This document shows positions 1-64,000 of a DNA stretch of 64,000 nt, one piece after another. Under the pieces are notes generated by a model. That model was not told where the DNA came from, searched no databases, and worked only from the letters and a program-made list of their open reading frames with translations. The DNA is from Nitrospirota bacterium (lineage in GTDB: Bacteria; Nitrospirota; Thermodesulfovibrionia; Thermodesulfovibrionales; UBA6898), in contig JAJZPM010000003.1 in the NCBI GenBank assembly GCA_021811105.1, positions 186,001 through 250,000 of the forward strand. Direction: 5' to 3'. The translations under genes were made by a program, and so were the position numbers. Within the stretch, counting starts at the first letter, position 1; each line of letters begins with the position of its first letter.

Positions 1-68
1 CCCAGCAGAAGCACAGGGACCACCACAAAGGCGATCAGCAAGAGGACTATCTTAAGTTTGATCGACAT
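1..68 (-). CDS. N-terminus of a membrane protein (truncated by window edge)
   Basis: Read on the - strand from an ATG at 66-68, the frame stays open to the window edge and gives 22 residues: a short basic start (MSIKLK) followed by an uninterrupted hydrophobic stretch (IVLLLIAFVVVPVLLL). That is a single membrane segment or uncleaved signal anchor, of the kind seen at the start of sensor kinases and chemoreceptors. The family cannot be named from so little. It would be divergent from iorA, with about 170 bp of shared upstream region. Confidence 0.5.
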   Translation of the reverse strand, partial: MSIKLKIVLLLIAFVVVPVLLL

Positions 69-188
69 TGTCTCTCGAAGCGGTCTCCTCAATCCGGCAA
101 GGGAAACCTTTATCATTATACCTTATCGCAATTCACGCGTTACAGCAGCGGCAACGGGACTACTGCCATACTTAAACCTAACGCGGGT

Positions 189-205
189 GCATATTGAAAA
201 TATGC
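189..205. promoter_or_regulatory. Perfect inverted repeat upstream of iorA (possible operator)
   Basis: GCATATT-GAA-AATATGC is a perfect 7-bp inverted repeat about 35 bp before the iorA start, in the divergent intergenic region. A weak -35-like TTGAAA lies inside it. The symmetry and position fit a repressor or activator site, but nothing identifies the regulator; a chance palindrome is possible. Confidence 0.25.
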
Positions 206-239
206 CTCCGGTGTGATAACCTAAATTTCTTGCTTGGTT

Positions 240-2069
240 ATGAAGAAAACAAGGTCTGACAAAGAAAAAATGCTCCTCTCCGGAAACGAGGCCCTTGCCC
301 TCGCCGCCTTCGAGGCGGGGGTAAAAGTTGCATCAGCCTATCCCGGGACACCTTCCACCGAAATCCTCGAAAACCTGTCACGGTACGAGGGCGTCTACAC
401 CGAGTGGGCGCCGAACGAGAAAGTGGCGTTCGAAGTCGCGCTTGGCGCCTCTTTTGCGGGAGTGAGAGCGCTTGCGACGATGAAACACGTCGGCCTCAAC
501 GTCGCCGCCGATCCGCTCTTCACCGCCGCCTATACCGGTGTCAGGGGCGGCCTCGTTCTCATCGTCGCGGACGACCCGGACATGCACAGCTCCCAGAACG
601 AGCAGGACAGCCGGAATTACGCGTTTGCCGCCAAGGTGCCGATGCTCGAACCCTCCGACGCTGCGGAGGCGAAGGATTTCCTCAAATCCGCATACCGCAT
701 AAGCGAGGAATTCGATACGCCCGTGCTCCTGAAGAGTTCGACCCGCGTGTCCCATGTCAAGGGCGTGGTGACGACAGACGGCACCGAGACTTCCTCCGTT
801 ACACCGGGTATCGAGAAAATGCCCGAGAAGTTCGTCATGCTCCCTGCCAACGCGAGAAAGCGGCGGATCGAGCTCGCGGCCCGCATGGAGAGACTGCGGG
901 ACTTCAGCGAGACCTACAGCGGTAACCGGACCGAATGGGGCGACAGGAAGCGGTGCTTCATCACCTCGGGCGTCTCGTATTTATACGTGAAGGAAGTTTT
1001 TCCGGAGGCCTCCGTGCTGAAACTCGGCATGGTGTGGCCCCTTCCCGGGAAGATGATCAAAGAGTTTGCCGGCAAGGTGGAGGAGGTCTTCATCGTCGAG
1101 GAACTCGATCCTTTCCTTGAGCTGCATATCAGGGCGATGGGCATCGCCTGCAGGGGCAAGGACCTGGTCCCGGCGATAGGCGAGCTCAACCCCACGATCG
1201 TGCGCCAGTCGATCACAGGGAAAAAGGCGGAAGGGATCTTCGAGCCTGCAGCGATTCCCATGCGTCCGCCGAACCTCTGCCCTGGCTGTCCCCACCGCGG
1301 CATCTTTTACGCAATCTCGAAACTCGGGGCCTTCGTCACCGGCGATATCGGCTGCTATACGCTGGCAGCGCTTAAGCCGCTTTCGGCGATGGACACCTGC
1401 GTATGCATGGGAGCGGGGATAGGGAACGCCCACGGCATGGCAAAGGCGCTCGGCAAAGAAGGGCTCGGGAAGATCGTAGCGGTCATCGGCGACTCGACAT
1501 TTTTCCATTCCGGCATCACCGGGCTCATCGATATCGTCTTTAACAGGGGCGATTCGACCGTCGTCATCCTCGACAACCGGACCACCGGTATGACCGGGCA
1601 CCAGCCCCACCCTGCCTCGGGAATGACGATCACGGGCGATCCGACTGTCGCCGTCGATATCGGGGCGCTATGCAGGGCGGTGGGCGTAAAACATGTCAGG
1701 ACAGTCAACCCCCATGACATCGTGGAATGCGGAAAAGTCCTCAAGGAGGAGATCGAACGGCCCGAACCCTCCGTTATCATCACCAAGGCCCCCTGCGTCT
1801 TGCTGCCCGAGATGAAGAAACGGAAAGACAAGAAGCTCTACGTCGTTGTCTCCGGGAAGTGCACCGGCTGCAGGTCATGCCTCAAACTCGGCTGTCCGGC
1901 AATAGAATGGGTCCCGCTCACCGAGGAAGAGGCGAAACAGAAGGGCTGCAAAGCGAAACAGAAGGGATATTCGCAGATCAATGCGGTCCTATGCGACGGC
2001 TGCGGCCAGTGCGCGCCGCTCTGCAAGTTCAAGGCGATAGTTGTGGAAGGGGAAGGGAGCGATGAGTAA
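240..2069 (+). CDS. iorA: Indolepyruvate:ferredoxin oxidoreductase, alpha subunit
   Basis: This is the large subunit of the oxygen-sensitive enzyme that decarboxylates arylpyruvates (from Trp, Phe, Tyr transamination) to arylacetyl-CoA and reduces ferredoxin, in the cytoplasm. About 609 residues is the usual family length. The N-terminal oxidoreductase domain carries YPGTPSTE; the thiamine-diphosphate domain holds GDIGCYTL, GAGIGNAHG and GDSTFFHSG. The C-terminal 70 residues are a ferredoxin domain with two four-Cys clusters (CTGCRSC...CP and CDGCGQC...C). The ATG at 240 was preferred to a TTG at 234; neither has a clear ribosome-binding site, and ATG 270 (MLLSGNEAL) is also possible. It overlaps iorB by 8 bp. 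Confidence 0.95.
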   Translation: MKKTRSDKEKMLLSGNEALALAAFEAGVKVASAYPGTPSTEILENLSRYEGVYTEWAPNEKVAFEVALGASFAGVRALATMKHVGLNVAADPLFTAAYTGVRGGLVLIVADDPDMHSSQNEQDSRNYAFAAKVPMLEPSDAAEAKDFLKSAYRISEEFDTPVLLKSSTRVSHVKGVVTTDGTETSSVTPGIEKMPEKFVMLPANARKRRIELAARMERLRDFSETYSGNRTEWGDRKRCFITSGVSYLYVKEVFPEASVLKLGMVWPLPGKMIKEFAGKVEEVFIVEELDPFLELHIRAMGIACRGKDLVPAIGELNPTIVRQSITGKKAEGIFEPAAIPMRPPNLCPGCPHRGIFYAISKLGAFVTGDIGCYTLAALKPLSAMDTCVCMGAGIGNAHGMAKALGKEGLGKIVAVIGDSTFFHSGITGLIDIVFNRGDSTVVILDNRTTGMTGHQPHPASGMTITGDPTVAVDIGALCRAVGVKHVRTVNPHDIVECGKVLKEEIERPEPSVIITKAPCVLLPEMKKRKDKKLYVVVSGKCTGCRSCLKLGCPAIEWVPLTEEEAKQKGCKAKQKGYSQINAVLCDGCGQCAPLCKFKAIVVEGEGSDE

Positions 2070-2709
2070 CCCCTCCCGAATGCTCATGAAACAATCCGGT
2101 AACATCCTCCTCTGCGGCGTAGGCGGTCAGGGCATCCTCCTTGCGAGCGAGGTCCTTTCATCCGTCCTTCTTAAGGCGGGGTATGACGTAAAACAGAGCG
2201 AGGTCCACGGCATGGCCCAGCGGGGCGGGTCGGTGGTCTCCCATATCCGCTACGGAGGAAAGGTATATTCGCCGCTCATCGAGCCGGGCACCGCAGACAC
2301 CACCGTTTCCTTCGAACTCCTCGAGGCGCTCCGCTACCTCCCCTTTTACCGCAGGGACGGCACCATTATCGTTAATACCCAGAAGATCCTGCCCTCCCCC
2401 GTTGCATCGGGGATGGCCACCTATCCTGATGATGTGCTCGATCAGCTTACCGCGCTGGAACTGTCGGTGCATCCGGTTAACGCCTTCGAGATCGCCGCAG
2501 CTGCGGGAGAAAAGAGGGCGGCAAACATGGTCCTGCTGGGCGCACTTTCGGCCTTCCTGCCGGTGAAGGAGGAACTTTTTCTTGATACGGTGGAAGGCAG
2601 GGTCCCGGAGAAATTCAGAAAGGCGAATCTGGAGGCCTTCAGAAGAGGCAGGGAAGCGGCTTCAATTAAAAAAACTCGAAACGTAAAAGGCAATGACGAA
2701 GGTTCATAG
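2062..2709 (+). CDS. iorB: Indolepyruvate:ferredoxin oxidoreductase, beta subunit
   Basis: This is the small gamma-type subunit that pairs with IorA. The start GNILLCGVGGQGILLASEV is the hallmark of the family, followed by SEVHGMAQRGG. The ATG at 2062 lies inside the end of iorA (ATGAGTAA overlap) with a purine-rich GGAAGGGGAAGGG before it, so the pair is translationally coupled. About 215 residues. The final dozen residues (KTRNVKGNDEGS) look like a loose tail. Together the two subunits make arylacetyl-CoA that the flanking PaaK ligases would also make from free acids. Confidence 0.93.
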   Translation: MSNPSRMLMKQSGNILLCGVGGQGILLASEVLSSVLLKAGYDVKQSEVHGMAQRGGSVVSHIRYGGKVYSPLIEPGTADTTVSFELLEALRYLPFYRRDGTIIVNTQKILPSPVASGMATYPDDVLDQLTALELSVHPVNAFEIAAAAGEKRAANMVLLGALSAFLPVKEELFLDTVEGRVPEKFRKANLEAFRRGREAASIKKTRNVKGNDEGS

Positions 2710-2730
2710 TGGTCAAACGGGTCTACATAA

Positions 2731-2770
2731 CTCCCCCGCCCTCTGTTAGCTTAAGAGGGGGTTGGGGGGG
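2731..2770. repeat. GC-rich hairpin between iorB and paaK
   Basis: CCCTCT (2739-2744) pairs with AGAGGG (2754-2759) around a 9-base loop, and C-rich and G-rich outer arms (2731-2737, 2762-2770) can extend the stem. The core resembles the CCTCTTTGCTAAAG-type palindromes near 31.2 kb and 58.3 kb. There is no T-run, so it is more likely a dispersed repeat or mRNA-processing hairpin than a classical terminator. Confidence 0.45.
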
Positions 2771-2852
2771 CGTCATTTGTGATAGATGCAGTCACCTTGC
2801 TTAATGCACCATTCAGGAACGAAGCAACCATTTTACGGAGGTGAAGTCCGGC

Positions 2853-4154
2853 ATGATATGGAATGAGGAATTCGAGACACTGCCTCGCGAGGCGCTGGAG
2901 GCCCTTCAACTGAAAAGGCTGAAGAGCCTCGTCGAAAGGGTCTATACTGCGGTACCCTACTACCGCAAGAAGATGGAGGCGGCGGGGGTGACACCCTCCG
3001 ACATCAGGGAACTCGGGGATTTGAGAAGGCTCCCCTTCACGACAAAAGAAGACCTCAGGTTAAACTATCCCTTCGGTCTCTTCGCCGTCCCGTTCGAACA
3101 GGTGGTCAGGATACACGCCTCTTCCGGCACGACCGGGAAGCCTACGGTCGTCGGCTATACAAAAAAGGATATCGAGTCCTGGGCCGAACTCATGGCGAGG
3201 ACCCTTTCCTGCGGAGGCGCTCACCGGGGCGACGTGGTGCATAACGCGTACGGATACGGCCTTTTCACCGGCGGACTCGGCGCACATTACGGCGCGGAAA
3301 GACTCGGCGCGGCCGTCATCCCGATATCGGGGGGCAATTCGAAACGCCAGATCATGATCATGCAGGATTTCGGCTCGACCGTGCTCATGTGTACGCCGTC
3401 ATACGCCCTGAACCTCGCGGACGTCATGAAAGACATGAACGTGGACCCAAAAACGCTGAAGCTCCGCGTCGGGTTGTTCGGCGCCGAACCATGGTCGGAG
3501 AAGATAAGAGAAGAGATCGAAAAGAGGCTGAACATTAATGCCATTGACATCTTCGGCCTGAGCGAGGTGATGGGCCCCGGGGTCGCAAGCGAGTGCATCG
3601 AGGAAAAACATGGTCTGCATGTCTTCGAAGACTTTTTTATTCCGGAGATCATCAACCCCGAGACGGGCGAGCCTCTTCCCCCCGGGGAGCGCGGGGAACT
3701 CGTTTTTACCACGCTGACGAAAGAGGCGTTTCCGGTGATACGCTACCGGACTAAGGACCTCTCAAGACTTATTTCAGAACCCTGCAGATGCGGAAGGACC
3801 TTTTGCCGGATGGAGAGGATCACCGGAAGGACAGACGACATGCTGATCATCAGGGGAGTCAACGTCTTTCCTTCGCAGATCGAGCACGTGCTGATGAGCA
3901 TCGAGGGGGTAGAACCCCACTACCAGATCATCGTCAACCGGGAAGGGGCCCTCGACATCATGGAGGTCCAGGTGGAGGTGAGCGAGGAGATATTCTCGGA
4001 CGAGGTGAAGGTGCTCGAAAGGCTGGGGAGACGCATCGAACGGGAGATCAAGGACCTGCTCGGGATATCATGCAAGATCAAACTTGTCGAGCCGAAGACC
4101 ATCCAAAGGAGCGAAGGCAAGGCCAAGCGGGTGATAGACAACAGGAAATTATAA
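2853..4154 (+). CDS. paaK: Phenylacetate-CoA ligase family protein (first copy)
   Basis: This AMP-forming ligase activates phenylacetate or another arylacetate to its CoA thioester. About 433 residues, normal for PaaK. It shows the adenylate-forming P-loop [15 protein letters not shown], the substrate-region [20 protein letters not shown], the [12 protein letters not shown] motif and the C-terminal hinge [16 protein letters not shown]. The ATG at 2853 was chosen because GGAGGTGA sits 8 bases upstream and the N-terminus then aligns with the paralogue at 9500 (MIW/MYW). Placed just after iorAB, it fits arylacetate reactivation or, run in reverse, energy recovery; direction is inference. Confidence 0.92.
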
Positions 4155-4156
4155 CC

Positions 4157-4224
4157 GGGTAACAGGTAATAGGTGATGGGTGATTTTGGTTTTTCCTATG
4201 ACCTATGACCGATAGCCTATGACC
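4157..4224. repeat. Degenerate 7-9 bp tandem repeats, partly self-complementary
   Basis: GGTAACAGGTAATAGGTGATGGGTGA (given here as variants of GGTRATAGG) on the left is followed by variants of CTATGACC on the right. The two halves are roughly reverse complements, so the transcript could fold. Such GGTGATAGG tracts are low-complexity intergenic repeats; no function is evident. The tract lies between paaK and the ACT gene. Confidence 0.5.
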
Positions 4225-4243
4225 TTTTTATTAAGGGGGTTTT

Positions 4244-4675
4244 ATGAAAGTCGAGCAGATATCGATATTCCTTGAAAACAAGTCGGGCAGGCTTGCCGAT
4301 GTGGCGGAGGTCCTTGCGAAGGCGGGGATCAACATACGCGCCCTCTCGCTGGCGGACACGACCGATTTCGGCATCCTGAGGCTTATCGTCAACGACACGG
4401 AGAAGGCGAAGCAGGTGTTGAAGGACAATGGCTTCACCGTCGGCAAGACCGAGGTGATCGCGGTCGAAGTCCCGGACAGGCCCGGCGGTCTCGGCCATAT
4501 CCTGACCGTCATGAAGGAGCAGGGAATAAACGTGGAGTACATGTACGCCTTCGTGCAGCGGTCAGGCGGCAACGCGGTCATCATCTTCCGTTTCGATGAG
4601 ATCGAGAAGGCGATCGCAGCACTGCAGAAGTCCGGCGTGGTGATCCTGAAAGGCGAAGAAGTGTATGCCCTGTGA
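4244..4675 (+). CDS. Tandem ACT-domain protein
   Basis: This 143-residue cytoplasmic protein consists of two ACT domains, about residues 4-70 ([19 protein letters not shown]) and 72-140 ([19 protein letters not shown]). ACT domains bind amino acids and act as regulatory sensors. Stand-alone double-ACT proteins commonly sit beside PaaK and IorAB genes, so it probably senses an aromatic or branched amino acid and modulates the neighbouring enzymes; the ligand is not deducible. No DNA-binding or catalytic domain is attached. It precedes livK by 45 bp. Confidence 0.88.
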
Positions 4676-4720
4676 GAATTAGCGTGAGCATTTATTTCAA
4701 TCCATAAAGGAGGAAAGAGC

Positions 4721-5869
4721 ATGAAGGCAGTAACGTTCGTTATGGTAAGCATCCTGTGCATTCTTATGATGGCGGCTTCACCGGTCCTGGCGGCCGACAC
4801 CATCAAGGTCGGCGCGATACTGGCAGTGACCGGGCCGGCGTCCTTCCTCGGCGCACCTGAGGCCAAGACGCTTGAGATGATGACTGAGGAGATCAACAGA
4901 AAAGGCGGGATAATGGGCAAGAAGATCGACCTCATTATCAAGGATTCGGGCGCCAGCCCGGAAAAGGCGCTCTCCTTTGCGAAACAGCTGATCGAGGAGG
5001 ACAAGGTCCTTGCGATCATCGGGCCTTCCACGAGCGGCGAGACGATGAAGATCAAGAACGTTGCAGAAGAAGGAAAGACGATCCTGCTCTCCTGCGCTGC
5101 AGCGGAAGTTATCGTAAACCCCGTGGCGAAGTACGTATTCAAGACCCCCCAGAATGACAGCTTTGCGGTCATCAAGATCTTCGATCAGATGAAGAAAATG
5201 AAGATCTCGAAGATCGGGGTGCTTTCTAGCAACACCGGCTTCGGCCAGGCGGGCAAGGCGCAGATCGAAAAAATGGCCCCCGAGCACCAGATCCAGATAG
5301 TGGCCAACGAGGTCTATGACAAGGCGGCCACCGACCTTACCGCAGAGGTGACGAAGGTAAAGGCCTCAGGCGCCCAGGCGATCGTCAACTGGTCGATCGA
5401 GCCTGCGCAGGCGATCGTCATCAAAAACGCCCGCCAGATCGGCTTCAAGGGTCCGATCTTCCAGAGCCACGGCTTCGGCAATATCAAGTATGTCCAGGCG
5501 GCAGGACCGGCGGCGGACGGTGTCATATTCCCTGCGGGCAGGCTGCTCGTCGCCAACGAGCTTCCGAAGAGCAACAAGCAGAAGGCGGTCCTTATGGCCT
5601 ATAAAAAAGACTACGAGAGAAGGTTCAAGGAAGACGCGAGCACCTTCGGCGGCCACGCCTACGACGCGATGCTCATCCTGACCAAGGCGATCGAGAAGGC
5701 GCACAGCACCAATGAGGAGGCGGTTCGGAACGCCATCGAGAACCTGAAGGGCGTGGTCGGCACCGGGGGCATCTTCAATTTCTCGCCCCAGGACCACAAC
5801 GGCCTGTCGATCGGCTCGTTCGAGATGCTTACCGTCAAGAAAGGCAAGTTCGTCCCTCTCGGCAAGTAA
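4721..5869 (+). CDS. livK: Branched-chain-type amino acid ABC transporter, substrate-binding protein
   Basis: This is the periplasmic binding protein of a Liv (HAAT) importer, 382 residues. A cleavable signal peptide (hydrophobic to about residue 24, ending VLAA) is followed by the type-I periplasmic-binding fold starting IKVGAILAVTGPASFLG, with IIGPSTSGETM and the C-terminal TFGGHAYDAM typical of the family. A strong AAAGGAGG precedes the ATG. Ligand specificity cannot be read directly, but the setting among iorAB and paaK genes suggests aromatic or branched amino acids or aryl acids. A strong hairpin separates it from livH. Confidence 0.93.
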   Translation: MKAVTFVMVSILCILMMAASPVLAADTIKVGAILAVTGPASFLGAPEAKTLEMMTEEINRKGGIMGKKIDLIIKDSGASPEKALSFAKQLIEEDKVLAIIGPSTSGETMKIKNVAEEGKTILLSCAAAEVIVNPVAKYVFKTPQNDSFAVIKIFDQMKKMKISKIGVLSSNTGFGQAGKAQIEKMAPEHQIQIVANEVYDKAATDLTAEVTKVKASGAQAIVNWSIEPAQAIVIKNARQIGFKGPIFQSHGFGNIKYVQAAGPAADGVIFPAGRLLVANELPKSNKQKAVLMAYKKDYERRFKEDASTFGGHAYDAMLILTKAIEKAHSTNEEAVRNAIENLKGVVGTGGIFNFSPQDHNGLSIGSFEMLTVKKGKFVPLGK

Positions 5870-5893
5870 GCGACCTGCAGCGAGGCAATGCAT

Positions 5894-5924
5894 CGGGAGT
5901 GTCCGCACATAGCGGATACTCCCG
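5894..5924 (+). terminator. Strong intra-operon stem-loop after livK
   Basis: A 13-bp stem with one G-U pair (CGGGAGTGTCCGC / GCGGATACTCCCG) closes a 5-base loop, 25 bp after the livK stop. It is followed by ATTGTTTG rather than a clean T-run. It is well placed to act as a partial terminator or 3' RNA stabiliser that keeps the binding protein in excess over the permease, a common arrangement in binding-protein operons. Confidence 0.7.
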
Positions 5925-5942
5925 ATTGTTTGAAAGAGAAAG

Positions 5943-6833
5943 ATGAATTTTGACCTTTTTTTCCAATATATAGTCGCGGGAATCACCTACGGAACGATCT
6001 ATGCGGTCGTTGCCATAGGATTCAATATCATCTATAACGCCACCGGCATCATCAATTTTGCGCAGGGTGAATTCGTGATGCTCGGCGGGATGACCGCCGT
6101 CACGCTCCTTCGCTACCTTCCCCTGCCCGTTGCGGTCCTCGCGGCGATGATCATCACCATGCTCGTCGGCGGCCTGATCGAGATACTTTTCATACGCTGG
6201 CTCTACAAGCCTTCCGTGCTCAGGATGATCATCATCACGATCGGGCTGTCGATACTCATACGCGAGACCGCGCTCCATATCTGGGGGGAAGGAGTAAAGG
6301 CCCTGCCCTATTTCACCGGCACGTCGGTAAGCTCGATCAAACTCGGCGGCGTCTTCATCTCGCCCCAGGTGCTCTGGGTCGTCGGGATCAGCGCCGTGAT
6401 GGTAGCGCTCCTGAACGTCTTCTTCAGCTATACGATCACGGGACGGCAGATGCGGGCCTGCTCCGTAAACCGCGATGCCGCAAGGCTCTGCGGTATCAAC
6501 GCAAAAAACATGGTGACGCTTTCCTTCATGCTGAGCGCCGCGATAGGAGCACTGGGCGGCTGCATCGTCTCTCCTATCACCTATGTGCAGTACGACAGCG
6601 GGACACCGCTTGCGATAAAGGGCTTCACCGTGGCGATCCTCGGCGGACTCGGCAACAGCGTTGCAGCGGTAGCTGCAGGGCTCGTACTCGGCATACTCGA
6701 GTCCTTCAGCATCTGGGTGATGCCGGCCGCCTACAAGGACGTTATCTCTATCTCGATCCTCCTCCTCATCCTTTTCGTCAGGCCGAGCGGCCTTTTCGGC
6801 AGCAAAGAGGCCGGGGACCTGAAGGAGTTTTGA
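5943..6833 (+). CDS. livH: Branched-chain-type amino acid ABC transporter permease LivH
   Basis: This inner-membrane permease has 296 residues, with about eight hydrophobic segments. The N-terminus contains GITYGTIYAVVAIGFN and the family-typical NFAQGEFVMLGG; later TGRQMRACSVNRDAARLCGI forms the cytoplasmic loop that contacts the ATPase, and FTVAILGGLGNSV is near the C-terminus. Its TGA overlaps the livM ATG by one base, so the two permeases are co-translated. Confidence 0.93.
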   Translation: MNFDLFFQYIVAGITYGTIYAVVAIGFNIIYNATGIINFAQGEFVMLGGMTAVTLLRYLPLPVAVLAAMIITMLVGGLIEILFIRWLYKPSVLRMIIITIGLSILIRETALHIWGEGVKALPYFTGTSVSSIKLGGVFISPQVLWVVGISAVMVALLNVFFSYTITGRQMRACSVNRDAARLCGINAKNMVTLSFMLSAAIGALGGCIVSPITYVQYDSGTPLAIKGFTVAILGGLGNSVAAVAAGLVLGILESFSIWVMPAAYKDVISISILLLILFVRPSGLFGSKEAGDLKEF

Positions 6834-7909
6834 TGCGCTCCCGCATACACTTCGCTCTTTTCGGTCTTGTCGCGGCGGTAATCGCGGTCCAGCAGGTCAC
6901 CGCATACACCGGTTCGGAGTATTATCTTACCCAGCTCACGATGTCGGCGTATTATTCGCTCGTCATCGTCGGGCTCTGTCTCCTGATGGGGTACGCGGGC
7001 CAGATCTCTCTCGGCCACGCCGGTTTCTTCGCAATCGGAGGGTATATCTCCGCCTTTCTCACGACGCATGATCTCTCGCCGCTGAAAGACGGCGGCATTG
7101 TCGCCTTCCTTTCGAAGGCCGGCCTGCTCTCACAAAGGACGGACCTCTATGGCGGCCAGCTCCTGACCGTCCAGCCCTGGGCCGCCTGCATCATAGCGAT
7201 ATTCGCAACAGTCGTCATCGCGTACATTGTGGGGGGGCCGGTGCTGAGACTGAAGGGCCATTATCTTGCGATGGCAACTCTCGGTTTCGGGACGATCATT
7301 TACCGGATCGCAATCGGGACAACAGCCCTTGGCGCCGCGGACGGTCTTTCGGACGTTCCGCCCTTCAGGCTCCTTCCTTTCCTTGAAGTAAGCGGCGAGA
7401 TGTCCGACAGGGTCCAGAATTATTATATCGCCTGGGGACTCGTCATCCTTGCGGTTCTTTTTTCGCTGAATATCATCCATTCCCGCATCGGGAGGGCCCT
7501 GCGGTCGATCCACGGGGCCGAGGACGCGGCAAATGCCATGGGTATCGACACGGCGCGGTACAAGCTGAACACTTTCGTGCTGAGTGCAGTGTTCGCATCG
7601 GTGGCAGGCGTCTTTCTGACCCATTACAACGGCGGCATAGGGCCGTCAGAGGCGTCGATCATGAAGTCGGTCCGATACGTGGCGATCGTCGCGGTCGGGG
7701 GCATGGCCAACCTCTGGGGCGCGCTCGTCATGGGGACCCTGCTGAACTTCCTCTCCCTCCGCGGCTACCTCGGCACATACGACGACGCGGTCTTCGGGGG
7801 CATCCTGATCATCATCATGCTTTTCGTACCCCAGGGCCTGCTCCATATCGATGTCTTCCGGGGCCTAAGGGGTTTTTTCCTGCGAAGACCGGCTGAAAAG
7901 GAGACTTGA
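6833..7909 (+). CDS. livM: Branched-chain-type amino acid ABC transporter permease LivM
   Basis: This second permease subunit has about 358 residues and many membrane segments. It carries YAGQISLGHAGFFAIGGYI, the LivM counterpart of the LivH glutamine-glycine motif, and GRALRSIHGAEDAANAMGID as the coupling loop. The ATG at 6833 (in TGATG) has AAGGAG 6 bases upstream and is preferred to the TTG one codon earlier. Its stop again overlaps the next gene by one base. Confidence 0.92.
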   Translation: MRSRIHFALFGLVAAVIAVQQVTAYTGSEYYLTQLTMSAYYSLVIVGLCLLMGYAGQISLGHAGFFAIGGYISAFLTTHDLSPLKDGGIVAFLSKAGLLSQRTDLYGGQLLTVQPWAACIIAIFATVVIAYIVGGPVLRLKGHYLAMATLGFGTIIYRIAIGTTALGAADGLSDVPPFRLLPFLEVSGEMSDRVQNYYIAWGLVILAVLFSLNIIHSRIGRALRSIHGAEDAANAMGIDTARYKLNTFVLSAVFASVAGVFLTHYNGGIGPSEASIMKSVRYVAIVAVGGMANLWGALVMGTLLNFLSLRGYLGTYDDAVFGGILIIIMLFVPQGLLHIDVFRGLRGFFLRRPAEKET

Positions 7910-8676
7910 TGCAACTCCTCGAGGTGAAAGACGTAGGCAAGCGGTTCGGTGGCCTTCAGGCGGTCAGCAGGGTGAGCTTCAGCGTCAGAAAGGATACGAT
8001 CAAGGCCCTCATAGGTCCGAACGGCGCCGGAAAAACAACGCTCTTCAACCTGATCTCGGGATTCCTGACTCCCGATAGCGGGACGATCCTTTTCCATGAC
8101 CGGCCGGTCCAGGGACTCAGGCCCTTCGAGATCGCGGCGAAGGGCATGGCCCGCACCTTCCAGCATATCAGGCTGTTTCCGGAGATGACGTCCCTCGAAA
8201 ATGTCATGATCGGCAGACATATCCACGGCAAGTCGGGGTTCCTGTCTGCGATGCTCGACCTCCCACGGACACGACGGGAAGACCGGGGTGCAAGGGAGAA
8301 GGCCCTTGAACTGATGGATTTTCTCGGGATAGCGGGGCTTGCGGGGCACGAAGCGACAAGCCTTTCTTACGGACAACAGCGGCTGGTCGAACTGGCGCGG
8401 GGTCTTGCCTGCGAGCCGGCACTGCTCCTTCTCGACGAACCTGCGGCAGGTCTGAACATGCGCGAGACCGCGGAAATGGCGTCCCTGATATCCAGGATTC
8501 GCGACAGGGGCGTTACGATCCTGCTCGTCGAGCATGATATGTCTCTCGTCATGAATATCTCCGATGAGATCATCGTCCTGAATTACGGAGAGAAGATCGC
8601 CGACGACGTGCCTCTCACGATCCAGAAAAACGAGGATGTCATCCGCATATACCTGGGCGGTGATGGAGATGCTTAA
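7909..8676 (+). CDS. livG: Branched-chain-type amino acid ABC transporter ATP-binding protein LivG
   Basis: This cytoplasmic ATPase has about 255 residues. Walker A is GPNGAGKTT, the signature is LSYGQQRLVELAR, Walker B is LLLDEPAAGLN and the switch His lies in LLVEHDM. LivG-specific features are the long insert after RTFQHIRLFPEMTSLENVM. The ATG at 7909 overlaps the livM stop (TGATG). Confidence 0.94.
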   Translation: MQLLEVKDVGKRFGGLQAVSRVSFSVRKDTIKALIGPNGAGKTTLFNLISGFLTPDSGTILFHDRPVQGLRPFEIAAKGMARTFQHIRLFPEMTSLENVMIGRHIHGKSGFLSAMLDLPRTRREDRGAREKALELMDFLGIAGLAGHEATSLSYGQQRLVELARGLACEPALLLLDEPAAGLNMRETAEMASLISRIRDRGVTILLVEHDMSLVMNISDEIIVLNYGEKIADDVPLTIQKNEDVIRIYLGGDGDA

Positions 8677-9406
8677 GATCAAAAACCTCGAGTCCGGATA
8701 TGGGAAACTGAGGGTATTGAGGAGGGTGACGATGCATGTTGCCCAGGGAGAAATCGTGACGATCATCGGTGCCAACGGCGCCGGAAAAACAACACTGCTC
8801 AGCACGATTTCCGGCCTTCTGAAACCGTCCGCGGGCGAGATCGCCTTTGATAAACAGGATATCAGCAGCACGCCGGCCGAGAAAGTGGTCTTCCTCGGCT
8901 GCTCGCTCGTCCCGGAGGGCAGGCAGGTCTTCTCCTCTATGACCGTGAAGGAGAACCTCGTGCTCGGCGCCTATGTGCACTACAGGAGAAACAAGAGGGA
9001 CCGTGTAAAAACGGGCATCGAGAAGGTGTACGGCCTTTTTCCAATCCTGAAGGAGCGGGAGAAGCAGCTCGCCGGGACATTGTCCGGCGGCGAACAGCAG
9101 ATGCTCGCGATCGGCCGGGCGCTCATGGCAGAGCCCAGGCTTATCATGATGGACGAGCCTTCGATGGGTCTGGCCCCGCTGATCGTGAAGAACATCTTCT
9201 CGATCATCGTAAAGCTTCGCGAAGAGGGCAATACCGTGCTTCTCGTCGAGCAGAACGCAAAGGCGGCGCTCGGGATCGCCGACAGGGGCTACGTCCTGGA
9301 GACGGGAAGGATCATCCTTCAGGGAACTGCCGAGGACCTGCTTTTGAACAAAGACGTGCAGAGGGCATATCTCGGCAGGGACCTCGATACGGAAACGACG
9401 TTATAG
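8663..9406 (+). CDS. livF: Branched-chain-type amino acid ABC transporter ATP-binding protein LivF
   Basis: This second ATPase of the importer has about 247 residues. Walker A is GANGAGKTT, the signature LSGGEQQMLAIGRAL, Walker B LIMMDEPSMGLAP, and LLVEQNA ends the switch region, all LivF-like. The start could be ATG 8663 or ATG 8669 (MLKIKNLESGYG); GGGCGG lies 2-8 bases ahead. It overlaps livG by 14 bp, completing a tightly coupled livHMGF unit. Confidence 0.92.
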   Translation: MEMLKIKNLESGYGKLRVLRRVTMHVAQGEIVTIIGANGAGKTTLLSTISGLLKPSAGEIAFDKQDISSTPAEKVVFLGCSLVPEGRQVFSSMTVKENLVLGAYVHYRRNKRDRVKTGIEKVYGLFPILKEREKQLAGTLSGGEQQMLAIGRALMAEPRLIMMDEPSMGLAPLIVKNIFSIIVKLREEGNTVLLVEQNAKAALGIADRGYVLETGRIILQGTAEDLLLNKDVQRAYLGRDLDTETTL

Positions 9407-9411
9407 ATTTC

Positions 9412-9472
9412 TGTAGGGGCGGCCCTGTGTTGCCGCCCTGATATCGGGCAGACAAACAGGTCTGCCCCTACA
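9412..9472. repeat. Short dispersed repeat with GTAGGGGC inverted ends
   Basis: The element begins TGTAGGGGC and ends GCCCCTACA, a 9-bp perfect inverted repeat, and contains inner pairing (GGGCAGAC with GTCTGCCC-like bases). A partial copy of the same GTAGGGGCGRCC...CTGTG...GCCG sequence lies at 31904-31937. It sits right after livF and could fold in the transcript, but its dispersal suggests a REP or MITE-type repeat. Confidence 0.6.
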
Positions 9473-9499
9473 TCCCTGTATTTTACATCGGAGGAAACT

Positions 9500-10798
9500 A
9501 TGTACTGGGAACCTGAAGCAGAGACGATGGAGAGGGAGGAGCTTGAACAGCTCCAGCTGGAGCGGCTCGAGGCGACCCTGAACAGGGTGCATATGAACGT
9601 TCCCTTCTACCGCAGGAAGTTCGATGCGCTCGGCATCGACACCGACGACATCCGGTCGATCGGCGACATACGGAAACTCCCTTTCACCACGAAGAACGAC
9701 CTGAGAGAAAATTATCCTTACGGCCTGTTCGCTGTCCCGCTCCGCGAGGTCGTGAGGATCCACGCCTCCTCCGGTACGACCGGGATGTCGACCGTCGTCG
9801 GGTATACGAAAAACGACATAAAGACCTGGGCGAACCTCGTGGCCCGCGTGCTCACCGCAGGAGGGATCACGAAGGACGACGTGATCCAGATCGCCTTCGG
9901 CTACGGCCTTTTTACCGGCGGGTTCGGCATCCATTACGGCGCGGAAAGGGTCGGCGCGTCGGTCATCCCGATATCCAGCGGAAACACTGCGCGCCAGATC
10001 AAGATCATGCAGGACTTCAAGACGACCGCGCTGATCTGCACCCCCAGTTATGCCCTCCTGATAGCCGATACGATCATGGAGATGGGGATCAGCGTCAACT
10101 CGCTCTCGCTGAAGTACGGCCTCTTCGGGGCGGAGCCGTGGTCCGAGGCAATGCGGAAAGAGATCCAGGACAAGCTGAAGATCGTGGCGACCGACAATTA
10201 CGGCCTCAGCGAGGTGATAGGCCCCGGCGTCGCGGGCGAGTGCCTCGAACGAAACGGGCTGCATATCAATGAGGACAACTTTCTAGTGGAGATCATCAAT
10301 CCGGAGACCCTCGAGCCGGTGCCGCCGGGCGAAACAGGCGAACTCGTGATCACTACTCTCACGAAGGAGGCGTTCCCGGTCATACGCTTCAGGACGCGCG
10401 ACCTGACACGCCTGATATCTTCACCCTGCCCCTGCGGAAGGAAGCTCATGAGGATGCACAGGGTCATGGGCAGGACTGACGACATGCTGATAATAAAAGG
10501 GGTGAATGTCTTCCCGTCTCAGATCGAACATGTGCTCTTCGACATCGAAGGGACAGAGCCCCATTATCAGATCATCGTCGACCGAAAGGGCGCGATGGAC
10601 GACGTCACCGTCAAGGTCGAGGTCTCAGAGCCGATATTCTTCGACGAGATGAAGAAGCAGAACGAGCTGATGGACCTGATCAAGAGGAGACTCGCCTCTG
10701 AACTCGGTATCGGGGTCAACGTAAAGCTCGTTGAGAAGAAGAGCATCGAAAGGAGTGAAGGAAAGGCGAAGAGGGTCATCGACCTTCGGAAGATCTGA
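9500..10798 (+). CDS. paaK: Phenylacetate-CoA ligase family protein (second copy)
   Basis: This paralogue of the protein encoded at 2853 has 432 residues and every family motif: [46 protein letters not shown] and [17 protein letters not shown] clear GGAGG lies before the ATG. The two copies bracket the ACT and liv genes, suggesting two arylacetyl-CoA or acyl-CoA ligases of different substrate preference in one regulon. Differences fall mostly in the N-terminal and substrate-binding thirds. Confidence 0.92.
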
Positions 10799-10873
10799 GC
10801 CTTTTTTGTTGGCTGCCCCTCAGGCCGGTTTCTCACGAAATAGAGGAGGGGGCACAAGCCCCCTCCCGGTCGA

Positions 10874-13198
10874 TCACCATCTCTTTCCGTGACAGCTGTA
10901 GCAGGACGGGCCGCTCCCGCCTCTCAGATCTGCGCCGTGACAACTCGTGCAGGAAACTGTTCCGTTCTTTTCCACGTAATCGCCATGGGTGCTTCTCCAG
11001 TTGGAAGGATGCCCTGACGGCACCGGCGTCGGGGACGGCGACTGAGAAGCAAGTGCCGTAGCGATAGCCTGCACCTGTGCCGAGGTGAGAGAACTCAGAC
11101 TCCCCATCGGATAGCTCGGGTTGGCGATGGCCGCGGATATCTGTGTTGCCGTCCGTCCCGCCTTTGTCGACGACGCAAGCGCCCCGTGACAAGACGCACA
11201 GTACTGACCATACAGAGTAGGACCGTCTGTCGTCGTAGGCGGAGGAGGCGTCTGCTGTCCGAGTGCCGTTGCAATCGCCTCCACCTGCGCGGTCGTCAGG
11301 CTCGGTAACCCGCTCATAGCGCCCACGGTGTTGATGGCCGCGGATATCTGTGCTGCCGTCCGTCCCGCCTTCGCCGACGACGCAAGCGCCCCGTGGCAAG
11401 ACGCACAGTACTGACCATACAGAGTAGGACCGTCTGTCGTCGTAGGAACCGGCGGAGGTGGTGGAGGCGTCTGCGCCGCAAGCACTCCCGCGATCGCCTG
11501 GACCTGCGCCGACGTAAGGCTGCTGAGCCCGCTCATTGCGCTCATCGTATTGATCGCCGTCTGGATCTGTGTTGCCGTACGTCCTATCTTCGTAGACGTG
11601 GCAAGTGGTCCGTGACATCCCGCGCAATTCTGACCGTACAGTGTCGCACCGTCAGGGGCATAGCTGCCGCCAAACTGGGTTTCCCATGCGTAGTAAGTGG
11701 AGGGATCGTTCGCTACGGTCACCATGACATACAATGAATACACACCTGGCGCTATCTGCGAAATAGGAGCACTGAAGAGATGTTCGTCAATAGGTCCTTC
11801 TACTCCCGTTTTCCAGGGCTGGATGCCGCCGGACATGACAGCCGAAGGCAAGGCCCCGAAAAACGCTGCGGCGAGGAGGTTCTGCTTAGGATAAACCTGG
11901 ATGGTACTGTCCTTCTTAATAATATAAAGATTATTAGCGTCCGTGGGCACACCTAATGCGAAATAGATATCGACTGGACTGATGAACCTTCCAAGACTGA
12001 ACTGTAAGTCCACCGTGTCCCCACCAAGGGAAACCGGCCCCACTCCGATCGGTCTCGTCTTTGAAGGGTCAGGATCGACTACCGGGAAGTCCGTCGCAGG
12101 ATAAGAATAGCTCTTTCTCACCGACGGCATCGGCACAGGTGGTATCACTGCAATAAGCGCATCAGCAATGGCATCAATCTGTGCTGTGGCAAGATAGTTC
12201 AGGCTTCCCATACTGCCACCCGCGTTGGAAGTGATTGCCGACTGTATTGCAGAACTCGACCTTCCCAACTTCGTCGATGTGGCGATATTCCCGTGACATC
12301 CGGAGCAGTTCTGGGCATAAAGCGCAGTTCCGTCCATACCCGCCACATCGAATGAGGTCCGCCAGATATAGAAATTCGCCGGGCTGCCGGCGGGCGTCGT
12401 CAGCAGAAATAAAGTATAGGTTCCAGGGCCCAACTGTGAAACAGGCAATCCGTTTACCAGTGTCTCATTGACGGGCTCCATCACGGCACTCTTCCAAGGC
12501 CCGACTCCTGCTGGAAGCGTCCCTGAAGAAAGCGCCTGGATGACCTCGGAAAATGTAAACGTCTGGATCGAATAATTAGAATTCAGGAAATAGAGTTTGT
12601 CCGGATCGGTTGAAATGCCCCACCCGGCGTACACATCCATCGGGCTGAGAAACTGGCCAAGGTTCACCTGGAGAGTCAAGCTGTTTCCACCCTGCGCCAC
12701 TGGGCCAACTCCGATCGGCATCGCTTGAGCAGGGTCAGAACTCATTACCGGCGAAGAGACTGCCGGATACGGAAACATGAATTTTCCCGAAGGCATCTGC
12801 ATCCCCATTGGCGTTGGTATTGGCGTTGGTATTGGCGTTGGTATTGGTGCAGGCGTTGGTGCTGGAGGAGGAGTAGCAGGCGCCGGATGGCTCGTCGCAT
12901 CTCCCGGGAAAGTGCCGGCGTTGATCTCGGTTATGTTGTTGAATCCATCGCCATCGGAGTCCTTTGACTCGATCGTCTGAAAGTTATGGCCCGCGGCCGC
13001 AAAGTCATTGCCGTAAGGGTTAAGGTTCGGTGGGCCGGATGCCGCATGGCATAGCGTGCAAGAATAAATCTGTGTACCCATTGCAGCCGGATACGTCATG
13101 CCGACGTTGCCAAAATACGTAGAGTTTGCATGGCCGCTGACAATGCTGCCGAAGACAAAGGCTATTACCAGCAACGGAACGAGAAGCTTTTTCCTCAT
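10874..13198 (-). CDS. Secreted seven-heme c-type cytochrome with duplicated domains
   Basis: About 774 residues. A signal peptide (MRKKLLVPLLVIAFVFGS..., cleaved near GHA-NS) is followed by heme site CTLCH and a calcium-loop-like DSDGDGFNNITEIN. A Pro/Thr/Ile linker comes next, then two related beta-type domains of about 150 residues (IGVGPVAQGG and IGVGPVSLGG mark both), each followed by a cytochrome c module (CSGCH, CAGCH). Two almost identical cytochrome modules (CASCH, CASCH) and a C-terminal pair (CTSCH, CYSCH) end the protein. ATG 13198 was chosen because GGGAGG lies 5 bases upstream; an earlier in-frame start lacks this. It is presumably periplasmic or surface electron transfer; the partner is unknown. 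Confidence 0.85.
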   Translation of the reverse strand: MRKKLLVPLLVIAFVFGSIVSGHANSTYFGNVGMTYPAAMGTQIYSCTLCHAASGPPNLNPYGNDFAAAGHNFQTIESKDSDGDGFNNITEINAGTFPGDATSHPAPATPPPAPTPAPIPTPIPTPIPTPMGMQMPSGKFMFPYPAVSSPVMSSDPAQAMPIGVGPVAQGGNSLTLQVNLGQFLSPMDVYAGWGISTDPDKLYFLNSNYSIQTFTFSEVIQALSSGTLPAGVGPWKSAVMEPVNETLVNGLPVSQLGPGTYTLFLLTTPAGSPANFYIWRTSFDVAGMDGTALYAQNCSGCHGNIATSTKLGRSSSAIQSAITSNAGGSMGSLNYLATAQIDAIADALIAVIPPVPMPSVRKSYSYPATDFPVVDPDPSKTRPIGVGPVSLGGDTVDLQFSLGRFISPVDIYFALGVPTDANNLYIIKKDSTIQVYPKQNLLAAAFFGALPSAVMSGGIQPWKTGVEGPIDEHLFSAPISQIAPGVYSLYVMVTVANDPSTYYAWETQFGGSYAPDGATLYGQNCAGCHGPLATSTKIGRTATQIQTAINTMSAMSGLSSLTSAQVQAIAGVLAAQTPPPPPPVPTTTDGPTLYGQYCASCHGALASSAKAGRTAAQISAAINTVGAMSGLPSLTTAQVEAIATALGQQTPPPPTTTDGPTLYGQYCASCHGALASSTKAGRTATQISAAIANPSYPMGSLSSLTSAQVQAIATALASQSPSPTPVPSGHPSNWRSTHGDYVEKNGTVSCTSCHGADLRGGSGPSCYSCHGKRW
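11131..11446 (-). repeat. Two 109-bp near-identical copies, 207 bp apart, in the cytochrome gene
   Basis: Positions 11131-11239 and 11338-11446 match with about four differences. They encode the adjacent CASCH modules (GPTLYGQYCASCHGALASS). The 207-bp period is 69 codons, one complete cytochrome module, so this is a recent in-frame tandem duplication of a heme domain. Confidence 0.85.
12807..12858 (-). repeat. 12-bp tandem repeat encoding a PTPI linker
   Basis: At least three perfect copies of a 12-bp unit (ATTGGCGTTGGT on the + strand) plus degenerate flanks encode the repeated Pro-Thr-Pro-Ile linker between the first heme domain and the first beta domain. Copy number could vary by slippage, changing linker length without breaking frame. 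Confidence 0.8.
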
Positions 13199-13656
13199 TT
13201 TTCCTCCCATTTTTTGATGTTCATCTCGGCCCGAGCATTTCGGACCCCCAGTGAAGCATCCAACAGTCAATTAATCTATTATTTTATTTTTTTATATTTA
13301 TTAGTTTAAAAAAGGAACCCAACAATGTCAAATTAAGTTTTTTTAATTATTTCAAGGACTTAAAAAAGCTCATAAGAATTGAGAACGTATTAATTCCTCT
13401 ATAAACGGTCTATAGCCAACGAATGGGTTCAGGACAAAGATACTCGTTAATCTTTACAAACAGACCCGATAGCTTTGTCTTTTCGGCAGAAAAAGCGCGC
13501 CTTTCCCACTGTTGAGACCTCCGGCGTGCCGACGATTTTTTTCAGCAACCTTCTGGCCAGAGAAAACGGGCTTTGTCACGCGGCCCAACAGAAATTTTTG
13601 AAAATGTATTAAAATGAATGCCGTAAGAACATATCTCCGGGAAGGAAGGGTGGAAT
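13199..13656. other. Intergenic region between divergent cytochrome and aroF-type genes
   Basis: No gene is supported here. The part next to the cytochrome (13270-13360) is very AT-rich and probably holds its - strand promoter. On the + strand a TAAAAT hexamer at about 13610 could be the -10 of the DAHP synthase gene. No riboswitch, including a cyclic-di-GMP type, was recognised. Confidence 0.4.
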
Positions 13657-14685
13657 ATGAGTTTTCAGTATGTGAGGGAAATGCCGAGCGTCAGGGAGAT
13701 CCTCGAAAAAATGCCTCTGTCCGATGATCTGAAGAAAATAAAGAAGCAGAGGGATGACGATATCGCTGCCGTGCTGAAGAGGGAGAACGACAAATTCCTG
13801 GTAATAATCGGCCCCTGCTCTGCAGATGACGAGGACCCTGTCTGCGAATATGTATCGAGACTTGCAAAGCTCCAGGATGAGGTAAGAGAGAAAATCATCC
13901 TTATACCGAGGATATATACCAACAAGCCGCGCACCACCGGCGAAGGCTACAAGGGCATGGCACATCAACCGAAACCTACGGAGGCCCCGAACATGGTCAA
14001 CGGGTTGAAGGCGATCAGGAAGATGCATATCCGGGCACTGCGGGAATCCCATCTTTCGGCAGCGGACGAGATGCTTTATCCCGGGAACTACCCTTACCTG
14101 GAGGATATTCTCAGCTATGTCGCAATCGGCGCGCGGTCGGTAGAAAACCAGCTGCACAGGCTGACGATCAGCGGTCTGGACGTGCCTTCAGGCATGAAGA
14201 ACCCAACGAGCGGCGACCTCGAAGTGATGATGAACTCCGTGCAGGCGGCGCAACTGCCTCATGTCTTCGTCTATAATGGCTGGGAGGTAAAGACGTCCGG
14301 AAATCCGCTCACTCATTGCATCCTGCGCGGCGCGGTCAACCAGTACGGCTCGAACATCCCCAATTATCACTATGAGGACCTAGTCCGGCTGGCCGAGGCA
14401 TACAAGAAACGCAATCTCCTCTACCCGGCGATCATCGTCGACACAAACCACGCCAACTCGAACAAGAAATACTACGAGCAGCCTAGGATCGCGAAAGAGG
14501 TGATGAAGAGCCGCCAGCAGTCCAAGACACTCAGGACCAAGGTAAAGGGACTCATGATCGAAAGCTACATTGTCGAAGGCTCCCAGAAGATTTCCGAAAA
14601 AGTCTACGGGAAATCGATCACCGACCCTTGCCTCGGCTGGGAGGACTCAGAAAAGCTCGTCAGGGACCTGGCGGAATACGCCTAG
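13657..14685 (+). CDS. aroF: 3-deoxy-7-phosphoheptulonate (DAHP) synthase, type I
   Basis: This enzyme condenses phosphoenolpyruvate and erythrose-4-phosphate, the first step of aromatic amino acid synthesis. 342 residues, close to the E. coli AroFGH length. Motifs include VIIGPCSADDE, the PRTTGEGYKG loop, GARSVENQLHR and the metal-binding VDTNHANSNK. GGGAAGGAAGGG precedes the ATG. The three-paralogue E. coli naming cannot be assigned, so the symbol is generic. It is a single gene, convergent with trxB. Confidence 0.9.
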   Translation: MSFQYVREMPSVREILEKMPLSDDLKKIKKQRDDDIAAVLKRENDKFLVIIGPCSADDEDPVCEYVSRLAKLQDEVREKIILIPRIYTNKPRTTGEGYKGMAHQPKPTEAPNMVNGLKAIRKMHIRALRESHLSAADEMLYPGNYPYLEDILSYVAIGARSVENQLHRLTISGLDVPSGMKNPTSGDLEVMMNSVQAAQLPHVFVYNGWEVKTSGNPLTHCILRGAVNQYGSNIPNYHYEDLVRLAEAYKKRNLLYPAIIVDTNHANSNKKYYEQPRIAKEVMKSRQQSKTLRTKVKGLMIESYIVEGSQKISEKVYGKSITDPCLGWEDSEKLVRDLAEYA

Positions 14686-14743
14686 ACTTATATAAAGAAA
14701 CGCGGTGTAGACAATGAAGAACCGTACGCTGCCGCTCAGACAG

Positions 14744-15694
14744 TCAGGACCGTTTCCCTCCGCCTTTCTGCATTTCTACATAGAGTGCAGCAGCCAGTGC
14801 GGCAACGCATCCGTCGGCGGCAGCGATCACAATCTGGTTGGCAAACTTCTGGCGTAGGTCCCCAACGGCGAATATACCCGGTACGCTGGTCTCGCACTTC
14901 TCGTCGGTGATTACAAAACCCTGCTCGTTCTTTCTGACCTCCGGCGGTACCAGCTGGTTATTGGGAGAATACCCGATGAAGATGAAGACCCCGTCAGTCG
15001 GACTCTCCCCCTTCTCCCCGGTCCGGACATTTTCGAACACTACGGCCTCGACCGCGCTGCCGTTTCCCCTGATTTCGGTGATGATAGTGTTCCAGACCAC
15101 TTCGATCCGGGGCTCGCTCATAAGGCGGTCCTGCAGCAACTTGCTCGCCCGCAGCGAGCTTCCCCTGTAGACGAGGTATATTTTTTTGACGAGTTTAGAC
15201 AGGTAAAGCGCCTCTTCTACGGCGGTATCACCGCCGCCAACGACCACAACCGACTTGTCCCTGAAGAAAAACCCGTCGCATGTAGCGCAGTAGGAAACTC
15301 CGCTTCCGACGTATTCAGCCTCGCCCGGGACTCCGAGCTTTCGCGCTGCGCCCCCGGCTGCAAGAATCAGTGCCGCCGTGTACAACATCTCACCGTTTGC
15401 AAGACGGACCGAGTGCAGGTCGGTCCCCGCGTGCACTTCCGATACCTCCTCCTGGATGACCGGCAGGCCGAATGATTTTGCATGACGGACCATCTTCTCC
15501 GCCAACTCAAATCCGGTGATACCCTCAAGTCCCGGGTAGTTCTCGACCTCCTTGGATATGGCGATCTGACCGCCGATCAAGCCTTTTTCAAACAGGACCG
15601 CATTCAGAGCGGCCCTCTTGCAATAGAGACCGGCCGTGAGACCCGCCGGCCCGCCCCCCACGATGATCACCTCATAATTTTCCTTATTCGTCAT
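14744..15694 (-). CDS. trxB: Thioredoxin reductase
   Basis: This NADPH-dependent flavoprotein reduces thioredoxin. 316 residues, the usual length. It has the FAD-binding GGGPAGLTAG near the start, the redox-active pair in SYCATCDGF, the NADPH-binding VVGGGDTAVEEALYL, and the C-terminal FAVGDLRQK. GGAAGG lies just before the ATG and a TACAAT -10-like hexamer upstream. A second, more divergent relative lies at 21628. Confidence 0.94.
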   Translation of the reverse strand: MTNKENYEVIIVGGGPAGLTAGLYCKRAALNAVLFEKGLIGGQIAISKEVENYPGLEGITGFELAEKMVRHAKSFGLPVIQEEVSEVHAGTDLHSVRLANGEMLYTAALILAAGGAARKLGVPGEAEYVGSGVSYCATCDGFFFRDKSVVVVGGGDTAVEEALYLSKLVKKIYLVYRGSSLRASKLLQDRLMSEPRIEVVWNTIITEIRGNGSAVEAVVFENVRTGEKGESPTDGVFIFIGYSPNNQLVPPEVRKNEQGFVITDEKCETSVPGIFAVGDLRQKFANQIVIAAADGCVAALAAALYVEMQKGGGKRS

Positions 15695-15920
15695 GGCCTT
15701 CCGTATATTGTACCACTTCAGATTCAGAGTCTGACCGAAAAATGAACAGTAAAAAAAGCCAACTCTGTAAAGAGAAGAATTCCGGTCTGTAGGACAAGCA
15801 CCGACAAAAAAATCAGACAGTTACGGATATGCGAAACCCGTGGACCGAGATAGCCTTGAACTAAGAGAAGAAGAGATAAAGACAAGGTTTTGGGCAGAGA
15901 CCCAAGGAAAGGAGCATATC

Positions 15921-16406
15921 ATGAAGACAGAGAAATTACAGGCCAATAAAGAAGCCATTATCGGTAAAATCGCCGACTGGCGATCGGTGGAGGACAGGAA
16001 TATCGAGTATGCAACGACAGCGATTTCAAAGACAAAAAACCCTCTCACCCGGACGATGCTGCAGGCGCTGAAACTCGAAGCTGAGAAGCGTCGTCTCATC
16101 CAGCAGATGATACTGGACATTATGGAAAAAGAGGCTGTCAATCTCAGCCCGGATGAACTGGGGGAACTTTCCGCTCACCTTAACAGACACATGGAGACTG
16201 AAGAGGAGGCGGCCCTGCTTGGAAAAGAGGCATTCGAGAAAAGCGAGCTTGCCGTCCCCCGTTATCTTCTCTCGTATCTCCTCGACGACCTGCAGAGACA
16301 TAACGGCCTTCTCAGGCAGTTCGACGGCAAGTTGAAAAACGCGTCGATCCCGACGTCCACAACCTCAAGGACCTTCGGTCCTTCGCGGGCTACACGGGCC
16401 GCATAG
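15921..16406 (+). CDS. Helical protein of unknown function, possible C-terminal frameshift
   Basis: From ATG 15921 (AAAGGAG 7 bases upstream) the product has about 161 residues, rich in Glu, Leu and Lys and predicted helical, with a central LIQQMILDIMEKEAVNL. No family was recognised; a ferritin-like or hemerythrin-like bundle is possible but lacks clear metal motifs. After residue 138 (GKLKN, at an A-run at 16335-16339) the reading frame turns Ser/Thr/Arg-rich, while the +1 frame continues with ordinary codon use (RVDPDVHNLKDLRSFAGYTG). That suggests an indel near the A-run. Confidence 0.6.
   Translation: MKTEKLQANKEAIIGKIADWRSVEDRNIEYATTAISKTKNPLTRTMLQALKLEAEKRRLIQQMILDIMEKEAVNLSPDELGELSAHLNRHMETEEEAALLGKEAFEKSELAVPRYLLSYLLDDLQRHNGLLRQFDGKLKNASIPTSTTSRTFGPSRATRAA
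16367..16383 (+). other. UUCG-tetraloop hairpin
   Basis: AAGGACC-TTC-GGTCCTT folds as a perfect stem closed by the extra-stable cUUCGg loop. It lies inside the end of the preceding reading frame, about 60 bp before the terminator. It may be part of the 3' structure of that transcript. Confidence 0.5.
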
Positions 16407-16441
16407 CGGACATCGGCCTCGGCCGTACACAGGACGACCAG

Positions 16442-16468
16442 TCCCGCTGGAAACGGCGGGATTTTTTT
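16442..16468 (+). terminator. Rho-independent terminator
   Basis: TCCCGC pairs with GCGGGA around an 8-base loop, followed at once by seven T (16462-16468). It ends the transcript of the unknown gene at 15921. Confidence 0.8.
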
Positions 16469-16517
16469 CGGAGACCATACCTGCGCCTATATGGACCAGC
16501 AACGGCGCAAAGCGTAT

Positions 16518-16523
16518 TATAAT
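16518..16523 (+). promoter_or_regulatory. -10 element (TATAAT) close to the smr-type gene start
   Basis: A consensus TATAAT ends 9 bases before the in-frame ATG at 16533, with no ribosome-binding site between. This spacing implies a leaderless or nearly leaderless mRNA, as seen at several other genes in this window. Confidence 0.45.
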
Positions 16524-16532
16524 AAATGATGG

Positions 16533-16859
16533 ATGGTCCTTCAAGACCGCGGCAGAATGGGAAAACAGAACGACAACAAAGACCTCTCCGGAGATCCCGT
16601 AGAACTTCCCATTGACGGTATCCTTGACCTTCACACCTTCAATCCCCGCGATGTGAAGGAACTGCTTCCCGAATACGTAGGCGCCTGCCGGCTAAAAGGG
16701 ATATATGAAATACGCGTCATCCATGGCAAGGGCACCGGGGCGCTACGGGAAACGGTGCATTCGATACTACGAAGACTCCCGGGCGTAGCGTCCTTCAGGA
16801 CCGCGGGAGAAGATGCGGGCGGATGGGGCGCAACCCTGGTTTCTCTTGAGCCGGATTAA
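16533..16859 (+). CDS. Small MutS-related (Smr) domain protein
   Basis: This 108-residue protein is almost entirely an Smr domain: ILDLHTFNPRDVKELLPEYV starts it and the catalytic-type HGKGTGALR follows, ending with GGWGATLVSL. Smr domains have nicking-endonuclease or RNA-binding activity and occur alone or at the end of MutS2. No MutS2 core is present. The ATG at 16557 (MGKQND) is an alternative start. The gene converges with the pseudouridine synthase gene. Confidence 0.85.
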   Translation: MVLQDRGRMGKQNDNKDLSGDPVELPIDGILDLHTFNPRDVKELLPEYVGACRLKGIYEIRVIHGKGTGALRETVHSILRRLPGVASFRTAGEDAGGWGATLVSLEPD

Positions 16860-16870
16860 AGGAAAATGTC

Positions 16871-17689
16871 TTAACCGGGCAGCGAGAAACAGACTCTCTT
16901 CCGATCGATCGGGCAGAGAAACTCCAGAGAAACCGCAGTTAGTTTCATGCCCTCGGCGTTCTTGTTTCCCTGCCCGTACTTCGGGTCGCCGATGACCGGA
17001 TAGCCGATCATATCAAAATGCCGCCGTATCTGGTGCAGCCGGCCGGTCTTTATGATAATTTCGACAGCAGACGTGTTCTTTCCAGGATCACTGGACAGGA
17101 CCCGGTATTCAGTAACCGCCGCCTTTCCGTCCAGGGGCAGTTCTATCGTGCTCCTTTCGCCTGTTTCGCCGATGATGCCGAGCACCTCCGCACGATATTT
17201 CTTCACGATCAAATTCCTCAGGAAAAGCGCCGAAAGTTCCGCCGCGGCCCTGGCGGTGTGGGCGATGAGCATCACGCCGGAGACTTCACGGTCGAGGCGG
17301 TGGACGAGAAATGCCTCTCGCGGCGGATTGAAAAAAAGTTCGGCCTGCCGCAGTAGAGAGCAATGATCTCCGTATTTTGTCCCCTGCGACATGAGTCCGG
17401 CGGGCTTATGCCATACGCTGTATGCAATGCGGTCCTCGAGACATTTCGCAGCAGGAGGGGTGCACGAAAGTATGTCTTTGTCATAATAGAGTTCAATATG
17501 GCTGCCTTTCCGAAGCCTAGTGGTCGCCCTCCGCAGCCTCTTCATCCCCCCTCTCTTTCCCTTCAGCCAGACAGCGCCCTTGTTCATCACGTCCTTGATC
17601 CTGCTCTTCGACAGTCCGGACTTCTCCGCCAGAAGATCGCAGGCATTTCCCGGCGATTCGACGTCGATCTTTACAACGGTTTTTGCCAT
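16871..17689 (-). CDS. RluA-family pseudouridine synthase
   Basis: This enzyme isomerises uridine to pseudouridine in rRNA or tRNA. 272 residues. An N-terminal S4-like RNA-binding region (GLSKSRIKDVMNKGAVWLKG) precedes the catalytic domain with HRLDREVSGVML, containing the catalytic Asp, and the late GRLHQIRRHFDMIGYPVIGD. The exact RNA target (RluA, C or D type) cannot be decided. Confidence 0.9.
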   Translation of the reverse strand: MAKTVVKIDVESPGNACDLLAEKSGLSKSRIKDVMNKGAVWLKGKRGGMKRLRRATTRLRKGSHIELYYDKDILSCTPPAAKCLEDRIAYSVWHKPAGLMSQGTKYGDHCSLLRQAELFFNPPREAFLVHRLDREVSGVMLIAHTARAAAELSALFLRNLIVKKYRAEVLGIIGETGERSTIELPLDGKAAVTEYRVLSSDPGKNTSAVEIIIKTGRLHQIRRHFDMIGYPVIGDPKYGQGNKNAEGMKLTAVSLEFLCPIDRKRVCFSLPG

Positions 17690-17896
17690 GCCTTAATTTT
17701 ACCTTACAGTCGCATACTTATTCTGAAAACAGAAGGCGAATTTATGGAATTTTTCACCATGTTCACCTTCTCGTTGATGCATTGATCAGGCATGAAAACA
17801 GGACTTCCGCATGCGTTAATCACAATTCAATCCTGCCGATTATATGGCGTTTTCTGCGCAACTGCCCTCGTCCTCTTTAAATAACGGCAGACGATG

Positions 17897-17925
17897 TTGA
17901 ATGCGGGTCGTTTTTGTGTTAGCAT
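17897..17925 (+). promoter_or_regulatory. Sigma-70-type promoter of the GH57 gene
   Basis: TTGAAT and TAGCAT are separated by 17 bases, ending 42 bp before the GTG start. The same GTGTTAGCATTTT sequence recurs in the promoter at 36271. Confidence 0.55.
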
Positions 17926-17967
17926 TTTTTATGTTTTCGATCCCGCCCGGAAAGAGGCAAATCGACC

Positions 17968-19179
17968 GTGGCTGAAGTCTATCACGCCCTCGGGCTGAAC
18001 ATGCATCAACCCCTCGGCAACCTTCTTGCCCTGCACAATTCAGCAGAGCCGTGGGAGGCGAAGCAGGTCCTCTGGTGCTACGACCGGCCGACCCGCATGC
18101 TCGAAGGATACGAGGACGTTGCCAGGCTGCATATGAGTTTCTCCGGAACCCTGCTGAAGCAGTTCGAAGACCCCGCAATCAAAGAGACCTTCAGGGACAC
18201 CGTCGATATCGACAATTTTCTCGACCGCTATAAAAGGTCGAATATAGAGTTCGTGGGGACCGGGTTGTATCATCCGGTATACCCTCTGACGCCGCAGGCC
18301 GACTGGGACGCCCAGACCGAATGGTGGATAGGACTGGGCAGACACCTCCTCGGCAGAGACCGTTTTCAGGGGTTCTGGCCGCCCGAGATGGGTTTTTGCA
18401 TGGAGATGATCCCGGTGCTTAAGCGGCACGGCTACCGGTATGTGCTGGTCGACTCCTGGTACATTAAGCCGAAGAGGGAAATGCGCTGGGAGGAGGTCCG
18501 TTACCGGCCGTATATCGCCCGGTACGAGGGAGAAGAGATAATCGTCATCCCCCGCGACAGGGAACTGTCTGACGCGCAGGAATCCGGCCTCGATCCGGGA
18601 TGGTTCCAGCACGAGCTCTACGAAAGGACGAAATGGTGCGACTTTCCTGCGCTAGTCACCACCTGGACCGACGGGGAAAACGGCGGCTGGTTTCGGACCC
18701 CTCATACCGAAAGCGGCTTCTGGGGCTATTTCTACCATACGATATTGAACAGGTACCGGGAGGGCACCCTGGGGTTCATCCCGATCCATATCAGTGAATA
18801 TCTCGACAAGTATCCTCCGACAGAGGAGGTGGAGGTCCATCGCGGCGCCTGGAATACCGGACATCACTGGGGCGGCGATTTCATGCAGTGGACCGGGTCC
18901 CTTCTCCAGAGGAAGGGGTGGGATGAAGTGCGCAACGCAAGCGCTTATTACAACAAGGTGAAAAGATATTTCGACGAGCATCGGGGCAAGACGCCGGACC
19001 CCGAGGAGGTGCGCAGCCTTATCATACGGGCATATGACCGCATCCTGGTCGCCGAAACGAGCTGCAATTTCTATTGGGGGAGCCGGTGGGTCCACCGTTC
19101 CTTCGACGATCTGGAGCAGGCTTATCATCTTCTGGATACTGCCATGAGTCTTATGAAAAACCGGACAGAAGCGGGGTGA
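17968..19179 (+). CDS. Glycoside hydrolase family 57 protein
   Basis: This 403-residue protein is a GH57-type alpha-glucan enzyme (amylase, branching enzyme or 4-alpha-glucanotransferase class). Family motifs in order are NMHQPLG near the start, EFVGTGLYHPVYP, GFWPPEMGF (the Glu is the expected nucleophile) and TTWTDGENGGWF (the Asp is the expected acid/base). The exact activity is not readable. It starts at GTG 17968; no strong ribosome-binding site is visible. No other glycogen gene is adjacent. Confidence 0.88.
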   Translation: MAEVYHALGLNMHQPLGNLLALHNSAEPWEAKQVLWCYDRPTRMLEGYEDVARLHMSFSGTLLKQFEDPAIKETFRDTVDIDNFLDRYKRSNIEFVGTGLYHPVYPLTPQADWDAQTEWWIGLGRHLLGRDRFQGFWPPEMGFCMEMIPVLKRHGYRYVLVDSWYIKPKREMRWEEVRYRPYIARYEGEEIIVIPRDRELSDAQESGLDPGWFQHELYERTKWCDFPALVTTWTDGENGGWFRTPHTESGFWGYFYHTILNRYREGTLGFIPIHISEYLDKYPPTEEVEVHRGAWNTGHHWGGDFMQWTGSLLQRKGWDEVRNASAYYNKVKRYFDEHRGKTPDPEEVRSLIIRAYDRILVAETSCNFYWGSRWVHRSFDDLEQAYHLLDTAMSLMKNRTEAG

Positions 19180-19217
19180 AGTGTCCACTCCTATATTACC
19201 TGATAGAAGGCCGGGAT

Positions 19218-19293
19218 CCGTCATTCCCGCGCAGGCGGGAATCCAAACAAGGTGAAAAGGTGGATGCCCGACTAAGAACTTCGGGCATGACGG
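19218..19293. repeat. Composite REP element: two paired hairpins (copy 1)
   Basis: Hairpin one is ATTCCCGC-gcag-GCGGGAAT (19223-19242), hairpin two ATGCCCGA...TCGGGCAT (19264-19288), with GTCATTCC at one outer end and ATGACGG at the other. The same two-hairpin unit lies in opposite orientation at 40818-40897, and truncated forms are at 49956 and 54280. This is a BIME-like dispersed repeat. Confidence 0.85.
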
Positions 19294-19391
19294 CTAGTCA
19301 GACGGCACGGGTAACTATAACTCCGGTGCCTGTGGCTTATCAGAGAATCAAGGGTCCCCCGCCCCCCTTCCAAGGAAATCTTTTCATCAGG

Positions 19392-19397
19392 TATAAT
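19392..19397 (+). promoter_or_regulatory. -10 element upstream of the GroES-like gene
   Basis: A consensus TATAAT lies 44 bp before the ATG; a matching -35 is not clear. No CIRCE operator (TTAGCACTC inverted repeat) or obvious heat-shock promoter was found, unlike typical groES genes. Confidence 0.45.
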
Positions 19398-19441
19398 TAT
19401 CTATTCATAGATTCCACCTTTCTCACAGGAGGTCATAAAGC

Positions 19442-20044
19442 ATGACGTTGAGACCGCTTCAAGACTGGGCCGTTATAAGGAAGTCGGAACCGAAAGAGAG
19501 GACCGCCGGCGGCATCATCATCCCCGAGGTCGCAAAAGAAAAACCGCTGGAAGGCATGATTGTTGCCATCGGACCGGGAAAGTTCAAGACAGAAAAGGGT
19601 AAAGAAAAGAAGAAAACGTTCGTCCCGACAGTCCTGAAGCCGGGACAGCATATAATTTATCAGAAGTACGCCGAAAGGGAGATTGAACTCGACGGTAAAA
19701 CTATTACTCTCGTCAGGGAGGAAGATATCCTCGGCACAGTAGAGGAGCGTGCGCTCGCCGAGAAAAATCCCGGCGCAGTCGAGCAAAAAAAGGAGGGGCC
19801 GGTCGCGATAAGGGAAAAGGCACATGTCCCGCTTGTCCCGCCGGCAAAAACCTCCGCGCAAAAAGTCCCGACGGTGACAAAAAAGCCGGCCGCAAAGAAG
19901 ACCGCGGCAAAAACGCCTCCACCGAAGAAGGAAAAAACAGAAAAAGAAGCAAAGAAGCCTATCGCAAAAAAATCGGCCTCCAAAAAACCCCCGGCAAAAA
20001 AGGCGACTCGTCCCACAGCTAAGGGAAAAGGGGAAAAGAAGTAA
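19442..20044 (+). CDS. GroES-type co-chaperonin with long histone-H1-like tail
   Basis: Residues 1-100 are a Cpn10 domain: MTLRPLQDWAVIRKSE, the GroEL-binding mobile loop ERTAGGIIIPEVAKEKP, IVAIGPGKF, and the closing TLVREEDILGTVEE. A short Lys-rich insert (EKGKEKKK) lies in the roof region. Residues from about 110 to 200 are nearly all Lys, Ala, Pro, Thr and Ser in AKK/PAKK repeats, like bacterial histone H1 or AlgP tails. AGGAGG precedes the ATG. No groEL is adjacent. This doubles normal GroES length (about 96). The tail could bind nucleic acid or acidic proteins; that is inference. Confidence 0.85.
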   Translation: MTLRPLQDWAVIRKSEPKERTAGGIIIPEVAKEKPLEGMIVAIGPGKFKTEKGKEKKKTFVPTVLKPGQHIIYQKYAEREIELDGKTITLVREEDILGTVEERALAEKNPGAVEQKKEGPVAIREKAHVPLVPPAKTSAQKVPTVTKKPAAKKTAAKTPPPKKEKTEKEAKKPIAKKSASKKPPAKKATRPTAKGKGEKK

Positions 20045-20076
20045 AATCCTTTCTTTGACGGGGATTTCGGCGGACG

Positions 20077-21507
20077 TCAGGGAGACTTCATCCCGGCAAC
20101 GCCTGCGGCCGCCCGTTCGTGATCGGGCGAAATCTTGAGGGCCTTTTCGAAAAGGCCCTTTGCCCTCGCGGGGAAACCGAGTTCGGCGAAGACAAATCCA
20201 AGTTCGGCCAGGTAGGTGGCGTTGAAGGGTTCGAGCTTCAGCGCTCGCGCAATCGCCTTTTCCGCGGCCTTTGCCTTGTTCTGCCGGAAGAGCGCAAGCC
20301 CATAGTAATAATGATAGTCGGCCACGGAAGGATCGAAATACGTTGCCTGGCCGAAAAGCAGTTCCGCCTCGGCATATCTGTGATTTCTGAGTGCAGCCCT
20401 GCCCTCTTCACACTTGATTTTCGCGTTCTCTCCTGCTGAGGCGGGTCTCGTCGGCTTCAAGGAAACAGACTTATCGTATTCACTTCTTTTTCCGGAATTT
20501 CCCAGTGTGGCATAAGCCTCGTAGATATAGGAAAAGATATCGCTAAGTTTCTCCTTCAAGGCGTCATCTGCAAGATTGAAATGTATGTCCGGATGATACT
20601 TTTTTGCGGCGCGGTAATAGGCGCTTTTTATCTCCGGAAACGCAGCATGCGGCTTCACACCGAGAACGCCGTAATACCCGAGGTCCATATATTTCCCGTG
20701 CATCTCCTCGATGGCACGCAGGACTTCCGGGTCAAGAGAGGGTCTCTGTGCCCCGGCATCGGCAGCATCTCCCTTTTCTCCGCCTGTTTGCGGGGGAGCC
20801 TTCACCTCTACCATCCCGATATTTACCATCGCAAATACCGTCCGCAGGACTTCAAGCCTGTCGAGTCCCGTAAGAGATACGATACCTGCTATCGAAGTTT
20901 TACCGTCAATGCAGGCGAGCGCCCTTCTTCCAGCCTCATCCAGTTTCACCTCCCCTGACAATGAAGCCATATCAAGGGAGACCGCAGGAATGACGTCAAG
21001 TGAGGGCAGCACGTCGGCAATGCGCCTGACGTCGCGGACCCTTTTTGTCCCTGAATAGATGAGGTCCGGGGCGGAGAGCTTCAGCGTCAGGATCTCATTC
21101 GCCGGAAGTTCCGTCTCCTCGATCGAAAACCTGCCCTTGCCGAGACTGAAGAGACCCAGGATGATCTCTTCTATCTGGCGTCTCACCAGACCGACGAGAT
21201 CTTTTGGTTCGCAGCAGCCCATCCCGACAAGAAGTGCACCCTCTTTCCGGCCTGTTCTTTCCATCTCCCGGAAAAGGGCCTTGTGTTGTTCAGCGGATAT
21301 TCTGCCTTCCCTCAGAAGGATATCGGCAAGGCTGTCCCTTCTGTCGCTCGACGAAGAAAACACCATGTCCCCGTTCTGGATGAAGACTTTTTTGACGAAA
21401 CCGCCATGTTCCACGGTAAGTATGCCTGTCTTCCGGCAGCTCTGCATTCCCAGCAGTATGTCCGAGAGACGGTGATCTTTCACCAGGCCCCTGTAGTTCG
21501 TCCCCAT
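20077..21507 (-). CDS. DUF4388 (PATAN) + J-domain + TPR protein
   Basis: This 476-residue cytoplasmic protein begins with a DUF4388/PATAN-like module (MQSCRKTGILTVEHGG, FIQNGDMVFSSSS), a signalling domain of gliding and developmental systems. A J domain follows at about 275-345 with the HPD tripeptide in KKYHPDIH, so it should stimulate a DnaK-type ATPase. TPR-like helices then fill the C-terminus (YYYGLALFRQNKAKAAEKAI). The combination suggests an adaptor recruiting Hsp70 to a signalling complex; partners are unknown. It is convergent with the GroES-like gene, 32 bp apart. Confidence 0.82.
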   Translation of the reverse strand: MGTNYRGLVKDHRLSDILLGMQSCRKTGILTVEHGGFVKKVFIQNGDMVFSSSSDRRDSLADILLREGRISAEQHKALFREMERTGRKEGALLVGMGCCEPKDLVGLVRRQIEEIILGLFSLGKGRFSIEETELPANEILTLKLSAPDLIYSGTKRVRDVRRIADVLPSLDVIPAVSLDMASLSGEVKLDEAGRRALACIDGKTSIAGIVSLTGLDRLEVLRTVFAMVNIGMVEVKAPPQTGGEKGDAADAGAQRPSLDPEVLRAIEEMHGKYMDLGYYGVLGVKPHAAFPEIKSAYYRAAKKYHPDIHFNLADDALKEKLSDIFSYIYEAYATLGNSGKRSEYDKSVSLKPTRPASAGENAKIKCEEGRAALRNHRYAEAELLFGQATYFDPSVADYHYYYGLALFRQNKAKAAEKAIARALKLEPFNATYLAELGFVFAELGFPARAKGLFEKALKISPDHERAAAGVAGMKSP

Positions 21508-21587
21508 TGGGGATAGTTTACTTAGGCGGCCCCCCTCATTTCAAGATATCACGCCGAATTCGAATTCCCGGGCGGCCCTTCCGGTGG

Positions 21588-21593
21588 TATAAT
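21588..21593 (+). promoter_or_regulatory. -10 element overlapping a false start codon
   Basis: TATAAT followed by GG creates an ATG at 21592 in frame with the flavoprotein gene. If this hexamer is the -10, that ATG is upstream of the transcript start and translation must begin after the AGGAGGA at 21606. Confidence 0.4.
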
Positions 21594-21627
21594 GGCCTGT
21601 AGTCCAGGAGGAAGCATCGATATTGCC

Positions 21628-22524
21628 GTGGCGCAGGAGCACATACACGACTGCATAATCATCGGGGCCGGTCCGGGCGGGCTTCAGGCCGCCATTTATC
21701 TCGGCCGTTACAACCGCGACGTCCTGCTCATAGACAGGGGCGGCGGCAGGACTTGGCATGCCGTGCATATCGAGAATTTCCTGACACAGAAGGCGATCTC
21801 CGGACCGGAGATCATAAAGACGGGGATGGAGCAGGCCAGAAGTTTCAACGTGCAAATAGAGAAAGGCCGGGTCGAGCGCCTTGTGAAAAATACATATTTC
21901 GAGGTATACACCCAAAATGAGAGTTTTCTATCCAAGTACGTGATCGTCTCGACGGGAGCCAACGACAACCTTCCGCCCATCGACAATGTCCACAAGTTTC
22001 TCGGGACCCACTTCTTCACCTGCGTCGACTGCGACGGCTACAGGACCACAGGGAAAAAACTCGCCGTCCTCGGCAACTCCCTGAAGACGGTCCACCTGGC
22101 GTTTGCGATGAAGGAGATGTTCACGAAGGACCTCACGCTCATCCTCTGCTTCCTGGCGCCGCCGGAGGAATACGCGGAGATGCTGAACCAGGAGAATATA
22201 CCCTTCATCATCGGTCGTCCGGCACAAATCATCGGGGAAGAGAAAATCGAGGCAATCGAATTTCAGGACGGCCGTCGCGTCGAATGCGAGGTGATAATGT
22301 CCAATTTCGGGTACAAGCTGAATGATGACTTCCTTGCCGGACTCGACCTGAAAAAAGACAGGGAGGATTTCAAATATGTGACAAACCGGGAGTATGAGTC
22401 CTCGCTGGGAGGTTTATACATTCTGGGTCCCCTGACCGGCAACGACCAGGCGATCATCGCAGCAGGCGAAGGGGCGACCGCCGCTATCGATATCAAAAAA
22501 AGGCTCCTGGAATATTTGTTGTAA
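21628..22524 (+). CDS. Thioredoxin-reductase-like FAD/NAD(P) oxidoreductase
   Basis: This TrxR-family flavoprotein has GAGPGGLQAAIYLGRYNRDV for FAD, a redox-active pair in TCVDCDGY, and a weaker NADPH motif VLGNSLKTVHLAF where the usual GGGxSA is degenerate. It may use a different electron donor. Start choice is awkward. An ATG at 21592 lies inside a perfect TATAAT -10. The only good ribosome-binding site (AGGAGGA, 21606-21612) points to ATT 21622 or GTG 21628. GTG is given here (about 298 residues). Confidence 0.78.
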   Translation: MAQEHIHDCIIIGAGPGGLQAAIYLGRYNRDVLLIDRGGGRTWHAVHIENFLTQKAISGPEIIKTGMEQARSFNVQIEKGRVERLVKNTYFEVYTQNESFLSKYVIVSTGANDNLPPIDNVHKFLGTHFFTCVDCDGYRTTGKKLAVLGNSLKTVHLAFAMKEMFTKDLTLILCFLAPPEEYAEMLNQENIPFIIGRPAQIIGEEKIEAIEFQDGRRVECEVIMSNFGYKLNDDFLAGLDLKKDREDFKYVTNREYESSLGGLYILGPLTGNDQAIIAAGEGATAAIDIKKRLLEYLL

Positions 22525-22564
22525 AGGATAATATCGGCACCGCTTTGGCGGGAGGAGGAAAAAC

Positions 22565-22792
22565 ATGGCAGAGAGCAATAAGAAACTCGATGAAATAGCA
22601 GATCAACTTAATGAGAATATCTTGGCCGTAAAGGGAACTTTAGAATTGATAGACACATCGGTTGAAGAAGATGATCTACACCAACTCTTAATTAAGGCGA
22701 TTAATAGGATGGATGTAGTTCAAAGATTATCTAATGAAATGCTCAATGCCTTAAGAAATTGCTTCGACAAAATGGGGGAAACCAGGGAATAA
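22565..22792 (+). CDS. Small helical protein of unknown function
   Basis: This 75-residue acidic protein has GGGAGGAGG before its ATG, a strong translation signal. It is predicted all-helical. The stretch NILAVKGTLELIDTS and the following helix resemble a kinase dimerisation hairpin lacking the phospho-acceptor His, but this is a loose likeness. It is more AT-rich than its neighbours and starts the accessory patch. Confidence 0.55.
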   Translation: MAESNKKLDEIADQLNENILAVKGTLELIDTSVEEDDLHQLLIKAINRMDVVQRLSNEMLNALRNCFDKMGETRE

Positions 22793-22880
22793 TCAGGATC
22801 GATGGAGTTCGGACCAGCTGAGCTTCTTACTTATTAAGGGTCTCATAATTGAATTTACATTAACCTGAAAATCTCCCCCT

Positions 22881-23063
22881 GTGAAGCTTCGGGAAATGCT
22901 GTCTTCCAACAAAGAACTTGCTTACAATTTAATGCTGCTTGAAAAACGGATCGAAAAGCATGATGGCGAGATAAAGGCAATGTTCAGCGCGATTCGTCAA
23001 CTCATGACTCCGCCGGAGACGAAGAAAGTGACAACGGGGTTTGGGAGGGAGAAGGGTGGATAG
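22881..23063 (+). pseudogene. Decayed C-terminal fragment of an ORF6N-domain protein
   Basis: The 60-codon stretch reads LREMLSSNKELAYNLMLLEK, then RIEKHDGEIKAMFSAIRQLM and TPPETKK. That is the coiled-coil C-terminus shared by ORF6N (KilA-N-related, phage-type) proteins. The ORF6N DNA-binding domain itself is absent, and upstream sequence has no matching frame. It is a 5'-truncated remnant, probably of an acquired element. Confidence 0.65.
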
Positions 23064-23209
23064 TAAAGTAGCCTGTCTCATAGCCTGTCCCCTTTTTCCC
23101 CCACCCAGCGTCTTTCGGCCCGCAGTCTGCACACGCCCTTTGCGTTGTGCACTGACTGACCAACATGAACCGGCATATCCAAATTGGCCATGTAATTGTG
23201 GCGGCTTTA

Positions 23210-23503
23210 TTAAAGTTGGCAGTAAATATGTTGCATTGCGGAATCATTCCGAACATAACTCGAACGAGGCCCCTGAAATTTCTGTTCGGTGATAACTATT
23301 GATTCAATATCTGTAACGGTAAAAAGTTTCCATTCATTGGACATATAAGAAGTATTATAATCACTTATTTGAAATGAGCGTAATAATTCATCGCCTGATA
23401 TGCCAATACCATAACAATGAGGCTCGATGAGACGAAATCCTCCATCGCAATAAATTTTTAGAACGAGACGCGCATTGATTGCTTTGCAGATAATATTATT
23501 CAT
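23210..23503 (-). CDS. Small WYL-like protein of unknown function
   Basis: From ATG 23503 (GAGGGGACC just upstream) the product has 97 residues: NNIICKAINARLVLKIYCDG, then FRLIEPHCYG, a central WKLFTVTDIES and a final YVRNDSAMQHIYCQL. The pattern (short Tyr/Gly strand, EPH, then W-x-LF and a C-terminal Tyr segment) is that of small stand-alone WYL-like proteins often found near mobile genes; ligand unknown. It is AT-richer than the surroundings. Confidence 0.65.
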   Translation of the reverse strand: MNNIICKAINARLVLKIYCDGGFRLIEPHCYGIGISGDELLRSFQISDYNTSYMSNEWKLFTVTDIESIVITEQKFQGPRSSYVRNDSAMQHIYCQL

Positions 23504-23679
23504 AGTGGTCCCCTCACGGTTTGTAATCCCCAACTTTTTAAGCAATTACATTTTATCAGAAAAAATAAAAATATTCCAAACTGAGACACTGCCGGGTAGG
23601 TGTGGTGAAGCCAAGATCGCAGTCGTGCTTTTCACATAGTCTGCGGCTGTGCACAAAATAATCCCGACCCATGAAAATT

Positions 23680-25557
23680 TCACTTCCTGCGATAACTCCC
23701 CTTTATCTCACCGATATAGCGTGACGGCAGCATCTGTGATGTTCTCCCGAACTTCATTCTGTAATCAGCGGACGAAAGGTAGAGTCCCTCCTTCGCCCTG
23801 GTACATGCCACATAAAAGAGCCGCCGCTCTTCCTCAAGCGCCGCACCGCTCATAATGGACCTTTCAGAAGGGAAGATCCCCTCTTCCAGAGCAGGAAGGA
23901 AGATCACGGGCCACTCAAGCCCCTTTGCGGCATGTATCGTCATTATCTTGACGCTTTCTTCCTGGCTGATCCTGTCCTGGTCCGAGGCGAGAAGACTGTC
24001 TTCCATGAACTCGGAAAAAGGCTTACCCTCCGTCTCGACGGACAGCATAACGTTGCAGAGTTCCGAGACGTTTTCTATGCGGTCCTCATGGTCTTCCTTA
24101 TATTCCCCTTTCAGATATTCAAGGTAGTTCAGCTCCTGGATTATGCTCATCAGAACGGTGTAAGGCTTATCTTCCACCGCATCCCCGTGTTTGGATATCA
24201 TACCTGTGAGCAGGTCCGCATTGCCCCTTTGTCTTCGGGAAAGTCTGGTATCTCCGAGCGCCTGTATCCAGTCGGTTTTAAAGTTCTCCGAGATCGCCGC
24301 GATGGCCTTCTTTCCGATCCCCCGGCCCGGCGTGTTGACGGTCCGCACAAAGGCCGCCCTGTCCCTGGTATTGGCCATAAGCCTGAGATAGCAGAGCAGG
24401 TCCTTCACCTCGGCCCTTTCGTAAAACGCTAGCCCTCTGACGATTTCATAGGGGATGCCGTACTGCATGAAACTGCTTTCCAGACCCCGGGAAAGGAAGC
24501 TCATGCGTATGAGGACGGCCATATCCGAATAGGAATAAGTTGAGGCGAGATCCTTTATCTTTTCGGCAATATGCCTGTTTTCCGAGTCATGATCGACGGA
24601 GTCACGGTATTCCACTTCCCCCTCTTCTTCCTTGTCGGTGTGAAGGGTGAGGACTTTGTCGGCCCACATGCGGTCCACCTTGCCGATGACGATGTTGGCG
24701 ACATCGAGGATTTTTCTTGTCGACCGGTAGTTTTTTTCGAGCCTCATCTCGGTGGCCCCGAACTCCCGACCGAATTTCAGGATGTTTTCAGGGACGGCCC
24801 CGCGCCAGGTGTAGATCGTCTGGAAAGGATCACCGACCACGAAAATATTGTTCCTGTTCCTGCCCGAAAGGAGTTTTATGAGGGAGTACTGGATCTCGTT
24901 GGTGTCCTGGAACTCATCCACCATGAAAAAGTCATAGCGGTCCTGCCATTTACCGAGCACCTCCGGCCTGGTCACGAAAAGATGGGTTGCGTGGTGGATC
25001 AGATCGTCGTAGTCCAGCGCGTTTGACTGCTCAAGATCCCGCTGATAGGCATTTGCTGTTTCCGCATACTGGTTCTGGGGAAAAGGCAGGACTGAGATGT
25101 ATTCGACCAAGTCGCCCCTATATGTCTGCTTGGCCTTCGATATGGTCTTTTGCGCGTCATCCGCTTCCTTGGGGTCGAAATTGAACCGCTTCAGTATGTC
25201 TTTCAGCGTCTTTTTGGTGTCTGTCTGGTCGTAGATAATAAACTTCTTGTCGAAGTTCCTTCCGAGAGAGGCTATATCTTCCCTCAGTATCCGGACGCAG
25301 AACGAGTGAAACGTGCTGACGGAGCGGGGCTTGATGGCGAGCATCCTTTCAACGCGGCCGGCCATTTCCTGGGCGGCCTTCTTCGTGAAGGTGATGGCGA
25401 GGATCCGGTGCGGCTTGATGCCCTTTTCTTTAATGAGATAGCCGATCTTGTGCGTAAGGACTTTAGTCTTGCCGCTGCCCGCGCCGGCCAGGAGCAATAG
25501 GGGTGAGCCGAAGTGCTCGACCGCAGCTTTCTGTTCTTGATTCAGCCCTTTTATCAT
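23680..25557 (-). CDS. UvrD/PcrA/Rep-family DNA helicase
   Basis: This superfamily-1A 3'-5' helicase has about 626 residues from ATG 25557 (MIKGLNQEQKAAVEHF). Motifs in order: Q-motif LNQEQ, Walker A AGAGSGKTKVLTHK, motif II VDEFQDTNEIQYS, motif III VGDPFQTIYTWRGA, motif IV LEKNYRSTRKIL, motif V MTIHAAKGLEWPVIFLP and motif VI VACTRAKEGLYL. It acts in repair or replication restart. An in-frame TTG 57 bp upstream could add 19 residues. Confidence 0.93.
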   Translation of the reverse strand: MIKGLNQEQKAAVEHFGSPLLLLAGAGSGKTKVLTHKIGYLIKEKGIKPHRILAITFTKKAAQEMAGRVERMLAIKPRSVSTFHSFCVRILREDIASLGRNFDKKFIIYDQTDTKKTLKDILKRFNFDPKEADDAQKTISKAKQTYRGDLVEYISVLPFPQNQYAETANAYQRDLEQSNALDYDDLIHHATHLFVTRPEVLGKWQDRYDFFMVDEFQDTNEIQYSLIKLLSGRNRNNIFVVGDPFQTIYTWRGAVPENILKFGREFGATEMRLEKNYRSTRKILDVANIVIGKVDRMWADKVLTLHTDKEEEGEVEYRDSVDHDSENRHIAEKIKDLASTYSYSDMAVLIRMSFLSRGLESSFMQYGIPYEIVRGLAFYERAEVKDLLCYLRLMANTRDRAAFVRTVNTPGRGIGKKAIAAISENFKTDWIQALGDTRLSRRQRGNADLLTGMISKHGDAVEDKPYTVLMSIIQELNYLEYLKGEYKEDHEDRIENVSELCNVMLSVETEGKPFSEFMEDSLLASDQDRISQEESVKIMTIHAAKGLEWPVIFLPALEEGIFPSERSIMSGAALEEERRLFYVACTRAKEGLYLSSADYRMKFGRTSQMLPSRYIGEIKGSYRRK

Positions 25558-25879
25558 TTTTTTCAGGGGAATTGCTTCGTTGATGCCAAAAGCATCAACT
25601 CTACTGCCGGACAACCTGGTCGACTTCGCGGATTATTAGATCTTTTACCGACCTTCAGAGGATGCCGAACATTTCGGGTTTTATTGTAAAGGAGGCAGAC
25701 AAAATCCACAAGTTTCCATCAAATAGAGCCCACTTTAAAGGGCGAGTGGGGTCAGGAGGGATTGCCGAGTGGATCTATTTCCCGCAGTATGACGGAGGTC
25801 ATAGTATGCTCGGTCGTTGTGATGCTATAAATAAGCATGCGTATTCATAATGAAACAGGCCCGGAGGCACGGAATCATC
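25558..25879. other. Intergenic region with no supported gene
   Basis: A short open stretch here lacks coding character. It contains GGGGTCAGGAGGGATTG (25750-25766), matching one end of the palindromic repeat at 31.2 and 58.3 kb, so it may hold a degraded copy. No RNA gene was recognised. Confidence 0.35.
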
Positions 25880-26494
25880 ATGGATGAGAAGAGAGACAGG
25901 GAGGACCTTCCCCTTGAAATCGAGGTATCCGATGAGGATATCTACGAGGCGATGAAGGACATCCAGGGGTATCTGGACATCACCCCAGCCGACCTAAAGG
26001 AAATCTACAGACTCGCCTACCGGCATGCATTCAGCCGCATCACCACCTCTGTCAGGGCGAAAGACATAATGACGGCGAAGGTTTTTTCCGTGAAAGAGAC
26101 GGCAACGATACAGGAGGTAGCCGATCTAATGGCCGCAGAGGGGATCTCTGGATTGCCTGTCCTGGATGACAATGGAAAAGTGGCCGGCGTCATATCCGAA
26201 AAAGACTTCCTCTCCTCTATGGGCGCAAAAGACAAAACACATTTCATGGGTGTGGTTGCAGAGTGCCTGAAAGGGGGCTGCGTTGCGCTTCCCATCCGAA
26301 GGAAGAAGGCTGAGGACATAATGTCGTCTCCTCCGGTGACAGTCGGCGGGGAGGCTACGGTGACCGAAATCGCAAGGCTGTTTGCCGAAAAGAACATCAA
26401 CAGGGTCCCCGTTACGGACGGCGAAGGAAATCTCATGGGAATTGTCTCAAGGGGCGATATCGTTCATGCCGCTTCTTATAAAAAGACAGGTTGA
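25880..26494 (+). CDS. CBS-domain pair protein
   Basis: This cytoplasmic protein of about 204 residues has an acidic N-terminal helix region followed by two CBS motifs: RAKDIMTAKVFSVKETATIQ with VISEKDFL, and AEDIMSSPPVTVGG with GIVSRGDIV. CBS pairs bind adenosyl ligands and regulate partner enzymes or transporters. GGAGG lies 12 bases before ATG 25880; ATG 25850 is an alternative. It overlaps the HPP membrane gene region, indicating it gates or regulates that protein. Confidence 0.88.
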   Translation: MDEKRDREDLPLEIEVSDEDIYEAMKDIQGYLDITPADLKEIYRLAYRHAFSRITTSVRAKDIMTAKVFSVKETATIQEVADLMAAEGISGLPVLDDNGKVAGVISEKDFLSSMGAKDKTHFMGVVAECLKGGCVALPIRRKKAEDIMSSPPVTVGGEATVTEIARLFAEKNINRVPVTDGEGNLMGIVSRGDIVHAASYKKTG

Positions 26495-26496
26495 TT

Positions 26497-27060
26497 ATGG
26501 GGAGAATAGAGGCCGGCATGCTGACAGAGTATCTCAATAAAATGAAGGGCACCACAAAGAGCCCCCCTGCGGTGGGTCTTTCAGAGATCATTTGGTCATG
26601 GGTGGGGGCCTTCCTCGGTATCTCCGCCGTGGCTGCCGTCAGTTATAATCTTCTCGACCGGACAGGACTGACTCTGATCATCGGCTCTTTCGGTGCTTCC
26701 GCGGTACTGATATACGGCGCTGTCAAGAGCCCGCTTGCGCAGCCGAGGAACCTTCTCGGAGGGCATTTCTGCTCCGCCATAATCGGCGTGGCCTCTTATC
26801 AGTTCCTTCACCCTTATATGTGGCTGGCATCCGCGGTTGCGGTCGCTACTGCCATCGCGTTCATGCATGCCACAAGGACCCTTCATCCTCCGGGCGGCGC
26901 AACCGCGCTGATCGCGGTAATAGGCGGAGAAAGCGTACACAAGCTGGGCTATTTATACGCTATTATTCCGGCGGCAGCAGGAGCGTCCGTAATGCTGGCC
27001 ATAGCGCTTCTCGTGAATAATATACCGAGGAACCGGAGATATCCTGAATTCTGGCTCTGA
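26497..27060 (+). CDS. HPP-family integral membrane protein
   Basis: This protein has about 187 residues and four membrane segments. The diagnostic HPP motif is in ATRTLHPPGGATALIAVIGG, and SFGASAVLIYG with AQPRNLLGGH marks the first half. Plant and cyanobacterial HPP proteins have been linked to nitrite transport; whether that holds here is unknown. It starts 3 bp after the CBS gene stop (a TTG 26491 overlapping start is possible), so the two are one operon. HPP-CBS pairing is also seen as a single fused protein elsewhere. Confidence 0.86.
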   Translation: MGRIEAGMLTEYLNKMKGTTKSPPAVGLSEIIWSWVGAFLGISAVAAVSYNLLDRTGLTLIIGSFGASAVLIYGAVKSPLAQPRNLLGGHFCSAIIGVASYQFLHPYMWLASAVAVATAIAFMHATRTLHPPGGATALIAVIGGESVHKLGYLYAIIPAAAGASVMLAIALLVNNIPRNRRYPEFWL

Positions 27061-27100
27061 TTGTATATGGATGGCGGCTGAAATATGACCGGTCCAAGCC

Positions 27101-27129
27101 TTTGCAGATCCACCCTTCCCTGATATACT
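27101..27129 (+). promoter_or_regulatory. Sigma-70-type promoter of nth
   Basis: TTTGCA and TATACT are separated by 17 bases, ending 53 bp before the nth start. Confidence 0.5.
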
Positions 27130-27182
27130 CTGTATACGTAAGCTAACGATTCCAAGGAATATCTACCGGGAGGAAAAGCACC

Positions 27183-27815
27183 ATGGATACCAAGAAAGAA
27201 CTGCGGGAAATAATGAAAAGGCTGAAGAAGGAATATCCCGGGCCAAAGACGGCCCTGCACTTTGGGGAGCCCTTCCAACTCCTCGTCGCTACGATCCTCT
27301 CTGCGCAGACGACTGACGTCCACGTAAACAGGGTCACTGAGTCACTCTTCAAAAAGTATAAATCGGTCAGGGACTATGCCGAAGTTCCGCTCGACGCTCT
27401 TTGCAAGGACGTCAGTTCGATAAATTTCTACAACAACAAGGCGAAGAACATACAGGCATCTGCGAAGATGATTATAGAAAACTTCCAGTCAAAGGTCCCA
27501 AAGACAATGGAGGAACTCATAACGCTGCCCGGCGTCGCGAGAAAGACGGCGAATATCGTCCTTTCGAACGTCTTCGGGATCAATGAAGGTATTGCGGTGG
27601 ACACGCATGTAAAGAGGCTCGCGTTCCGTCTCGGCCTCACCAAAAACAATGACCCCGTGAAGATCGAGAAAGAACTTATGGAAATCACCCCAAGGGAGGA
27701 TTGGGGAAACCTGTCGCACCTTCTGATCTTCCACGGCAGACAGGTCTGCCAGGCAAAAAAGCCGAAACACTCGGACTGCGTACTCTACGACCTCTGCCCG
27801 TCGAGGGACATATAG
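27183..27815 (+). CDS. nth: Endonuclease III with a His-substituted iron-sulfur site
   Basis: This DNA glycosylase/AP lyase removes oxidised pyrimidines. 210 residues, matching E. coli Nth. The helix-hairpin-helix LPGVARKTANIVLS holds the catalytic Lys, and VDTHVKRLAFRLG the catalytic Asp. The C-terminal cluster normally reads C-X6-C-X2-C-X5-C; here the positions are Cys189, His196 (codon CAC at 27768), Cys199 and Cys205 with spacing fully kept. The second ligand is thus His. GGGAGG precedes the ATG. Confidence 0.92.
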   Translation: MDTKKELREIMKRLKKEYPGPKTALHFGEPFQLLVATILSAQTTDVHVNRVTESLFKKYKSVRDYAEVPLDALCKDVSSINFYNNKAKNIQASAKMIIENFQSKVPKTMEELITLPGVARKTANIVLSNVFGINEGIAVDTHVKRLAFRLGLTKNNDPVKIEKELMEITPREDWGNLSHLLIFHGRQVCQAKKPKHSDCVLYDLCPSRDI

Positions 27816-27840
27816 CCGCAGGAGAACCCCCGCTCTGCCC

Positions 27841-28281
27841 ATGCACAAAACTGAAGACCTGCTCTGGCTGTGGCTGTTGCCGGAATACAGGCGCGGAACG
27901 GACCGTGAATATTGGGTAAGCCACGGGGGCAAATGGATCGTCTTCGACAGGAAAGAGAAGATCGAGGAGCTTGCCGGCAAATTAGCGCCGCTGATCGATT
28001 CCGGTGAGATAGAGAGCGCGAAATACTGGAAAAAGGACCCGAGCGCGATATGCGTGTATTGCCTCGACAGCGATAGGGGGCGGGTGGAGAAGATACTCAC
28101 GGAATTCGGCGCGGCGGAAAGCAGGGTCTGGGAATACGATTATGCAATGGACAAGAACGTGCGCGACCCTCTGACGTTCCTTTACTCATGGTATTCGAAA
28201 TTCAGCACGATCCTGCGGAGTTACGGATTCCTCGGGACGCTGAAGCTAATAAAGGAGGTGCTGAAACCGCGCCGGAACTGA
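27841..28281 (+). CDS. Protein of unknown function
   Basis: This 146-residue soluble protein was not recognised. It begins with Trp-rich WLWLLPEYR, has YWVSHGGKWIVFDRKEKIEE and a central SAICVYCLDSDRGRVEKIL, and ends with a basic YGFLGTLKLIKEVLKPRR. The composition (Trp/Tyr-rich, mixed alpha/beta) and codon use look like a real gene. It follows nth by 25 bp with AGGAG about 14 bases before the ATG, so it is probably co-transcribed. Confidence 0.65.
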   Translation: MHKTEDLLWLWLLPEYRRGTDREYWVSHGGKWIVFDRKEKIEELAGKLAPLIDSGEIESAKYWKKDPSAICVYCLDSDRGRVEKILTEFGAAESRVWEYDYAMDKNVRDPLTFLYSWYSKFSTILRSYGFLGTLKLIKEVLKPRRN

Positions 28282-28575
28282 GCGGCCTATGGTTGCGGAC
28301 GGGCGCCGGCCTGCTATAATGAAACGAGACGAGGCGGAGACCAAAAGGAATAGATACTTGCATAAACGCCGAACAAGAACGCCGAAAAAGTCTTGTAATG
28401 ACGACATGATTTCATTTATCTTCCACGTGACCGAAGTTCTAACGCCAAGTGACTTTCAGAAAAAGGCCGGCTGACCTCTCGATAGGTCTGCAAGGTGTCG
28501 CTACAAGCCATTTTTCAGCGCCCCTGTCCGGCTTTGCAAAGATTTGTTTGCAGGGCGATTTTACTCTTCTGTACT

Positions 28576-30966
28576 CTATTTCCATCCCTTCGTCACGATC
28601 TCCCGCGATTTGGAGAATGGATATTTTTTGACAAGTTCGGCCACCGGGAGTTTCTGGTCTCCTTCCCGCATCGAGTGGATGAGGGTCACCGACGCCCAGT
28701 AGTCATTGTAGTATCCCGTGCCGCTCAACTGAACAGGCACCCCTTTCTTGTTGACCGTATGGCAGGCGCCGCAGGTAACAGGGCCGGCGTATTTTCCGTC
28801 CGGGCTGAACTGAAGGGCCTGCTCATGCGTAGTGAGGTCGACCGAGGAGTTCGGCCCTTCATACCTCACCGGGTAGAGCCCGTGGATGGATTCATGGCAT
28901 GATTGGCAGGCGAGGTCTCCGTGCGCCTTCGAATAGCGGTAGAGCGCGTATTTGTTCGGCTGGTCTATGGGGAAGTAACCGCCGCCTTCGCTCTCGACAA
29001 AAGGGGCGATATGACAATCCGCGCAGTGCGGCTCGGCAGCGGCAAGCCACCAGTCCTTTCCTCCCGATGCCGCGCCATACGGGACCGCATCTCCCTCCTT
29101 CGCGTTCCACGGCAGCAGTTTAAGCGCGCCTTTCTCATCCTTCGTCGCTTTCACGAGGGTAGCTCCAGTGTGCTTTGCATAGTACGATACGAGCGGTCCT
29201 CCCTCTGCGCCTACGCGGGGATCGGCGAAATATTCCCCGAATTTCTTCATGTCGCCGCCCGCAGCCGCCTTGACCACATCGCCTATCGCCTTGTTCCTGA
29301 GCGTAGCGCCTTCCTGGGCGGGGGCATTCGCAAGATCGTCATGCCGGTAGAGTTCCTGAGAAAGCGGGCTGTGGCAGTTTGTGCAGTAAAGTCCCCTCAG
29401 CTCCTTTACGGGTCTTCCGTTTTCGTCCTTGAGGCTCACCTCGTTCAGATACCATTTCCCGATCTCATTCAGGAAAAAGGGCGGCTTCGCCGCGGGGTTC
29501 GTATGCGCGTCCCTGCGCAGGTAACACCCGCCGCCCGAACTCCTCACATCTGCATTCGAAAACCGGGGGTTTCCCTCCTGGTCGACCACGTCATAAGGGT
29601 TGTTCGCCGGGTCGTTCATCTTCTCGATCTGCCAGTGCATGGGATGACAGGCCTGGCAATTCTGTGTGCGTCCGGCCTTGTCGGGCATCGGGACCAAGTT
29701 GAGATGGACAGTATGCATCGCCTCGCTGAGCGGCATAGCCTTCACCGTCTTGTAGCCGGTCGCTCCGGGCCTCGGCGTCTGAAGGTTGCCGGAGACGTTG
29801 TCGCCGTGGCAGTCGGCGCAGAAGACCGCGCCGACGGAGCCGAGCCTGTTAGAAGAGGCTTGCGAGTTATACTCCCTGAGGAAACCGGTCCCGTGGCGCT
29901 TATCATGAAGTTCGAGCACGTCGATAGTGGCCTGAGACTGTCTCGCCATGAATTCGCTCTCGTCGGGATAGTTCTTCTTCCAGTAATCATATTCCTTATC
30001 CGCAAGTTGAAGACCTTCTTCGCGTGAAAGCCTCGCCGCCTTTCCCTTCCCCGAATGGCAGACATAGCAGTTAGGAATGTCGACGGGATTCGTACCGAAG
30101 AACTCCACATCCTTGCCGCCCGCCTTCACCGGGTTCCCCGCCTTGTCCCGAAGCTGCACGACCGAGTACTGATAAGGCTGGAATTCGGTGCTCGTGATGC
30201 TCCTGATCGTCCCCTTTCTCCTGCTGTCGTAAAAGGCGGTCAGCGGCAGCCCGAGGGCGTCCCAGAGGTAAGACGAGGTGAGCGTCAGAGGCACATTCTT
30301 GACTTCGGGGATAAGCGAGTCCGTAAAGACCTTATTTCCCCCCTTGGGTCCTGCGTAGGCAAGATAACCGCCTGCGATGCTTTTCCCGGTAGGACCGGAG
30401 TCGACCGAAACCTGGATGTCCTTACCCACGTGGAGCCTCTTTGCAGACGCAGGGTCCTGGGGGAGTGTCCCTTCGAGATCCTTGTAGATAAAGAGATGAG
30501 TCCAGACGTAATTCGCCATATTGTCTCCGGGGGCGTCCATCTTACCGTCGCCGAAGACGTCTTTTCTCACCTCCCAGTAGCGCATCTTGTTGCCTTCGCT
30601 GTAGCTGTTGTCCTTCATGTGGTAATACAGCGAGAACCCGTCTTCAGGGGACAACAGACCGGGCAAACCGCCGGCCTCCCCTGCCCTGACCGCCTGTGCC
30701 TGCACGCTGTTATAGGGGGGGATCACGCAGCAGTAAGAGACATCGAACCCGACGCAGTGCATGCCGAGTTCATAATTGATAAAGATGTTATAGGGATTTT
30801 TGGGGCCGTACGCGGTACCGCCGGCAAATTTCACCGGTTTCAGTTTTCCCGTGCCAAAAGGAGGATTCGTGTCATAAGGGGAATCGACGGCGTCGGAATT
30901 GAACGCCGCGGCGAAGCTCAGCAGGCATGCGAAATATACGAGAAAGCTAAGTCTGCGACTTGTCAT
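28576..30966 (-). CDS. Periplasmic seven-heme c-type cytochrome
   Basis: About 796 residues, with a signal peptide (MTSRRLSFLVYFACLLSFAA). Seven heme-binding CXXCH motifs are visible: CYVCH, CADCH, CQACH, CTNCH, CADCH, CQSCH and CGACH. The N-terminal 300 residues are heme-free and contain ELGMHCVGFDVSYCCVIPPY, a motif of a large cytochrome family in metal- and sulfur-respiring bacteria. ATG 30966 has GAGGTGA upstream and beats the earlier in-frame start. It is unlike the repeat cytochrome at 10874 and presumably serves anaerobic electron transfer; the acceptor is not deducible. Confidence 0.85.
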   Translation of the reverse strand: MTSRRLSFLVYFACLLSFAAAFNSDAVDSPYDTNPPFGTGKLKPVKFAGGTAYGPKNPYNIFINYELGMHCVGFDVSYCCVIPPYNSVQAQAVRAGEAGGLPGLLSPEDGFSLYYHMKDNSYSEGNKMRYWEVRKDVFGDGKMDAPGDNMANYVWTHLFIYKDLEGTLPQDPASAKRLHVGKDIQVSVDSGPTGKSIAGGYLAYAGPKGGNKVFTDSLIPEVKNVPLTLTSSYLWDALGLPLTAFYDSRRKGTIRSITSTEFQPYQYSVVQLRDKAGNPVKAGGKDVEFFGTNPVDIPNCYVCHSGKGKAARLSREEGLQLADKEYDYWKKNYPDESEFMARQSQATIDVLELHDKRHGTGFLREYNSQASSNRLGSVGAVFCADCHGDNVSGNLQTPRPGATGYKTVKAMPLSEAMHTVHLNLVPMPDKAGRTQNCQACHPMHWQIEKMNDPANNPYDVVDQEGNPRFSNADVRSSGGGCYLRRDAHTNPAAKPPFFLNEIGKWYLNEVSLKDENGRPVKELRGLYCTNCHSPLSQELYRHDDLANAPAQEGATLRNKAIGDVVKAAAGGDMKKFGEYFADPRVGAEGGPLVSYYAKHTGATLVKATKDEKGALKLLPWNAKEGDAVPYGAASGGKDWWLAAAEPHCADCHIAPFVESEGGGYFPIDQPNKYALYRYSKAHGDLACQSCHESIHGLYPVRYEGPNSSVDLTTHEQALQFSPDGKYAGPVTCGACHTVNKKGVPVQLSGTGYYNDYWASVTLIHSMREGDQKLPVAELVKKYPFSKSREIVTKGWK

Positions 30967-31166
30967 GATATCACCTCTTTGGTTTGTTTGCACGGGAAAA
31001 CCGGGATGAGCGTCTCCTCATGTCCCTATTCTTCTTTCATCGTACTACGCAGCCCCGCATTGTCAAGTTTTGAGCGATGCGGTCGCGTAAAGCTTCAGTT
31101 AAGGGGAGAACATCTCTCGTCCACGCACCCTTACTAAGAAGTTCATAAGTATGAGACATTCGATTA

Positions 31167-31310
31167 TAAAATCCCTCCTGACCTCCCTTTGCTAAATCCC
31201 GAAAGCTTTCGGGACTCTTTGGAATAACGCCCTCCCGAAAGCTTTTCGGGACACCCCCTCTTTCCGCACTCAGGCGGATTCGCCGAGGAGAAAAGATAAG
31301 AGGGGGAAAG
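31167..31310. repeat. Palindromic dispersed repeat, CCCGAAAGCTTTCGGG type
   Basis: Positions 31167-31218 are nearly identical, in inverse orientation, to the element at 58325-58386: both contain CCTCCTGACCTCCCTTTG and a CCCGAAAG-CTTTCGGG palindrome. A second CCCGAAAGC...GCTTTTCGGG copy follows at about 31233-31252, and complementary C-rich and G-rich tracts flank the whole. This is a short non-coding dispersed repeat. Confidence 0.75.
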
Positions 31311-31399
31311 GGGAGTTATGATACCTGAGGGGGGTGCGGGGAGATTTTTTACTTATGCACCGATTGATAACTGTAGAGTTATCGCGCTTGAACGGTGCC

Positions 31400-31427
31400 T
31401 TGACATCCTGTTGGTACGTGATAGTCT
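31400..31427 (+). promoter_or_regulatory. Sigma-70-type promoter
   Basis: A consensus TTGACA and a TAGTCT hexamer lie 16 bases apart, ending 38 bp before the ATG at 31466. Confidence 0.55.
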
Positions 31428-31465
31428 GTTAATAAAAAGAAAAAAGACACAAGGAGACTGAGAAG

Positions 31466-31894
31466 ATGAATCTGAGGGAGAATTTTGAGCTATTCAGGTA
31501 TCTCATGGAGAAGCAATGCCTGAAGCAGGAAGACATAGTCTTCGTCGACAACATCGCAGACTGGTGCAAAGAACGCGGGATACCCGAGCCTGATAAAGAA
31601 AGACCGCTCAAGCTGATCTTGCGGGACGGCCAGGGCTGCAAGCTTCTTGTCAGGGAAGATGTCCCGGATGAGACGATCGACGAGCGGATCCGCGCGGTGA
31701 GAATACGCAACCAGGTGACAAACGTAGCCTCCAGCAAGGCCGACCTGCTCGCTTCGCCCCAAAGGAAACTGGCATTTCTCTTTTTAAACGAATACGCTTA
31801 CAGCCTGCCCGACGTCAAGGACGACCTTCTCGCCGACGAATGGGCCTTCAATGAAATGGAGAGGTTGGGGTATTTCAAGACGTCAGAAGCATAA
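31466..31894 (+). CDS. Protein of unknown function
   Basis: This 142-residue acidic soluble protein was not recognised. It is mostly helical (NFELFRYLMEKQCLKQEDIV, FLFLNEYAYSLPDVKDDLLA) with a short beta region around KLILRDGQGCKLLV. AAGGAG lies before the ATG and a good promoter upstream. It is followed by another unknown gene across a short repeat, and both look like stable single-copy genes. Confidence 0.65.
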   Translation: MNLRENFELFRYLMEKQCLKQEDIVFVDNIADWCKERGIPEPDKERPLKLILRDGQGCKLLVREDVPDETIDERIRAVRIRNQVTNVASSKADLLASPQRKLAFLFLNEYAYSLPDVKDDLLADEWAFNEMERLGYFKTSEA

Positions 31895-31903
31895 GAAAGA
31901 GAG

Positions 31904-31937
31904 GTAGGGGCGACCCCCTGTGGCCGTCCGGTTACAC
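31904..31937. repeat. Partial copy of the GTAGGGGC repeat
   Basis: GTAGGGGCGACC followed by CTGTGGCCG matches the left half of the element at 9412-9472. It lies between the two unknown genes and includes an in-frame GTG that should not be taken as a start. Confidence 0.5.
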
Positions 31938-32387
31938 ATGCCGCATTTCGGCCTGATGAATACGGAAGACAGCTTCAAGACAGCGGAGGGCGCCCTCCTC
32001 CGCGCGAAGCTCCATATCCGTGCGGGAAAACGGAGACTCCGCCAGGGAAAGATTTCGGCGGGCATCCTCACGCTCTACGACGCCTTCTGCTTTGCGATGG
32101 ACTGGTATGCGTTTCCACCCGAGAGGAGAAAGAAACTCGATATCCGGGAGGGGGAAGACCTGAAAAAGGAAAAGACCCTTTACGAAATTCTCGTACGTTC
32201 GGGCGTGCTCGACGGCGCGTTCGACTTTGCCGCCTTCGACAGGCTCGTCGAGCATGCCTCAGAGAATGAGATGCCGGATTACGATCACAAAAAATTGCTT
32301 CAGGAGATCGAGTCGGTCATGACCCAGCTGGGCGTCATGCCCTTCGACGAGGCGGCCCTTCCGCCCGAGGACCCCAAGACGTTTTAA
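31938..32387 (+). CDS. Protein of unknown function
   Basis: This protein of about 149 residues (start ATG 31938; ATG 31956, MNTEDSF, also possible) was not recognised. It is helical and charged, with AEGALLRAKLHIRAGKRRL and GILTLYDAFCFAMDWYAF, and an acidic C-terminus. The helix pattern recalls HEPN-like or TPR-like bundles, but no catalytic motif is seen. It probably shares a transcript with the gene at 31466. Confidence 0.6.
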   Translation: MPHFGLMNTEDSFKTAEGALLRAKLHIRAGKRRLRQGKISAGILTLYDAFCFAMDWYAFPPERRKKLDIREGEDLKKEKTLYEILVRSGVLDGAFDFAAFDRLVEHASENEMPDYDHKKLLQEIESVMTQLGVMPFDEAALPPEDPKTF

Positions 32388-32599
32388 GCGAAAGGCCGCA
32401 ATTTTTACACTAGTGTTGCAGCGGACATGTTGAAAAAAGCCATAAAAGCGGCAGTGTTTAATTGTGATTCACGTAAACGCAGAGATAACCATGAGCGACT
32501 TTTCGGAAAAGGTTGGCTGGCCACACACGGCAACGTGAGGAGCCGCTGATTACGGACTTTTTTCACCACATCCGCTTCTTCGTTATGCGTATTTGAGAC

Positions 32600-33505
32600 T
32601 TACTCAAACAGCGCCCGGACAAACTCCGCAGGCACGAAGTCCTGAAGGTCGTCGATCCCCTCCCCTACTCCGATAAGCCTCACCGGGATATTCAGTCCCT
32701 TCTTGATCGCAAAGACGATGCCGCCCTTCGCCGTGCCGTCGAGTTTAGTAAGCGCGATCCCGGTCACGCCTATCGCCTCGTTGAACATCTGGGCCTGCCG
32801 CAGGGCGTTCTGCCCGTTTGTCGCATCGACAACAAGGAGCACTTCATGCGGCGATCCGGCCATCGCCTTGCCGCATACCCTCTTTACCTTCTTGAGCTCG
32901 TCCATAAGAGAGCTTTTCGTGTGCAGACGTCCCGCAGTATCGATGATGACCACATCCACTCCGCGCGCCTTGCCCGCCTCGACAGCATCGAACACCACCG
33001 CCGACGGGTCCGAGCCTGACTGGTGTTTTACGAACTGGGCGTCGCTCCGCTGTGCCCATATCTCCAACTGTTCTATGGCGGCCGCCCGGAAGGTGTCTCC
33101 GGCAGCAAGCAGTACGGACAACCCCTGGTTTTTGAACCTGCTTGCAAGCTTCCCGATCGTCGTGGTCTTGCCGACGCCGTTTACGCCTACGGCAAGTATG
33201 ACAAAGGGCTTTGAATCGAACGCCACGAGGGGATGCGGACTGCCGAGCATCGAGACCATCTCCTTTTTCAGGAACTCCTTGACCGAACCGGCACCTTTCA
33301 TCTCTCCCCTGTCGGACTTCTCTTTGAGATGCCGGACGATCTCCGCCGCGTTCTGTGCCCCGACGTCGGAAAGGATCAGCGTCTCTTCGAGTTCTTCGAG
33401 CGACTCGTTGTCGACCGGCCGCCCGGCAAATATCGATTCTACCTTCTCTACAAACCCCTTCCTGGTCTTGACCAGACCTTCCTTCAGCCTATCGAAAAAG
33501 CCCAT
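32600..33505 (-). CDS. ftsY: Signal recognition particle receptor FtsY
   Basis: This SRP receptor GTPase targets ribosomes making membrane proteins to the translocon. 301 residues, corresponding to the NG domain without the long acidic A domain of E. coli. G1 is GVNGVGKTTTIGKLA, then DTFRAAAIEQLEIWA, G3 DTAGRLH, G4 TKLDGTAKGG, and the final GVGEGIDDLQDF. It precedes a DUF2318 lipoprotein gene on the same strand side by 40 bp. Confidence 0.95.
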   Translation of the reverse strand: MGFFDRLKEGLVKTRKGFVEKVESIFAGRPVDNESLEELEETLILSDVGAQNAAEIVRHLKEKSDRGEMKGAGSVKEFLKKEMVSMLGSPHPLVAFDSKPFVILAVGVNGVGKTTTIGKLASRFKNQGLSVLLAAGDTFRAAAIEQLEIWAQRSDAQFVKHQSGSDPSAVVFDAVEAGKARGVDVVIIDTAGRLHTKSSLMDELKKVKRVCGKAMAGSPHEVLLVVDATNGQNALRQAQMFNEAIGVTGIALTKLDGTAKGGIVFAIKKGLNIPVRLIGVGEGIDDLQDFVPAEFVRALFE

Positions 33506-33545
33506 TATTCCACCTCAGCCCGCAGATTTGTATTGTCCGGAAAAA

Positions 33546-33971
33546 CTAAAAGTACCTTCCTCCGGCAAGAAGATCTTTCCTGCTGATCACGTACGTCTCT
33601 CCCTGCAGCCTCCCGGGAAGCTTGATAGGATAACAGCTTCCGATGCCGTCTTTCAAATCCTCAAGGCCGTAATGAACATCGCACGCCCTGCAGACCACCC
33701 GCCCGCCTTCGAGGCGGTAGCCCGCCTTTTGGGGATAGCATTTTGCGCAGGCGTCGAAATAAGACTCCACGGAGCCGTTGACCTTCACCACGAAATAATT
33801 GATCCCCTTGTCGCCGGCATGAAAGGTAAAGAACACGGGCGTCTTCTCCTTCAGTTCATTCAGGACGATCCTTACGTCTGCCCCGTCGAAACGCGCCTCG
33901 GGATACACCGGCTTCTTTGTGCAGGCGTATATGAAGATGAAAACACTCAGCGCAAAGATGATCTTTTTCAT
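33546..33971 (-). CDS. DUF2318-like lipoprotein
   Basis: From ATG 33971 the product has about 141 residues: a lipoprotein signal (MKKIIFALSVFIFIYAC, lipobox YAC) then a DUF2318 domain with two Cys pairs, ACAKCYPQ and VCRACDVHYG, and a further Cys in GSCYPI. DUF2318 proteins occur with iron-uptake or metal-related membrane permeases; the four-Cys arrangement suggests metal or cluster binding. No permease is adjacent, so the role here is uncertain. It lies upstream of ftsY on the same strand. Confidence 0.75.
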   Translation of the reverse strand: MKKIIFALSVFIFIYACTKKPVYPEARFDGADVRIVLNELKEKTPVFFTFHAGDKGINYFVVKVNGSVESYFDACAKCYPQKAGYRLEGGRVVCRACDVHYGLEDLKDGIGSCYPIKLPGRLQGETYVISRKDLLAGGRYF

Positions 33972-34200
33972 ACTGAATTGTAAATGGTCGAAATTACATT
34001 TATCAACTTTGGCGCGTTGCGCCATTCAAGCAATCAGCCCCCCTCCGTCGGGCCGGTTCAGCGGAGCACAATGTCGAAAGACTCCCCGCCCGCGTCCCTG
34101 TTGCAGTCACTTTTTTATTGTTTTTTTTTAAATAAACTTTTGTTAGTATCTGAAAGTCAAACGCAATAGGGGAAATGCTCGGAACTTCCTGGGCAGTACA

Positions 34201-35232
34201 TTAGGTTATTGCGATTCTGCGAAGCATCTCTAACTCATCAAGCATCTTCCCGACGCCGATGGCAACCGCTGTCAGGGGGTTCTCGGCGATGGTAACAGGA
34301 AGGCCGGTCTCCTGTTTGATCAGCAGGTCGATCCGGCGCAGAAGAGCACCTCCGCCGGCGAGGACTATGCCCCTGTCAACGATATCAGCGGCGAGTTCCG
34401 GAGGGGTGTTTTCAAGGGCGACCTTGATGGTATCGAGTATGACGCTGATCGGTTCGGACAGGGCCTCGAGTATCTCGTCCTCATTGACGGTTATTGTCTT
34501 TGGTATGCCCGATATCAGGTCTCTCCCTTTGATGTCTTTCACCCTCTTCTCTGCATTGACTGTATCGCAGGCCGACCCGATTTCTATCTTTATCTGCTCG
34601 GTCGTCGTTTCCCCGATCATCAGATTGTATCTTCTCTTTATGTAGGCCATGATCGCCTCGTCCATCTTGTCGCCACCCACCTTTACCACCTTGCTGTAAA
34701 CCACTCCGTCTATGGAGATGATGGCGACGTCTGTAGTGCCTCCCCCGATATCCACGATCATGTTGCCGTAGGGCTCTCCGACAGGGAGTCCTACGCCGAT
34801 GGCGGCCGCCATCGGCTCCTCAACCAGATAGACCTCTCTGGCGCCCGATGCCTCGGCCGCGTCCTTGACCGCCCGCTGCTCTACCTGAGTGATCCCGGAA
34901 GGCACGCCGACGATTACCCTCGGCGACACATAACTTCTCCTGTTATGGACCTTCTTGATAAAATATTTGAGCATCTCGCCGGTTGCGTCGAAATCCGCTA
35001 TAACGCCGTCTTTCATAGGCCTGATGGCCATGATATTGGAGGGGGTCTTGCCGAGCATTCTCTTTGCTTCGGCGCCGACCGCTACCGTCTTTTTATTGTC
35101 CTTCTTTATCACGACGACGGAAGGTTCATCGCAGACAATGCCTTTCCCTTTAACGTAGACGAGGGTGTTGGCAGTGCCGAGGTCTATTGCAAGGTCATCC
35201 GAAAACAGCTCGAGTATTTTATGAAAAAGCAT
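34201..35232 (-). CDS. mreB: Rod-shape-determining actin homologue MreB
   Basis: This bacterial actin organises wall synthesis along the cell cylinder. 343 residues. Phosphate-1 motif is DLAIDLGTANTLVY, phosphate-2 IVDIGGGTTDVAII, and the adenosine motif GIVLAGGGALLR. GGAGGTGAC precedes the ATG. No mreC, mreD or rodA is adjacent, unlike the usual operon, so it may be a solo copy. Its upstream region holds an unusual switch-like hairpin pair. Confidence 0.95.
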   Translation of the reverse strand: MLFHKILELFSDDLAIDLGTANTLVYVKGKGIVCDEPSVVVIKKDNKKTVAVGAEAKRMLGKTPSNIMAIRPMKDGVIADFDATGEMLKYFIKKVHNRRSYVSPRVIVGVPSGITQVEQRAVKDAAEASGAREVYLVEEPMAAAIGVGLPVGEPYGNMIVDIGGGTTDVAIISIDGVVYSKVVKVGGDKMDEAIMAYIKRRYNLMIGETTTEQIKIEIGSACDTVNAEKRVKDIKGRDLISGIPKTITVNEDEILEALSEPISVILDTIKVALENTPPELAADIVDRGIVLAGGGALLRRIDLLIKQETGLPVTIAENPLTAVAIGVGKMLDELEMLRRIAIT

Positions 35233-35835
35233 GTCACCTCCAGTAATGACTATAAAGTTTCAATCACGGTAGTCTTCGCGATCTCATCCCCGAGACGCAT
35301 ACCGTTTTTACTCCCGAGGAGCAGGATGAATTCAACTATGCTGATAATCAAACCGTGGCGCCCACATAGGCTCGTGGATTCAATGCCGCCATTCCCAAAG
35401 CTGACAATAACATTCGTTCACTAAGAGTCACTCGCAAGTTCACAAAAAATAGCAAACTTTTCGCTAACTCCCTATGTAATTCTAAAGGCCTTCTCTTTCT
35501 CCTCCATTCCTTTCTTGAGTGTCTTAAAAAGACTCGATCCTCCTGAGTCTTATGGCGTCGCCCATACTATAGTTACCGATCGTTAAAAACCGATTAAGAG
35601 CAGATTAATTTTTCTTAATTTGCGCACGTCCTGATTATTTCGGCGATACTGAGATGTCGCATTTTGAGGTACGCATGAGGGCACGAGGCGAGAAAGGCCC
35701 GCAGTCCCGTTCTTGGCGGGTTAGGAAATGCCGCCTTTACGCGATACAATTGGATAATCACGACAGTTCAAAGAAATCCGCTCCGTGTCAACGGGATGGG
35801 AAGAATTTCAAAAAGAAGAATTGGGGGACAATCTC
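35233..35835. other. Long intergenic region between mreB and the CMD-type gene
   Basis: No convincing gene lies here; the short open stretches have poor codon use. The AT-rich part at 35580-35640 may contain promoters. The only notable structure is the overlapping hairpin pair at 35517-35551. Confidence 0.45.
35517..35551 (-). promoter_or_regulatory. Mutually exclusive hairpins in the mreB upstream region
   Basis: On the - strand AAGACTC, GAGTCTT and AAGACACTC follow in order. The middle segment can pair with the first (loop AGGAGGATC) or with the third (loop TTT). The first pairing is followed by five T, terminator-like. This resembles an attenuator or a switch about 290 bases before mreB. 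It is only a structural observation. Confidence 0.3.
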
Positions 35836-36237
35836 ATGAACGACGAAAGATATGAAAGAGGCTGGAAAAAGCTGAAGGAGATAGACGGAGAAGCAGGGGA
35901 GAGGGTCATCGAGGGCCTTAAAGATATTTCACCCGATTTGGGACGCTACACGATCGAATTCCCTTTCGGGGACATCTATTCACGTCCGGGGTTGGACCTG
36001 AAGTCCAGGGAGATCGCGACCGTAGCGGCGCTGACGGCAATAGGGAATGCCCTGCCCCAACTGAAGGTGCATATCAACGGGGCGCTGAATGTCGGCTGTA
36101 CGCGGCAGGAGATCACAGAGGTCATCATCCAGATGGCGGTATACGCAGGTTTCCCCGCGGCCCTAAACGGGATGTTCGCCGCAAAAGAGGTCTTCAGGCA
36201 GCGGGATGAACAAGGTGATGGCCGAATGTCCGCATAG
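35836..36237 (+). CDS. Carboxymuconolactone decarboxylase family protein
   Basis: This protein of about 133 residues is of the CMD/AhpD superfamily: [20 protein letters not shown], then [20 protein letters not shown] and [11 protein letters not shown]. Only one Cys is in the active region, so it is CMD-type rather than the two-Cys AhpD peroxidase partner. GGGGGAC lies before ATG 35836. It is followed by a DUF488 and nitric-oxide reductase genes on the same strand; a link with redox stress is plausible but unproven. Confidence 0.8.
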
Positions 36238-36270
36238 CAATTAAGAGCAATAGGTCCGATTAATCTGAAG

Positions 36271-36298
36271 TTGACAGCCGGAGAATGTGTGTTAGCAT
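36271..36298 (+). promoter_or_regulatory. Sigma-70-type promoter before the DUF488 gene
   Basis: A perfect TTGACA and a TAGCAT are separated by 16 bases, ending 18 bp before the ATG at 36317. The -10 context GTGTTAGCATTTT matches that of the GH57 promoter. Confidence 0.6.
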
Positions 36299-36316
36299 TT
36301 TCTTGAGAGCAAAACG

Positions 36317-36703
36317 ATGCTGAAGATAAAGAGGGTATATGAGAAACCTGGCGCGGAAGACGGCTGGCGGGTGCTTGTCGACAGGCTATGGCCGCGGGGG
36401 ATAAAAAAGGAGGAGGCGAAGGTAGATCTGTGGCTCAGGGAGATAGGCCCGAGCGACGAACTCAGGAAATGGTTTAGTCATGATCCCGCGAAGTGCACAG
36501 AATTCAAGCAAAGATATTTCAAGGAGCTGGACTCAAATGATGCACTGCTGAGACAGATCGAAGACAGACTCAAAGAGGGAACGGTCACGCTCGTTTACGC
36601 CGCAAAGTACGAGGAGTGCAATAACGCCACGGCCATCAGGGAATACATAGGGATAAAGGCCGGAAGGAAGCGCATAAAACGCCGCGGCATAAAAACAGGT
36701 TAA
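36317..36703 (+). CDS. DUF488 family protein
   Basis: This 128-residue protein of the YeaO-like DUF488 branch has RVLVDRLWPRGIKKEEAKVD, LWLREIGPSDELRKWFSHDP and TLVYAAKYEECNNA. The function is unknown; homologues are widespread and often beside heme or NO genes. The tail is basic. A short GGGAGG/CCTCCC hairpin (36709-36728) follows it, before norC. Confidence 0.82.
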   Translation: MLKIKRVYEKPGAEDGWRVLVDRLWPRGIKKEEAKVDLWLREIGPSDELRKWFSHDPAKCTEFKQRYFKELDSNDALLRQIEDRLKEGTVTLVYAAKYEECNNATAIREYIGIKAGRKRIKRRGIKTG

Positions 36704-36798
36704 GGGGCGGGAGGAGACTTTACCTCCCGATGCATAATGGAGAGCGGATATCTGAAAGGCCATCCTCATTCAGTAACCTGACCTCATAAGGGGGAAAT

Positions 36799-37473
36799 AT
36801 GACACTCTCACAAGGTAGAGCAATCTTTATTTGGGGTACGGTCATTTCAACGGTCATTTTTCTCGGCCTCACCTATGATTCCATATCTAAGATGCCGAAG
36901 AGGACCCACGCAGAAGAATTGAGCGATGCGGTCGCAGACGGAAAGTGGACATGGCAGCGGTATAACTGTAATGACTGCCATACCATCCTCGGCATCGGCG
37001 GGTACTATGCTCCCGACCTTACGAAAGTCATGTCGCAGCGTGACCCTGAATGGACAAAACAGTTTTTAAAGGACCCGCATAAGGTCTGGCCTGCCAAAAG
37101 GAGGATGCCTAACCTCCACCTGACGGATAATGAGATCGGGAATCTTGTCGCCTTCCTCACCTGGGTAAACGGCATTGACACCAACGGCTGGCCCCCAAAA
37201 CCTATGGCGGTTGCGGCCGCCGGGAGTACGCCGCTGCCGGGCGAGGCGGTGTTCAGGGCACAGGGATGTTCGGCCTGCCACAAGCTGAACGGAGTCGGAG
37301 GGGACATAGGTCCCGATCTTACGCATGTGGGAAGCACGAGGACCCCCGATTGGATCAAGCAGCAGCTCGAAAACCCAAGGTCTCATTTCCCAAATTCTCC
37401 CATGCCGAGTTTCTCGAAGCTGTCTCCGAAGGACATGAAGGATCTCGTTGATTTTCTGTCGAGTCTGAAATAG
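36799..37473 (+). CDS. norC: Nitric oxide reductase subunit C with an extra cytochrome c domain
   Basis: This membrane-anchored periplasmic cytochrome donates electrons to NorB. 224 residues. An N-terminal membrane anchor (IFIWGTVISTVIFLGLTY) is followed by the canonical NorC domain with CNDCHTILGIGGYYAPDL (heme one). A second cytochrome c domain (GCSACHKLNGVGGDIGPDLT, then a Met in SPMPSF as possible sixth ligand) is appended after a short linker. Classical NorC is about 150 residues with one heme, so this is a two-heme fusion. It is 12 bp from norB. Confidence 0.88.
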   Translation: MTLSQGRAIFIWGTVISTVIFLGLTYDSISKMPKRTHAEELSDAVADGKWTWQRYNCNDCHTILGIGGYYAPDLTKVMSQRDPEWTKQFLKDPHKVWPAKRRMPNLHLTDNEIGNLVAFLTWVNGIDTNGWPPKPMAVAAAGSTPLPGEAVFRAQGCSACHKLNGVGGDIGPDLTHVGSTRTPDWIKQQLENPRSHFPNSPMPSFSKLSPKDMKDLVDFLSSLK

Positions 37474-37485
37474 GAGGTCGTGAAA

Positions 37486-38814
37486 ATGAAATATGAAACC
37501 CAGAAAATAGCCTATCAGTATTTTGTCGCCGCCACTCTCCTGTTCGGGCTGCAGGTGATCTTCGGTCTGCTTACCGGCGCCAAATATGTGTGGGACTACG
37601 ACCCGCTTATGAACATCATACCGTTCAACACCTCCAGGGCGATTCACATAAATCTCCTCGTGGTCTGGCTCCTTATCGGCTTCATGGGCGGCACCTACTA
37701 CCTCGTGCCGGAAGAGGCGGAAACCGATATATACAGCCCCCGGCTGGCAGCTGTTCAACTCTACCTGTTTGTCGCCATCGGGGTTGCAGCCATCATCGGA
37801 TATCTGGCAGGCTGGTCGTGGGGAATGCCCTTTCTTGAACAACCCACTGTCCTGAAATTCGGGATCGTAATTGTGGCCCTGATCTTTCTCTTCAACATCT
37901 TCATGACCATGATGAAGACAAAGAAGTGGACGGTGATCCAGGGCGTGCTGCTCGGGGGCCTCGTGATGCTCGCCCTGCTGTTCCTGTTCGGGATCTTCTT
38001 CGTGCGAAACCTTTCGACACAATACTATTGGTGGTGGTGGGTCATCCACCTCTGGGTCGAAGGCGCCTGGGAACTCGTGGCCGGCTCCATCATAGCCTTC
38101 ATCCTCCTGAAGATGACCGGCGTGGACAGGGAACTCGTGGAAAAGTGGCTTTACGTAGAGGTAGGCCTCGTGCTCTTTACCGGTATTGCCGGAACGGGGC
38201 ACCACTATTACTGGATCGGGACGCCTGGATACTGGCTCTGGGTCGGCGGCATATTCAGCGCCCTTGAGCCTGTGCCTATCCTGTTCATGGTATTCGACAC
38301 CCTGCGGGATGTGAGGGAGAAAAAGATAGAGATAGAAAATAAGATCCCGCTTTACTGGGCCGTCGGGTCCGCAGTCATGCACTTTCTGGGGGCCGGGGTC
38401 TGGGGGTTCGCCCATACGCTGCCGCAGATCAACAAGTGGACCCACGGGACGCAGGTCACTGCCTCACACGGTCATTTCGCCTTCTTCGGGGCCTACGTAA
38501 TGATAAATCTCACCATGATATATTTTGCGGTCCCCAGGATAACGGGTGTCGTACGAAAAGGCCACGGACGCAGCCTCGTGGCGCTGCGTTTCATGGTCTT
38601 CTCCATTTTCTTCATGGTCCTTGCCCTCGCCATAGCGGGAATCGTTCAGTCCTATCTGCAGAGGATACTTGGGATGGACTATCTCACAACTCAGGACTAT
38701 TTGAAGCTCTGGTACGCGGTGATGTGGGTCTCAGGCTGGGGCGTTGTGACCGGTGTATTCATATACATATTTGATTTTTTCAGCATGGGAAGGCCGCCGA
38801 AGATCACGGCCTGA
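37486..38814 (+). CDS. norB: Nitric oxide reductase (cNOR type) catalytic subunit
   Basis: This 12-helix heme-copper-family enzyme reduces 2 NO to N2O. About 442 residues. Heme b ligands are in RAIHINLLVVW and ASHGHFAFFG; the non-heme iron site uses the His and Glu of HLWVEGAWEL and the two His of GTGHHYYWIGTP; SALEPVPILF supplies the second conserved Glu. These Glu residues and the NorC partner separate it from oxygen reductases. ATG 37486 has AGGAGG 8 bases ahead. No norDQ genes are adjacent. Confidence 0.94.
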   Translation: MKYETQKIAYQYFVAATLLFGLQVIFGLLTGAKYVWDYDPLMNIIPFNTSRAIHINLLVVWLLIGFMGGTYYLVPEEAETDIYSPRLAAVQLYLFVAIGVAAIIGYLAGWSWGMPFLEQPTVLKFGIVIVALIFLFNIFMTMMKTKKWTVIQGVLLGGLVMLALLFLFGIFFVRNLSTQYYWWWWVIHLWVEGAWELVAGSIIAFILLKMTGVDRELVEKWLYVEVGLVLFTGIAGTGHHYYWIGTPGYWLWVGGIFSALEPVPILFMVFDTLRDVREKKIEIENKIPLYWAVGSAVMHFLGAGVWGFAHTLPQINKWTHGTQVTASHGHFAFFGAYVMINLTMIYFAVPRITGVVRKGHGRSLVALRFMVFSIFFMVLALAIAGIVQSYLQRILGMDYLTTQDYLKLWYAVMWVSGWGVVTGVFIYIFDFFSMGRPPKITA

Positions 38815-38816
38815 CA

Positions 38817-39677
38817 CTAAACATGTTTAATCCCTGTTCCAGCCGCGGAGCGTGAAGAACTCTCCCAGGCCAGAATCGCACGCTTGCGGACCCGTCCCCA
38901 CCGATAATCGCCGATCACCCCCGTCTCGCGAATCACACGATGACAGGGGATAAGGAACGCTAACGGATTCTGCCCCACTGCCGTCCCCACGGCACGTGCT
39001 GCGCCGGGCTGGTCCAGTGCCGCAGCCAGGCGCCGGTAACTGACGAGCGTGCCCGGCTGAACTTGCAATAACGCCCGCCATACCCGCACCTGGAACGCCG
39101 TGCCCTGAACGAACGCCCGCAGGGCGGGCCGCGAGTTGGAGCGGACAGGCCGCTTAAAAACCCGCTCCGCCAGCCGCGAAGCAGCGGAGTCGTCTCTATG
39201 CAGCCGCGCCTGGGGCCAATTCTCTTGAAGCTCTTCCCACTCTGGCCTTCCGTCTTCAGACTCGACGAATGAGAGATGGCAGATGCCCCGGGGGCTCTCG
39301 CCGACAAGGCACTTCCCAAATGGACTGTCGGCGAAGCCGGCAGAGATCGTCCAGCCCTCACCACCGAATTTCAATTCGCCGGGAGAGGCAGCCTCAAGGG
39401 TTACACAGAGATCATGCAGTCGGCCCGGTCCGGAAAGTCCCGAAATCAGGGCGACATCCAGTACACTCTTCCCCTCCCGAAGCAATTCCTTCGCATGAGA
39501 AAGCGTGAGGCATTGCAGAAAATCCTTGGGCGTGATCGCTGCCCAGGCGGAGAACAGCCGGTGAAAGTGGGACTGGCTCACTCCGACGTATTCCGCTAAC
39601 GTAGCCAGATCAGGTTGCTCAGTATGGCGTTCATCCAGATAGCGAATGACGAGAGCGATGCGTTCGTAATCGTTCAT
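38817..39677 (-). CDS. Ada-like regulator/methylated-DNA-cysteine methyltransferase
   Basis: 286 residues. An N-terminal AraC-type helix-turn-helix half (YLDERHTEQPDLATLAEYVG, SQSHFHRLFSAW) is joined to an O6-methylguanine methyltransferase domain with the acceptor site FLIPCHRVI and the DNA-binding AARAVGTAVGQNP. The zinc-binding N-terminal Ada domain that repairs phosphotriesters is absent, so regulation by that route is unlikely. It ends 2 bp from the norB stop (convergent). Repair of nitrosation-derived alkylation is an appealing link to NO metabolism, but inference. Confidence 0.88.
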   Translation of the reverse strand: MNDYERIALVIRYLDERHTEQPDLATLAEYVGVSQSHFHRLFSAWAAITPKDFLQCLTLSHAKELLREGKSVLDVALISGLSGPGRLHDLCVTLEAASPGELKFGGEGWTISAGFADSPFGKCLVGESPRGICHLSFVESEDGRPEWEELQENWPQARLHRDDSAASRLAERVFKRPVRSNSRPALRAFVQGTAFQVRVWRALLQVQPGTLVSYRRLAAALDQPGAARAVGTAVGQNPLAFLIPCHRVIRETGVIGDYRWGRVRKRAILAWESSSRSAAGTGIKHV

Positions 39678-39800
39678 ATTTATAGTCTACCATTGAGGAA
39701 TTGTCCGTTCCCACCCGATTCTTGCGGTGATGTGTGCCACTCAGCTGGACCCGATCACAGCCCTGCGCCATGAGTGTGAACAGCATGGGAAGAACTGCAG

Positions 39801-40700
39801 TTAGGGACTGCACGCCGCCGGATAGGGCGCCAGAGAAGCGGACACGTCGTCGCAGATCGCATGCCAGATACCTGTTCCGCAGCCGTCCTCTTGCAATATC
39901 ATGGACGCCTGCTCCGCCGGCACAGGCCGGCTGAAGAGGAACCCCTGTATGTTATGACAGCCCTTCGCAACCAGAAATGCCAGTTGCTCTTTTGTCTCGA
40001 CGCCTTCCGCTATTACGGACAGCCTCAGACTCCGTGCCATGGCGATTATCGCCTCAACGATGCCCCTGTCGCCAGGATGGGTGATAACGTCCCTCACAAA
40101 AGAACGGTCGATTTTTATTCCGTCAAGAGAGAGATCTTTCAGCATAGCGAGCGAGGAATAACCGGTGCCAAAATCATCGAGCGCGAGTCGCACCCCCCGG
40201 TTTTTCATCTCACTCAACGCCTCCAAAACACACTTTGGGTCTTCCATAATTACGCTTTCGGTTATTTCGAGCTCCAGATACTCCGGTGCCAGTCCCGAAT
40301 CATCAAGGGCACGAAAGACCTGCCTGACGATTTCTTCCTTCCTGACCTGTTTCCTCGAGACATTAACGGAGAGGCGGACCGGGGGCAGCCCTGCATCCTG
40401 CCACAGTTTATTCTGCCGGCAGGCGGTGCGCAGCACCCACTCTCCAATGGGCACGATAAGGCCGTTCTCCTCGGCAGTGGATATGAAGGTGCCGGGAGAA
40501 ACCATACCCAAATCCGGGCTGTTCCACCGGAGCAGCGCCTCCATGCCGAAGATCTTTCCGGTACGGAAATCTATCTGGGGCTGATAGTAAAGAAGGAACT
40601 CTTCACGCTCAAGCGCCTTATACAACTTATTCTCCATGACTAGCCGCTCGGGTGCCCTGGCGTTGAGGGAGCTGTTGTAGTACTGATAATTATCCTTCCA
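39801..40700 (-). pseudogene. EAL-domain half of a split GGDEF-EAL gene
   Basis: The fragment begins with DNYQYYNSSLNARAPERL, the standard linker after a GGDEF domain, and encodes a complete EAL cyclic-di-GMP phosphodiesterase domain: GMEALLRW (signature Glu), ITESVIMED, LALDDFGTGYSSL, GIKIDRSFV and IAEGVET. Catalytic residues appear intact. It is separated from its GGDEF half by the 222-bp element at 40701. An open frame through part of the element could give an EAL protein with a foreign start, but no proper translation signal is seen. Confidence 0.78.
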
Positions 40701-40922
40701 GTTGCATAAAGATTGTAAATTAACAGCCACAAAAGCTTGATTGACGGGCTTTTGAGCCTGATGACACTCCTTATGCTGGAGTTCACCGAATGTTACCTCC
40801 AGGTCATAGTTCTTTTTCCGTCATGCCCGAGGTTCTCAGTCGGGCATCCATGTTTTCTTAAGAATGGATTCCCGCCTAAAGACTGCGGGAATGACGGCCT
40901 AAATACACACACTTTATGCAAC
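40701..40922. mobile_element. 222-bp MITE-like element splitting a GGDEF-EAL gene
   Basis: Perfect 11-bp terminal inverted repeats, GTTGCATAAAG at 40701-40711 and CTTTATGCAAC at 40912-40922, bound a non-coding segment. It interrupts the linker between GGDEF (ends GRNN) and EAL (resumes NYQYYNS). The composite REP unit (40818-40897) lies within it. A clean target duplication was not found, and no transposase gene of matching ends is in the window. Confidence 0.65.
40818..40897. repeat. Composite REP element: two paired hairpins (copy 2, inverse)
   Basis: ATGCCCGA...TCGGGCAT (40823-40847) and ATTCCCGC...GCGGGAAT (40868-40892) are the same two hairpins as at 19218-19293 in opposite order and orientation, with the same CCGTCATG and ATGACGG outer ends. 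It is nested in the MITE-like element. Confidence 0.85.
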
Positions 40923-41540
40923 GTTAGGGTTATTCCTCCCCCGGTTTTTGGCGTGATACATCGCCGAGTCGGCATTCTTGAGAAGACTTTCGATGTCCAT
41001 CCCATCGTGGGGAAATATCGTGATCCCTATGCTTGCGCTCACAAATACCTCATGCCCCTCAAGAATACAGGGCTGTGAGAGGGCTGCGAAAACGCGCTCG
41101 GCTATCCGTGATGCGTCTTCGGCCCGAGCAAGCTCACTCAAGAGAAAAGTGAACTCGTCCCCACCCATTCTTGCCACCGTTGACCACTGTTCCGGGCTAA
41201 CGAGTCGTCCGACGGCATCGCACTTCCTGACGCACCCGAGAAGCCGGCCGGCTACCTCCCGCAGCAGCAGGTCGCCCACGGAATGGCCGAGCGTGTCGTT
41301 AATGCGTTTGAAATTGTCAAGGTCGAGGAACATCACCCCCAGCAATCTTTCGTATCTTTTTGCATGTTCCACGGCCTGTTTGAGCTTCTCCTTGAAGAAG
41401 GAGCGGTTGGGAAGACTGGTAAGACCATCGTAGTACGCCATGAACCGAATCTGCTGCTCAGCTCTCTTATGCGCCATGGCATACCGGATGGAGCGTTCCA
41501 GCAGATTTGCATCAAAGGCCCCCTTTATCAGATAGCCGGA
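40923..41540 (-). pseudogene. Receiver remnant + GGDEF fragment of a broken signalling gene
   Basis: In one - strand frame the sequence reads GYSGYLIKGAFDANLLERSI, the last helix of a response-regulator receiver domain, then KRAEQQIRFMAYYDGLTSLP and a GGDEF diguanylate cyclase domain (RMGGDEFTFLL intact) ending AKNRGRNN. The N-terminal receiver is lost at the junction near 41540 with the Cache/ABC gene, and the EAL half is cut off by the element at 40701. A 12-residue insertion (GRLVSPEQWSTV) sits directly before the GGDEF signature and removes the usual inhibitory-site spacing. Confidence 0.75.
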
Positions 41541-42286
41541 ATATCCTTTATCTTCTTCGTGACGGCAATAGTAGCATTCGTGCCCAACGTAACGATCAAA
41601 TCCAACTTTGAAGCGGCGAAGCGCTTCACTAATTCCTCCGCTTGTACATAGCTGCCCTTTGCGTTTCCTACGGTAAACTTCACTGCCGGTTCTTTAAAGC
41701 CTTCCTTCTTAAGCTGGTCCATAATCCCCCTGAGAGATTCGCTATAGCGGGCCTGCTCAAAAAATATGAGAACGCCTATCCTTTTTTGTACGACCCTATG
41801 AACTTCCTTGCCGTATACCCCGCAGCCTATCCAGAGGTTATCGTCTAACTTTAATACATAGGCCATCTTATCTTCGATCTTTTTTGTGATAGGGTTGGAC
41901 CATTTGTAGTAGTACCAGCCGCTCCCTTTTCGGGCAGTATCGATCAACCCTCTGATAAGATACCGTCCGTCCGCATCCTGCATGTCGATGAGGTCTCTGC
42001 CAACCAGCTTGGGATTCGCCCCGTGCGCAACATTGCCCCCCCTAAAATCATAGGCGAATACATAGAGATCTCTATCGATAAACTGACCCCTTTTCTCGGT
42101 TCCCGCTCTCGATATCTCTGCCAGGATTTTCTCTTTCCCGTATTTCTTGAACCATTGCCCGGCCTTCTCTATCATCGCCTTCGCTTCTGCCATGGTTCCC
42201 TGGCCTCTTTTCTGTTCGGCACGCCCAAAACTCGCCGACCCTAAGATTAATATGCCCGCCAAAAGAACCGATAATATCTTGTTCAT
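41528..42286 (-). pseudogene. Cache + ABC_sub_bind protein, truncated at its C-terminus
   Basis: The 252-residue frame has a signal peptide (LSVLLAGILILGSASFGRA), a single-Cache domain (DLYVFAYDFRGGNVAHGANP, GSGWYYYKWSNPITKKIEDK) and then the start of an ABC_sub_bind periplasmic-binding domain (RIGVLIFFEQARYSESLRGI ... VTLGTNATIAVTKKIKDIPA). It stops there, about a third into the binding domain. Beyond it, in another frame, comes the receiver-GGDEF remnant, so a deletion joined two genes. The product may still be made as a secreted Cache protein. Confidence 0.7.
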
Positions 42287-42660
42287 CTTCCTGCTCCTTC
42301 CAGCGAATTATTCCAGCCATACGAGGACTGCACCTTGATGTTTGGCAGCCGGAACTCTCCCTTCCCTTCAAACATTTCTTCCACTGAGTGAAGGATTAAC
42401 ATAATTATCGGCATATCAGGCAAAAACTATAAGAGAGCATTGCATGATCTGGGGAAATACGTTGTCGTTAAGCACCGTCTCTATCATGGTTTTTCGCTTC
42501 GCATACTGTTTTCTGCCCCCTGCGGCATCCATTTCTGGTCCGCCAAGAAAACAGGCGGTGAAAGCGGGAGTTCGTTGACTCGGTCCGTCCGTCTTGCGAC
42601 TTCCGCCTGGTACGCCGCTAAAGAATGTCCGGGCATTCCTCTCCTGTATCTAACACCGAG
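42287..42660. other. Intergenic region without a supported gene
   Basis: A 128-codon open stretch spans part of this region and the nagZ fragment but has no ribosome-binding site, no recognisable domain and crosses the duplicated sequence, so it was not accepted. The left end should hold the promoter of the - strand Cache gene. Confidence 0.4.
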
Positions 42661-42765
42661 TCCCTTCAAAAAAAGTATAATATCCCATGCAGAACTATTA
42701 CCGGTACCTCATGCCCGGGCTGAACGGCGAAGGGATCGGGCGGAATTTCGGACATTATCGCTCTC
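42661..42765 (+). pseudogene. Truncated duplicate of the 5' end of nagZ
   Basis: These 105 bp match 46690-46794 at 98 positions (7 mismatches). They include the TATAAT promoter hexamer, the ATG (42687-ish) and the first 25 codons (MQNYYRYLMPGLNGEGI). After 42765 the match stops and the frame runs into a stop. The copy and the real gene are direct repeats flanking a 3.9-kb segment with the binding-protein and kinase genes. Confidence 0.85.
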
Positions 42766-42899
42766 CTTTGTGTCTTTGCAGGTACACGGAGAGCCCGCAA
42801 CTTTTTTCGGGATAACTGGTCTGTAGTAGGGTATTTCTCAGGAGTAAACATGCGCGAAGCATCTTACATTTTTTGTAATCTGAAGCCACTGGAAGGCTA

Positions 42900-43652
42900 A
42901 TGCAACGGAAGAGATTATTAGTCACTCTCACGATAGCAATAATTGTCTCTCTTCCGGCATTGCCTGCGGAGGTAATTCCCGCCATGAAAATAGTTCTCAA
43001 TACCGCGGATGTTCCGCCGGATTCAACGCAGGACCACACTGGCATTAGTGACGGGATTTTAACAGAGGCTTTCAGGCGCATCGGCATTCCAATGAGAATT
43101 GTTAATCTGCCGTCGGAAAGAGCGCTCATCAATGCCGATGAGGGAACAGACGATGGGAATTTCGTCCGGATAGCGGAAATAAATAAATTTTACCCCAACC
43201 TAATCCAGGTTCCTGAGGATTTGCTCAAATTTGAGTTTGTTGTATTTTCGAAGAGACGTAATTTCAAGCCGGCCGGCTGGGATAGCCTGAAGCCGTACAA
43301 CGTCGGTATCGTAAGGGGCTGGAAAATACTCGAGGAGAACATCAAAGGCACGAAATCCCTGACGGAAGTCAAGGACGAAAGGATCCTTTTTGCTTTACTG
43401 GATTCCGATAAAGTTGATATGGTGGTCCACGATCGCGTACAGGGGTTGGTCCTTCTGAAGAAATTGAAATATCGCGATATCCATATACTGCGCCCTCCGC
43501 TTGCAGTGAGGAACATGTACCTTCATCTCAACAGGAAACACAGCCGTTTAATTCCGATGCTCACAGAGGCGATAAGGGGAATGAAAAGAGACGGCACGTA
43601 TGATCACATAGTCAAAGAGGTATTAGATGCGTATTTGCAGGGGCGGCGCTGA
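42900..43652 (+). CDS. Periplasmic solute-binding (SBP_bac_3-like) sensor protein
   Basis: 250 residues with a signal peptide (LLVTLTIAIIVSLPALPAE). The mature part resembles extracellular solute-binding family 3: MKIVLNTADVPP, LTEAFRRIGIPMRIVNLPSE, NVGIVRGWKILEE, and a C-terminal GMKRDGTYDHIVKEVL. No transporter is adjacent; a hybrid kinase starts 6 bp later, so it most likely presents a ligand to that kinase rather than feeding an importer. GGAAGG lies before the ATG. Confidence 0.82.
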   Translation: MQRKRLLVTLTIAIIVSLPALPAEVIPAMKIVLNTADVPPDSTQDHTGISDGILTEAFRRIGIPMRIVNLPSERALINADEGTDDGNFVRIAEINKFYPNLIQVPEDLLKFEFVVFSKRRNFKPAGWDSLKPYNVGIVRGWKILEENIKGTKSLTEVKDERILFALLDSDKVDMVVHDRVQGLVLLKKLKYRDIHILRPPLAVRNMYLHLNRKHSRLIPMLTEAIRGMKRDGTYDHIVKEVLDAYLQGRR

Positions 43653-43658
43653 ATAATC

Positions 43659-46625
43659 ATGGTAAATAGCATCAGACAGTCCATCGCGTACCGGTTGCTC
43701 TTTGCGATCGTTTTTTTCAGCCTGCTTATTACATTTCTGTTGGCCGGTGTTCAATTGTATGTTGATTATCGAAACGGAATGAGTTCCATCCAAGAGGATT
43801 TCAGAGAAATTGCGGACGTGCAGCTGAAGAGCATAACGGAAAGTCTATGGGTCATGGACAGGGAACTGCTTCAGGCCCAATTGAACGGTATCCTGAATAT
43901 CGGGCACATGAAGTATGCCAGGATACAGTACAAAAACCGGTTGATCGCATCTGCGGGCGTCCCGCCGGCCGAAGCTGACATACACAGAGAATTCCCGTTG
44001 TATCGACCCTACGATAACAGACAGATATACATCGGCACGCTGTTCGTCGGCGCCGGCATGGAAAAAATATATGAAGGCCTTTCAAGTAAAATACTGAGCG
44101 AATTGTTTTACCAGGGTATCCAGGTTTTCCTGATATCTCTATTCATGTTTTTTCTCTTTCAACTTTATGTCACACGCCATCTCACCGCAATGGCTGCCTA
44201 TTTCAGGAAGCAAAAGCTCTGGGAAGCCGAAAAGCCACTCACCCTTGAAGGCTATTCGGACGCCGAAAAAAATAAGGATGAGATCGGCCAGGTAGTTACG
44301 GCAATCAACACCATGGGTACCGATATGAGAAATGCTTTCTCCGAGCTTGAGAGAGAACTCCAGAGAAGACAGCAGGTTGAGGAGTCCTTGCGGGTGTTTC
44401 GAAAATTGATTGATCAGTCCAATGACTCCATATTTGTCATAGACCCTGAATCGGGCCTTTTCCTGGATGTCAACGATAGGGCCTGTAACGACTTGGGCTA
44501 TGATCCCCAAACGCTTCTCGCCATGAAAGTGGCAGCTATCTCCCTGGCCGTCCCTGACAAACCGATGTGGCAGGCCCATGTCGCCGAAGTTAAAAACAGA
44601 GGCTATATGGTATTGGAAGACAGATTAAAACGCAGTGATGGCACCTTCTTTCCTGTGGAAGTGAATGTTACCTACATCACGCTGGAGAAAGGCAATTATC
44701 TTCTGGCGATAGTGAGAGACATCACCGAGCGCAAGCGCGCAGAGGAGGCACTGAGGGAAAGTGAGGAGAAGTATAAAAACGTCTTTGCTACAGCCACTGA
44801 CTCGCTATTTATCATTGACGCCGAGACGAAACGCATAGTAGATGCGAACGCAGCCGCGTGCAAACTTTACGGTTACCGTTATGAAGAGATGCTGACGTTA
44901 AGGAACGTTGACCTTTCCGCAGAACCGGAAAAAACCCTCTTGGCAGTAAATAAAAAGCTCGATCATGTTCCCGTGCGATTTCATCGTAAGAAGGACGGGA
45001 CTGTCTTTCCGGTGGAGATTGCGGGAAGTTATTACATCGAGAGAGAGCGTACTCTGCATGTGGCGGCAATACGCGACATTGCCGAGCGAAAACAGGCGGA
45101 AGATTTACTGCGGGAAAGCGAGGAGCAGCTTCGCGTCATTTTCGACACGTCACAGGCCGGCATCATTCTCGTGGCCCCGGAAGGCAAGATTATTTTCGCA
45201 AACAACCGCATGGCAGAAATGTTCGGAATGCCCCTGGGGGAACTCGTCGGCACCGCATATCCCGACCACCTACATACGTCGGAGCATGCCATTGGAGCAG
45301 AGCTTATGCGACAGCTGATCACGGGAGAGATACCGTCGGTCTCTACGGAGCGCCACTATATAAGAGCGGACGGGAGCGATTTCTGGGGGTTTCTGTCGGG
45401 AAAGCGCCTTGAGAACCCCGACGGGACAGTGAGGGCCCTCGTCGGGATTATCGCCGACATCACCGAGCGCAGGAAACTCGAAGAACAGCTCCGTCATGCC
45501 CAGAAGATGGAGGCGGTGGGCACGCTGGCAGGAGGTATTGCGCACGATTTCAATAATATCCTGAATGTGATCATGGGATATGGCTCCCTCGTGCTGAGCA
45601 AGTTGGAGGCGGATAGTCCTTCAAAGAACCATATGAATGAGGTGCTCGCCGCTGCCGAGAGGGCTGCGAATCTCACCAGGAGACTGCTTGTCTTCAGCAG
45701 AAAACAGGTTGCTGACGTAAAGCCCACGAATGTCAACGAAACGATCATCGGCATCCGGAAACTGCTTGACCGCGTTATCAGCGAGAATATTGATTTTAAG
45801 TTGGATCTTGCGGACAGGTGCCTTGTAGTTATGGCGGATGCCGGGCAGATAGAACAGGCACTGATAAACCTTGTCACAAATGCCCGTGACGCAATGCCGA
45901 AGGGAGGACGTTTGACGATCGGCACGGGACCCAGGGAAATTGATGATGAATATGTGGCAATGTATGGATATGGAAAGCCCGGAACGTATGCGATTATCAC
46001 GGTTTCTGATACGGGGCACGGAATGGACGCGGAAACTCAGAAGAAGATCTTCGAGCCTTTTTTTACCACAAAGGGTATTGGAGAAGGAACCGGGCTCGGC
46101 CTTGCAATCTCCTATGGAATAATAAAACAGCATCGCGGATACATTAATGTCTCCAGCGAGCCGGAGAAAGGCACGGTATTCACAATATACCTGCCTCTAA
46201 TCGAAGAACAGGCTTCCCTGTGCAGGAAGAAGCAGGTCCCCGTCTCTGCCGAGGGCGGAAATGAAACGGTCCTCGTGGCCGAGGACGACGCTTCCCTCAG
46301 GAGATTGACAAGGATAGTTCTGGAGTCATTCGGCTATGATGTGATCACGGCAGTGAATGGAGAAGATGCGATCACAACGTTTATGGCGAACAGGGACAAG
46401 ATAGCGTTGGTGGTCCTCGACATGATCATGCCGAAGAAAAACGGAAAAGAAGTCGGTGAGGCGATCAGAGAAATAAGCTCTCAGACCAAAATACTCTTTG
46501 TGAGCGGATATACAACGGACACTTTTCAAAACGGGGAACTTATAGAGTCGGGCTTTGACTTCATCCACAAACCTGTCCAGCCGGAAGATCTTTTGAGAAA
46601 GGTGAGAGAGATTCTGGATAGATGA
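43659..46625 (+). CDS. Membrane hybrid sensor histidine kinase, three PAS domains
   Basis: 988 residues. Two membrane segments (about 11-32 and 150-172) frame a periplasmic domain of about 115 residues. Three PAS domains follow (about 245-360, 367-480, 487-605), then a HisKA domain with the phospho-acceptor His629 in GGIAHDFNNILNVIMGYG, a HATPase domain (NLVTNARDAMPKGG, SDTGHGMD, GTGLGLAISYG) and a C-terminal receiver with Asp921 in VVLDMIMPKKNG. The kinase is probably fed by the binding protein encoded just upstream. Output beyond the fused receiver is unknown: no response-regulator gene is adjacent. Confidence 0.92.
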   Translation: MVNSIRQSIAYRLLFAIVFFSLLITFLLAGVQLYVDYRNGMSSIQEDFREIADVQLKSITESLWVMDRELLQAQLNGILNIGHMKYARIQYKNRLIASAGVPPAEADIHREFPLYRPYDNRQIYIGTLFVGAGMEKIYEGLSSKILSELFYQGIQVFLISLFMFFLFQLYVTRHLTAMAAYFRKQKLWEAEKPLTLEGYSDAEKNKDEIGQVVTAINTMGTDMRNAFSELERELQRRQQVEESLRVFRKLIDQSNDSIFVIDPESGLFLDVNDRACNDLGYDPQTLLAMKVAAISLAVPDKPMWQAHVAEVKNRGYMVLEDRLKRSDGTFFPVEVNVTYITLEKGNYLLAIVRDITERKRAEEALRESEEKYKNVFATATDSLFIIDAETKRIVDANAAACKLYGYRYEEMLTLRNVDLSAEPEKTLLAVNKKLDHVPVRFHRKKDGTVFPVEIAGSYYIERERTLHVAAIRDIAERKQAEDLLRESEEQLRVIFDTSQAGIILVAPEGKIIFANNRMAEMFGMPLGELVGTAYPDHLHTSEHAIGAELMRQLITGEIPSVSTERHYIRADGSDFWGFLSGKRLENPDGTVRALVGIIADITERRKLEEQLRHAQKMEAVGTLAGGIAHDFNNILNVIMGYGSLVLSKLEADSPSKNHMNEVLAAAERAANLTRRLLVFSRKQVADVKPTNVNETIIGIRKLLDRVISENIDFKLDLADRCLVVMADAGQIEQALINLVTNARDAMPKGGRLTIGTGPREIDDEYVAMYGYGKPGTYAIITVSDTGHGMDAETQKKIFEPFFTTKGIGEGTGLGLAISYGIIKQHRGYINVSSEPEKGTVFTIYLPLIEEQASLCRKKQVPVSAEGGNETVLVAEDDASLRRLTRIVLESFGYDVITAVNGEDAITTFMANRDKIALVVLDMIMPKKNGKEVGEAIREISSQTKILFVSGYTTDTFQNGELIESGFDFIHKPVQPEDLLRKVREILDR

Positions 46626-46704
46626 TTAGGAAGCCGACCGGCTCTTCTTATTCCGCCGCCACATAGCGGCCAAAGCCGATTTACTATGTTCCCTTCAAAA
46701 AAAG

Positions 46705-46710
46705 TATAAT
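46705..46710 (+). promoter_or_regulatory. -10 element 5 bases before nagZ ATG
   Basis: A consensus TATAAT is followed by 5 bases and the ATG, with no room for a ribosome-binding site, so the mRNA should be leaderless. The same arrangement is kept in the duplicate at 42661. Confidence 0.5.
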
Positions 46711-46715
46711 ATCTC

Positions 46716-48149
46716 ATGCAGAACTATTACCGGTACCTCATGCCCAGGCTGAACGGCGAAGAGATCGGGATGAATTTCGGCCATTACCGCTCTCTCGTAA
46801 ATAAAGGCGTTGCGGGATTCATAGTCTTCGGCGGAAGGCTCGCAGAGGTCAGAAAGCATATCGATCTCCTTCAGAAAGAGGCTGAACTGCCCCTGGTCAT
46901 CGCCTCGGACCTCGAACGGGGACTCGGCCAGCAGATAAAGGGAGGCACGTCCTTCCCTCCTGCAATGGCGCTTGCACAGGCAGTTCGAAAGAAGCGCGCC
47001 CTGGGAGCGGCGTATGACCTTTCCCCGTTCAGGAAGGCATGTGCCGCCGTTGCCGAAGAGGCGGCCTACGCCGGTATCAACACGATCTTTGCGCCGGTGC
47101 TCGATATTAACACGAACCCTAAGAACCCTATCATCGCCACGAGGGCCTTCGGCGAGGACGCGAAGACGGTCTCGCTCCTTGGCTGCGAGATGGTGAAGAC
47201 CTTTCAGGAGCACGGGATAGCTGCCTGCGGGAAGCATTTCCCGGGACACGGCGATACCGAAGCGGACTCTCACATCAGCCTGCCGGTAATACGCCGGGGG
47301 CTTTCGGAACTGAAAAAGACAGAACTGTCTCCTTTCAGAGAGGCGATCGCCGCCGGGGTGAAGATGATCATGCTCGGACATCTGAGCGTACCCTCCTTAG
47401 ACCCTTCGGGGATTCCTGTCACGCTCTCCGGAAAAGCGGTAGCGTTTCTCAGAAAGAAGATGGGATATAACGGCATCGTGATCACCGACGCAATGAACAT
47501 GGGCGGCATAGGGAAATACTCGGAGGAGAAGGCGTCTCTCATGGCGCTGGCGGCAGGTGTCGACGTCATCCTGCACCCTTCGGACGCGGACAAGGTCGCG
47601 TCATATCTCAGGACACGAAAGGCCCGCTTCGAGGCAGCGCGCCTCGAAGAGTTCCGCCGGGGCCTGTCCGGTGCTCCCGGAAGGAAGCGGCCCGATTTCC
47701 GAAAAAACAATGTACTGTCCGAATCGCTGACCGAAAAGGCGCTTACACTTTCCGGAGGCTTCCGCCCGGAAGAACGGCCCTGCCTCATCATCCTGAACGA
47801 CGAAGATGATGAGAGAGGCGCCCTCTTTGCAAACAGGCTGAAAAAGGGGCTGCGCGGCCTGAAGATCATAAGTGTCAACCGCTCCTCCGGGGAGGCGCTC
47901 CCCACCCTGCCCGAAGGTGCACAGATTATCATCGCGATATTTTCCGAGACCCGGGGATGGAAGGGTGGTGCGGGCGACTGGCTCTACAAGGCACTTTCCC
48001 GTCTCGCCGGGCAGGTTGATCTCTATATCTCTTTCGGAAGTCCTTACCTGCTGGACCGGATCGAAAGCGCGGCAAAATTATTCGCCTACTGGGATTCGGC
48101 CGCTGCGCAGGAAGCCGTTGCCGTCCTTCTCATAAGAAAGATCAGGTAG
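46716..48149 (+). CDS. nagZ: Beta-N-acetylhexosaminidase, glycoside hydrolase family 3
   Basis: This enzyme removes GlcNAc from muropeptides in peptidoglycan recycling. 477 residues. The family segment KHFPGHGDTEADSH contains the His/Asp general acid pair of NagZ enzymes, VIASDLERGLGQQIKGG binds substrate, and VITDAMNMGGIG holds the nucleophile Asp. The C-terminal 130 residues (IIILNDEDDERGALFA-type region) extend beyond the short NagZ form, as in two-domain homologues. No signal peptide, so cytoplasmic. Confidence 0.9.
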   Translation: MQNYYRYLMPRLNGEEIGMNFGHYRSLVNKGVAGFIVFGGRLAEVRKHIDLLQKEAELPLVIASDLERGLGQQIKGGTSFPPAMALAQAVRKKRALGAAYDLSPFRKACAAVAEEAAYAGINTIFAPVLDINTNPKNPIIATRAFGEDAKTVSLLGCEMVKTFQEHGIAACGKHFPGHGDTEADSHISLPVIRRGLSELKKTELSPFREAIAAGVKMIMLGHLSVPSLDPSGIPVTLSGKAVAFLRKKMGYNGIVITDAMNMGGIGKYSEEKASLMALAAGVDVILHPSDADKVASYLRTRKARFEAARLEEFRRGLSGAPGRKRPDFRKNNVLSESLTEKALTLSGGFRPEERPCLIILNDEDDERGALFANRLKKGLRGLKIISVNRSSGEALPTLPEGAQIIIAIFSETRGWKGGAGDWLYKALSRLAGQVDLYISFGSPYLLDRIESAAKLFAYWDSAAAQEAVAVLLIRKIR

Positions 48150-48220
48150 TCCGGTATATTCGCCCTTCCCGGCTGTGGCAGAAAAATCTCCTGCCGGAAC
48201 ACATTTCCTCCAAATCGACA

Positions 48221-48226
48221 TATAAT
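48221..48226 (+). promoter_or_regulatory. -10 element upstream of the epimerase gene
   Basis: TATAAT lies 33 bp before the ATG at 48260, with GAAAGGGGG as ribosome-binding site in between, a conventional layout. No clear -35 was found. Confidence 0.4.
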
Positions 48227-48259
48227 GAGATAAGTACTGCTGAAAGGGGGAACTGGCAG

Positions 48260-49222
48260 ATGAAGGCGCTCATGACCGGGGGAACAGGTTTCATAGGGAG
48301 CAGCGTCGTGCGCCTCCTTCTGGAGGGCGGCCACACGGTCAGAATGCTGACGCGGCGGAAGGAATTGCCCGAGGAGTTCAAGGGGAAAGAGGTCGAAGGT
48401 GTGCACGGCGACCTGAAAGACTTTTCATCGGTGATAAAGGCGATGGACGGGATGGACCTCTTTTATCACATCGGCGAGATCAAGAACGTGAACGAAACCG
48501 CCTCTCACAACAATGTGAAACTCATGGAGCAGATTATCGCAGGCATGCAGGAAAAAGATGTCCGGCGTCTCATATTCATAAGTTCGCTCACAGTCGCAGG
48601 CATCCCCTCGCTCAGCCCTGCCGGCGAGGATACTGAGCCCGAAGTGGTCCTGGAAGACCATTATACGTCATACAAGCGGGCCTGCGAAAAACTTCTCCTG
48701 AATTCTCTGCCGGGGGGGTATGTGATTATCCGGCCTGCCCCGGTCTATGGTCCGGGTTCGCGTTACCTGGGGCGGTTTATAAACGCCATCGAGAAGTTCG
48801 GACCCGTAAGGTTCCCTTTTATCGGGAATGCGAAGAACATCGCCCCCCTCATCTACATAAAAGACCTTGCGAATGCTATATACCTTTCGGGGCTCGCCCC
48901 TTCGGCCTCAGGACAGATATTCAACCTTACCGACGGCCTCCGCCACAGCTGGCTCGATTTCCTGAACACGGTAGCGGAACAACTCGGGAAGAAATTGAGG
49001 ATCATGCCTATCCCGCCTCTTTTCCTGAAAATCCCTGCGGTCCCATTCGATCTCCTTACCGGGATAGTCGGCATTAAACTCGACCCCGTGCAATACGTAA
49101 ACTACTTTTCGAAGGACCTCTGGTTCGACAACGCAAAGGCACGAGGCCTTATCGGCTGGCGGCCGGAGTACACTCTCGACGACGGGGTCCGGGAGATGAT
49201 TAAATTCTACAGGGGCGTCTGA
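48260..49222 (+). CDS. NAD(P)-dependent sugar epimerase/dehydratase (extended SDR)
   Basis: 320 residues. The N-terminal Rossmann motif is MTGGTGFIGSSVVRLL, followed by FISSLTVAGIPS and the catalytic Tyr/Lys in HYTSYKRACEKLL; RPAPVYGPGSRYLGRF is typical of nucleotide-sugar or sterol/hopanoid-associated members. Substrate cannot be decided. It is a single gene about 110 bp after nagZ. Confidence 0.85.
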   Translation: MKALMTGGTGFIGSSVVRLLLEGGHTVRMLTRRKELPEEFKGKEVEGVHGDLKDFSSVIKAMDGMDLFYHIGEIKNVNETASHNNVKLMEQIIAGMQEKDVRRLIFISSLTVAGIPSLSPAGEDTEPEVVLEDHYTSYKRACEKLLLNSLPGGYVIIRPAPVYGPGSRYLGRFINAIEKFGPVRFPFIGNAKNIAPLIYIKDLANAIYLSGLAPSASGQIFNLTDGLRHSWLDFLNTVAEQLGKKLRIMPIPPLFLKIPAVPFDLLTGIVGIKLDPVQYVNYFSKDLWFDNAKARGLIGWRPEYTLDDGVREMIKFYRGV

Positions 49223-49308
49223 AGCCCAAACCCTGATCTGCACGCCGAGATAATCCAGTGGCCTTTTTCCCCGCGAGACTTTGTGCTGCAAGCCCATTAA
49301 AAGAGTGA

Positions 49309-49314
49309 TATAAT
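49309..49314 (+). promoter_or_regulatory. -10 element 7 bases before the lipoprotein ATG
   Basis: TATAAT is followed by CAGTATC and the ATG at 49322, again implying a leaderless mRNA. Confidence 0.45.
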
Positions 49315-49321
49315 CAGTATC

Positions 49322-49852
49322 ATGAACAATAAGAAGACCACTTATCTTGCTGCTTTTGTTTTTCTGCTGACAGTATCTTTTTGCGTCTCCTGTGCGCCCG
49401 GCATCCGTCTCAATACACAGGGTGCGCAGGATTCGGAAGTTGCGGGGACCTATACTGTCATATTCTTTGGATGCAACTACTTTAATGACCTCGAAACGAT
49501 TGCCTTCTTAGACAGAGAGGGCGACCCGTATACCTTCGAACCTTACGCCCCCGACTTCAAATACAGGGTAAAGAAGCGAGTGGCCGCTAAAGAGGCCCTT
49601 GCCGAGGCAGAGAATTTTGTAGGTTGTAATGGGTCATTCAAGCGCGCCCAGCTAAGCAGCATCATCGCCCCTAACGGCGACATACTAGGGTATGAGGTGA
49701 AACCTCTGTATTATTCCTATGCGTACGGAGGCGAGGACATACTTTACACGGATTACAGGCTAAAAGGCGATAAGGTAGTTATCAATTTATGGCTGAATCC
49801 TTCGATCGAAAACATGCTCCAGGGCGGCGGCGGAGAGGGCAAGGAAAAATAA
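49322..49852 (+). CDS. Predicted lipoprotein of unknown function
   Basis: 176 residues. A lipoprotein signal (AAFVFLLTVSFCVSC, lipobox VSC at about residue 24) is followed by a beta-rich mature part with FFGCNYFNDLETIAFLDREG and ILGYEVKPLYYSYAYGGEDI. It ends in a Gly/Glu-rich tail. Family not recognised; it is likely anchored to a membrane facing the periplasm. Confidence 0.72.
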   Translation: MNNKKTTYLAAFVFLLTVSFCVSCAPGIRLNTQGAQDSEVAGTYTVIFFGCNYFNDLETIAFLDREGDPYTFEPYAPDFKYRVKKRVAAKEALAEAENFVGCNGSFKRAQLSSIIAPNGDILGYEVKPLYYSYAYGGEDILYTDYRLKGDKVVINLWLNPSIENMLQGGGGEGKEK

Positions 49853-49955
49853 CCCCTGTCTTTCCTGTCATGGCCGACTACTAGCCATTGCTATGTATCT
49901 AGACCTAGGGTCAGATTTCCACAGGCTGTAGAAAAAGTGTATTTAGATCTCTGGT

Positions 49956-49980
49956 CGTCATTCCCGTGGAAACGGGAACG
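49956..49980. repeat. Single hairpin of the REP family
   Basis: CGTCATTCCCGT-gga-ACGGGAA matches hairpin one of the composite element at 19218. The second hairpin is missing. Confidence 0.65.
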
Positions 49981-50115
49981 GCATAAATCCCTCACTATAT
50001 CGGTGATACAAACCTTTCTTGTATTCCTGGTTTTCTCTATGTCTCTGTGCCTCAGTGGTAAATGAACTGCAGTATATGGTTTTTTTGGTTCCAGCTTTGC
50101 CGGGTTGGGATTATA

Positions 50116-52683
50116 ATGATAAGGAATATGAAGACATATCCGGACATCGAAAAGAGAATAGGCGAGGTCGGCCGCGAACTCTATGCGTCGATGAACAAAG
50201 TCCCCTCGATCTTCGACAGAAAGAGATGGATGGGCAGGACCATGGACCTCGCGATGAGAGACGAGGAATTCAAGCTGAACCTTTTCAGGTACGTAGACGT
50301 GCTGCCTTCGCTGAAGAGCGACTCACTCGTCACCGCGTTGTTTCAAGAGTACTTCGCAGAAGCAAAAGAACTCCCCCCGCTTATACGAAGAGGGATCGGG
50401 CGACTGTCGAAGGGATTCCTGCCGCATGTTGCAGCGAAGGTGATACGCACGGGGGTGAAGGCCTTTGCGAGACAATTCATCGCAGGCGAGGACCTTCGGG
50501 AGGCGGTGAGATCGCTCGAGTCCCTTTGGCAGGAAGGCTGCGCCGGCAGCGTCGATCTTCTCGGCGAAGAGGTCCTGAGCGACGGCGAAGCGGCGGACTA
50601 TCGGGAGAGATACCTCGCACTTCTGGATTTTCTCGGCCCGGCCTCCGGCACATGGAAAGAGGACCCTGTTCTCGAGCAGGACCACCTGGGTCAGATACCG
50701 CGGTTCGACATATCACTGAAGGTCACCTCGCTTTATTCGCAGCTGGACCCTCTGGACTGGGAGCGGTCAGTCGAAAAAACAAAGGAGAACCTCTTGCCGA
50801 TAATCGAAAGGGCACGGGGGGGAGGGGCATCCGTATGCTTCGACATGGAGCAGTATTACATGAAAGACCTGATCATCGAGATATTCAGGCAGACGTTCGC
50901 CGATGCAGGGGAATATCATTTCGGCGGTATCGCCCTTCAGGCATATCTCGGAGAGACAACAAGGGACCTTCCGGATTTAATCGCATGGGCACAGGAGAGA
51001 AAGAGGCCGATACGCATACGGCTCGTAAAAGGCGCATACTGGGATTACGAGGTCGTCGTCAACAGGCAGAAGGGATGGCCGGTGCCCGTATTTCTCAATA
51101 AGGGAGAGACAGACCGCAACTTCGAGGAATTGACGCGGATACTGCTCGAAAACGCCGACACGGTCCGGCCGGCGATCGCCTCGCACAACATACGGAGCAT
51201 CAGCAACGCGATCGCGACCGCAGAGGCGTTGGGGCTGCCGAAGCATTCATTCGAATTCCAGATGCTCTTCGGCATGGGCGAGCCGCTGAGAAAGGCCCTG
51301 AGGGAACTGGGCTACCGCGTCAGGGTCTATGCGCCTGCCGGAGAGCTGATTCCGGGGATGGCCTATCTCGTCAGACGGCTCCTCGAAAATACCTCGAACG
51401 TCTCTTTCCTGAGGGAGTTCTTCGCGGAGGGCAAACAATTCACGGAGATCATAAGGCCTCCGGAAGTGCCATCGGCTGCTGCTGAGGAAAGCAAACCCGG
51501 CGGCTTCACCAACGAGCCGGCACGGGACTTCTCGAAGCCCGTAAACACGGCGAAGATGAGACAGGCGCTCGCTGAATCGAAGAAAGGTTTCGGGAAGAAA
51601 TATCCCCTGCTGATCGGAGGGGAGGAAGTCAACACCGAACAGGAAGTAGTCTCCCTGAACCCTGCGGCCCCCCCGGAGGTGGTAGGAAGGGTCTCTTCCG
51701 CCGGTCGCGCCGACGCGGACAGGGCAATCGCGGAGGCGCTGAATGCCTCGGCTGTCTGGAGAAAGACCCCCCCGGAAACCAGGGCGGGCTACCTGTTTAA
51801 GGCGGCAGAGGAACTTCGGAAGCGGAGAGAGGAACTTGCGGCCCTCGAGGTCTATGAGGCCGGCAAGACATGGAAAGACGCTGACGGCGACGTAACCGAA
51901 GCGATAGATTATCTTGAATACTACGGCCGCGAAATGGTCCGTCTCGGCGGCACCTTTCACCCCGGGAATTATCCGGGAGAGATGAACGATTACTTCTATG
52001 GACCCCGGGGGACCGGGGTGGTCATTTCGCCATGGAACTTCCCGCTTGCAATCCCGGCAGGAATGGTCTCTGCCGGCGTCGTCACCGGCAACTGCGTGAT
52101 CTTCAAACCTTCAGGCCTCTCCCCTGTCACCGGATGGCAACTCGTCGAGGCCTTCAGAAACGCCGGGCTGCCTCCGGGGGTGCTGCAGTTTCTGCCGGGG
52201 CACGGCGATGAAATCGGCGAGTATCTCGTGGCGCACGAGAGCATCGATTTCATCGCCTTCACCGGCTCGAAGGATGTCGGCCTGAGAATAGTAACGCTCG
52301 CCGCCGGCACGATGCCGGGGCAGCGCAATGTGAAAAGGGTGATCGCCGAGATGGGCGGCAAGAACGCGATAATAGTGGACGAGACCGCCGAACCCGACGA
52401 AACGGTAAAAGGCGTCCTTGAATCGGCCCTTGGCTATCAGGGGCAGAAATGCTCCGCATGCTCGCGGGCCATCGTGATCGAAGAGATCTACGAGGAATTC
52501 CTTGCAAGGCTGAAGGCGGCGATGGAGAGCATACGGATCGGGCATCCGGAGGATCCCGGCACATTCATGGGGCCGGTCATCGACGAGGCGGCGATGAAAA
52601 AGATCCGGCGTTATATCGAAAGCGGAAAGAACGATGCTGCGCTTTTCCTCGAAAGGAAGGCGGACGGCAATGGATACTTTCTA
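50116..52683 (+). pseudogene. putA: Bifunctional PutA, 5' part (proline dehydrogenase + most of P5C dehydrogenase)
   Basis: This fused enzyme oxidises proline to glutamate. Residues about 90-460 form the FAD-binding proline dehydrogenase barrel (LKVTSLYSQLDPLDW, VRLVKGAYWDYE, ASHNIRSI). Residues 490 onward form an aldehyde dehydrogenase domain with ISPWNFPLAIPAG, GSKDVG, VIAEMGGKNA and the catalytic Cys in GYQGQKCSACSRA. The frame reaches CTA at 52681-52683, where an IS630 element is inserted, so the last 126 codons are separated. ATG 50116 or 50128 are likely starts. Without excision no functional second active site can form. Confidence 0.9.
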
Positions 52684-53787
52684 GTGTAGTGTCTCCAACG
52701 CTTCTTTACATTTAGCTATTTTGGTCAGAATTTTTTCTGCGGGTGCGGTCCATGAAAACACCCGAGGATTCTGATTATGATTTTCCAGATACTCCTTGAT
52801 GGCCGCAATTAGATCGCGCACGCTTTTAAATGTGCCGCGCCGGATACGTTTATCGGTAATCTCGCGGAACCAACGCTCCACTAAGTTCAACCAAGAGCTT
52901 GAAGTCGGGATAAAGTGCAGATGGAAGCGAGGATGCCGTCTAAGCCAGGATTTTACTCGCGGATGTTTGTGCGTTCCATAATTGTCGACTATCAGATGCA
53001 GGTCAAGTCCTGCCGGAGTTTCATTCTCTATTTTTTTGAGAAAGCGAATAAATTCTTGGTGCCTGTGGCGCGGCATACAGTCGCCTATTACTTTACCATC
53101 CAGCATGCTTAAGGCTGCAAACAGTGTCGTTGTGCCGTTGCGCTTATAATCATGCGTTTGCGTCCCGCATCGTCCTTTCTTCATGGGTAGCCCTGGCTGT
53201 GTCCTGTCAAGCGCCTGAATTTGGCTCTTCTCGTCAACACATAGCACTAAGGCTTTATCCGGTGGATTCATATACAGTCCAACTATATCATGCAATTTTT
53301 CGACAAATTGTTTGTCACGACTGAGTTTGAACGTCTTTACCAAATGGGGCTTAAGGTTGTGCTGATTCCATATCCTACAGACAGTCGCCTTGCTAATCCC
53401 TTGCGCAGTTGCCATTGTGCGCGTACTCCAATGAGTCGCATTAACGGGCTTTGTATGAAGCGTCGCCTCAATCACCTCAGCAATTTTCTCCTCCGGAATT
53501 CCTGGAATACGACCGGGGCGAGGCGCATCTTTTTCCAGACCATTCAATCGAAGAGCCAGAAACCGATCTCGCCAGAGTTGCACCGTGGGCCTCGTCGTCT
53601 CAAGCTTTGCGGCAATATCCTGATTCGTCATCCCATACGAAGCCATTTGTATGATCTTTGCTCTTTGGACTAATCGCACTGGAAATCGTTTCCCTTTTGC
53701 CCACATGTCAATTGTGGATCGTTCTTCCGGTGATAACATAATTTGGGCTGCCGTTCTGCTCATATATTCACTATACATGAGATTCAT
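52681..53787 (-). CDS. IS630-family DDE transposase
   Basis: 368 residues. N-terminal helix-turn-helix region (MTNQDIAAKLETTRPTVQLW) recognises the ends; the catalytic triad is visible as Asp in VLCVDEKSQIQ, Asp in LIVDNYGTHKHP and Glu in WLNLVERWF. It appears full length and uninterrupted. The stop codon TAG is made of the TA target duplication plus the adjacent host base, so the coding end depends on the insertion site. ATG 53778 or 53763 are alternative starts. Confidence 0.93.
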   Translation of the reverse strand: MNLMYSEYMSRTAAQIMLSPEERSTIDMWAKGKRFPVRLVQRAKIIQMASYGMTNQDIAAKLETTRPTVQLWRDRFLALRLNGLEKDAPRPGRIPGIPEEKIAEVIEATLHTKPVNATHWSTRTMATAQGISKATVCRIWNQHNLKPHLVKTFKLSRDKQFVEKLHDIVGLYMNPPDKALVLCVDEKSQIQALDRTQPGLPMKKGRCGTQTHDYKRNGTTTLFAALSMLDGKVIGDCMPRHRHQEFIRFLKKIENETPAGLDLHLIVDNYGTHKHPRVKSWLRRHPRFHLHFIPTSSSWLNLVERWFREITDKRIRRGTFKSVRDLIAAIKEYLENHNQNPRVFSWTAPAEKILTKIAKCKEALETLH

Positions 53788-53819
53788 CCTATTGTAAAGC
53801 TATTTATGAGACACTACAC
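52684..53819. mobile_element. IS630-family insertion sequence, complete, inside putA
   Basis: The element is 1136 bp with perfect 12-bp terminal inverted repeats (GTGTAGTGTCTC / GAGACACTACAC). It is flanked by TA at 52682-52683 and 53820-53821, the TA duplication expected of this family. Removing the element plus one TA joins CTA to GGA and restores the PutA frame as GYFLGPVIFRDV. The intact ends and single gene suggest recent activity. Confidence 0.95.
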
Positions 53820-53821
53820 TA

Positions 53822-54202
53822 GGACCGGTGATCTTCAGGGACGTGGACCCCTCGGCCTCGATCGCGCAGGAAGAGATATTCGGCCCGGTGCTCTCGGTCA
53901 TCAGGGCGAAAAACATCGATGAGGCCATCGCCATCGCAAACGGGACGCCTTACGCCCTGACGGGCGGGTTCTTTTCGAGAAGCCCGAAGAATATTCGGAA
54001 GGTCCGGGAGGAGTTCAGGGTCGGCAACCTCTATATCAACAGGAAGATCACGGGCGCCTTGGCGGGAAGACAGCCATTCGGCGGCTTCGGCATGTCGGGC
54101 ATTGGTTCAAAGGCCGGCGGCCCCGATTATCTCCTTCAGTTCATGAACCCCAGGAGCATCAGCGAAAATACGATGCGCAGGGGCTTCGCGCCGCTCCGGT
54201 AA
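53822..54202 (+). pseudogene. putA: PutA, 3' part (end of P5C dehydrogenase)
   Basis: The frame resumes with GPVIFRDVDPSASIAQEEIF, FGPVLSVIRA, GNLYINRKITGA and PFGGFGMSGIGSKAGG, the last 126 residues of the aldehyde dehydrogenase domain. It is exactly in phase with the 5' part. Both parts together give about 982 residues, matching short bifunctional PutA proteins. Confidence 0.92.
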
Positions 54203-54244
54203 GAAAGGAGTGTCCGCGGTATCCAAAAGCATCTAGAACTTATC

Positions 54245-55021
54245 TCAAAGTGCATTTTCTTCAAAAGTGCTCCTCTCGCCGTCATTCCCGTGAAGACGGG
54301 AATTCAGTGTATTCGAGGAGTTCTGGATACCCGCCTCCGCACACATAATAACCGTCGCCCGTTTCTCCGCAGTCTTCACAAGTCTTTCGAGGTCCTCTTC
54401 GAATTCCGCCGTCTGCATATAATCCGCGAAGCCTCTGAACGACGCATTCCTCCATGCCGTATTCGGCGAGTCTTTTCGTGCATGCCGAAGTCCCCCGAGC
54501 CCCTTCATGTGGAGGTAGCCGATTTTGACCGCCTTCAAACTTTCCCGCAAAGTGTCCTCGTTGAACTGAGGGTTGTGGCGCGACTTTGGTATAGTGCGGA
54601 CGTCCACTACCTTTTTTATTCCTTTGATCATCAGGGCCAATGTGATTGCAACGACAAGGATATGATATTCATAGCCCTCGCCCTTTTGTTTGCCGAACCA
54701 GTTCATGAAGAATCCGTTTTTCCAGTGGATCATCGCAACCGCCACGACCATATTGCAGGTGATGCCGAACGCTGCGATCCTTGTAAGGAAACCGGTAATC
54801 AGGCCGAGAGAACCGGCAGATTCGGCCAGGACCGCCAGAAAGGCAAAGAACGCCGGGATACCCATCTTGACCGTGAAGCTCTCCATAGCGCCGCCGAAAC
54901 CCGGCCCCCCGAACCAGCCAAAGGCCTTCTGCATCCCGTGGGGGAAGAAGACTATCCCGAGCAGGAGCCTCAGGATGAGAAGCGCTGTATCATCTTCTGT
55001 CTGAAATATCTTTTTGATCAT
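54245..55021 (-). CDS. DoxX-DUF488 in-frame chimera with REP-derived tail
   Basis: 258 residues. Residues 1-135 are a DoxX-family membrane protein with four segments (LLLGIVFFPHGMQKAFGWFG). At ALMIKGIKKVVDVRTIPKSR it passes without a break into a DUF488 domain that lacks its first 30-40 residues. DUF488 runs to TVIMCAEA and then, where the family continues with a Cys-His-Arg core, the sequence becomes GIQNSSNTLNSRLHGNDGER, encoded by the REP hairpin at 54280. Both junctions look like deletions or insertions. The DoxX part may still function; DUF488 probably not. Confidence 0.8.
   Translation of the reverse strand: MIKKIFQTEDDTALLILRLLLGIVFFPHGMQKAFGWFGGPGFGGAMESFTVKMGIPAFFAFLAVLAESAGSLGLITGFLTRIAAFGITCNMVVAVAMIHWKNGFFMNWFGKQKGEGYEYHILVVAITLALMIKGIKKVVDVRTIPKSRHNPQFNEDTLRESLKAVKIGYLHMKGLGGLRHARKDSPNTAWRNASFRGFADYMQTAEFEEDLERLVKTAEKRATVIMCAEAGIQNSSNTLNSRLHGNDGERSTFEENAL
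54280..54304. repeat. REP-family hairpin at the broken end of the DUF488 part
   Basis: CGTCATTCCCGT-gaag-ACGGGAAT matches hairpin one of the composite REP, and TTCTGGATACCCGCC (54320s) begins hairpin two. It encodes the abnormal C-terminus of the DoxX-DUF488 chimera. Confidence 0.7.
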
Positions 55022-55190
55022 GCATGCCTCCCGTACCTCATCTTTGATTCCAGTATATCAGGTATTTTTCGCCGCCCCATCGAAAAAAAAGAATTTGCAT
55101 ATGCAAAGACAATGTGATAGGTTGATTACAACGTCAGCCGCCGCCGAATCGGAATTTGAACGCGACACCAAACAAAAGAAAGGAACGAAG

Positions 55191-55545
55191 ATGAGTTATT
55201 CCAGAATAAAGTCCTTGCCGTTATGGACAAGTTGTCTTGTCCATTATTTTTTCATCCTCTGCGGCTTCCGGACAAGATTTGGGAGAATCTCTTTTTAAGA
55301 AAAATTGCTCCCCCTGCCATCCGGATGGAGGCAATATCCTCAACCCGAAGAAGACCCTCCATAAAAAGGACCGCGAGGCAAACGGCATCAAAACAGCGGC
55401 TGACATAGTGAACAAGATGAGGAATCCCGGGCCGGTCCCGACCCATCCCCAGGAATGGGCCGGCATGAAGATGTTCGATAAGGACAAGATTTCCGATGAG
55501 GACGCCCTCGAGATTGCCGGCTACATCTTGAAGACTTTCAAGTGA
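55191..55545 (+). CDS. Small monoheme cytochrome c, signal peptide apparently frameshifted
   Basis: The mature part (from about 55270) is a normal class-I cytochrome: LFKKNCSPCHPDGGN, KTLHKKDREANGIKTAADIV, with a Met in the AGMKMFDKD region and GYILKTFK at the end. The only good start, ATG 55191 with AAGGAACG, opens in another frame (MSYSRIKSLPLW). Removing one base near 55226 would join it to VVLSIIFSSSAASGQ, a perfect signal peptide. Otherwise translation must begin at TTG 55237 with a very short leader. The sequence may hold a real mutation or a base-call error. Confidence 0.65.
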
Positions 55546-55672
55546 CCGCCCAGACGCACGGGACTGCTGCGACAAAGACCTCCTTAGCGGCTTTGCCGCA
55601 ACGTCCCCCCTTCCGGCTGTTTGCGATCCGCAGCCGGTACATCCAGTGGATTAAATTATTACACTTCCCATG

Positions 55673-57010
55673 CTATTTTGACAACAGGGCTTTCAGGCCC
55701 CTCACCGCCCTTTCGGGCGAAGGGTAAACAGGGACCCCGGCCCTTTCGAGCAGTAAGGTGATCCTGTTTGTAATACCGCTTTCGGCGATATGGGCGACCA
55801 TCGGTTTGCCCAGTCCGGATTTCGCCGTGGCGAGGAGCGTGCCGAGTTTTTCGGTAATGCCGAAGACATTCGGCAGGGCAATGATCAAAAACCCGTCATA
55901 CTCGTCCCTGAGTTCGCCGAGCGTGGCCACATAATCCTCGTCCTTCACCTGGGCGGTAAGGTCTACGGGGTTGTTGACCACGAAGAAGTCCGGGAACAGG
56001 TGTCCCAGCCGTTCTTTTTTTTCTCCGGATATCGCGGGCACCTCAAGCACTTGTCGCATGCATTCGTCCGCCGCGAGCACTCCGGACCCTCCGCCGTTCG
56101 TAATGATGCAGATCCGGTCGCCCCGCGAACGTCTCTGATAGGAAAGGGCCTTGGTGGCGTCCAGGAGTTCGTCGAAGTCTGCGACCTCGCGTATGCCCCA
56201 CTGTTTTACTATAGAATGAAATACCTCGTACCTTCCGGCGAGCCTCCCGGTGTGGGAAAAGGCGGCCGCCTGCCCGCTCGTTCCCTTGCCTGACTTGAGG
56301 ACAAGCAAAGGCTTCTTTTCAGAAAGCCCCTTCGCGCTCCGAATAAACCTTCTGCCGTCGATCACGGATTCGAGATAGGAGACCACCACGTCCGTACTGT
56401 CATCACCGGAGAAGTACTCATACAGGTCTGATTCCGTAACGTCTACGGCATTACCGTACCCTATCGCCTTCGACACGCCGGCCCGGGCATCTTTCACCGC
56501 CCCCAGCAGGCAGCTTAATATCGCGCCGCTCTGTGAGATAACGGCGACATTTCCCTTCTTAGGCCTGTGAAGCCTCTCGGGAGGGAGGAAAAAAGTGTCC
56601 AGTTTCCGGTAAGGGTTGTAGAGCCCCATGCAGTTAGGTCCTACTATTCTGAACCCGAACTCCTTCCCGATGCGCTTCACCTCCTCCTGGAGCCCCGTCT
56701 CCCCGACCTCGGCAAAGCCGGAACTCATCACGATTACGCACTTCGCCCTGCCCCCGAAATCTCTCAGTATGTCCGGCACTTCATGGGCCGGTCTGAGTAT
56801 CAGAGCAAGATCGACAGGCTCCGGGATGTCCCGGACCGTCCGGTACGCCCTGAGGCCCATCAGCTCGTCATACTTAGGATTTACAGGATACACCTCCCCC
56901 CCGAAACTGAGGAGATTTTCCAGCACCACCCCTCCGAGCTTTTCCTCGGTATGGGCGGCGCCGACCAGGGCTATGGAGCGGGGTTCGAAAAGAGGGTCAA
57001 GCGGGTTCAT
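55673..57010 (-). CDS. acdA: ADP-forming acyl-CoA synthetase, alpha-type subunit
   Basis: 445 residues. An N-terminal CoA-binding Rossmann domain (EPRSIALVGA, GPNCMGLYNPYRK) and two succinyl-CoA-ligase-like domains (VISQSGAILS, FSHTGRLAG with the phospho-acceptor His, NNPVDLTAQ) are present; the ATP-grasp beta domain is not. It would need a separate beta subunit to make ATP from an acyl-CoA. Its start overlaps the stop of the upstream acyltransferase gene (ATGA), so the two are coupled: the acyl-CoA made by the dehydrogenase complex could be converted to acid plus ATP. Confidence 0.88.
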   Translation of the reverse strand: MNPLDPLFEPRSIALVGAAHTEEKLGGVVLENLLSFGGEVYPVNPKYDELMGLRAYRTVRDIPEPVDLALILRPAHEVPDILRDFGGRAKCVIVMSSGFAEVGETGLQEEVKRIGKEFGFRIVGPNCMGLYNPYRKLDTFFLPPERLHRPKKGNVAVISQSGAILSCLLGAVKDARAGVSKAIGYGNAVDVTESDLYEYFSGDDSTDVVVSYLESVIDGRRFIRSAKGLSEKKPLLVLKSGKGTSGQAAAFSHTGRLAGRYEVFHSIVKQWGIREVADFDELLDATKALSYQRRSRGDRICIITNGGGSGVLAADECMRQVLEVPAISGEKKERLGHLFPDFFVVNNPVDLTAQVKDEDYVATLGELRDEYDGFLIIALPNVFGITEKLGTLLATAKSGLGKPMVAHIAESGITNRITLLLERAGVPVYPSPERAVRGLKALLSK

Positions 57011-58245
57011 GCGCTCTCGATGAAAATCAAAGCCGGATCTTCGAGATAGCTCGTCACCTTCGCAAGAAACCGCGAGGCATCGACCCCGTCGGTCAGCCTG
57101 TGGTCGAACGTAAGAGATATCGGAAGGATCTTCCTTATCACGATCCGGCCGTTCTTTACCCAGGGCCTTTCGGATATCATTCCGGTCCCCAGTATGGCGG
57201 ACTCGGGATAATTGATGATCGGCGTCGCGAAATAACCGCCAAAGTGGCCGTAGTTTGTGATCGTGAAGGTGCCGCCCTTCATCTCCTCTAATTTTATCTT
57301 CCTGTCCCTCGCCTTGATGCTCAGGTCCTGTATCTCCAGGGCAAGCTCGAGGATCGTCTTCTTCGCCGGATCCTTGACGACCGGCACCATGAGGCCGTCC
57401 GGGGTGTCGACCGCAACCCCGATGTTATAATATTTCTTGACGATTATCTCCTCCCGCTCGTCGTCGATCGAGGCATTCAGCATCGGGTGCTCGGCAAGGG
57501 CGTGGATCACCGCCTTGATGAAAAAAGGAAAAAAGGTAAGATGCAAGCCCTTTTCGAGAAGCGGCCGCTTTTCCTTTTCCCTGAGGTCCCAGAGGTCCGT
57601 AATGTCGACTTCGTTCATTCCCGTTACAAAAGCAGTCGTCTTTTGCGACATGATAAGGTTCTTTGCGATCGTCCTGCGGATGCCCCTGAGCGGTATCCTC
57701 TCGACAGGCCCGTACAAGGCCTCGGCCTTTTTTTCCTTCGGGCCGGCCGCGGCGGTCACGTTGTCCTTCGTGATACTGCCACCCGGCCCCGTGCCCTTCA
57801 CCTTCGCAAGGTCGACGCCGAGTTCTTTGGCCAATGCCCTGACCGCGGGTGCGGCAAGGACCACTTCCTCCTCTTCCTCTTCCTCAGGGAGGACACCGAC
57901 GACCGATACCGACTTTTCCCGCTCCTCAGGCTTCTCCTTTTCGACCGGTTTTCTCTCTTCTGCGGGCTTTTCCTCCGGGACCGGCTTCTTCTTTTCGACC
58001 GCCTCGCCTTCTTCCGCGATCGTCATCAGCACCTCGCCGACTTTCACGATCTCCCCTTCTTCCTTGTTTATCTTGAGCACCCTGCCCTTCCGGGGAGACG
58101 GCACTTCGACCACCGCCTTATCAGTCTCCAGTTCAACTATGGTCTGATGCTCCTGGACCATATCGCCCTCTTTCACCACCCACTTTCTTATCTCTCCTTC
58201 GGTAATTCCTTCACCCAGGTCAGGCAATACGAAATTAAAAGGCAT
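57007..58245 (-). CDS. Dihydrolipoamide acyltransferase (E2) of a 2-oxoacid dehydrogenase
   Basis: About 412 residues. One lipoyl domain at the start (FVLPDLGEGITEGEIRKW; lipoyl Lys in ETDKAVVEV), then a charged Glu/Lys/Pro linker instead of the usual Ala/Pro one, a peripheral-subunit binding domain (PAVRALAKELGVDLAKVKGT) and a C-terminal catalytic domain with FDHRLTDGVDASRFL (His and Asp). Pyruvate or branched-chain type cannot be fixed. AGGAGGG precedes ATG 58245. The E1 beta gene is 5 kb away on the same strand, beyond the mla cluster. Confidence 0.9.
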   Translation of the reverse strand: MPFNFVLPDLGEGITEGEIRKWVVKEGDMVQEHQTIVELETDKAVVEVPSPRKGRVLKINKEEGEIVKVGEVLMTIAEEGEAVEKKKPVPEEKPAEERKPVEKEKPEEREKSVSVVGVLPEEEEEEEVVLAAPAVRALAKELGVDLAKVKGTGPGGSITKDNVTAAAGPKEKKAEALYGPVERIPLRGIRRTIAKNLIMSQKTTAFVTGMNEVDITDLWDLREKEKRPLLEKGLHLTFFPFFIKAVIHALAEHPMLNASIDDEREEIIVKKYYNIGVAVDTPDGLMVPVVKDPAKKTILELALEIQDLSIKARDRKIKLEEMKGGTFTITNYGHFGGYFATPIINYPESAILGTGMISERPWVKNGRIVIRKILPISLTFDHRLTDGVDASRFLAKVTSYLEDPALIFIESA

Positions 58246-58324
58246 AGGCCCTCCTCTTATCACAGAGTCATTTGCACGCAAATTTAATCTAAAATCCCCC
58301 TCTGCGAGTCGTAGACCTCGCCCC

Positions 58325-58386
58325 TCTTTGCTAAAGAGTCCCGAAAGCCTTCGGGATTTGGCAAAGGGAGGTCAGGAGGGATTTTA
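58325..58386. repeat. Palindromic dispersed repeat, CCCGAAAGCCTTCGGG type
   Basis: This is an inverted near-identical copy of the element at 31167-31218 (CAAAGGGAGGTCAGGAGGG and CCCGAAAG-CCTTCGGG). It lies between the E2 and GumN genes, where divergent promoters are expected. Confidence 0.75.
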
Positions 58387-58456
58387 CTTAATAATATACA
58401 TATTCTTTCCAGTAAAGAATATCACGCGCCATCCGGACAGTCAATTTCCGGCGTGG

Positions 58457-58462
58457 TATAAT
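58457..58462 (+). promoter_or_regulatory. -10 element 7 bases before the GumN-family ATG
   Basis: TATAAT is followed by GCTATTG and ATG 58470, giving a leaderless layout. It makes the ATG at 58461 unlikely as a start. Confidence 0.5.
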
Positions 58463-58469
58463 GCTATTG

Positions 58470-59381
58470 ATGCGTCAGGAAAAGAGAATCAACAGAAACG
58501 TATGGCCGGTTGCACTCATTGTCGTCGTCGTTTTTCTTGTTTCATTCTCTCCGGCCGAACGGTCTTATGCGGCCGGTCGGAAGGTCTTTATGTGGCAGGT
58601 CAGGTCAAAGACCGCCACCGTCTTTCTCCTCGGCTCGATCCATTACCTGACGAAGGACGCCTATCCCCTCAGTAAAACGATAGAAGACGCCTTCGCGAAA
58701 TCGAATGTCCTGGCGGTGGAGGCGAACATAAACAACCCTGATCAGCTTTTTTTTACTAAATTTCTCGAAAGCGCTTTTTATCCCGAGGGGGATTCGCTGG
58801 AGAAGCATCTCTCGGAGAATGCGTACCGTCTTGTACGGAAAGAGTTCGATGAATTCGGGCTGCCTGCCCTGCTCATAGAACGGGAGAAACCCTGGTTCCT
58901 GGCGCTGACGCTGACCTCTCTGGAGCTTCTGAAGACAGGGTTCGACCCGAACCTCGGCATCGACATGCATTTTCTTTCGAATGCAGGGAAAAGGAGGATC
59001 GTGGAACTCGAAAGTCTCGACTATCAGATAAAGCTCCTGGCCGGATTTACCGATATCGAGCAGGAATCTTTTTTAGTCTACACCATAGAAGATCTGAAAA
59101 CGATGGGTGAGGAATCGGGGGTTCTGGTGAAGGCCTGGAAATCCGGGAACTCGAAAGGACTCGAGTCGATACTCTCGAAAGGGATGGCGAAAGGACCGGA
59201 GATGTCTTCCGTATGGGACAAACTCCTCTACGAGAGGAACAAAAACATGGTAACGAAGATAGAGAATTTTCTCACCACAGCCGACACCTGCTTCGTGGTT
59301 GTGGGCGCCGGTCACCTCGTGGGTGACCGGGGGATCGTCGAAATGCTGAGGGCCAGGGGATACGCCGTCAATCAACAGTGA
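58470..59381 (+). CDS. TraB/GumN family protein
   Basis: About 303 residues with a signal anchor (VALIVVVVFLVSFSPAERSY). The two conserved motifs of the family are present: FLLGSIHYL near the start of the mature part and FVVVGAGHLVGDRG near the end, whose His/Glu residues suggest a metal-dependent peptidase fold. Members are periplasmic or lipoprotein and poorly characterised. It is transcribed toward the mla genes, 130 bp upstream of mlaE. Confidence 0.85.
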   Translation: MRQEKRINRNVWPVALIVVVVFLVSFSPAERSYAAGRKVFMWQVRSKTATVFLLGSIHYLTKDAYPLSKTIEDAFAKSNVLAVEANINNPDQLFFTKFLESAFYPEGDSLEKHLSENAYRLVRKEFDEFGLPALLIEREKPWFLALTLTSLELLKTGFDPNLGIDMHFLSNAGKRRIVELESLDYQIKLLAGFTDIEQESFLVYTIEDLKTMGEESGVLVKAWKSGNSKGLESILSKGMAKGPEMSSVWDKLLYERNKNMVTKIENFLTTADTCFVVVGAGHLVGDRGIVEMLRARGYAVNQQ

Positions 59382-59510
59382 CCCCACGCTCGGCTGTCCA
59401 CTTTTTGTCCGCTGACGAGGCTTCCTCGTGTTGCATCCCACATGGGAATTGAATACACTATAGTACGAAATGCCTGGCATTGATAAGTCGACATGGAAAG
59501 TGAATAAGGC

Positions 59511-60299
59511 ATGACCATTTATGATATGACAGCGTGTGTACGCCTAATCGGCGCCTGGTTCCTCGGCCTTCTTAGGGAACTGGGTCGTATGTTCCTTTTC
59601 CTGCTGGACGCACTTGTTACGATCTTCAGGCCGCCCTTTAAGTTCAAAATGTTGATGAGACAGATCCGGTTCCTCGGCAGCAAATCCATGGTGGTCATCC
59701 TCCTCACCGGCTCTTTCACCGGCATGGTCCTGGCGTTACAGATCTATTACACACTCAGAAAATTCGGCTCAGAGGCCCTGCTCGGACCGGCGGTCGCCCT
59801 TTCTATCATCAGGGAATTGGGGCCGGTGCTCTCGGCGCTCATGGTCACCGGAAGGGCGGGCTCGGCGCTGACCGCCGAGATCGGCATCATGAAGATCACC
59901 GAGCAGATCGACGCCCTCACCTCGATGGCGCTGAACCCCATCAGATACCTGATAGTGCCGAATATCGTGGCCGCGCTCATCGCCTTCCCGTTGCTGACCG
60001 CCATCTTCGACCTTATCGGTATCTACGGAGGTTATTTTGTCGGCGTAAAACTTCTCGGGATGAGTTCGGGCACCTATTTTTCGCAGATGGAGACGTTTCT
60101 GAAGATGGAGGACATCAGGGTCGGCCTGTACAAGTCCCTGAGCTTCGGCGTCATCGTCTCGTGGGTCTGCTGCTACAAGGGCTACTTCACCGGCTATGGG
60201 GCCGAGGGGGTCAGCAAGGCAACGACGTCGGCAGTGGTGCTTTCCTCGGTACTCATCCTGATCTGGGACTATTTCCTGGGGTCGGTGCTCCTGAGGTAG
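59511..60299 (+). CDS. mlaE: Phospholipid ABC transporter permease MlaE
   Basis: This inner-membrane permease of the lipid-asymmetry transport system has 262 residues and five to six membrane segments. Family motifs: GSFTGMVLALQIYYTLRKFG, VTGRAGSALTAEIGIMKITE and EQIDALTSMALNPIRYL. It is the first gene of a four-gene run mlaE-mlaF-mlaD-mlaC; the small STAS subunit MlaB is absent. Confidence 0.93.
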   Translation: MTIYDMTACVRLIGAWFLGLLRELGRMFLFLLDALVTIFRPPFKFKMLMRQIRFLGSKSMVVILLTGSFTGMVLALQIYYTLRKFGSEALLGPAVALSIIRELGPVLSALMVTGRAGSALTAEIGIMKITEQIDALTSMALNPIRYLIVPNIVAALIAFPLLTAIFDLIGIYGGYFVGVKLLGMSSGTYFSQMETFLKMEDIRVGLYKSLSFGVIVSWVCCYKGYFTGYGAEGVSKATTSAVVLSSVLILIWDYFLGSVLLR

Positions 60300-60301
60300 T
60301 C

Positions 60302-61048
60302 ATGATAGAGATCGTCAACCTCAAAAAGGGCTTCGGCAAGCAGCGAGTACTGAACGGCCTGAACCTGAAGGTCCTCAATAAGGAACTTGTCGCCGTGATA
60401 GGCCAAAGCGGCGGGGGCAAGAGCGTGCTTCTGAAACACCTGATCGGCATCATCAGGCCAGACGAGGGGAAGATCCTGATCGAAGGCGTCGATATCACCG
60501 GCGTCGGAGGGAAGGAACTCGACAGGGTGCGCGAGCGGTTCGGCGTCGTCTTTCAGGAAGGGGCGCTCTTTGACTCCCTCACTGTTTATGAGAATATCGC
60601 GTTTCCCCTGAGGGAAAAAACCCGCATGGAAAAGTATGAAATCGAGGCGCGGGTCATCCAGGGGCTGGAAGACGTGGGACTAAGGGAGATGGGAGACAAA
60701 TATCCGGCCGAGATCAGCGGGGGAATGAAGAGGAGGGTCGCCCTGGCGCGCGCTCTGATCACGGAGCCGGCCATCGTGCTGTTCGACGAGCCGACCACCG
60801 GGCTCGATCCTATCATCTCGAGCTCGATCCACAAACTGATCACGAAGACCCATAAGAAGTACGGGTTTACCGGTCTCATCATCAGCCACGAGATCCCCGA
60901 GATCTTCGAAGTTGCAGACAAAATAGCCATGTTATACAATGGTACTATCATCGAGACCGGGCACCCGGAAGAGTTCAGACATTCCGACAACCCATACGTG
61001 CGGCAGTTCATCTCCGGGTCGCTCGAAGGGCCGATAGAATTATTATAG
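60302..61048 (+). CDS. mlaF: Phospholipid ABC transporter ATP-binding protein MlaF
   Basis: 248 residues from ATG 60302 (2 bp after mlaE). Walker A is GQSGGGKSVLLKHL, the signature ISGGMKRRVALARAL, Walker B IVLFDEPTTGLDP and the switch His is in LIISHEI. This matches MlaF/MkL proteins. A longer upstream-extended frame overlaps mlaE and is not supported. Confidence 0.93.
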   Translation: MIEIVNLKKGFGKQRVLNGLNLKVLNKELVAVIGQSGGGKSVLLKHLIGIIRPDEGKILIEGVDITGVGGKELDRVRERFGVVFQEGALFDSLTVYENIAFPLREKTRMEKYEIEARVIQGLEDVGLREMGDKYPAEISGGMKRRVALARALITEPAIVLFDEPTTGLDPIISSSIHKLITKTHKKYGFTGLIISHEIPEIFEVADKIAMLYNGTIIETGHPEEFRHSDNPYVRQFISGSLEGPIELL

Positions 61049-61067
61049 AGATGAGGAAGAGCAACCG

Positions 61068-61511
61068 ATGAAGAAGATCGACCTGGAAGCAGCGGTGGGA
61101 TTTTTTTTATTAATAGGCATTTTTTCCCTCGGGTATATTTCGGTAAAGATGGGGAAACTCGAAGTCATCGGCAGCAAGGGGTACACCGTTTACGCCGAAT
61201 TCGAGCAGGCGGGGGGGATCAAACCGGGGGCCGATGTCCAGATAGCAGGGGTGACGGTCGGCATGGTATCGGGCATCAGGCTCGACAAGAATTATGAGGC
61301 GCTTGTCAGTATCCAGATCGACGACGGCGTCAGGCTGCAGGAGGATGCCATCGCGTCGATAAAGACCTCCGGCCTGATCGGAGAAAAATTCGTGCAGATC
61401 TCGCCCGGGGCCTCCGAAAAATACATTCCCGCCGGCGGCAGGATACGCGACACCGAATCCGCGATCGACATAGAGTCCGTGATCTCCAAGTACATCTTCG
61501 GAAAGATTTAG
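61068..61511 (+). CDS. mlaD: MCE-domain lipid-binding protein MlaD
   Basis: 147 residues: one N-terminal membrane anchor (AAVGFFLLIGIFSLGYISVK) and one MCE domain (FEQAGGIKPGADVQIAGVTV, IKTSGLIGEKFVQISPG). It forms the periplasmic hexameric ring on MlaFE that hands lipids to MlaC. Slightly shorter than E. coli MlaD (183), lacking part of the C-terminus. Confidence 0.92.
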   Translation: MKKIDLEAAVGFFLLIGIFSLGYISVKMGKLEVIGSKGYTVYAEFEQAGGIKPGADVQIAGVTVGMVSGIRLDKNYEALVSIQIDDGVRLQEDAIASIKTSGLIGEKFVQISPGASEKYIPAGGRIRDTESAIDIESVISKYIFGKI

Positions 61512-61517
61512 GAGGAC

Positions 61518-62141
61518 ATGATGAAGAAGAGTCTTTACGGTGCGATATGCGTTGTTTTCATATTCTGTCTTTCCCTCGCTCCCGGCGCCGTCCCGACCGC
61601 CTGCGCCGGGGACGCAACGGACCAGATCAGGGAGACGGCCGATGCGGTTATCGCCGTCCTGAACAACAAGGAACTCAAGAAGCCGGAGAATAAACTTAAG
61701 AGAAGGAAGCAATTGCGGGAGATTGTCGATAAGCGATTCGACTTCGCGGAGATGGCGAAGCGTTCCCTCGGGCTCGCATGGAACAAGAGGACACCGGAAG
61801 AAAAGAAGGAGTTCGTCTCGCTCTTTTCGGACCTGCTCGAAGACACGTATATCAGGAAAATCGAGCGGTATGAACATGAAAAGGTGATCTACACCGGCGA
61901 ACGGGTCGAGGGGTCTTATGCCGCGGTCAGGACGAAAGTGGTCACCGACCAAGGGGTCGAGATTCCCGTAGAATACCGGATATTCAAAAAGGGCACTAAG
62001 TGGGAGGTCTACGACATAATCATCGAGGGCGTCAGTCTCGTCAACAATTACCGGAGCCAGTTCAGCTCAATCATCAATTCAGACACTTATGCAGGCCTCG
62101 TCAAGAAACTGAAGGAGAAAGTAAAAAAAGAGTCGGAGTAG
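61518..62141 (+). CDS. mlaC: Periplasmic phospholipid-carrier protein MlaC
   Basis: 207 residues with a signal peptide (CVVFIFCLSLAPGAVPTACA). The Ttg2D/MlaC fold is indicated by RKQLREIVDKRFDFAEMAKR, TPEEKKEFVSLFSDLLEDTY and YDIIIEGVSLVNNYRSQFSS. It shuttles phospholipid across the periplasm between MlaA and MlaFED. GGAGG lies before the ATG pair (61518/61521). Confidence 0.92.
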   Translation: MMKKSLYGAICVVFIFCLSLAPGAVPTACAGDATDQIRETADAVIAVLNNKELKKPENKLKRRKQLREIVDKRFDFAEMAKRSLGLAWNKRTPEEKKEFVSLFSDLLEDTYIRKIERYEHEKVIYTGERVEGSYAAVRTKVVTDQGVEIPVEYRIFKKGTKWEVYDIIIEGVSLVNNYRSQFSSIINSDTYAGLVKKLKEKVKKESE

Positions 62142-62199
62142 TTTTCTCCTTAAATCGCCATTAACCGGGGCTGCGACCGGGCGGTCAGCAGTCCCCTGA

Positions 62200-62649
62200 T
62201 TATTTCCGCCTCCATAGCGGTATGCCTTTGTCGTCCCTCAGCTTCCAGGTCTTTCCGCCTTTCCGGATTTCGTCGGCAATGATGACAGACTTGCCGTCGA
62301 GCGTGATCCGTGAGCCGCTGACCGTGACCCTGTCTTTCGGCTGGACCTTTATCCCTTCCTTCTCGATATACCATGAAGGCCCGAGGTGGACGGAAACCGT
62401 GCCCTTGTCCGATTTCAGGGTGAAGTGGACCCCGTGAGACATTCCCTTCATCGGCATCACCTTCTCGACTGAAAGGACTTCGCCTTCATCCGTCTCGACG
62501 GTGGCCGGGTTGTACAGCCTGTTGAACTTACTCCCGGCTTCCCAACCATCGCCTTTCCCCATCCCCTTCGCCAGGGCGGCAATGGGGATCATCGCACATA
62601 AAAAAAACGCAACGCCCAGAATCGTCAGTGCAGCAAGATTTTTTCTCAT
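62200..62649 (-). CDS. Periplasmic OB-fold-like protein of unknown function
   Basis: 149 residues. Signal peptide (NLAALTILGVAFFLCAMIPI), then a Gly-rich stretch and a beta-barrel-like part: TDEGEVLSVEKVMPM, GVHFTLKSDKGTVSVHLG, GPSWYIEKEGIKVQPKDRVT. Similar small secreted proteins are annotated only as hypothetical or nucleic-acid binding; the role is unknown. GGAGG is present before the ATG. It sits between mlaC and mlaA on the - strand and could be a periplasmic accessory. Confidence 0.75.
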   Translation of the reverse strand: MRKNLAALTILGVAFFLCAMIPIAALAKGMGKGDGWEAGSKFNRLYNPATVETDEGEVLSVEKVMPMKGMSHGVHFTLKSDKGTVSVHLGPSWYIEKEGIKVQPKDRVTVSGSRITLDGKSVIIADEIRKGGKTWKLRDDKGIPLWRRK

Positions 62650-62852
62650 GATTTCCTCCTCTTAGTCTTAACAGATCCGCCCGGTCTCAACCCTGAACGA
62701 TGCTATACTGCCAGTCGATTTACTGCACCTTGCAAAAAATGTGCATCTGCCTACTTTTCTCTTCGCGCACCGTTCCTCTACGTCATTATCTACTACTTAT
62801 CACTGAAAGTGTCCCTCTGCAAGACATCACCCGTAGTACATGCAACGGTCGG

Positions 62853-63659
62853 CTACTGCCGGTCTTTCTCCTGATAGAGCGGCCCGGTATACTCCCCGCC
62901 CTCCACCTTGCTCTTCCGGTACTGGTAATAGGCGTTGCGCATCGCGATATAAGGTTCGACGGCCGACTCCTTGAAATCCTCGTAATCCCCGATCTTCAGG
63001 GAAGTGTCGTTGACCTGCTCGTACCCCTCGACCGCCAATGAATCCCTAAAAGGAGTTATGTAGCTCTCGGGGGTCAGGAAATAATCGCCTGCCATGCCGA
63101 CGCTGTCCCTGAAACAAGAAGGCCCCAAAAAAGGCCAGATGATATAAAAGCCGTCGGGAATACCGTATCTCCCGAAGGTCTGGCCCATGTCCTTGTTTCC
63201 TGTCCCGATGTCGGGGTTCGCCTTGACGATCTCAAACATCCCGCCGATGCCCGCCGTGCTGTTCACTATGAACCTGCCGAGTTCAGCGACCGCAGCATGG
63301 AACCTCAACTGAAGGATCGAATTCGCAAACCGTACCGGAAAGGCGACGTTATTGACCGCATTCCGTACCCTGATCCTCCCCCATTCGGGAACAAAGAAGT
63401 TGTAGAGTTTCGCCGTCGGCTTCATCACCCAGAAATAGAGTCTGTCGTTGAACGTGAACATCGCGCGGTTCCATGGTTCGAGCGGATCGACCATCCCGCC
63501 TTCTTCCTGCATCGTCTCATCAGGGCCGCCCGTCGGCGCCTCGTCCGAGACCGCGGTGACAGACTGGCCGTCCGACCGGTCCTCTTCGGCGGAAGAATAC
63601 AGGGGCAGAAGGATAATGAACAACATTGCAAGCAAAATGAAGCGGATTCTCTTTTTCAT
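62853..63659 (-). CDS. mlaA: MlaA/VacJ-type lipid-asymmetry protein
   Basis: 268 residues. The diagnostic DPLEPWNRAMFTFNDRLYFW is followed by FVPEWGRIRVRNAVNNVAFP and FGRYGIPDGFYIIWPFLGPS, all typical of the outer-membrane component that removes mislocalised phospholipid. E. coli MlaA is a lipoprotein; here the signal peptide (MLFIILLPLYSSAEE) has no lipobox Cys, so it should be cleaved by signal peptidase I. An acidic linker precedes the domain. It faces mlaEFDC from the opposite strand. Confidence 0.92.
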   Translation of the reverse strand: MKKRIRFILLAMLFIILLPLYSSAEEDRSDGQSVTAVSDEAPTGGPDETMQEEGGMVDPLEPWNRAMFTFNDRLYFWVMKPTAKLYNFFVPEWGRIRVRNAVNNVAFPVRFANSILQLRFHAAVAELGRFIVNSTAGIGGMFEIVKANPDIGTGNKDMGQTFGRYGIPDGFYIIWPFLGPSCFRDSVGMAGDYFLTPESYITPFRDSLAVEGYEQVNDTSLKIGDYEDFKESAVEPYIAMRNAYYQYRKSKVEGGEYTGPLYQEKDRQ

Positions 63660-63715
63660 CTTTATAGCCCGTCCTTTGCAGGGATTTACCTAACTTCCAT
63701 CTGCTGCATGCGCCG

Positions 63716-64000
63716 TCAATATTGCATCACCTCGTCGATGCCCTTCAGTATCCTCTCGACGGTCGGCATGTAATAATCCTCAAGCTTCGGAAGGGGAAGC
63801 ACCGCATCATATCCCGTCACCCTTTTGATCGGCCCCTTCAGATAAAGCATTGCGTCTTCCGCGATGGATGCAGAGATCTCCGCCCCAAACCCGCCGGTCT
63901 TAGGTGCTTCGTGCACTATGACTACCCTGCCGGTCTTCTTTACCGAGGCATACACCGTCTCTTCGTCAAAGGGATTCAGGGTCATCAGATCGATCACCTC
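63716..64000 (-). CDS. 2-oxoacid dehydrogenase E1 beta subunit, C-terminal part
   Basis: The frame is open at the window edge and gives about 94 residues of a transketolase C-terminal domain: VIDLMTLNPFDEETVYASVK, then VVIVHEAPKTGGFGAEISAS and YDAVLPLPKLEDYYMPTVER. This matches the beta chain of pyruvate or branched-chain 2-oxoacid dehydrogenases. It would supply the E1 activity for the E2 encoded at 57007. It lies 56 bp upstream of mlaA, on the same strand. Confidence 0.88.
   Translation of the reverse strand, partial: EVIDLMTLNPFDEETVYASVKKTGRVVIVHEAPKTGGFGAEISASIAEDAMLYLKGPIKRVTGYDAVLPLPKLEDYYMPTVERILKGIDEVMQY

Follow-up and report, generated by a model that had tools for sequence, protein, structure and literature searches.

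A 200-residue protein joining a GroES-type (Cpn10) core to a long lysine-rich C-terminal tail belongs to a second co-chaperonin clade that is found across the Nitrospirota and is distinct from canonical GroES. We put at about one in two the probability that this protein acts as an alternative co-chaperonin for the single GroEL of its genome, with tails that add an affinity for polyanions and so localize GroEL action or nucleic-acid-bound clients.

A GroES-type core with a C-terminal extension

The gene lies in the window, that is, the whole stretch of 64,000 nucleotides that was analyzed, which comes from a 3.94-Mb genome (G000; 93 contigs) with an estimated completeness of 100%. Its features are as follows.

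19427–19432, + strand: Shine-Dalgarno sequence AGGAGG, 9 nt 5′ of the ATG, read from the sequence
19442–19747, + strand: Cpn10/GroES domain of the Trp9 ("DW") type, residues 1–102 (Pfam PF00166, structure model and invariant columns)
19466–19468, + strand: Trp9, diagnostic for the paralogue clade, Arg in canonical GroES (clade versus canonical rows)
19487–19546, + strand: mobile loop with the hydrophobic tripeptide III (GGIIIP), the GroEL-binding element (tripeptide conservation)
19580–19630, + strand: extended Lys-rich roof loop KFKTEKGKEKKKTFVPT (clade versus canonical roof segment)
19748–19843, + strand: near-neutral linker, residues 103–134, with the motif KKEGPVAI at 19787–19810 (tail charge and motif count)
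19844–20041, + strand: H1-like disordered basic tail, residues 135–200 (composition and low-confidence coil)

The open reading frame at 19442–20044 on the + strand starts with ATG, and Shine-Dalgarno-like stretches were also present upstream of nearly all orthologues. The Pfam Cpn10 model (PF00166) matched residues 3–99 with an E-value of 1.2e-23 and a score of 83.4 bits against a curated cut-off of 21.1. An AlphaFold model built on a 23-sequence alignment was of high confidence in the core except for the mobile loop, and became a low-confidence coil past about residue 101. The predicted core resembled the solved Cpn10 structures 1wnr (Thermus thermophilus; Z 12.5, rmsd 1.7) and 1aon (Escherichia coli GroES; Z 11.0), and the GroES β-barrel fold is predicted to be present in the core of the 200-residue protein. 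The reading frame, the Pfam match, and the model bear out the initial annotation, which had described a Cpn10 domain followed by a long basic C-terminal tail. The NCBIfam cut-offs for canonical "co-chaperone GroES" were not reached, the best match being NF001531 with 89 bits against 96 and the other models falling further below.

Interaction with GroEL requires the hydrophobic tripeptide of the GroES mobile loop. This tripeptide, of the III/LFI/LYI/IFI type, was retained in all 33 tailed rows of the clade described below. An alignment of 18 cores contained 14 invariant columns, and Gly-24, Ile-27, and Pro-28 of the mobile loop were invariant. Pairwise dN/dS values of 0.06–0.10 indicated strong purifying selection on the core.

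A second co-chaperonin clade in the Nitrospirota

Three Cpn10 genes were found in the source genome: the tailed gene, an 87-residue groES (contig C86), and a divergent 120-residue Cpn10 (contig C61). The second, conventional groESL that the initial annotation had proposed to look for is thus present, as a CIRCE–groES–groEL operon on a contig other than that of the window, with a perfect CIRCE before the 87-residue groES and the only groEL of the genome adjoining it. In the tailed gene, neither placement in a groEL operon nor CIRCE control was found: groEL lies elsewhere, and the 64-kb window contained no CIRCE at three or fewer mismatches, in agreement with the earlier statement that a neighboring groEL and a CIRCE site are lacking. 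The roof loop of the canonical GroES of this genome (L072:2165–2428, G000:C86) is almost absent, and longer canonical roofs occur in f2, f5, and f11 of the order. The 120-residue Cpn10 (L003:1474–1836, − strand, G000:C61), which also has no groEL neighbor, is present in many relatives, with 29–33% identity to the query.

Surveys of 61 related genomes and then of 296 genomes drawn across the phylum revealed Cpn10 genes that stand alone and form a clade of their own. In a 97-row tree, the split between this clade and canonical GroES had a support of 96/96 and was recovered in 200/200 bootstrap trees. Trp occupied position 9 in all 64 scorable clade rows, whereas 28 of 29 canonical rows had Arg. 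The roof segment, cut approximately by a simple pattern that left out the canonical rows failing it, had a median of about 30 residues and a net charge of +4 in the clade versus 13 residues and a net charge of 0 in canonical GroES. All 63 clade genes with a readable upstream region were at least six mismatches from CIRCE, compared with three or fewer for 26 of the 30 canonical genes. In the relatives in which GroEL was found, it was present in one copy adjoining the canonical groES. These results place the tailed protein in a Nitrospirota-wide second co-chaperonin clade distinct from canonical GroES.

A tail was present in 33 of the 65 clade rows, 22 of them in the window's order (f1, f2, f5, and f6) and 11 in f23, elsewhere in the phylum. 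Proteins of this architecture were present in 33 of the Nitrospirota genomes searched, in two separate lineages, and the outcome named as refuting in the initial annotation, in which all homologues lack the tail, did not occur. Tail-less versions of about 102–117 residues occurred in f24, f26, f27, f31–f36, and f7, as well as in genome G008, which lies inside the family. Several near-complete related genomes carried no gene of the second clade, and since most of the surveyed genomes are metagenome-assembled, some absences may be gaps. The tree required three changes for the origin of the tail, and a single tailed clade was not rejected (p-AU 0.343). Since Nitrospira-like relatives have the clade gene without the tail, the tail is an elaboration of an older paralogue; it is also not essential to the clade's role, because many members are tail-less and the gene itself is missing from several near-complete relatives. 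The earlier suggestion of a specialized co-chaperonin holds insofar as this is a second paralogue outside groESL with a conserved basic tail. The tail itself is not what specializes the protein, since the paralogue is present without a tail in most Nitrospirota outside the two lineages.

The long Lys-rich roof is common to tailed and tail-less members of the clade. This observation, together with the very short roof of the canonical GroES of the genome and the known mixed lids of chloroplast Cpn10 and Cpn20 (PMC5904260), could be explained if the tails acted with the roof inside the chaperonin complex, on the charge or turnover of the lid, the assembly of mixed rings, or the encapsulation of acidic clients. 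We consider this unlikely: tail and roof are separable, since tail-less members retain the roof, and tails of up to 175 residues far exceed the needs of a local charge patch.

An operon or conserved partner was sought and rejected, as neighbors were not kept beyond close relatives and only the gene itself recurred within the family; the neighborhood points to no client. The convergent neighbor (20077–21507, − strand), which by reading contains a J-domain-like HPD segment and TPR-like repeats, lies beside the gene only within the genus (G000–G002). A GC-rich intergenic palindrome, ATTCCCGCGCAGGCGGGAAT, is located upstream of the gene at 19223–19242, with one pattern match in the window. Outside the Nitrospirota, the searches covered genome contigs (one close-relative scan), viral contigs, and plasmids, so tailed Cpn10 proteins may also occur elsewhere. 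The best 35 viral Cpn10 matches inspected had neither Trp9 nor a tail, and a phage origin was rejected; no place in the plasmids spanned 80% of the query.

Composition and evolution of the tail

The tail (residues 103–200) has a net charge of +20, with 30% Lys plus Arg, 75% Ala, Lys, Pro, Thr, Val, and Ser, one His, and no Phe, Trp, Tyr, or Cys. Its first 40 residues are approximately neutral and nearly all of the charge lies in the remainder; the strongly basic part is about the last 65 residues (135–200), after the near-neutral linker. This is a long, disordered, Lys/Ala/Pro-rich, aromatic-poor tail of the kind found in AlgP and PhaF. With no Cys and one His, it is not a His/Cys-rich extension of the HspA type. 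The comparison with histone H1 stands for composition and fails at the family level, since the score against Pfam HC2 (PF07382) was 20.7 bits, with a cut-off of 40. The tail shares its composition, and a size variation by repeat number, with the chlamydial Hc2/histone H1-like proteins; in Hc2, however, the entire protein is histone-like.

Among the 33 tailed orthologues, tail length ranged from 39 to 175 residues and net charge from +4 to +47. The tail sequence itself was poorly conserved and frequently interrupted by indels, and it evolved faster than the core, with pairwise dN/dS values of 0.10–0.36 that Lys/Ala-repeat codon bias may depress somewhat. No stops or frameshifts were found in the 33 genes, and the net-positive, aromatic-poor character was kept despite the changes in length. 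A linker motif resembling KKxxPVxV occurred in 15 of the 33 tails, compared with 0.8 expected from shuffles, a count that is descriptive because the pattern was drawn up after the alignment had been seen and the sequences are related. The tail is under weak purifying selection and loosely constrained, as expected of a disordered basic segment. A frameshift specific to this assembly, raised as an objection at the outset, was excluded because comparable tails occur in orthologues from other assemblies and because the tail is under purifying selection.

The rapid evolution of the tail, its many indels, its range from none to 175 residues, and its absence from G008 within the family would also fit a near-neutral low-complexity expansion without a specific function. 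We regard this as quite improbable given the dN/dS values, the intact reading frames, the maintained charge and lack of aromatic residues, and the recurring linker motifs.

In genus g6, the tails (L055, L058, L059, L063, and L064) contain an internal MKKT(V/A)KKA (MKTVKKA in L064), which resembles the start of a free H1-like protein and follows a weak purine-rich, Shine-Dalgarno-like stretch. It may be a remnant of a gene fusion or mark an internal start. As a general feature of the tails, an internal translation start was rejected, because the pattern was confined to g6 and absent from the source genome. The source genome itself encodes a free 66-residue H1-like protein, MKKTIRKAAAKAPAKKK..., at L231:1498–1698 (G000:C31), with a few weak relatives in the family.

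A putative alternative lid for GroEL

The intact fold and mobile loop, the constrained core, and the single GroEL per genome argue for an alternative lid for GroEL. The Cpn10 domain would form a GroES-type ring, either by itself or together with canonical GroES, that caps the single GroEL via the mobile loop. A homoheptamer would present seven C-terminal tails with a charge of about +140 in all, giving the lid an affinity for polyanions, of which nucleoid DNA or RNA and ribosomes are the likeliest. This affinity may localize GroEL action, or nucleic-acid-bound clients. Because the gene lies outside the HrcA/CIRCE operon, the co-chaperonin would be available independently of the heat-shock groESL.

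The nucleic-acid part of this proposal rests on analogy with AlgP and PhaF of Pseudomonas, whose KPAA-repeat, H1-like tails reportedly bind DNA or serve as nucleoid tethers for the proteins that carry them (PMC9239181). In both cases, a non-histone module bears a long Lys/Pro/Ala-rich disordered tail, although the carrier is a co-chaperonin here and a granule protein there. We therefore favor a lid that brings GroEL to nucleic acids or keeps it there, and the combination of core and tail, conserved in many related Nitrospirota, suggests that the tailed lid may dock to DNA, RNA, or other acidic partners. More tentatively, the multivalent H1-like tails could anchor GroEL to the nucleoid or to ribosomes and RNA, making the lid a spatially targeted one produced independently of the heat-shock groESL. 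The same comparison raises tethering to polyphosphate granules, as AlgP sits at these granules in Pseudomonas and its C-terminus, a KPAA tail, is needed for granule spacing (PMC9239181). Such a role is very improbable here, since neither Ppk1 (PF02503) nor Ppk2 (PF03976) had a match in the protein's own genome, estimated to be 100% complete.

Another account detaches the protein from GroEL, making it a nucleoid- or RNA-associated protein in which the Cpn10 ring is an oligomerization platform that multiplies the basic tails. Consistent with this are the stand-alone gene with no groEL neighbor, the AlgP/H1-like composition of the tail, the small free AKK-type proteins in the same genome, and the reported nucleoid association of Mycobacterium tuberculosis GroEL1 (PMC5904260). 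GroEL1 is likewise a duplicated chaperonin component with an altered C-terminus (His-rich in mycobacteria), but it is a Cpn60 rather than a Cpn10, and that paper describes no Lys-rich tail for it. We find this account rather doubtful, because the GroEL-binding tripeptide is kept in every tailed member and the core is constrained like that of a working Cpn10.

Compared with canonical bacterial GroES (PF00166), the tailed protein retains the fold, the mobile loop, the core length, and the single domain, but has Trp9 in place of Arg, the long Lys-rich roof, and the basic tail, and lies outside groESL with no CIRCE. A parallel for a lineage-specific, functional C-terminal extension of Cpn10 is Helicobacter pylori HspA, whose His/Cys-rich extension binds nickel and gave the protein a new job in nickel handling (PMC4671568). 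HspA, however, has no other GroES beside it in its genome, whereas the extension described here is Lys/Ala/Pro-rich, far longer, Cys-free, and borne by a second paralogue. No description of a lysine-tailed GroES was found in the open-licence literature searched. Functional Cpn10 extensions and H1-like tails on non-histone proteins are thus already known, and their combination, as judged from sequence, is apparently new.

To our knowledge, few specialized co-chaperonins have been described. A phylum-wide second GroES without a GroEL of its own is a natural system in which to ask whether one GroEL is redirected when its lids are swapped or mixed. Because of the tail, it also becomes possible to test directly whether GroEL can be directed to act at nucleic acids, and the tailed and tail-less orthologues are ready-made controls.
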